Shown: positions 1 to 23,964 of the stretch, piece by piece
Position numbering within the stretch: the first letter of the stretch is position 1
Layout of the letters: each line of letters opens with the position of its first letter
Virus record (IMG/VR): IMGVR_UViG_3300042881_000275
Coordinates: 1 to 23,964 of that record
Reading direction: 5' to 3' (one strand)
Source of the DNA: a virus
DNA: 23,964 bases
Made by a program: the position numbers and the translations under genes
The notes under the pieces: generated by a model
Told to the model about the DNA's origin: nothing
Database searches by the model: none
The model's input: the letters and a program-made list of their open reading frames with translations, nothing else

Positions 1-885
1 TGTAATCTGTCTTCTGTTATTGTTCGGAGCGATGATAGTGTGGATACTCTACGGAATAAAGTGCGCTTGGCTACTATTCTGGGGACTTTTCAATCGACGA
101 TGACTAACTTCCCGTACCTTCGTAAGGTGTGGCAGACAAACACTGAAGATGAGCGTTTGCTGGGTGTGTCTATGACTGGTATCTTGGACAATGCTTTGCT
201 CAATGACCCTGATAACACTGAGTTGCCAGCTATCTTGGAAGGACTAAAGAATGTTGCTATTGACACTAACGCTCAGTTTGCTGACGCTATCGGTATTAAT
301 CGTAGTGCTGCCATCACTGCCATTAAGCCTGAAGGCACTGTATCTCAGCTTACAGGCACTGCTAGTGGCATCCATCCTCAACATAGTCAGTACTTTATTC
401 GTCGTGTTCGGTCTGATAACAAAGACCCTTTAACTGACTTCTTGAAAGCTCAAGGGTTCCCTTCAGAATTGTGTGTGATGAAGCCTGATAGCACCACTAT
501 CTTTAGCTTTCCAATGCGAGTTGAGAAGGGTGCTGTACTTCGTGAAGACTTGAATGCTATTAAGCACCTGCGCTTGTGGCTCTTGTTCCAGCGTCACTAC
601 TGTGAGCATAAGCCTTCAGTGACTATCTCAGTGAATGAGACTGAGTGGCCTGAAGTTGGTGCGTGGGTGTGGAATAACTTTGATGAGATTACAGGTGTGA
701 GCTTCCTACCTATGGATGGTGGAACATACCGACAAGCTCCTTATGAGTCCATGACTGAAGAAGAGTATCATGCAATGGTTGCTGCTATGCCAGATGGTAT
801 TGATTGGGACAAACTGGTTGAAGGCACTGACAATGTTGAAGGTGCTCAGACACTAGCGTGTACCGCTGGTGCGTGTGAGATATGA
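1..885 (+). CDS. nrdJ: Adenosylcobalamin-dependent (class II) ribonucleotide reductase, C-terminal part
   Basis: Reduces ribonucleotides to deoxyribonucleotides for phage DNA synthesis, using coenzyme B12 and therefore independent of oxygen. The frame is open from base 1 (it begins CNLSSV), so the N-terminal part lies outside the window; the GTG at 40 is internal and not a start. Visible family features are the CNL segment that follows the active-site loop, the RHYCEHKPSVTISV block, a GVSFLP stretch near the C-terminus, and a terminal CTAGAC, a C-x4-C pair. In monomeric class II enzymes such as the Lactobacillus leichmannii reductase, such a C-terminal pair re-reduces the active site. The catalytic cysteine and the substrate-specificity region are outside the window. 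This is the only rightward gene series here, converging on the structural block. The class assignment is firm; triphosphate substrate use is inferred from the monomeric subfamily. Confidence 0.93.
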   Translation, partial: CNLSSVIVRSDDSVDTLRNKVRLATILGTFQSTMTNFPYLRKVWQTNTEDERLLGVSMTGILDNALLNDPDNTELPAILEGLKNVAIDTNAQFADAIGINRSAAITAIKPEGTVSQLTGTASGIHPQHSQYFIRRVRSDNKDPLTDFLKAQGFPSELCVMKPDSTTIFSFPMRVEKGAVLREDLNAIKHLRLWLLFQRHYCEHKPSVTISVNETEWPEVGAWVWNNFDEITGVSFLPMDGGTYRQAPYESMTEEEYHAMVAAMPDGIDWDKLVEGTDNVEGAQTLACTAGACEI

Positions 886-1034
886 TACTTGACTTTGAAT
901 TCAAGACTGGCTTAGTCTTTGGTATAGAAGCTGATGAACTCTATATCATGGATGAGAATGATAAGATGTCAGAGGAAGCTAATCAAGTTATCTACTTACA
1001 CATAGGATTTATAACACTAGCTTTTATCTTCTAA
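882..1034 (+). CDS. Small 50-aa protein translationally coupled to the reductase
   Basis: The ATG overlaps the TGA of the reductase gene (ATGA at 882-885), so translation is probably coupled by reinitiation. The 50-residue product has an acidic N-terminal half (MILDFEFKTGLVFGIEADEL) and ends in a hydrophobic stretch (YLHIGFITLAFIF), which could be one short membrane helix or a buried strand. The first residues look like a beta-hairpin. I do not know its function. Position suggests the same transcript as nrdJ, ending at the hairpin 5 bases downstream. Small proteins of this style occur in related environmental phages as far as I recall, but I could not check this. The reading is supported by the exact overlap, ordinary codon use and the immediate terminator. 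Confidence 0.72.
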   Translation: MILDFEFKTGLVFGIEADELYIMDENDKMSEEANQVIYLHIGFITLAFIF

Positions 1035-1038
1035 CTAA

Positions 1039-1070
1039 AAAGCCCCTTAGGAGTGATCCTTTGGGGCTTT
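1039..1070. terminator. Bidirectional hairpin terminator between convergent operons
   Basis: The arms AAAGCCCC (1039-1046) and GGGGCTTT (1063-1070) pair perfectly. An inner AGGA/TCCT pairing closes a GTGA loop, separated from the outer stem by a TT/TT mismatch. Read leftward, the stem is followed by a run of five T, so it should stop the lysis-operon transcript. Read rightward, it is followed by a weaker T-rich tail (CTTTATTATT) and should end the nrdJ transcript. It sits between the stop codons of two converging genes, the usual place for a shared terminator. Confidence 0.88.
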
Positions 1071-1077
1071 ATTATTG

Positions 1078-1590
1078 CTACTTGTCATCGCTTAAGAATA
1101 ACACTACTTCAGCTTTCCTTCGTTTAACTAATCCGGGTAGTTCTCTACCGCCTCCCTTAGTCCATTGCATGAAGGCTTCAGCAGCTGCCTCCCATTCACC
1201 TCTATTAATCTTCATCCGAATAGTAGACCGCTGAAAATTGCCCAGTCCGGCATTGAAGGCAAAACTGACGCACGCATCGAAAGCCCCTTGACGACCAGAT
1301 AGAGTAGGAGCAAGTCGTAGAACACCACGTTCAAAAAGGTTGACATCATCTGCGAATAGCTTTTCGATTTCCTCTTTAGACCATACACGATTGTCCTCCT
1401 GTCTCAATGGTAACTCTTTACGAATTGTTGTAGATTGTCCCTCTTTAGCTACCATTGGTAATCTGATCTGTTCCTGATATAAGACATGACCATAACCAAT
1501 AGTCCAAATATGAGCAGGACACAGGTAAGGCTTATTCCTACATCCTTCAAACCTGTGCATCAGGTCAGCTCCATCTTTACTTAGCTTCAC
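1078..1590 (-). CDS. Endolysin, T4-type lysozyme (glycoside hydrolase 24)
   Basis: Cleaves the glycan strands of host peptidoglycan at the end of infection. The N-terminus holds the family signature: E15 in HRFEGC, C24, then T30 in WTIGYGH, giving an E-x8-C-x5-T triad. T4 lysozyme has E-x8-D-x5-T; cysteine at the second position is a known tolerated variant. At 170 aa the length is normal for the family, and a C-terminal RRKAE helix region is present. No signal peptide or signal-anchor segment precedes the catalytic part, so the enzyme should need a holin to leave the cytoplasm. Its start overlaps the holin stop by four bases. It is the last gene of the leftward block. Confidence 0.94.
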   Translation of the reverse strand: MKLSKDGADLMHRFEGCRNKPYLCPAHIWTIGYGHVLYQEQIRLPMVAKEGQSTTIRKELPLRQEDNRVWSKEEIEKLFADDVNLFERGVLRLAPTLSGRQGAFDACVSFAFNAGLGNFQRSTIRMKINRGEWEAAAEAFMQWTKGGGRELPGLVKRRKAEVVLFLSDDK

Positions 1591-2090
1591 TTCTTGCTCC
1601 AGCTACGTGAACCGAACCAGAAGCCTATGATACCTCCTAGCATAGCCATCTCATCACTGCTAAAGATAATGTCAGATAAAGATATCAAGTCACCCATGTT
1701 CATCACTAGGTGAGGATTTAAGTATACATAGTAAGCAATCCAAGCATTGATAGCACAGAGTTCTAAGACAAAGATATAAGTCACCATAGGACGTACAGTG
1801 CCTACGAAGTTAACTACCCATCTACTAGCTTTATCCATGATCTTCTTATCATGATCGTATGCAGCTACAGTCATCTCAGCATCAGTCTGCATGGCAATCT
1901 GATCTGTACGTATCTCTTCCATACGTTCCTGAGCTGCAAACCCTTGAGCCATCATCTGAAGCTGCATCTCAACTTGAATCTGCGCTAAAGCTAACTCATG
2001 CTTTTGGTCATTCTTGTTTTGAAAGAAGTCTAATAGTTTAGGTAGACCTGAGATGAGCAGACCACCGAGGGTCGAGAATAGTGATAACAT
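1587..2090 (-). CDS. Three-transmembrane holin, GTA-holin-like
   Basis: Predicted to form the inner-membrane lesion that releases the endolysin. The 167-aa protein has a hydrophobic N-terminus (residues 1-22), a charged Gln/Met-rich helical stretch (25-90), a long membrane segment after VRPMVTY (about 102-124) and a final one containing GFWFGSRSW (about 148-163). The VRP motif before the second segment and FWFGSR near the C-terminus match the 3-TM holin family first described for gene-transfer-agent release. It lies directly before the endolysin (4-base ATGA overlap) and shares a TAATG junction with the small gene ahead. The family assignment is by motif recall; position supports it strongly. 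Confidence 0.82.
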   Translation of the reverse strand: MLSLFSTLGGLLISGLPKLLDFFQNKNDQKHELALAQIQVEMQLQMMAQGFAAQERMEEIRTDQIAMQTDAEMTVAAYDHDKKIMDKASRWVVNFVGTVRPMVTYIFVLELCAINAWIAYYVYLNPHLVMNMGDLISLSDIIFSSDEMAMLGGIIGFWFGSRSWSKK

Positions 2091-2239
2091 TATAGTCCTA
2101 TCTTACCGAGTAATAAAGCAACAATCTTATTGGAAAGATCATCAGGGAGAAACTTAAGGAAGCCTAAGAAGTACAGAGCTACAAGGCCATAGACAAATAT
2201 CTTTAGACACATATCAAATGTCTTCTGATACTCATTCAA
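2090..2239 (-). CDS. 49-aa single-pass membrane protein with TTG start
   Basis: An open frame bridges two lysis genes. TTG at 2239-2237 is preceded by AAAGG at about 8 bases, a good Shine-Dalgarno distance. A GTG at 2248-2246 is an alternative start but has no spaced ribosome site. The product begins NEYQKTFDMCLKIF and has one hydrophobic segment (about residues 12-31, rich in Val, Leu, Phe and Tyr), then a PDDLSNK turn and an aliphatic tail. The start lies inside the end of the 164-aa gene. The stop is TAATG with the holin start, so translation through the cassette looks coupled. Function unknown; candidates are an antiholin, a holin partner or a pinholin-like protein. Without this gene a 145-base gap would remain in an otherwise seamless operon. 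Confidence 0.66.
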   Translation of the reverse strand: MNEYQKTFDMCLKIFVYGLVALYFLGFLKFLPDDLSNKIVALLLGKIGL

Positions 2240-2730
2240 CGTCCACACCTTTGAGTAGTTGCACAGAAGTCCATTAATTCATAGATACCAATAAACACCA
2301 AGAACATTACAAAAGCAACACCACCAATAATCATAGCTAGTTCATTCATCTCTTGCTCTTTAGCTTTGGCTGCTTTCTCTGCTTTCTGTAAAGCACTTAA
2401 CTCTCTGGCATCATCTCTGTCCATCTGGTCTTGACGGGATTTAATTTTATTCCAGACATCAACCTTACCTGTTGTCATAAAGAGCATCTTTAACTCTTCT
2501 TCAAAGACTCTAGCTTGTTCTAAGGCCATCTCAATCTGCAAGGCAGTTCCCATATTGGAACCCTTACCCTTCTTAGCTTCAATCAATGCTTTAGTAGCGG
2601 TACTCTTGGCATCAAACATCTTGCCAATCATAGGTGCAAGAGAGCCTAGATCGTTGGCTACCTTACTAGCCTTCTTAACCATGCTGATAGCTGACTGTAT
2701 GCCAGCGAGGGCTGTCATTGGATCAATCAT
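2236..2730 (-). CDS. Membrane-anchored helical protein of the lysis region
   Basis: The 164-aa protein begins MIDPMTALAGI, followed by an amphipathic Ala/Lys/Met-rich region (15-60), a charged coiled-coil-like helix (65-130; repeated E, K, Q, R) and one strong membrane segment (about 131-153, IIGGVAFVMFLVFIGIY). A short tail with two cysteines (C156, C162) follows. I recall the MIDP-x-TA start and C-terminal membrane helix from proteins next to lysis genes in T7-like marine phages, where the function is not settled. It could be a membrane component of lysis or a minor virion protein. Spanins normally carry the anchor at the N-terminus, so a spanin role is less likely. The start overlaps the 55-aa gene stop as ATGA. 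Confidence 0.72.
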   Translation of the reverse strand: MIDPMTALAGIQSAISMVKKASKVANDLGSLAPMIGKMFDAKSTATKALIEAKKGKGSNMGTALQIEMALEQARVFEEELKMLFMTTGKVDVWNKIKSRQDQMDRDDARELSALQKAEKAAKAKEQEMNELAMIIGGVAFVMFLVFIGIYELMDFCATTQRCGR

Positions 2731-2894
2731 TTATTGTATGCTTTCTTCCATTCTAGACACACGACAATACGAGTCTTATAGTCAGCAGACCACCTCCATG
2801 TCCACTTAACACATCTATCTGCGTTAGGGTCGAAGCCAGCCGTAGCTATAAAACTCGTAAAGATGATGAGAAGGGCTAGAGTTAGCCTCTTCAT
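2727..2894 (-). CDS. 55-aa secreted protein with two cysteines
   Basis: The ATG at 2894 opens a 55-residue frame that fills the gap between the 854-aa and 164-aa genes; its TGA overlaps the next ATG (ATGA). Residues 1-19 form a classic signal peptide: KR, a hydrophobic core LALLIIFTSFI, and ATA before G20. The mature part is about 36 residues, rich in Trp and Arg (VKWTWRWS, LEWKK), with cysteines at about positions 28 and 46 that could form a disulfide in the periplasm. There is no lipobox cysteine, so it is not an outer-membrane lipoprotein spanin. Function unknown. Position at the head of the lysis cassette and the export signal suggest a role in envelope disruption or superinfection effects. 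No clear Shine-Dalgarno is seen, so coupling to the upstream stop at 2900 is likely. Confidence 0.74.
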   Translation of the reverse strand: MKRLTLALLIIFTSFIATAGFDPNADRCVKWTWRWSADYKTRIVVCLEWKKAYNK

Positions 2895-2899
2895 AGGGG

Positions 2900-5464
2900 T
2901 TACTCAGCGAATTGCTGTACTGGCTGTCTTTCGCTAAGCCCAAGCTCACCAGTGATGACAGGAGCAAGACCTCCAAAGATACCTGCTGAAGCAGTGTTCT
3001 TAGCTAACTTACCAGCTATGCTCAAAGCCTTTTTAATGCCTTGATCTGAAGTATCATTCAAAGCTTTTAATAGCTCAGCAGCATCTGCCACAGCTCCGGG
3101 GTTCTTTAAGAACTCTTGTATCTCTGTAGCCTCTGACTTAGTAGCTTTATTCTGTACAAAGCGACTAAACAAAGTAGAAGCTTTATAGAAGGTACTTTGA
3201 ACTTGTTGACGAATCAACGAAGCAGCCCGTGCTGGGTCAGTACCAAACTCACGCTCAAAGCCAGTCTGCTGTGTCAGTGTTTGGTTAACCTTATTACGTA
3301 GTGGAAACTGTGCAAGTCTTTCAGCACCTTCTAACAAGTCTTTAACTGTCTGTGCGTGATCTTTTCCAAACAAAGTATCAATGGTCTTAGCATTATCAGT
3401 ATAGAAAGCTATCTTATTAGGGTTGTTCAAACCAATCTCTAAAATACTGCTTTTAAGACCGTTACGTAATGCAGGATCTGATCCAGCCATACGGATAAGC
3501 CTGTTCATGTCTTCAGGAGTCTTTAAAGCATTGTTTACAAAACCTTCAAAACCACCTTTAGAGCCGTAAGACTCTGACCAGACATTAGCAAACTTCTCAA
3601 CTGTTGCTTGTTTCTGTTCATCAAGAATACGTGATCTGTTTGTACGCAGGTCAGCTACATTGTTAGATAAACCTTGTAACCGTTCTTTCAAGCCCGGTAC
3701 TTGTTCTATAGCTGTATTGTTCTTCTTAATGAATGATGTTAAAGCTGCAGGGTTAACTTCTAATGTATTCTTATTAACAATGCCATCTGTCTGTGCAATA
3801 CGCATTAAGAAGGCATCTTCAATAATCTTTACAGCCTCTGGAGAGTTATCTGAAGCTGCTAAGATCTGACGAACTGCAGAAGGCTTATTTGTAAGCATTG
3901 GAACCACAGATTCAACAAACCTTGCTCTGTCTACAGACACTACACCAGCTTCACTAAATGGCATTCCAACCTTAGCTGCAAAGTCTTTATCAGCTTGCTT
4001 ATATGGAACTGCAAAGGACTCAGGCATAGTACCAATAGCTTCGTCTAATTGTCTCTTAAAACCAAGCAAGATACGTGACTGATCTCTATCTTGTGTGTCT
4101 CCAATAGCTTTGTTAACAGCTCTCTTTAAAGAGTCAACATCAGTAACAGATACAGGCTCAAAAGTACCTTCAACTGATTTAACAAGGTTAGGATACTTTG
4201 CAGCAAACTTACTACTTGTAGGTGCTTTCTTGGGTGCAAAAGCTCTATCTACTTGTGATAGTAAGCCGGGGAACTTAGCAAAGACATCACTAGCTCTTTC
4301 TTGCTTGATGTAATTCCAAACTACAGCAGCCACTGGAGAGTCCATTTCAACGCCATCTGCTTTAGCTTTATCTAATAAAGGTGTGTATACATTCTTAGAG
4401 AAGTCAGCACGTACAGCCTTTTCCTTAGCAGCCAATAAACTATTTACACGATTACCAATATCTTCTTTGTTTGTAGATACATTTAAAGTATCTTCAGTTA
4501 GTTCTTTGATACGAGTATCTATTGTTTCAAGTGTACGGTTCTGATTAGCTAACCTCATCTCAGCTGCTGTCTCTCTACGGAAGTTCTCAAGCTCTACCTT
4601 CTTAGCTTCTACTTGAGCAATAGCTTCAGCATTCTTAGGATCTCCAGCAAGTCTACGCTGTGCTACTCTTACAGCCTCTAAAGCTTCCTTCTCTTGGTTA
4701 GCCATGAAAGCTGTGAACGAAGCATTCTCACCACGGGATGTCTGTGAACTAACCAAACCACCTAGAGTAGTATCTCCTTTGGAAGCAGCTGTAACTGGTA
4801 ACTTCACACCTGTAGAAGCTTCAATTTCCTTAGCCCTTAATAGATCATCAGACAGTGTTGGGTTAGCTTCCATCGCTTGAGATAAACGACCACGAGCACG
4901 TACACCACCAGCTGCTTTGGACACCTCATCTACAATGTTACCAGTTTGAGATCTCATTGCACCTAAGGCCATCTCAGGAACATTACGAGTAACTGTATTA
5001 GCAAACAAACCTGAACCTAAGCCACCTACAAACTCACCTACTGGTCTGTAAGCTTCTCCAAACTTTTGAGCTACTTGTTGGCCTGTCTCTCCACCAACTA
5101 AACCACTGGCAGCTCCAATAGTTCCTTCAGCTGCTAACGCACGACCAGACTGAGGCATCAATGCTTTAGCCAAGTTAGCTGTATACGGTGCTGCTCTACC
5201 ACCTTGTGTTAATGCTTGTAAACCTCTAGCACCTGCACCTAAGACAGGCACTGCAGCAGCACCCATCATAGCGTTATTGAACATACGCTCATTAGCTGAC
5301 ATCTGAGGCTGTGCCGGAGGAGCTGGGGGATTACCTCCAGTAGGGATGGCTTCAGGGCCAGTTGTAGGTGCTGCACCACCTAAGTCAGCTGCAATCTCGT
5401 CAATCTCAGCGTCAGTTAGTTCTTTAGTAGTGGTAATAGTTTTGCCATTGATAACATACTTCAT
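2900..5464 (-). CDS. Large internal virion / DNA-ejection protein candidate (854 aa)
   Basis: Not recognised as a named family. The N-terminus (1-30, MKYVINGKTITTTKELTDAE) is a small folded motif. A Pro/Gly linker follows (about 35-55), then an Ala/Gly-rich hydrophobic region (60-165), charged helices rich in E, K, R and N (180-350), and long mixed helical regions. A last Gly/Ala hydrophobic stretch (SAGIFGGLAPVITGEL) comes before the C-terminus. Size, helix content, hydrophobic patches and place after the tail tube genes match the ejected core proteins of T7-like phages (gp14-gp15-gp16). I see no lytic transglycosylase motif. Its start shares TAATG with the preceding gene stop. The ejection role is inferred from position and composition only. 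Confidence 0.6.
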   Translation of the reverse strand: MKYVINGKTITTTKELTDAEIDEIAADLGGAAPTTGPEAIPTGGNPPAPPAQPQMSANERMFNNAMMGAAAVPVLGAGARGLQALTQGGRAAPYTANLAKALMPQSGRALAAEGTIGAASGLVGGETGQQVAQKFGEAYRPVGEFVGGLGSGLFANTVTRNVPEMALGAMRSQTGNIVDEVSKAAGGVRARGRLSQAMEANPTLSDDLLRAKEIEASTGVKLPVTAASKGDTTLGGLVSSQTSRGENASFTAFMANQEKEALEAVRVAQRRLAGDPKNAEAIAQVEAKKVELENFRRETAAEMRLANQNRTLETIDTRIKELTEDTLNVSTNKEDIGNRVNSLLAAKEKAVRADFSKNVYTPLLDKAKADGVEMDSPVAAVVWNYIKQERASDVFAKFPGLLSQVDRAFAPKKAPTSSKFAAKYPNLVKSVEGTFEPVSVTDVDSLKRAVNKAIGDTQDRDQSRILLGFKRQLDEAIGTMPESFAVPYKQADKDFAAKVGMPFSEAGVVSVDRARFVESVVPMLTNKPSAVRQILAASDNSPEAVKIIEDAFLMRIAQTDGIVNKNTLEVNPAALTSFIKKNNTAIEQVPGLKERLQGLSNNVADLRTNRSRILDEQKQATVEKFANVWSESYGSKGGFEGFVNNALKTPEDMNRLIRMAGSDPALRNGLKSSILEIGLNNPNKIAFYTDNAKTIDTLFGKDHAQTVKDLLEGAERLAQFPLRNKVNQTLTQQTGFEREFGTDPARAASLIRQQVQSTFYKASTLFSRFVQNKATKSEATEIQEFLKNPGAVADAAELLKALNDTSDQGIKKALSIAGKLAKNTASAGIFGGLAPVITGELGLSERQPVQQFAE

Positions 5465-6630
5465 TAATTATCCCCTACAGTATATTCAACACCACTCTTA
5501 GTTTTACGTACATTAGCAGGTGCATTACCTCTCAGTGTAAATACTTCTTTAACCTGCTCAGGTGTATAAAGACCTGATAGCTCAGCTGTACGTTGTGTCT
5601 GTTTAATCTCATTGTTCTCAAGAGCTTCATTCTTCTTCTTGATAATCTGAGCAAGTTGTTTTAACTTACGAGTAGTATCTGCAGTTGCAGTACCTGTTGC
5701 AAGGCGAGAAGCAGTATCGGACACCATACCAATCAATGAAGGATCTCCACCAAAAGCATCTACGTCAGCCTTAGATAGTTGTTGTTCTCCAGCTGCTTTA
5801 GCAAGTTGACGGGACAATGCTGAAGCTGAAGCAAAGTTGCCTGTCTTAAGAACATCATCTGCTAACTCAATAGCTGTAGAAGCTGCATTGACAGCATCAC
5901 GATAAGGCTTCAATGTAGTGTTAAGGTTCTGACGAAGACCAACAATATCACCAGCTCCTTTTACACCGGGAAGCTGATTAACAATCTTAGTTCCCTTACC
6001 TTCTCCAGCTGCTTTAATAACAGCGTTTACTTCTGCAATCTCTTTGTCTTGAGCAGGTGAGATTAATGTTTTTCTGTACTCTTGTAGTGTTTGAATTTCT
6101 GATGGTGAGTATTCTTTATCTTTAAACTTTAAGTCAGCAACATTCTTTGATGTTTTGTATAAGGCTAAACTTGCAGGAGTATAGACACCTTTAGTTAATA
6201 GTTGTTGGAACGGATCTGCAGATTCTCTTTCACGCTCACGCTGTGTTTTAAGAGCTTGTTCCGAACCTAACTTAGCTTCTTCCATCTCCATAGTCATAGC
6301 ACGTTGAGTTAACTGCAGAGATGATTCAGGATCTGTAGCTTGTAACGCTGCAGCCATTTCACGAAGACCCTTAGCTGTGTTAGTGTTATATTGGCCTGCA
6401 AGTTGACGTAAACGGGTAGCACGTTGGATAGTAGGGTCTTGGGTGTCCACACCAAAAGCACCTGCTAAACCTTGTCCTAAGTTAGCACCGCCTTTGTAGG
6501 CCATTGAGCTAAGTTGCTGGTTTTGAGTCATCTCAGCAAACTGTGCAGCCTTCTGATCTAGCATAGCACGTTGCATTTCCTCAGGAGTACCCATGCCTCC
6601 AAACAAACCTTGAATTGATTGTGTTGCCAT
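5464..6630 (-). CDS. Helical internal virion protein candidate (388 aa)
   Basis: An almost wholly helical 388-aa protein, rich in Ala, Gln, Leu, Lys and Glu, with a short hydrophobic, Gly-rich N-terminus (SIQGLFGGMGTPEEM) and a Gly/Ala patch (GGANLGQGLAGAFG, about 47-60). Coiled-coil-like stretches lie at about 65-145 and 320-350. The C-terminus ends with a short segment TKSGVEYTVGDN that looks like a small beta motif. A clear AAGGA ribosome site precedes the ATG. It is the middle of three consecutive large Ala/Gln-rich genes between the tail tube and lysis genes. In T7-like phages that place holds proteins carried in the head and ejected into the host. Function inferred from context. Confidence 0.58.
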   Translation of the reverse strand: MATQSIQGLFGGMGTPEEMQRAMLDQKAAQFAEMTQNQQLSSMAYKGGANLGQGLAGAFGVDTQDPTIQRATRLRQLAGQYNTNTAKGLREMAAALQATDPESSLQLTQRAMTMEMEEAKLGSEQALKTQRERERESADPFQQLLTKGVYTPASLALYKTSKNVADLKFKDKEYSPSEIQTLQEYRKTLISPAQDKEIAEVNAVIKAAGEGKGTKIVNQLPGVKGAGDIVGLRQNLNTTLKPYRDAVNAASTAIELADDVLKTGNFASASALSRQLAKAAGEQQLSKADVDAFGGDPSLIGMVSDTASRLATGTATADTTRKLKQLAQIIKKKNEALENNEIKQTQRTAELSGLYTPEQVKEVFTLRGNAPANVRKTKSGVEYTVGDN

Positions 6631-6640
6631 TATTTATTCC

Positions 6641-7642
6641 TTAGTATCCAAAGTATCCGCTAACAGCAGCTGGTTGATAAGGTGTTGCAGATGGTGTAGA
6701 CAATCCTCTAATTAGCTGACTAATAGGATCTGTTAAGCCAGCTACAGTACCTTGCAAAGCTGCACGTTGAGCTTGATTAGCAGTAGACTGTCCTGCTGCA
6801 TACTGATTTGCAGCTGCTTGAGCTGAAGCGGCTCCTGCTGATCCCAGAGCCGAACCTTGAGTCAAAGCATTCAAACCTTGGTTTTCTATATTAGTAGCAC
6901 CCTGCATATAATTAGTGTATGGAGCTAAAGCTTGTGTTTGTAAGTTAAAGCCTTGACCTGCTAAGTTCAAACCACCAGTCATTAATCCCTGACCAAACGT
7001 AGCTTGTTGCTGACCAGCTTGTTGAGCCTGTGCAGCTAACTGAGCATCCTGCTGAGCCATAGCATTGTAGTATGCAGCCATCTGCGGATTAGTAGCTTGC
7101 AAGCCGGGAGCACCTGCAGCGTATCCCGCAGCGGTTCCACCAGTAGCTAGACCTAAACGACCTTGCTGTTGCTGTTGGTTAGTTAAATTAGCTAATGACT
7201 GTTCACGACCCGGAGCTAACAGTTGTTGCTGTTGAGTTAGATACTGCTGAGCTTGTGCTTGAGGTGTTTGAGCAATGTAGCCAGCACCTAAGTTAAACAG
7301 ACCTGCAGCTTGAGCATTTACATTAGGCTGATATGCTTGAATCTGTTGAGCTTGACTTAAACCAGTATTAGCCAGTCCCATTAAACCTTCACGGGCAGCA
7401 GCTACGTCAGGAGCTACTTGGTAGCCAGCACCTATTAGTTGGCCTGATGTTGGGTCATATTGGAAGCCTGACTTACCGAACCTTGTAGTAACCCCTACAG
7501 GTCTGAATTGTGCCATCTGTGCAGCTTGCTGAGCAGATTGTGTAGCGTTACCAGCTGCTTGATTAGCTGCATAATTAGTACCCAAAGCACCTACGGCACT
7601 AGCACCAAGGGTTCCAAGTAAACTTGTATAATCGATAGCCAT
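6641..7642 (-). CDS. Ala/Gln-rich internal virion protein candidate (333 aa)
   Basis: The N-terminus (MAIDYTSLLGTLGASAVGAL) is a Gly/Ala hydrophobic helix that could insert in a membrane. It is followed by an Ala/Gln-rich helix, a short non-repetitive segment (RFGKSGFQYDPTSGQLIGAGYQ, about 54-75, described here only by its ends RFGKSG and GAGYQ), then a long low-complexity Gln/Ala helical body (about 80-310) and a C-terminus ending in GYFGY. I recall proteins with this start and the FQYDP segment next to tail genes of environmental podoviruses, without assigned function. It is the first of the ejection-like trio and shares TAATG with the 76-aa gene. Composition suggests a structural or ejected protein rather than an enzyme. 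Confidence 0.58.
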   Translation of the reverse strand: MAIDYTSLLGTLGASAVGALGTNYAANQAAGNATQSAQQAAQMAQFRPVGVTTRFGKSGFQYDPTSGQLIGAGYQVAPDVAAAREGLMGLANTGLSQAQQIQAYQPNVNAQAAGLFNLGAGYIAQTPQAQAQQYLTQQQQLLAPGREQSLANLTNQQQQQGRLGLATGGTAAGYAAGAPGLQATNPQMAAYYNAMAQQDAQLAAQAQQAGQQQATFGQGLMTGGLNLAGQGFNLQTQALAPYTNYMQGATNIENQGLNALTQGSALGSAGAASAQAAANQYAAGQSTANQAQRAALQGTVAGLTDPISQLIRGLSTPSATPYQPAAVSGYFGY

Positions 7643-7872
7643 TAGTATGTACCCCCGTCAACTGTTGCTGTAAATGTACCAGAGACAGTAAGATTTACTG
7701 CAGTGGTTGTGCCTGTCAATGCACCGTTATTAGCATCTGGTTTAGAATTCACTGCAGAAGCAATGTTATCAAACTCAGTGTTAATTTCAGTACCCTTAAT
7801 AATCTTTGCAGCATTACCTGTATTCAGGCTATCCTTAACTGCATAGTTAGTTGCTTTTGTATAGTTACTCAT
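7642..7872 (-). CDS. Orphan tail-fibre N-terminus-like mini-protein (76 aa)
   Basis: The sequence starts MSNYTKATNYAVKDSL, continues with KIIKGTEINTEFDNIASAV and ends in a Thr/Val/Gly-rich beta-type tail (LTVSGTFTATVDGGTY). In many phages the pattern KG-x-EI-x-TEF-x-NIA-x-AV is the N-terminal attachment part of much longer tail fibres. Here the frame ends after 76 residues, with normal stop-start junctions on both sides (TAATG at 7872 and 7642), so it is unlikely to be a recent truncation. It may be a small tail-tip or adaptor protein, or a scaffold onto which fibre modules are exchanged. Its place between tail tubular B and the ejection genes supports a tail location. Role inferred. Confidence 0.68.
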   Translation of the reverse strand: MSNYTKATNYAVKDSLNTGNAAKIIKGTEINTEFDNIASAVNSKPDANNGALTGTTTAVNLTVSGTFTATVDGGTY

Positions 7873-9410
7873 TATCGTGTCTTTCCTGTCTTAACATAGA
7901 CATCAAGTTTCTGAATGGATACTGGTTTATTAAATACACTTGTTTCAAAGCCAAGTTGAATAACTTTACCTGATCCACCAATGTTAATAATCTTATTGTC
8001 AAAGGCTGAACCACCGTACTCACCAATGTTATATTCAGCTATGTTGTATTCAGCTACAGCAGCATTAGCTAAAGCAAACTGCCTAGTATTTAAAATGTCA
8101 CTGTAATCAAAGCCAAATCTTAAAGTAACTTGATAGCCACCACCACCAATAACTGTTACGCCTACCTTCTTCATAAGCTTTAACACTGTAGGTGATTGAA
8201 AGTCAAAGTAGTTGGTAAAGTATCTCATCAAGTATGGGTTAGCATTGTCTTTGTAGCCATCATACTTACCAATGTAACCAGTTTCACCAACTAACAAATC
8301 TTTATTACGAGTGTACTTAAAAGCTGTAGGAACTAAACCATCCCACGTTGTAACCCTGTTAGCCCCATTAGGTAGAGGTGCTTTCATGTCAAAGCAGTAC
8401 ACTAATTGACGAGCTGGTAAGGATAACAAATAGAAAGCTTCCTTATCTGAATATACAGCTTTAATGTCAGCTGCAGTTTCTAAGCTAATTTCAAGTACTA
8501 AGTCATCACGTACATTGGCACTAATATCTCTCATTGGAGCTGACTTCTCTTGAATGGTACGCATCAATGACCGTACACCTGAGTCAGACAAGAAGATAAC
8601 ATCACCACCTGTAGCTACTACTGAGTCTCTAGCTAAACAGCCAATACCTGTAATGGCATCAGACAATGTAAGATTGTTAGGGTCTGTAGCATTAGAATAG
8701 ATAAGAATCTGTCTACGACCAAAGACAATCAAGAAGTTATTATGAGCTGCTAAGGATATAATCTCATCAGCACCGTTAGGCCACACCTGAGATACATCCA
8801 ATGTACCAGCCGTACCAGTACTTAATACATGACCTGAAAGTAAGTCTGAGAACTGAATGGTACTCTTAACTGTTGCATTATTAGCACTCCATGTACGACC
8901 ATAGGCACTGATAACTGTATTGTTACTGGACACTGTAGCTACATAGCCAGTCTTCTCAGATACACGTTTAAATGTAGTAGTACTGACAGCAGGGTCAAAC
9001 ACTAGAGGATCATGTCCAGCTTGATACAGATATAAGACACCATTCAAAGGAGCCATCTGCCAGTTGCTGTCTGTGATAGTAGGGGCTGTGCCACCACCCC
9101 CGTATGTCAGCAAAGTAAGAGTAGAACCTACAAGCTTAAATAGTTTATTGTTACCAGCAGCAATAATGTATGAGTTACCAGCAATGTCAATTAACTCACC
9201 AATAGCTTTAACATCAGAAATATCTAAGTCGCTGTTGTATGCATGAGATAAAGTCCACCCTTTACGAGCACCAATACGTCCAAACTTATCAATCACACAA
9301 TTATTAGCCACAGTAGCATAACCAGCCTCTAAAGAGATTGAGCTATCCTGTGTATTTAGCCCCATGAAGCCCGGAGCTGATACTGTAGTGGTTAAGAGCT
9401 TAGCAACCAT
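7872..9410 (-). CDS. Tail tubular protein B-like (nozzle) protein
   Basis: The 512-aa protein is rich in beta strands throughout. Near the N-terminus it has PGFMGLNTQDSSISLEAG and then NNCVIDKFGRIGARKGW. The pattern of an early Asn-x-V segment followed by G-x-x-x-x-R-x-G-W recurs in nozzle or stabilisation proteins that form the distal tail tube of podoviruses (T7 gp12 and relatives). Repeating strand-turn units with G-N-x-L and W-M-A-P-L-N-G-x-L-Y-L segments suggest a beta-propeller. It follows the tail tubular A-like gene with a one-base TAATG overlap, the T7 gp11-gp12 order. The C-terminus has a repeated AEYNIAEYNIGEYGG segment (about residues 444-458), possibly a local duplication. Assignment is by order and pattern. 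Confidence 0.72.
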   Translation of the reverse strand: MVAKLLTTTVSAPGFMGLNTQDSSISLEAGYATVANNCVIDKFGRIGARKGWTLSHAYNSDLDISDVKAIGELIDIAGNSYIIAAGNNKLFKLVGSTLTLLTYGGGGTAPTITDSNWQMAPLNGVLYLYQAGHDPLVFDPAVSTTTFKRVSEKTGYVATVSSNNTVISAYGRTWSANNATVKSTIQFSDLLSGHVLSTGTAGTLDVSQVWPNGADEIISLAAHNNFLIVFGRRQILIYSNATDPNNLTLSDAITGIGCLARDSVVATGGDVIFLSDSGVRSLMRTIQEKSAPMRDISANVRDDLVLEISLETAADIKAVYSDKEAFYLLSLPARQLVYCFDMKAPLPNGANRVTTWDGLVPTAFKYTRNKDLLVGETGYIGKYDGYKDNANPYLMRYFTNYFDFQSPTVLKLMKKVGVTVIGGGGYQVTLRFGFDYSDILNTRQFALANAAVAEYNIAEYNIGEYGGSAFDNKIINIGGSGKVIQLGFETSVFNKPVSIQKLDVYVKTGKTR

Positions 9411-10060
9411 TAGACATCAATCCAAGTGTTTTCATCATCATAACGATTCTTCTCAATAGCAATAGCATCTGCCAAAGCTAAACGATACTGCTGATATACT
9501 TCACCAAAGGCTGAACCACCATCTTCACCTCGTTCACCAACAGCTTTAGCGTATGCCAGCATCTGTACTAAGTAAGGAGGAACCTTCAACAGGTCAGAGT
9601 TAGCTACTAAGTCAACTTGAGGAATAACTAACTCAAACCTTAACTGATACACTGTATCAGGTTGAGGCCAGATGTCTACGTTAGTATCATCGTTAGTGAT
9701 GCCTGAGTAGTTATAGTATGAAGGAGCTGCATTTTGTATTGTACCTAGATAATATTGTCTATTCATCCAGTTAGTTGGTACAGCTTGCATTGGATAATCT
9801 TGAGTGTCATTTAAGACATCCTGAGTCCGGAACCTTTGACCTGAGCCTGTCAGAGTGTAGTTACGAGTACCTGCTACTGTTGGAATAACAATGGTAGTAG
9901 TTAGTACATTCCAATCGTAAGCATCCTCAATCTCTCTCTTAGCGTCATTAACAAACACACCAATCAAAGAACTATAAGGAGTATCACCAACCGACGATAC
10001 TTCAGTCTCTCTTAATCGTATCAATACGTTATTGACCAACTGTAAATAAGTCGTAGCCAT
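9410..10060 (-). CDS. Tail tubular protein A-like / head-tail adaptor
   Basis: A 216-aa protein with N-terminal helices (YLQLVNNVLIRLRE, then FVNDAKREIEDAYDWNVL), a central beta-rich part (TRNYTLTGSG, DIWPQPD, LRFELVIP) and a C-terminal helical domain containing AYAKAVGERGEDGG. The motif of a helix ending E-x-x-Y-x-W before a beta region is typical of podovirus gatekeeper or tail tubular A proteins (T7 gp11 type), which form the first ring below the portal. The length is in the normal range (T7 gp11 is about 196 aa). AAGGA precedes the ATG, and a near-consensus promoter lies just upstream. The next gene encodes the nozzle-like protein, as expected. Confidence 0.78.
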   Translation of the reverse strand: MATTYLQLVNNVLIRLRETEVSSVGDTPYSSLIGVFVNDAKREIEDAYDWNVLTTTIVIPTVAGTRNYTLTGSGQRFRTQDVLNDTQDYPMQAVPTNWMNRQYYLGTIQNAAPSYYNYSGITNDDTNVDIWPQPDTVYQLRFELVIPQVDLVANSDLLKVPPYLVQMLAYAKAVGERGEDGGSAFGEVYQQYRLALADAIAIEKNRYDDENTWIDV

Positions 10061-10085
10061 TAATATTCCTTATATCTATAATACT

Positions 10086-10114
10086 ATATTAACATACTTT
10101 TAAAGTAATGTCAA
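10086..10114 (-). promoter_or_regulatory. Near-consensus sigma-70 promoter before tail tubular A
   Basis: On the minus strand TTGACA (10114-10109) and TAATAT (10091-10086) are separated by exactly 17 bases. The surrounding DNA is AT-rich and noncoding, in the only gap of that size between the 90-aa gene and the tail tubular A start at 10060. Transcription would run left through the tail tube, ejection and lysis genes to the terminator at 1039-1070. The spacing, a perfect -35 and a -10 with four of six consensus bases support recognition by the host housekeeping polymerase. No operator is visible. Confidence 0.82.
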
Positions 10115-10130
10115 GCTTTTTAGACTTCTT

Positions 10131-10403
10131 TTAATAAAAGATTTTAACTGTAATAGCACCTGATGTAAAAGCTGTTACGTTAGCTCGTATATATGGTGGG
10201 GGTGATGTAAGCGTTACAATACCATCAGCTGTCAAAGCTGTAGCTACTGTAGCCCATGTTGAACCATCTACAGAGCCTTGAACAGCCACTGTACCAATAG
10301 TAATACCTGAAATCTGTACATGAGCTGGTACTAAACCATCTGTACGAATTCCTTGTGAAGCACCTGTGGCTGCTACGCCACTTAAAAGAGTTACCAATGC
10401 CAT
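10131..10403 (-). CDS. Small beta-rich structural protein (90 aa)
   Basis: The 90-aa product is Ala/Thr/Val/Gly-rich, with a strand pattern (VQISGITIGTVAVQGSVDG, then STWATVATAL, ITLTS-type strands, and a final GAITVKIFY). It lacks cysteine and any membrane segment. The V-x-G-S-x-D-G-S-x-W segment resembles small beta-sandwich proteins of phages that decorate heads or tails, but I cannot name a family. It is the last gene before the promoter at 10086-10114, and its upstream gene stops two bases before its start, so it belongs to the fibre/chaperone transcript. A virion decoration or tail accessory protein is the best guess. Confidence 0.66.
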   Translation of the reverse strand: MALVTLLSGVAATGASQGIRTDGLVPAHVQISGITIGTVAVQGSVDGSTWATVATALTADGIVTLTSPPPYIRANVTAFTSGAITVKIFY

Positions 10404-10405
10404 AG

Positions 10406-10639
10406 TTATTTTACTCCATTAAATTTACTGTCAATAGCTAACCAAATAGCCCCGAAGAAAGCACCTATAATAATAATAGGTTTCACAGCTTTAGCGATCC
10501 ATTCAAGTACTAGGAAAGCACCTGAAGCAGCGTTAAAGGCTTTAATTACGTGTTCTGTATTTTTTTCTATGTTATCTACTTTAACTTCTACAGCCAGTAG
10601 GCGATCATAGATGTGCTCATGAGTTACTTCTTGTGTCAT
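10406..10639 (-). CDS. XhlA-like coiled-coil membrane protein (second holin candidate)
   Basis: A 77-aa protein with an N-terminal amphipathic coiled coil (EHIYDRLLAVEVKVDNIEKN, residues 8-27), a middle helix (HVIKAFNAASGAFLVLEWIA) and one C-terminal membrane segment (about 53-70, PIIIIGAFFGAIWLAI) followed by a short basic tail. This layout matches XhlA-type haemolysin/holin-associated proteins, about 80 aa with a coiled coil before a C-terminal membrane helix. It is far from the main lysis cassette, in the fibre region, and overlaps the chaperone-like gene by ATGA. It could be an auxiliary holin, antiholin or membrane-associated tail factor. The fold is well supported; the lysis role is inferred. 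Confidence 0.7.
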   Translation of the reverse strand: MTQEVTHEHIYDRLLAVEVKVDNIEKNTEHVIKAFNAASGAFLVLEWIAKAVKPIIIIGAFFGAIWLAIDSKFNGVK

Positions 10640-11115
10640 GGTGCATCAGGCCATGTAATAGTCCAAGGGAATCCACTCTGTGCAGTTACATCACGCAATG
10701 CTTGGCGATATGTAGCCCATATTGCTTTGTCAACAGGTGCATCAGCTACTTGTGTCCAATCTGATGACCTCAATTTTTCGTTTCTTATTAAACGTACAAA
10801 TTCTTTTTTTGCATCAAGAAGGTCTGCGTCACGCTTAACAATATAAGCAGCTTTTTCTTCAGCACTGAATTTTTCTACAATTTTCCACGCTTGAGTTGCC
10901 ACAATACCATTCAGCACTGGTGTAATCTCTCTGGCTTCTTGGAATTCTGCGTCGTAAGTTGCCGGGTCGGAGTAAGTGAACCGCGCAAAGCCGAACTGCG
11001 CAATAGTTTGGTCACTTAATGGGAAGGCAAACGAAGTGTTTGGGTGTTCTGTCTGAATAAAGTGCTCACCCAAAGGCCACTGAGTCACCACACCATTTTC
11101 AATTTTTGCAAGCAT
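10636..11115 (-). CDS. Phage tail assembly chaperone-like protein (APC domain)
   Basis: A 159-aa protein whose N-terminal half (MLAKIENGVVTQWPLGE) is a small beta unit often found in fibre assembly proteins. The C-terminal part (about 105-159) has the signature R-N-x-K-L-x-x-S-D-W-T-Q-x-x-D-A-P, then WATYRQALRDVT and GFPWTITWP. This C-terminal block is the phage tail assembly chaperone (APC) type, found on many tail fibre assembly factors, where it likely helps fibre folding. A strong AAGGAG site precedes the ATG. It lies directly downstream of the glycine-rich protein and the fibre, its probable clients. Its base composition is somewhat richer in GC than the head genes, like its neighbours. 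Confidence 0.85.
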   Translation of the reverse strand: MLAKIENGVVTQWPLGEHFIQTEHPNTSFAFPLSDQTIAQFGFARFTYSDPATYDAEFQEAREITPVLNGIVATQAWKIVEKFSAEEKAAYIVKRDADLLDAKKEFVRLIRNEKLRSSDWTQVADAPVDKAIWATYRQALRDVTAQSGFPWTITWPDAP

Positions 11116-11127
11116 GTTGTTTTCTCC

Positions 11128-11976
11128 TTATGGTGTGCCAACGTCAGTGGATGGGAATGTGCGAGTTGTGCCGGGCCAGACGATACGGACTGCGCCAGCA
11201 GTGCCGGGTTGTTGGTCGCCCAATGCAGTGCTTCCGCCGCCACCAGCGCCAAACATACCACCTCGACCAGAACGGCCAATGGAAGTGGTTGTAAACCAAT
11301 CTGAATTACTATAACCAACTTGACCAGACGATCCAGCACCCCCTCCAGTACTTACGCCAGAGCCTGATGTCCAAGTGCCTGCTGCACCGCTGCCGCCTTG
11401 ACCACGAACGCCAACACCGCCGCCGCCCCCAGAAAGCGAATCGCCGCCACCACCGCCACCACCGCCTCCACCTGCTCCAGACGTACCGCTTGCATTCTGA
11501 TCGCCACCTCTGCCCCCTGCGCCTGAATAGCCACCAGCACCGCCACCCCCGCCGCTGCCCGCCGCTGAACTCCCGTTCCCGCCTTGGCCTCCACTGCCGC
11601 CAGTTCCAGCGACCACAACACCAGCGGTTGAACGCCCGGTATTAAGTCCGCCGCCACCTCCACCCCCTGCGACGGTAGATGTGTTGTTGAAGTAAGAGGT
11701 AACACCCGCTGCTCCATCAGCGTTACCGTTTGCCTTACCACCAGCGCCAACCACAACTGTATAAGACGTGCCGGGTGTCACCGAAATGTTGTTTGCGTAA
11801 GCCAAAGCCCCGCCAGCGCCTCCGCCAGAGTACGCACCACCGCCCCCACCGCCAACGCAAACCGCGCTGACAGAAGTCACACCCGCCGGGCAAACCCACG
11901 AGTAGGTTCCGGGAATATCGTAAGTTGATTCTGCTCTTGGCACTTCAGTTTCTCCTGTTGTATTTGATGAAAACAT
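11128..11976 (-). CDS. Glycine-rich tail-tip / receptor-binding protein candidate (282 aa)
   Basis: After a short N-terminal segment with Y-D-I-P-G-T-Y-S-W-V-C-P-A-G-V-T, the protein becomes a long array of Gly runs (GGGGGG and similar), interrupted by Ser, Ala and Asn, from about residue 41 to 255. It ends in GAVRIVWPG and a Thr/Pro tail. The C-P-x-G-V-T, V-x-V-G-x-G-G and G-A-V-R-I-x-W elements are typical of glycine-rich phage tail proteins. In Salmonella phage S16, gp38-type adhesins fold such runs into a polyglycine II sandwich with host-specific loops. Here it sits after the fibre and before the chaperone, fitting an adhesin at the fibre tip. One 60-base line (11401-11460) is 43/60 G+C by hand count, far above the tail tube genes (24/60 at 9301-9360). 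Partly this follows from Gly codons; recent exchange is also possible. Confidence 0.8.
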   Translation of the reverse strand: MFSSNTTGETEVPRAESTYDIPGTYSWVCPAGVTSVSAVCVGGGGGGAYSGGGAGGALAYANNISVTPGTSYTVVVGAGGKANGNADGAAGVTSYFNNTSTVAGGGGGGGLNTGRSTAGVVVAGTGGSGGQGGNGSSAAGSGGGGGAGGYSGAGGRGGDQNASGTSGAGGGGGGGGGGDSLSGGGGGVGVRGQGGSGAAGTWTSGSGVSTGGGAGSSGQVGYSNSDWFTTTSIGRSGRGGMFGAGGGGSTALGDQQPGTAGAVRIVWPGTTRTFPSTDVGTP

Positions 11977-11984
11977 TATTTACC

Positions 11985-13700
11985 TCAAACTGTATAGTTT
12001 TGACCAGCATTGCTACCGAGCCAGTTAGAACCATCAATAGCCGTAAAAACAAATTTATCAGCCTTAGATGCCGTAGCTGTCAACGTTGGTGCGGTTGCTC
12101 CGGGCCAGTCAACAGACGCAGGCCATGTGACTGTGCGACCACCTGTGCCATCTTGCTTTTGAATCAAAATAAAACTTTTACCCGCTACTGGTGTTGGAAA
12201 TGTGTATGTGCAATTACCTGTCAGCGTCAAGATTTGCACAGAGCCACCAGCAAGGTCAATCGTGTAAGCCGTACTGGTATTGGCTGTTGCCACTTCCTCT
12301 GTATAGCCGTTGGTAAACGTGCCAGCTTCAATGGTTTTGTTAGTTAGAGTATCAGTTGTTGCTCTGCCAACTAATGTGTCTGTGCTTGTTGGTAGCGTCA
12401 ATGTGCCAGTATTGCTAATACTTGAGATTATTGGCGTTGTCAGGGTCTTGTTTGTCAGGGTTTCTGTACCTGTCAACGTAGCAAAGCCACCTGCTGTAAA
12501 TGCTGCGTTAGCCCATGTTGAACCTGTCCACACGAATAAATTGCTAGTCGATGTATTCCAGTACAAAGCACCTGTCAACAGCGAGTTACCGTCATTGTCA
12601 ACTGATGGAGCTGATGTTTTAGAGCCTAAGTAGCGATCATCGAAGCTATCATAAGATGCTGCAGCTGCTGAGGCACTTGCTGAGGCATTAGATTCACTTG
12701 TAGAAGCTGCTGAGGCTGAGTTACTTGCATTGGTTGCAGATGTAGCTGCTGCTGAGGCTGATGTAGCTGCAGATGTAGCACTACCAAGGATACTGTCAAC
12801 GTAAGTCTTAGTTGTTAGATCACTATCAGCTGAAGGGGTAGCTGTAGATGTAACCTTGTTAGATCCCATGACAATGTTACCTGTCATAGTTCCACCTGCC
12901 AAGGCTAACTTAGCATCACCAACAGTGTCTACATAGCCTTTAGTAGCTGCGTCTGTACTGCTAGAAGGTGTGCCTAAGCCAGTCACCTTATTAGTACCCA
13001 TGGCAATGTTGCCAGACATAGTGCCACCAGCCAAGGGAAGCTTAGCTGCAATACTATTAGTTACAGTTGTGGAGAATGAAGCATCATCATTCAAAGCTGC
13101 TGCAAGCTCATTCAATGTATCCAAAGCTGCTGGAGCACCATCGACAACAGCTGCAACGGCTGAGTCAACATAAGCCTTGTTAGCTGCATCACCTGAGTTA
13201 GTAGGGTTTGGAAGGTTAGTAATGGTAGCTGAGGAAGCTGCATCCATGTCCAATGTACCGTTAATTGTTACATTGTTAAAGGTTGAACTACCTGTGGAGG
13301 CTGTTACGTTACCAGTTAAGTTACCTGTTACATTACCAGTCACGTTACCTGTCACATTGCCAGTTACGTTACCAGTTACACCACCTGTGATAGCACCAAC
13401 AAAACCAGTAGTAGCAGTTACTGTAGTTCCTGTAATTGCAGCTGCAGTGGTAGCTCCAATAGGAGTATTGTTGATAGTACCCCCTGTAATGGCAACACCA
13501 GCTGATGTACCACCAGTAACAGCCAGTGCTGTAGACTCTTGATTACCAAGTGAGCCAACAACTTTAACAACTGTACCTGAGTTGTCTTTAGTGTACAGCT
13601 TCTTATCTGTTACGTTAACAGCTAACTCACCTTTAATTAAGTCTCCTGCTGCAGGTGTAGCAGCTGCTGTGCTACTGTTCTTAGTAATGATTGTGGTCAT
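11985..13700 (-). CDS. Tail fibre protein (571 aa)
   Basis: The N-terminus (about 1-50) has the pattern GDLIKGELAVN-VTDKKLYTKD seen where phage fibres attach to the tail. Next comes a seven-unit GNVT-type tetrapeptide array (about 106-133). Three copies of a unit ending AANKAYVD, AATKGYVD and LTTKTYVD follow, alternating with LAGGTMSGNI/LAGGTMTGNI. An Ala/Ser/Asn coiled-coil stalk (about 303-345), a DRYLGSK element, a T-x-T-L-T-N-K-T repeat section and a beta-rich C-terminal domain (DWPGATAPTLT, then NWLGSNAGQNYTV) complete it. This is a classic trimeric fibre layout. The ATG follows the stop of the 972-aa gene with no gap. Adsorption to the host surface is the expected role. The C-terminal third is richer in GC than the N-terminal two thirds. 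Confidence 0.9.
   Translation of the reverse strand: MTTIITKNSSTAAATPAAGDLIKGELAVNVTDKKLYTKDNSGTVVKVVGSLGNQESTALAVTGGTSAGVAITGGTINNTPIGATTAAAITGTTVTATTGFVGAITGGVTGNVTGNVTGNVTGNVTGNLTGNVTASTGSSTFNNVTINGTLDMDAASSATITNLPNPTNSGDAANKAYVDSAVAAVVDGAPAALDTLNELAAALNDDASFSTTVTNSIAAKLPLAGGTMSGNIAMGTNKVTGLGTPSSSTDAATKGYVDTVGDAKLALAGGTMTGNIVMGSNKVTSTATPSADSDLTTKTYVDSILGSATSAATSASAAATSATNASNSASAASTSESNASASASAAAASYDSFDDRYLGSKTSAPSVDNDGNSLLTGALYWNTSTSNLFVWTGSTWANAAFTAGGFATLTGTETLTNKTLTTPIISSISNTGTLTLPTSTDTLVGRATTDTLTNKTIEAGTFTNGYTEEVATANTSTAYTIDLAGGSVQILTLTGNCTYTFPTPVAGKSFILIQKQDGTGGRTVTWPASVDWPGATAPTLTATASKADKFVFTAIDGSNWLGSNAGQNYTV
13303..13386 (-). repeat. Seven tandem 12-bp units coding for a GNVT-type tetrapeptide array
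   Basis: Seven consecutive 12-base units, of general form GTTACGTTACCA on the plus strand, run without gaps and encode GGVT, four GNVT, GNLT and GNVT in the tail fibre. The units differ mainly at synonymous positions (AAC/AAT, GTA/GTG, GGT/GGC), so the peptide is conserved more than the DNA. Copy number could change by slippage, altering fibre length by four residues per unit. Confidence 0.9.
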
Positions 13701-16619
13701 TTAAGCTCCGTATTGTGAAGTGTACCAGTCACGTAATGGCGAGGAGACATCACGAGGGACTGCTGGAAGAATTCTGTTATAGTTTTGTTGTACTTTAGTG
13801 AAGTAATCATCATTGTATGTTGGCATACCTTGTGTAGGAAGAGCACCCACACCTGTAGAAGCACCACCACCGCCACCAATTAATGAAGCACCACCTAAGC
13901 CACCCAATAAACCTAATCCACCTCTAAGTAAAGATAACATCTGAGCATCAGTTAAACCTAGCTCATTAGTTTTAGCAGGTGTTGTTGTTGTTGTTGGGGT
14001 AGTTACAGAAGGAGGCAACATTGTTGTGGGTAAAGCTGCTAAAGCATCTCCAACATTGACTGGTCTATTAGCCGTTACTGTCACCCTTGGATCTGGTGTT
14101 ACTGTTGGTGTTACTGTTGGTGTAGGTATAACAGCAGCAGCAGCAGTATTGATAGCTTCAGGTGTTACCACAGGTCTAGGAGCTGTTATAGTTACTCTTG
14201 GGTCAGGCGTTACTATTGGTGTGGAAATAGCAGCTGCAATAGTGTTAATCTTTTCAGGTGTTATAACAGGTCTATCAGCTGTAATAGTTACTCGTGGATC
14301 TGGTGTTACTGTTGGTGTTACTGTTGCTGTAGGAATAGCAGCTGCAATAGTGTTAATGTTTTCAGGTGTTACTATTGGTCGATTAGCCGTTACTGTTACT
14401 CGTGGATCAACTGTTGTAGGTGTTGTAACTGGTGTAGTAGGCGGTGTTATAACAGCCGGTACAACAGCTGCAAGTGCTGTGACTGCATCCTGTACTGTAA
14501 CAGGACTACCACTTATAATAACTTTTTCAGCAATTTCAGCAGCCTGAGCCGGTGTTACAGTAGGAATGGCAGCTGTAATAGTATTTACAAGTTCCTGTTT
14601 AGTTGCTGGCTTTTCACCCGTAACTGTTACTCTTGGATCACTTGTAGCAGGCACTGTAGGCAGCCCCGCAAGAGTATTAATTATGTCTGTATTTGTAGTA
14701 TCTCCAGACATCATTCCTTTATTGCCTGTAACTTGAACATTAGCTAAATTAGTTTGAGCACCTAAATTAGTAGGTGTAGTTACATTAGCTGCAATTTGAC
14801 TATTAAGTAAGTTTAGTGTTGCTTGATCTACTTGCTGAGGTGTAGATGTACCTGTAACTTTAACTGTACCACCATCAGTAACTGGTGTCGATACTGCAAC
14901 AGGCGGTGCTGTTACTAAACTACTCAACAAACCACTAGCATTGGTAATAGCTGGAGCTGCAGTGCCTGTAATGTTTACAGACTCCAAAGCTGCTGACGTT
15001 GCTGGCACGCCTGTAGCTGTTGTTGTTGATGCAGCCGTTGAAGCAGGGGGAGGAGTAACAGACGCTACAGCTCTTTCAACAGTAATATCATTATACCCAC
15101 CAGCTGTTAAAGTATCTTTAATCTGATCTGTAGACAAGCCTTGGTCTGCTAACTGTTTAGCATCTGCTGCAGCAAACTGACGTTCTGTAATGCCGGGGTC
15201 TGCTGTAGAACCTGTAGTTAAGTAGTTATTTAAAGCATTACCACCATAAACTAAACCACCACTTAACAAGCCTGTTTTAAGTGCATCTTCAAGACTAGCA
15301 CCACCAGCAGCAGCAGCACCGCCTTTGAAAAGACCTGTGCCAACTGCTTGTGCTGTAGAGCCTGTTAGATTTAAAGCGTTACCTAAAGCACCACCGCCAC
15401 CTAAACCCAAGAAAGCTGCTTGAACAACAGGGTCATTAAATGCTTGTGCTAGGCCACCAAAAAATGATGGGCCTTTATCATATTTTCCAACATTCGTAAG
15501 TTCTCCAGTTGGTGAGTAAAGTTCAGTTCTGCTTCCTTGTTCGCTACTAACTTTAGATGTGGAAATACTTTGAAGACCACCTACTATTTGTTCTTCACCA
15601 GACTGTGTAATTTCATAATTAGGGCTTACATAAGTGTCACCTAATTTTGTAGAGCCTTGGAATGGGGCTAAAGCTGCTGCTTGAGTAACAATTTCACCAA
15701 CTGAAACACCTGTTGCGGCAGCTATTTGTGCAGGGTTTAAATTGCCAGCGTTAATTAAAGCATCAACACTTTGTGTAGCCAATGCTTGAGCAATAGGAGG
15801 ACTAGCCGCAGCCTGAGTAATAACTGGAGGAGTTGTAGCTACAGTGTTTGATTGATAGGCTTGAGCAATCGCTTGAGGAGTACTTGCTGGAACTTCATTC
15901 TTAAACTGTGATAAAGCATCAATAACAGATTGGTTATAGATTGCCGTACCTTCAGCATTGGTATGCAAAGCATCTACCAACAATGCTTTGTTTTGCAGAA
16001 TCTCACCTTGAGTACCAACCAAAGCAACATTAGAGTTGGCTTTGGCTACATCGTTATAAATCTGGTCAACTTTAGGGTCAAAGTTGTTATTGATTACATC
16101 GTCAACTGACTTGGCATAAGGAGAGCCAGTCAAAACAACATTAACACCTTGACTACCAAGAGTCTTAACAATCTGGTTTAAGTTATCTTTAACAACACCT
16201 TTATCTACACCAGTAATGAAGTCAACACCACCTGCTTGCAAGTAAACAGTAGCATTAGGGTCAAACTGACCACCACCTGCTAAGAATGTATTAAGTTGGT
16301 TTAGCGTGTCAGCAGTAGTAGAACCACCAACAGCGTAGTTAGATGTTTGCTGACCAGTAGCCTCAGTCAAAGCGTTTTGCAATGCTGTATTGGTACTATT
16401 CCAACTAGCACCAGCCATAATATTACCACTTAGCAAACCACCAGAAGCACCACCAGTTGCAGCAGCTACATCTTGAGGTGAAATACCATACTGAGCCATC
16501 TGTGCTTGTGTTGTGGCAGCATCTGGATTAGTAGCTAAAAAATCATTAATGTTTTTATAGACATCGGCTTGTGTCATTCCATTGTCTAAAGCCCATTGCA
16601 TTGCTGCTGATAAAGCCAT
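13701..16619 (-). CDS. Large virion-associated repeat protein with degenerate SGNH-like domain (972 aa)
   Basis: The N-terminal 60 residues are helical with an YGISPQDVAAATG motif. Residues about 62-236 resemble an SGNH/GDSL hydrolase: a block-I-like SGNIMAGASW (64-73), a block-II-like NYAVGGSTT, a block-III-like LQAGGVDF (127-134) and a clear block V DALHTNAEG (216-224). The block-I serine is absent (Asn or Ile in its place) and the block-III Asn is Val132, so catalysis is doubtful. A middle region has another NPAQIAAATGVS motif and a Gly-rich hydrophobic part (about 405-465). A Pro/Thr-rich region with repeated DPRVT(V/I)TA-x-RP units follows. The C-terminus PRDVSSPLRDWY resembles tails of other environmental phage proteins I recall. 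It lies between capsid and fibre genes and is probably virion-associated. Function not known. Confidence 0.75.
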   Translation of the reverse strand: MALSAAMQWALDNGMTQADVYKNINDFLATNPDAATTQAQMAQYGISPQDVAAATGGASGGLLSGNIMAGASWNSTNTALQNALTEATGQQTSNYAVGGSTTADTLNQLNTFLAGGGQFDPNATVYLQAGGVDFITGVDKGVVKDNLNQIVKTLGSQGVNVVLTGSPYAKSVDDVINNNFDPKVDQIYNDVAKANSNVALVGTQGEILQNKALLVDALHTNAEGTAIYNQSVIDALSQFKNEVPASTPQAIAQAYQSNTVATTPPVITQAAASPPIAQALATQSVDALINAGNLNPAQIAAATGVSVGEIVTQAAALAPFQGSTKLGDTYVSPNYEITQSGEEQIVGGLQSISTSKVSSEQGSRTELYSPTGELTNVGKYDKGPSFFGGLAQAFNDPVVQAAFLGLGGGGALGNALNLTGSTAQAVGTGLFKGGAAAAGGASLEDALKTGLLSGGLVYGGNALNNYLTTGSTADPGITERQFAAADAKQLADQGLSTDQIKDTLTAGGYNDITVERAVASVTPPPASTAASTTTATGVPATSAALESVNITGTAAPAITNASGLLSSLVTAPPVAVSTPVTDGGTVKVTGTSTPQQVDQATLNLLNSQIAANVTTPTNLGAQTNLANVQVTGNKGMMSGDTTNTDIINTLAGLPTVPATSDPRVTVTGEKPATKQELVNTITAAIPTVTPAQAAEIAEKVIISGSPVTVQDAVTALAAVVPAVITPPTTPVTTPTTVDPRVTVTANRPIVTPENINTIAAAIPTATVTPTVTPDPRVTITADRPVITPEKINTIAAAISTPIVTPDPRVTITAPRPVVTPEAINTAAAAVIPTPTVTPTVTPDPRVTVTANRPVNVGDALAALPTTMLPPSVTTPTTTTTPAKTNELGLTDAQMLSLLRGGLGLLGGLGGASLIGGGGGASTGVGALPTQGMPTYNDDYFTKVQQNYNRILPAVPRDVSSPLRDWYTSQYGA
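14071..14408 (-). repeat. Imperfect tandem repeats of about 96-111 bp inside the 972-aa gene
   Basis: Four copies of a unit coding for DPRVTVTA-x-RP, then V-x-T-P-E-x-I-N-T-I-A-A-A-I-P-T and a Thr/Pro/Val linker, end at about 14093, 14204, 14300 and 14408. A fifth, diverged copy of the DPRVTVTG part ends near 14639. Spacing changes in multiples of three with the length of the T-P-T-V-T-P linker. The array probably forms an extended, protease-resistant or carbohydrate-facing stalk. Confidence 0.85.
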
Positions 16620-16621
16620 GG

Positions 16622-16954
16622 TTATTCGCCTTTTCTATATAACTCAAACGTGTTAATAGTATTCATTGTGGAACCAGTCTCAGACGTTGCTCGAACTTGA
16701 TCACCCTCTTCAAGTACAACATAATTACCATTACCAAAAGTAACAGACTGAGTAGTACTTAACACATAGTTATCAAATACGTGCACCTCAGTTGCTGTAC
16801 TTGAGTCATACCACACAATATCAATAAATTTATTATTACCTGAATGGTTTACAACGTAACAAAGAGTCCATCTAGCATAGTAACCAGTGGGTACTGTATA
16901 GATAGTAGTCTGCGTTGCTGCAGTAAGAACATTACCCGTCGATACTGGCTTCAT
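16622..16954 (-). CDS. Small beta-rich virion protein candidate (110 aa)
   Basis: The 110-aa product has a beta-sandwich pattern: IYTVPTGYYARWTLCYVVN, then FIDIVWYD, VHVFDNYVLS, NYVVLEEGDQVRA and a last strand NTFELYRKG. The V-P-x-G motif followed by a long strand and a late E-G-D-x-V-R/K turn is common in small phage head or tail accessory proteins. Those fold as jelly rolls, but I cannot name a specific family. The start lies 23 bases inside the 56-aa gene, and its stop is two bases before the 972-aa gene. It is therefore the first well-folded product after the capsid terminator. A head fibre, decoration or tail attachment role is possible. Confidence 0.68.
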   Translation of the reverse strand: MKPVSTGNVLTAATQTTIYTVPTGYYARWTLCYVVNHSGNNKFIDIVWYDSSTATEVHVFDNYVLSTTQSVTFGNGNYVVLEEGDQVRATSETGSTMNTINTFELYRKGE

Positions 16955-17102
16955 CTTGCTTTACTACTGTTTTCTTAGTTGCTTTAGGTGCTACAACAGG
17001 TTCAACTACTTCCTCATAGTCAGGGTGCTTCAACATAGAAGCAATATCTACCTCAAACTCAAAGTTGTAGATTAAATTAGTTTGTTTACATTTAAATTTC
17101 AT
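16932..17102 (-). CDS. Small 56-aa protein between capsid and accessory genes
   Basis: The ATG at 17102-17100 opens a 56-residue frame ending at TAA 16934-16932, inside the next gene by 23 bases. AAAGG precedes the start. The N-terminal half reads MKFKCKQTNLIYNFEFEVD and continues IASMLKHPDYEEV, a compact beta-beta-helix look. The second half is an unstructured V-P-x-x-A-P-K-A-T-K-K tail ending in DEASIDG. The segment D-I-A-x-M-x-x-H-P-x-Y-E recurs in small proteins of many environmental phages by my recall, without known function. It follows the capsid terminator, so it is expressed by read-through or a promoter I cannot see. Confidence 0.72.
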   Translation of the reverse strand: MKFKCKQTNLIYNFEFEVDIASMLKHPDYEEVVEPVVAPKATKKTVVKQDEASIDG

Positions 17103-17140
17103 GCTATGTTACCTTTCTGATATGCTTTATTAAGCACATT

Positions 17141-17171
17141 AAAAAGGCTCCCACCTATTACAGTGGGAACC
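17141..17171 (-). terminator. Hairpin terminator just after the major capsid gene
   Basis: Read leftward, GGTTCCCAC (17171-17163) pairs with GTGGGAGCC (17154-17146) over nine base pairs with one G-T pair, around an 8-base loop. TTTTT (17145-17141) follows directly. It sits ten bases after the capsid stop, comparable to the T7 terminator behind gene 10. A smaller hairpin, TGCTT-N4-AAGCA (17123-17136), lies just beyond and may aid termination or mark an RNA processing site. Confidence 0.92.
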
Positions 17172-17180
17172 CTCTATCAC

Positions 17181-18107
17181 TTAGGCTGGAACAGCCAAAG
17201 CAACTGCTGAACCGTCACGCAGTTCTTTCACGCCATACAGTGTGTCAGCTGTGAACAATGTACCAAGGTACTCTTGTTTGTACTGAGTCTGTGAACGTAC
17301 ACCAACTTGCTCAACAAAGACTGCGAAGTCTTTATGAGCCAACAGTGCAATACGGCAAGCTGTAGTACCGTTAGTAGTATCAGCATTAGAAGTAACAAAC
17401 ACGGGTACACCGTACAAGTTACCAATTTCACCGTTACGAATGGTGTTGTTATTACCCATTTCACCGACAAAAGCTTGTTCAGTGTAACGAGCCAAACCCA
17501 TCAAAGTGTTACGACTTGAAGGTGGGATAGCAAGGAAACGTCCATCCATAGGAACGTCATTGTCATCCAAACGCTGAATGGAACGACGAATCGCTGCATC
17601 AGTAAGAGCACCCAAACCTGTGTTAGTAGAACCACCAACGTAAGCTGTAGTACCGTCAGCACCTGAGAAAGCACCGGAGTAAGCAGACGTACCGCCACCA
17701 CCTTGAACAGCACGACCAATTTGGATCAATGATGTGTCAACTTGACGAGCCAGAGCATAGCCAGCATCTTCAGTGTAGAAGTTACGCAGTGAAGACAAAG
17801 CTTGAGCTTCGACGATGTCCTCAATCAAGCGGCTGTACTCATAGTGCTGGTCGATAGAAACAACAACTTCTGATTCAGTAGCTGCAATCAGTGTTACCTG
17901 AGTTGAAGCTGCTTTAACTGAAGCACTGCCACGTGTAGGTGAAGGAATGTGAACGGTGTCACCTTTCTTACCCTTGAAGGTCATTTTCTTAACCAAGTTT
18001 GCCAACACCAAGTTCTTCTTGTATGTTGCAATGATTTCATCACTCCAGATTTCTGGGATGAACTTGTCTGCGGTTGTCCGCGTGACGTGATCTGTACCTA
18101 AAGCCAT
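17181..18107 (-). CDS. Major capsid protein (HK97-fold type)
   Basis: Forms the icosahedral shell. The 308-aa protein opens with TTADKFIPEIWSDEI, followed by LVLANLVKKMTFKGKKGDTV, IPSPTRGSASVKA and a long helix region HYEYSRLIEDIVEAQ, the order of an N-arm, E-loop and spine helix in HK97-fold coat proteins of podoviruses. Later features are a P-domain stretch DDNDVPMDGRFLAIPPSSRN and IGNLYGVPVFVTSN, both typical of coat proteins. The length is normal. It directly follows the scaffold gene with an AGGAGA ribosome site, and a strong terminator follows it. Assignment is by motif style and position; no cleavage-type N-terminal delta domain is apparent. Confidence 0.9.
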   Translation of the reverse strand: MALGTDHVTRTTADKFIPEIWSDEIIATYKKNLVLANLVKKMTFKGKKGDTVHIPSPTRGSASVKAASTQVTLIAATESEVVVSIDQHYEYSRLIEDIVEAQALSSLRNFYTEDAGYALARQVDTSLIQIGRAVQGGGGTSAYSGAFSGADGTTAYVGGSTNTGLGALTDAAIRRSIQRLDDNDVPMDGRFLAIPPSSRNTLMGLARYTEQAFVGEMGNNNTIRNGEIGNLYGVPVFVTSNADTTNGTTACRIALLAHKDFAVFVEQVGVRSQTQYKQEYLGTLFTADTLYGVKELRDGSAVALAVPA

Positions 18108-18144
18108 TTTTAATTCTCCTAAAGAATATAATTAATTTAAAAAG

Positions 18145-18921
18145 TTATTTAACCCGTCCCTCATTATAAGCTGCTCGAATTTCAGGCTCAAGTGCTTCAT
18201 AACGGTTAGGGTCTGTCATACGTAGCCGGATAAGGTCGGCACGACGATATACTTTCTTAGATGATTCACCAGTCCCTCCAACATCTACAGATGCTGCTGA
18301 CAAGTTTTGCTTGCGTACAGCATTTCCGGCATCAGTGGTTTGTTGTGTCTTAGATGTGCGGATCTGTTTAAATGTTGAAAGCAATTCATCTGCAGCATTA
18401 AAATCATAATTAGCATCAGCCATTGCATAGATATTAAGTCTCATGGGAGAGGCTTTAACCCAATCAATAAACTCACCGTCACGCACAATATCTGCAAAGT
18501 CAGGATGCTTCTTGTTGAGCATTGCTTGTGTCTGAATTTGTCGAAGTTGTGATGAAGCTTGTTTAGCTGCTAATACATCAGGATGATTTGATACTGCTTT
18601 ACGAATCGCTGACTGAGGATCTTCAAAGAAGTCTACCTCATTCTCTACTACTGCAGGCTGTACTTGTTTAGAGGAGAGTTGCTGTTTCAAAAGCTCATCT
18701 GCTAATCTACGAACTTCACCAACTTCTTGAGCTTGCCTTCCAATTAGCTTTTCAGCCTCTTGGTGCATTGTCACGATGTCTTCTAAGCTTTTACCCCGAT
18801 ACTTGTCGGGAACATTAGAGACTTGTTGTTGTTCTACAGGTGCTTGTTGCCTTGCTGCCTGTTGTTCATCTACTGCATCAAATTCGCTTTGTCCCAATTC
18901 TTCTTGTTCAATGAGAGCCAT
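18145..18921 (-). CDS. Capsid scaffolding protein
   Basis: Guides assembly of the procapsid and is absent from the mature head. The 258-aa protein is polar and helical: a Gln-rich N-terminus (DEQQAARQQAPVEQQQ), a motif VPDKYRGKSLEDIVTMHQEAE (about 37-57; here only its ends VPDKY and HQEAE matter), a coiled-coil stretch, and a basic C-terminal end (YRRADLIRLRMTDPNRYEAL) ending EGRVK. A P-D-K-Y-x-G-K-S motif early in the protein and a basic helix at the end, which binds the coat protein, are typical of podovirus scaffolds. No cysteine is present. Order portal-scaffold-capsid supports it. Confidence 0.86.
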   Translation of the reverse strand: MALIEQEELGQSEFDAVDEQQAARQQAPVEQQQVSNVPDKYRGKSLEDIVTMHQEAEKLIGRQAQEVGEVRRLADELLKQQLSSKQVQPAVVENEVDFFEDPQSAIRKAVSNHPDVLAAKQASSQLRQIQTQAMLNKKHPDFADIVRDGEFIDWVKASPMRLNIYAMADANYDFNAADELLSTFKQIRTSKTQQTTDAGNAVRKQNLSAASVDVGGTGESSKKVYRRADLIRLRMTDPNRYEALEPEIRAAYNEGRVK

Positions 18922-18978
18922 ACCTACCTTTCGTCCTGCCCTATATGGGTTTTAGGAGTGTTATAAATGAATTCAGAG

Positions 18979-19227
18979 TTAGTCACCCACGTGGGATGCG
19001 TTCTGCTTCTGTTCCTGACTGAGCTTTTCAGCCCGTACTTGTACCCACCTATCGGAAGCTGAAGGGAAATCGCCTGAGCAACCATCCAGCTTTATCCTTG
19101 GGGAGGATACAACCCTGATAGCGTCCTTACTACATACCTTACATTTAGCAGTGGTATGATCGCTATCAACCAGCGATTCAGTTATGTGATCGTTGGGACA
19201 ATGGAAGTCATAGATGCGTTTACTCAT
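18979..19227 (-). CDS. Small zinc-ribbon-like protein (82 aa)
   Basis: Likely metal-binding residues are C10 and H14 in FHCPNDHITE and C29 and C32 in KCKVCSKDA, a layout like FmdB-type zinc ribbons. A conserved-looking segment follows, SSPRIKLDGCSGDFPSASDRW (about 41-61; key residues P43, R44, C50, D60, W61), and a helical C-terminus. Proteins of this kind, with the L-D-G-x-S-G-x-F-P-x-A-x-D-x-W element, are frequent beside portal and scaffold genes of environmental phages by recall; their role is unknown. It overlaps the 77-aa gene by eight bases. A regulatory or head-assembly role is possible. Confidence 0.76.
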   Translation of the reverse strand: MSKRIYDFHCPNDHITESLVDSDHTTAKCKVCSKDAIRVVSSPRIKLDGCSGDFPSASDRWVQVRAEKLSQEQKQNASHVGD

Positions 19228-19453
19228 CTTCTAACTCCTCATATACCTTCTCACACACATCTTTACGCCCTAAAACTAATTCAATAATATCTAGCTGTCC
19301 CTTACGATAATATAGTGTTTGTGTATCGTCGACAGTAGAAAGATTGTTTAAACTAGCCTTAATCTCTTCAAAGTCCTCTATGAGGTACTTCCAACCCTCA
19401 GTACTCATGGTATTGAAGGTTTCTTCGTAATATTTCTGTAAATCAGGGGCCAT
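19220..19453 (-). CDS. Small acidic helical protein (77 aa)
   Basis: The product is almost entirely helical and acidic (YYEETFNTMSTEGWKYL, FEEIKASLNN, a VDDTQTLYYRKGQLDII turn-helix, and a C-terminal VYEELEDE). It has one cysteine and no membrane segment. AAGGA lies eight bases before the ATG. The protein is the first gene after the promoter at 19491-19519, and it overlaps the zinc-ribbon gene by eight bases. The T-E-G-W-K and R-K-G-Q-L-D-I-I elements recur in small proteins near phage portal genes by recall. Function unknown. Confidence 0.72.
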   Translation of the reverse strand: MAPDLQKYYEETFNTMSTEGWKYLIEDFEEIKASLNNLSTVDDTQTLYYRKGQLDIIELVLGRKDVCEKVYEELEDE

Positions 19454-19490
19454 TTGGCTTATCCTTCTATGTGTAACTTATATAAGTGTT

Positions 19491-19519
19491 ATTGTAGCAT
19501 AAAAACAACACTTTGTCAA
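19491..19519 (-). promoter_or_regulatory. Near-consensus sigma-70 promoter downstream of portal
   Basis: The minus strand carries TTGACA (19519-19514) and TACAAT (19496-19491) with a 17-base spacer, five of six matches at the -10 and a perfect -35. It lies in the 73-base gap between the portal stop (19527) and the 77-aa gene start (19453). The transcript would cover the 77-aa gene, zinc-ribbon gene, scaffold and capsid, then meet the terminator at 17141-17171. This is the strongest promoter visible in the window. Confidence 0.9.
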
Positions 19520-19526
19520 GTAAAAT

Positions 19527-21536
19527 CTATTGCTTCATTGATCTATTTGCCATCTGGAGGCTTGCAATACGCTCATTTGAGGCAATATCAGCAGCTTTCA
19601 GGTTAACTTGCTTCTCTTTTAGCATCATGTCAGCCAGTTTAAGACGCTTTTCAAAGTCATCACCTCTGTCTAGGTTAGTAGATGCTGCCTGAACAAGCTT
19701 TACACGTTGCTCTTCAGGGATCATCTGAGCTTCAATCATGGTCTTCTGAGCTTCAGCTGACTGTTTCTCAGCTTTAGAGGTCAAATCAGCCACTTGAGCC
19801 TGTGCCAGCTGCATCTGAGCCATTTGCTGTTGTTGTGCAGCCTCAGCAGCCTGTGGGTTAGGCTGAGACATCTGCTCTAAAGCTTGCATCAGTTCACCAC
19901 GGTTAGACAATGAGCTGTTCTGCAAGATACCTTTAAGGATCAATGGCAATACTGGTGTATTAGGGCCTAAAGTCTGCAACAAACCAATCATCTGTTGTTG
20001 TTCAAACTCTCGTGCCAAGATACCCAAGGTAGCTGTTGGAATAAATGTCATGTCAACTGAAGGATAACGCTCACTGTCAAACTGCATATAACGGAATGCA
20101 GCCTTATTGATGAACGGGATCATGAAGTCTTCTTGGAAGTTACTCAATGTACGCTTGTACTTCTTGATGATACCAGCCATAGCCATTGACATACCACCAG
20201 CACCTGCATCACGAGGTACGTTAGATGGCATACCTGCGCTGTCAACTGTACCTGTAGCTTGCAAGAGCATACGTTCAAAGTTCTGCGCTGCAGCTACTGA
20301 GTTACCATCAGTTTGACCAAACTTAAAGGGATACAATATCTCAGAAGGTGCACCATTGGTCAAGATAGCCTTACCGGGCTTAATCTCAAACTTAGCACCA
20401 CGTGGAAGCCTTGTAGCGTCCATAGCAATCATAGGTGCTGTGGTGAGGGCTAGAGAGTCTAAGTGAGCACGAAGCTGACCATCAATAGCTTTCTGCATAT
20501 TGTAGGCTTTCTCCATCGTACCCCTACCCCAGAACCTGCCGGGCACTGTATCGTCTTGGTAGGCAATAACTGGTCTATCCTTCATCATGTAAGGATTAGC
20601 TTCAGCCTTTAAAAGAACTGAGTCATTGGCAATCACAATGATAGCTTCTACCAAGTCAGAGTGATTATCAGCTACTGAGTCATCTGGGAACAGGTCTGTG
20701 ATCTCAGTATCACCCTCTTCCATTTCTTCTAAGTACTCACGAGGCACTAGGCCATAATAAGTTAACAACTTAACTTTATCGTCTTCAAAGTTACGCAGAT
20801 CTTGTGTAGCTTCTAACTTGTCATCATCAAACTGAGGTGTGATGTCTACTTTCTTGTAAATACCACTCTCAATACCTTCAACAATCTTGTGAATGGAAAC
20901 GTACTTCTCGATAGCAACGCCCAGAGCATCGTCAATAGAATCAGCATTAGGATCAATAAGGAAGTTCTTAGGATTGACAGGCTTGATCTTAACTGCAACC
21001 CTATCCTTCTCTTGAACTCCAATAGCAGCTGCGTTAGCAATGCCGGGGATGGCTTGAGTAGATGGTGTATATTCTTTCTCAGACTTAACAATGATTTCAC
21101 CAATACCTGTACCATAAATCTCAGCCATTAACTCAATCTGGTCAACTGACTTCTTAATCTTATCTCTCTTAAAGTCTTCGTGTAGTTGAATCTTAATTTG
21201 TTCAACATCAAAGGGATTACCATTGACATCTTTAACGTCATCTTGAATGTCAAAGAACTCACCCTGACCAAAGATAGCTTCCATGATCTCAGCATGGCGA
21301 GTCTCCACAGCTTGCTGAGAAGCTGGAGAGATAATACGGCTACGCTCTGACTCACGTTGCTTATCCTCAGCTGCCCACTGACCTCGGAAAATACGCTCAT
21401 ACTCTTCCCACAGGTCAATGTAGTTAGCATCTCTGTGGTCACGCCAGCGGTCTGTGTGGTCAACAATCCAAGAGGTTAGTTCCTTCTCAGACTCTGTAGG
21501 TTCCTCAAAGGGACTGTCTTTACCAATATCTGCCAT
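19527..21536 (-). CDS. Portal protein (head-tail connector)
   Basis: Forms the dodecameric ring at one head vertex for DNA entry and exit. Motifs are SRIISPASQQAVETRHAEI near residues 67-85, an EIYGTGIGEIIVK segment, NPKNFLIDPNADSIDDA, DRPVIAYQDDTVPGRFWGRG, and a helical tunnel-loop region with GAGGMSMAMAGI. The C-terminus is long and Gln/Ala-rich (about 545-600, then KLADMMLKEKQ), probably a coiled-coil barrel. I chose ATG 21536: AAGGA lies nine bases upstream. The GTG at 21542 would add two residues but sits only three bases from it. Length 669 aa is normal for podovirus portals of the P22-like type. Neighbours are scaffold and capsid downstream. Confidence 0.9.
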   Translation of the reverse strand: MADIGKDSPFEEPTESEKELTSWIVDHTDRWRDHRDANYIDLWEEYERIFRGQWAAEDKQRESERSRIISPASQQAVETRHAEIMEAIFGQGEFFDIQDDVKDVNGNPFDVEQIKIQLHEDFKRDKIKKSVDQIELMAEIYGTGIGEIIVKSEKEYTPSTQAIPGIANAAAIGVQEKDRVAVKIKPVNPKNFLIDPNADSIDDALGVAIEKYVSIHKIVEGIESGIYKKVDITPQFDDDKLEATQDLRNFEDDKVKLLTYYGLVPREYLEEMEEGDTEITDLFPDDSVADNHSDLVEAIIVIANDSVLLKAEANPYMMKDRPVIAYQDDTVPGRFWGRGTMEKAYNMQKAIDGQLRAHLDSLALTTAPMIAMDATRLPRGAKFEIKPGKAILTNGAPSEILYPFKFGQTDGNSVAAAQNFERMLLQATGTVDSAGMPSNVPRDAGAGGMSMAMAGIIKKYKRTLSNFQEDFMIPFINKAAFRYMQFDSERYPSVDMTFIPTATLGILAREFEQQQMIGLLQTLGPNTPVLPLILKGILQNSSLSNRGELMQALEQMSQPNPQAAEAAQQQQMAQMQLAQAQVADLTSKAEKQSAEAQKTMIEAQMIPEEQRVKLVQAASTNLDRGDDFEKRLKLADMMLKEKQVNLKAADIASNERIASLQMANRSMKQ

Positions 21537-21538
21537 AA

Positions 21539-21958
21539 TCACATATCCTTAGTTGAATCATCTAGAGCATTGTCATCAATCTCGACATTGCTAGATGTTA
21601 TTGGGCCGCCTACTAACCATGCACTACAAGTTCTCTCTGCTGCACACTTGAAGTCAAACAGTTCACAGAAACCTAGCTTAGCTGTATCTACGACATCCTG
21701 AGCAAAGCTATCCTCTTCCATATCAATACCTGAACGTATACACTCCATCATCTGAGGTGTCTGGATGAAGGCTGCACAGTTACCACAACGCATTGACTTG
21801 GCTTGAGCTACGCTAGTCTGCCACTCATTAGCTCTTTCATTCCAGAAAGCTCCATTGGATAGTTCAGGATTAGCTGGGCCATAACCTACGTTCTTAAAAG
21901 CCCAGTCTCGCTTCTTAAGATTCTCTTTAACATCATGTGTTTCAATAGGGCATTGCAT
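21539..21958 (-). CDS. Cysteine-rich protein with HiPIP-like motif (139 aa)
   Basis: The N-terminal half (KKRDWAFKNVGYGPANP) is a conserved-looking linker. The second half has seven-cysteine-type features: C58-x2-C61 in RCGNCAAF, C73, C98 in LGFCELFDF, C105, and C111 in RTCSAWLVGG. The order CxxC, then G-x-C-x-L-F, then C-x-A-W resembles high-potential iron-sulfur proteins, whose four cysteines hold one [4Fe-4S] cluster. C98 to C111 (12 between) is close to the family spacing; the gap before C98 is longer than usual. It may bind iron-sulfur or zinc. It lies just before the portal gene, an odd place for an electron carrier. The ribosome site is weak. Assignment to HiPIP is tentative. Confidence 0.7.
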   Translation of the reverse strand: MQCPIETHDVKENLKKRDWAFKNVGYGPANPELSNGAFWNERANEWQTSVAQAKSMRCGNCAAFIQTPQMMECIRSGIDMEEDSFAQDVVDTAKLGFCELFDFKCAAERTCSAWLVGGPITSSNVEIDDNALDDSTKDM

Positions 21959-21963
21959 TTATA

Positions 21964-22221
21964 TTACCACTTAACTTTGTTAGCCCAGTAAGCTGCTGAC
22001 ATCTTACCTTTGGCAATGTTCTGAGCGTGTCTAGCTTTAAAGGAATCACTACGAGCTGAACCTTCAGGACTACCGGAGACACCCTGCTGTCCAAATCTGA
22101 TAGTCTTAACTTCATCACCCTCTTTAGCCACAACTACATGACTCTTAGTTGGGTGACTTGGTGTACGCTTAGGCTTGTTAAAGCCACTGACACCAGCCCT
22201 ATCAAGTCTAGAGTCTTTCAT
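21964..22221 (-). CDS. Small basic conserved phage protein (85 aa, DUF6321-like)
   Basis: The start chosen is the ATG at 22221-22219, one base after the stop of the upstream gene. A longer frame to 22326 would overlap the neighbour by 100 bases with unlike sequence. The product has DRAGVSGFNKPKRTPSHPTK (residues 6-25), then HVVVAKEGDEVKTIRFGQQG, and ends FKARHAQNIAKGKMSAAYWA then NKVKW. The pairs K-P-K-R-T-P, I-R-F-G-Q-Q-G and the S-F-K-A-R-H ending with W are a common phage and bacterial domain which I recall as a DUF6321-type basic protein. The function is unknown; a nucleic-acid or head interaction is possible given its charge and place between terminase and portal. Confidence 0.78.
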   Translation of the reverse strand: MKDSRLDRAGVSGFNKPKRTPSHPTKSHVVVAKEGDEVKTIRFGQQGVSGSPEGSARSDSFKARHAQNIAKGKMSAAYWANKVKW

Positions 22222-22222
22222 G

Positions 22223-22438
22223 TCAGTACATACCCTTTGAGGCTTTCTTAGCCTTGTTCGTATATGTACGGCTACCTCTAACGGGCATTGCCTTAGTTGG
22301 CTTAGCTGTCTTAGCTGAATTAACAAAGTCCATCTTAGATGGTGCAGCTTTAGAGCCTACCTTGTTCATCTTCTCGCCAGAACCTGCTGCGATACGTTTA
22401 CGTTTAGCATTAATATTTGCATACAAACCAGTTGGCAT
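22223..22438 (-). CDS. Very basic small phage protein (71 aa)
   Basis: It begins MPTGLYANINAKRKRIAAGS and is extremely rich in Lys, Arg, Ser and Ala, ending in KAKKASKGMY. I chose the ATG at 22438 because AGGAG then has a seven-base spacing. The ATG at 22444 (two residues earlier) touches the ribosome site. It lies twelve bases downstream of the large terminase and one base before the 85-aa gene. The start MPTGLYANIN-AKR recurs in small proteins next to phage terminases by my recall. No fold is evident; it is likely disordered and nucleic-acid binding. Function unknown. Confidence 0.78.
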   Translation of the reverse strand: MPTGLYANINAKRKRIAAGSGEKMNKVGSKAAPSKMDFVNSAKTAKPTKAMPVRGSRTYTNKAKKASKGMY

Positions 22439-22450
22439 TTTCATTCTCCT

Positions 22451-23728
22451 TTAGTATCCTGCAATTTTATCATAAACTTCCCACTCATCTTCTTCATAAT
22501 CAGAGTTATAGGAAGCAATAGCCAGTTGGTCAATGTAACTTAAAGCATCCACTAAGTCATCATGTACGCCAGCTGTGGGAAACATAATCAGTTGATCTTT
22601 AAACTCACTCCAGTCCTCAGACTCATTGAAGGATACCCTTCCATGTTCCATACGACCTTGTAAGCTCCAGACAACCCTATCAGCTTTCTTTTTATTACCA
22701 TGAGTTAAGTCCTGAATATGTGAGTAGATGTTATTCTTCCTCATCAAGTCAGTTAGGTAGGGCAGTACTGCATTCTTCAATGCTCCTCGCTCAATACCTA
22801 CAGCTGTTGGTTGATAGTCTCTTACAATCTTTAAGATGTTTACAGCAGTCTCTCTGATGTCCCATCTACCATGCTGTATCTTATCTACCCACCAATCACC
22901 ATTATCTTTTAACTTAACAACTGCAATAGCTGTTTCATCCAATCTCTTCTTAGATGCACCTGCATTCTTACCAACCTCTTCAAAGCCAGCTAAGTCAATA
23001 GCTACAATGTAGCTTCCATACTGAGGTTCCTTAGCAGTCTTGAACCATTCCTCTTTAAAGACATCTGCACCTGAAGTATCAAAGCTAGACAGGTATTCCT
23101 GCTTAAATGCAAAGGAACTTAATGTTCTCTTAGCAGCCTCAATCTCCTTAGGATCAATAGTCTCATTGTCCTGAGTGGTAAAGTGCCATGACTTCCACTC
23201 TTCGTCTATCTGGTCAGCCTTGTCTTCAAAGCTACCTAACTTAAAGATGTCATAGAACCAGTTTCTGCCACTGGGAGTAGATATGAATAAAGCTCTACCC
23301 TTCTTGTCTGACAGTGAAGCCCTGATAATCTTCTGCCATGTATCTTCTTTTACGAAAGCACACTCATCAAGTACTACGTAGGTTAATGAGACACCTCGTA
23401 AACTATCTGGGTTATCTGCACCTCGTACCAAGATCTTCCTACCATTAATCAATGTTATCTCTAAGTTATTGATGTGACTTGCTTTGATGACTGGTCTACC
23501 TAAGTCATGCAGTAAGTCCCACATAATCGTTCTAGCTTGTCCTAGAGTAGGTGCTATGTACATCACAGCTGAGCCTTCAGGACAGTTCAAACCTTCAATC
23601 AATAACGATACAGCTGACAACCTTGACTTACCACACCTTCGTCCTGCAGCTACCACTTTAAAACGAGTAGTATTTTTAAAGACCTCTTGCTGCCACTTAA
23701 GCAATGCAAAGTTAAGTTCAGTTGTCAT
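22451..23728 (-). CDS. Terminase large subunit (DNA-packaging motor)
   Basis: ATP-driven motor and nuclease that cuts and pumps DNA into the procapsid. The 425-aa protein has Walker A G29-R-R-C-G-K-S35, Walker B YVVLDE with D121 and E122, a coupling motif STPSG at 150-154, and an RNase H-like nuclease domain with D245 (VAIDLAG), E313 (VGIERGALKN) and a C-terminal VHDDLVDAL (D390/D391 region). All catalytic acids are present, so both activities should be functional. The length is at the short end of the family (usually 450-600 aa). It overlaps the preceding gene by ATGA. Probably Terminase_6/6C type; the packaging strategy (cos, pac or direct terminal repeats) cannot be told here. Confidence 0.96.
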   Translation of the reverse strand: MTTELNFALLKWQQEVFKNTTRFKVVAAGRRCGKSRLSAVSLLIEGLNCPEGSAVMYIAPTLGQARTIMWDLLHDLGRPVIKASHINNLEITLINGRKILVRGADNPDSLRGVSLTYVVLDECAFVKEDTWQKIIRASLSDKKGRALFISTPSGRNWFYDIFKLGSFEDKADQIDEEWKSWHFTTQDNETIDPKEIEAAKRTLSSFAFKQEYLSSFDTSGADVFKEEWFKTAKEPQYGSYIVAIDLAGFEEVGKNAGASKKRLDETAIAVVKLKDNGDWWVDKIQHGRWDIRETAVNILKIVRDYQPTAVGIERGALKNAVLPYLTDLMRKNNIYSHIQDLTHGNKKKADRVVWSLQGRMEHGRVSFNESEDWSEFKDQLIMFPTAGVHDDLVDALSYIDQLAIASYNSDYEEDEWEVYDKIAGY

Positions 23729-23964
23729 ACATCTATTACCTCATCACTTGTACTAACCATAGGACTATTAAGGCCACTAATGTTAATACTAATCTGAGGC
23801 ATACTACCACCACTCTTAGCTGCATCAAACACTGAGGCTGGTAATATCCTATCCATTGCTAACTTAATTGCTGCCATCTGTCCGGGATGTTCATCATCCA
23901 AAGCTATCTGAATCATCTTATCAAGGATTCTAGTACCACCTGTGGCTAGTAATCTTTCCTTGAA
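23725..23964 (-). CDS. Probable small terminase subunit, C-terminal part (cut by window end)
   Basis: The frame is open to base 23964. The visible part begins FKERLLATGGTRILDKMIQI, then IALDDEHPGQMAAIKLAMDR, ILPASVFD, and a Ser/Ile-rich C-terminus (MPQISINISGLNSP). The ATG at 23916 is internal because the sequence before it continues in the same style. Its stop overlaps the large terminase start (ATGA). The H-P-G-Q-M-A-A-x-K-L-x-M-D-R segment and the position directly before the large subunit match small terminase-like proteins in environmental phages by recall. The N-terminal DNA-binding part lies outside, so the call rests on position. Confidence 0.68.
   Translation of the reverse strand, partial: FKERLLATGGTRILDKMIQIALDDEHPGQMAAIKLAMDRILPASVFDAAKSGGSMPQISINISGLNSPMVSTSDEVIDV

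Follow-up and report, generated by a model that had tools for sequence, protein, structure and literature searches.

Three small genes (p55, p164, and p52) located directly upstream of the lysis genes in IMG/VR virus record IMGVR_UViG_3300042881_000275 (23,964 bases, the whole of which was analyzed and is referred to as the window) formed a module that persisted across at least three holin/endolysin sets with no detectable homology to each other, both with and without Rz/Rz1 spanin genes. The module is probably independent of any one holin and probably does not act as a spanin; p164 and p52 are its constant part beside lysis cassettes, and p55 is frequent but dispensable. Our preferred explanation, which we hold tentatively, is that the block may be an accessory module for envelope conditioning or timing, which is placed ahead of lysis cassettes that can be exchanged and which needs no particular holin.

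On the minus strand of the window, structural-looking genes (333, 388, and 854 aa) were followed by p55, p164, p52, a holin-like gene, and a GH24 endolysin gene (Table 1). An earlier note on this DNA had placed the three-gene block at 2090-2894, which proved exact (minus strand), and the ATGA and TAATG overlaps that it reported were confirmed, at the p55/p164 and p52/holin-like junctions, respectively. The third product, described there as a 49-aa single-pass protein, is also encoded by a real coupled gene, but this length requires the TTG start; the joint between p164 and p52 is a 13-nt overlap with the GTG start, or TTGA with the TTG start. No terminators were found by a terminator scan. A plus-strand gene at 40-885 converges on the lysis genes and resembles, by eye, part of ribonucleotide reductase; annotated RNR genes occupy the same relative position in Limnohabitans phage DC31.

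Table 1. Features of the lysis region in the window.
Feature	Position	Strand	Description
p55	2727..2894	minus	55 aa, predicted to be secreted, two Cys
p164	2236..2730	minus	164 aa, all-helical, one C-terminal membrane span
p52	2090..2248	minus	52 aa from GTG, single-pass; 49 aa from TTG at 2239
Holin-like membrane protein	1587..2090	minus	167 aa; called a holin from its position and hydropathy only
GH24 endolysin (Phage_lysozyme)	1078..1590	minus	PF00959 and phrog_7 matches
Upstream gene	2900..5464	minus	854 aa; ends 5 nt before p55
ATGA overlap	2727..2730	minus	p55 stop/p164 start
TAATG overlap	2088..2092	minus	p52 stop/holin-like start
GTGA overlap	1587-1590	minus	holin-like/endolysin

The downstream genes had been read as a 3-TM holin and an endolysin. 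The latter assignment stood: the endolysin, in which no N-terminal signal was seen, matched PF00959 (E 1.4e-36; 126 bits against a cut-off of 22.3) and the endolysin family phrog_7 (E 3e-46). On the other hand, the 167-aa holin-like protein contained two to three hydrophobic windows and matched phrog_6637 (unknown function), with no holin family match in PHROGs, Pfam, or NCBIfam.

Relatives of p164 were found in at least 599 IMG/VR stretches in one search. For the analysis of conservation, p164, p55, or the holin-like protein served as the query for homologous loci, which were then deduplicated; this sampling by similarity is biased, and the counts apply among the matches listed. Among these, p164 directly followed p55 in 28/28 and 47/48 deduplicated loci (two samples), p55 preceded p164 in 72/73, p52 followed p164 in 71/71, and an endolysin gene followed the holin-like gene in 63/63; upstream of the holin-like gene, p164 and p52 were present in 60/62 loci and p55 in 38/60. 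The p55 ORF was terminated by ATGA in 160 of 177 relatives, and a one-base overlap was found in 68 of the 85 p52/holin pairs measured. Conserved synteny, which had been proposed as a check, was observed: the order of the block was kept, and it lay directly upstream of the lysis genes in most loci. Therefore, p55, p164, and p52 are real coupled genes in a conserved order. Median dN/dS values against the window were 0.16 (n = 16) for p55, 0.07 (n = 53) for p164, 0.16 (n = 23) for p52, 0.06 (n = 26) for the holin-like gene, and 0.11 (n = 9) for the endolysin gene; these ratios indicate purifying selection on each of the five genes. At one locus (L293:5358-6174), the genes were ordered p164, p52, p55. 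At loci without p55 (L191, L192, L178, L200, and L205), other small ORFs with a membrane span sometimes filled the slot upstream of p164, and several of them share the same type of 4-base overlap.

When 84,980 species genomes of bacteria and archaea were scanned, no relative of p164 was confirmed, and p55 had a single 23-residue match that looks spurious; the block is therefore close to phage-restricted. No description of the block was found in the literature by topic words, a type of search that cannot prove it unpublished.

The cassettes downstream of the block were of several types. Among the matches listed, 278 p164 places were reduced to 201 by duplicate removal, and 133 of these had sufficient flanking sequence (3 kb or more on the downstream side and 400 bases on the upstream side). 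The window-type cassette (holin-like gene and GH24 endolysin gene) was present in 71 of the 133 loci, and a spanin-type cassette, in which nested Rz/Rz1, a gene for a small predicted lipoprotein, and a GH19 endolysin gene accompany a holin-like gene of another kind, in 43; the remainder carried GH108 (3), M15 (5), a CHASE2 context (7), or other arrangements (4). The p164 of the window was up to 93% identical to those of spanin-type loci (median 86%, n = 61; inflated, since the nearest p164s were returned), and its median identity to those of window-type loci was 65% (n = 103). The additional predicted lipoprotein of the spanin-type cassettes (62-79 aa and Cys-rich, encoded between p52 and the holin-like gene, e.g. 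L080:6647-6850) had no family match.

The description of the 55-aa product as a two-cysteine protein without a lipobox was borne out. A hydrophobic window covers residues 4-22, an A-T-A site precedes G20, and the cysteines are at positions 28 and 46. The AlphaFold2 model (mean pLDDT 80) consisted of a signal-like helix (2-18) and a cationic, Trp-rich two-strand hairpin (27-35/42-50), and the predicted mature part has a net charge of +4. Among distinct relatives, the pattern C, 15-19 residues, C-[LIV]-x-W was found in 150/151, and the core carried a net charge of +3 to +6 with three or four Trp in 150/150. These features suggest that p55 is exported to the periplasm and may fold as a small cationic two-cysteine hairpin. 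It may resemble disulfide hairpin antimicrobial peptides such as lactoferricin. A fold search with p55 returned nothing below E 0.03. A p55-p164 fusion was also considered and rejected, since no ORF matched both profiles.

The C-terminal anchor attributed to the 164-aa protein was likewise found: a single hydrophobic span (131-149) is followed by a short tail ending C..RCGR. Four helices, the last one passing through the membrane span, were modeled by AlphaFold2 (mean pLDDT 72). The two tail cysteines were kept in 179 of 189 distinct relatives and, together with those of p55, fit an oxidizing periplasm. A disulfide between p55 and p164 was rejected as the purpose of these cysteines: both were kept in 19 of 20 p164s from p55-less loci, so that they do not serve solely for binding p55, and the p164s of large phages (see below) lack them, while the accompanying p55 retains both of its own. 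The positive-inside rule was equivocal (N-flank mean of 4.2 K/R but 4.9 D/E; 2.6 K/R in the tail), and the topology of the block was based on hydropathy and cysteines. p164 is probably tail-anchored in the inner membrane, its helical part lying in the cytoplasm and its short tail with the two cysteines in the periplasm. It matched PHROG 32327 (phrog_32327, E 7e-10), a family that carries no function, topology, or cassette role in the library. In fold searches, no PDB match was obtained below E 0.28, and only uncharacterized viral proteins fell below E 0.001, the best BFVD neighbors being uncharacterized proteins of uncultured phages; searches of the sequences of solved structures gave chance-level matches only. 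p52, with one span, mostly conserved ends (NEYQK and LPDxLS), and no family match in PHROGs, Pfam, or NCBIfam, may be a small single-pass partner of p164.

In the mechanism that we propose, aquatic tailed phages would carry the three-gene module immediately upstream of whatever lysis cassette is used. It would act late in infection on a component of the host envelope or on the membrane itself, and would condition the envelope or set the timing ahead of the action of the holin and endolysin. Such a target is the most likely one because the downstream partners are interchangeable while p164 is not, and because what the block keeps is its location ahead of the lysis cassette rather than any one partner gene. 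The export, topology, target, and effect of the module are what we infer from these patterns. Counted against the accessory module were the variable N-termini of p55 (approximately 4% without a clear hydrophobic start), the equivocal positive-inside pattern of p164, the result that searches of PHROGs, Pfam, and NCBIfam matched the block to no family with a known function, and the position of the p55-p164 pair in large phages, away from recognized endolysin genes.

In these large phages (contigs up to 353 kb), p55 adjoined p164 in 40 of the 43 loci left after deduplication. The profiles used, which may miss other endolysin families, detected an endolysin or spanin in 1/43, and curli, FecR, or CHASE2 genes were nearby in 19/43, with both CsgG and CsgF in 13/43. 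The neighbors were CsgF, CsgG, curlin-like, FecR, and CHASE2, the last bearing a guanylate cyclase domain (L277:105-8688, L242:936-9166, L307, and L319). A small membrane protein near the pair gave a weak holin match (phrog_4898, E 6e-4). In the accessible part of one report (PMC9004378), phage CsgG/CsgF pores were speculated to act in lysis. The window shows no such cluster in view, and its link to the curli pore clusters is through the shared pair only.

The separation of the pair from recognized endolysin genes in large phages, and the independence of the block from any one set of lysis genes, would also be expected if the products were envelope proteins for superinfection exclusion or host takeover that happen to lie in the same late operon. 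One weak match of p55 to the spackle profile phrog_1586 (E 0.038) points in the same direction, but it was not repeated with a second family member (the p55 of L165), and a spackle identity for p55 is doubtful; no defense-model match was found for the block in PADLOC. Furthermore, the place immediately before the lysis genes was kept although the upstream neighbors changed (116 genes in 50 clusters). We consider this explanation unlikely.

According to the earlier note, the block may replace spanins or form a new outer-membrane disruption system. In such a role, p55 could act from the periplasm in the manner of a disruptin, or p55 and p164 could together span the periplasm as an unorthodox spanin. 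Approximately 13% of Gram-negative phages are without spanins, and their mechanism is described as open (accessible parts of PMC6139136 and PMC12819732), and the uniformly cationic, Trp-containing core of p55 with its predicted hairpin would suit such a role. The window is smaller than the genomes of its near relatives (G001-G003, 36-38 kb; terminase identities to that of the window of 90% for G001 and 88% for G002 and G003) and cannot alone show the absence of a spanin. The lipobox scan, of limited sensitivity, was widened to take in the LMGC box of an Rz1 revealed by a PHROG search in record G010; it recovered the control Rz1 genes, found no credible lipoprotein in the window, and gave no lipobox candidate nested with a membrane protein in G001, G002, G003, or G005. 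G003, which has a 127-base repeat at its ends, may be complete. G002 and G003 carry p164 and p52 along with the holin-like and endolysin genes, with neither p55 nor a detected spanin, and p55 is therefore not the outer-membrane disruptor that is missing from this clade. In the 71-kb record G010, two terminase genes lie 35 kb apart, and lysis cassettes of two types, Rz/Rz1 and window (L304 and L305; about 20.4-21.6 kb and 55 kb), occupy apparently equivalent positions; this record probably combines the genomes of two phages whose lysis cassettes differ.

Replacement of spanins was rejected because the same block coexists with nested Rz/Rz1 and GH19 in the 43 spanin-type loci. In one example, the Rz/Rz1 assignment was checked by family matches (Rz-like spanin phrog_1327, E 2.9e-6; phrog_3198, E 7.3e-6), and across 27 whole records phrog_1327 was found in 5, phrog_3198 in 6, and phrog_312 in 2; two of the five phrog_1327 records (G026 and G027) encode a p55 that is 96% identical to that of the window. 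p55 was present in 43/43 spanin-bearing and 51/71 window-type loci (20/71 without p55), the opposite of what replacement predicts (Fisher p 2.6e-5, in which related loci were treated as independent and only the direction is usable). Standard spanins, the finding of which had been named, along with a lack of conservation of the small genes, as refuting the proposal, thus accompany the block in many loci, while none was recognizable in the near-full-length clade relatives examined. The statement that none of the three products is a recognizable spanin held. p55 was rejected as a lipoprotein o-spanin because it has no lipobox, and p164 as an i-spanin because its span is at the wrong end, with the helical part before it; as a unimolecular spanin, p164 has the C-terminal span but neither a signal nor a lipobox, and its coil is predicted to be cytoplasmic because there is no signal sequence. 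The block shares with Rz/Rz1 small envelope proteins beside the holin and endolysin, overlapping genes, and Cys in a periplasmic part, but has no nested partner and co-occurs with genuine Rz/Rz1. The disruptin of phage phiKT is similarly a short cationic peptide in phages without recognizable spanins; however, it is described as an amphipathic helix (accessible part of PMC12819732), whereas p55 is predicted to have a signal sequence and a disulfide-capable hairpin and occurs most often alongside spanins. Spanin replacement therefore appears rather improbable; a non-spanin action on the envelope or outer membrane alongside spanins is compatible with these data.

The cassette position, the gene overlap, and the combination of one periplasmic with one membrane or cytoplasmic partner are reminiscent of the T4 antiholins RI (periplasmic) and RIII (cytoplasmic), which act in lysis control (accessible part of PMC9636201), and p55 and p164 might by analogy delay the holin of the window. 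Neither a sequence relation to RI/RIII nor, in PHROGs, Pfam, or NCBIfam, an antiholin family match was found, and near-identical p164 accompanies non-homologous holin-like proteins, unlike a holin-specific inhibitor. An antiholin pair specific to this holin, one form of the antiholin function suggested earlier, is thus quite doubtful. In summary, the features tested speak against both a two-component and a unimolecular spanin, the conservation of the block speaks against a holin-specific antiholin, and the likeness to a disruptin is only partial; from the earlier interpretation, what survived is a conserved block before the lysis genes in a clade whose examined relatives have no recognizable spanin, and not the spanin replacement or the holin-specific antiholin.

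A bolder proposal, which we rate as a long shot, is that p55 represents the founding member of a widespread class of hairpin peptides, secreted, cationic, Trp-rich, and with two Cys, that weaken the outer membrane and are delivered with the inner-membrane partner p164, as a holin-independent add-on common to ordinary cassettes and the jumbo-phage cluster of CsgG/CsgF and CHASE2-cyclase; if this were true, the curli cluster would be an envelope-breaching or exit device. A role as virion or DNA-ejection proteins, suggested by the position of the block 5 nt after large structural-looking genes in the window, is very improbable, since the upstream gene is not conserved and lysis genes follow in most loci.

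The accessory module that we prefer can be approached in a cultured phage. In Limnohabitans phage DC31, a distant p164 homolog (23% identity, E 5e-4) precedes genes for a membrane protein of 112 aa, an Rz-like protein of 149 aa in which a lipoprotein-like frame (SLIGC) is nested, and a peptidase endolysin. Rz-like and Rz1-like are labels assigned here by anatomy, and the homolog beside these genes offers an entry point at the bench. The shared p55-p164 pair connects the curli-pore cluster of phages with ordinary lysis cassettes, the first gene-neighborhood link between them found here. To an open question in the lysis field, the clade of the window contributes near-full-length genomes in which holin-like and endolysin genes are present but no spanin is recognizable. 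Many aquatic phages keep the same unnamed genes before freely swapped lysis genes, and a function beyond those of holin, endolysin, and spanin may so far be missed.
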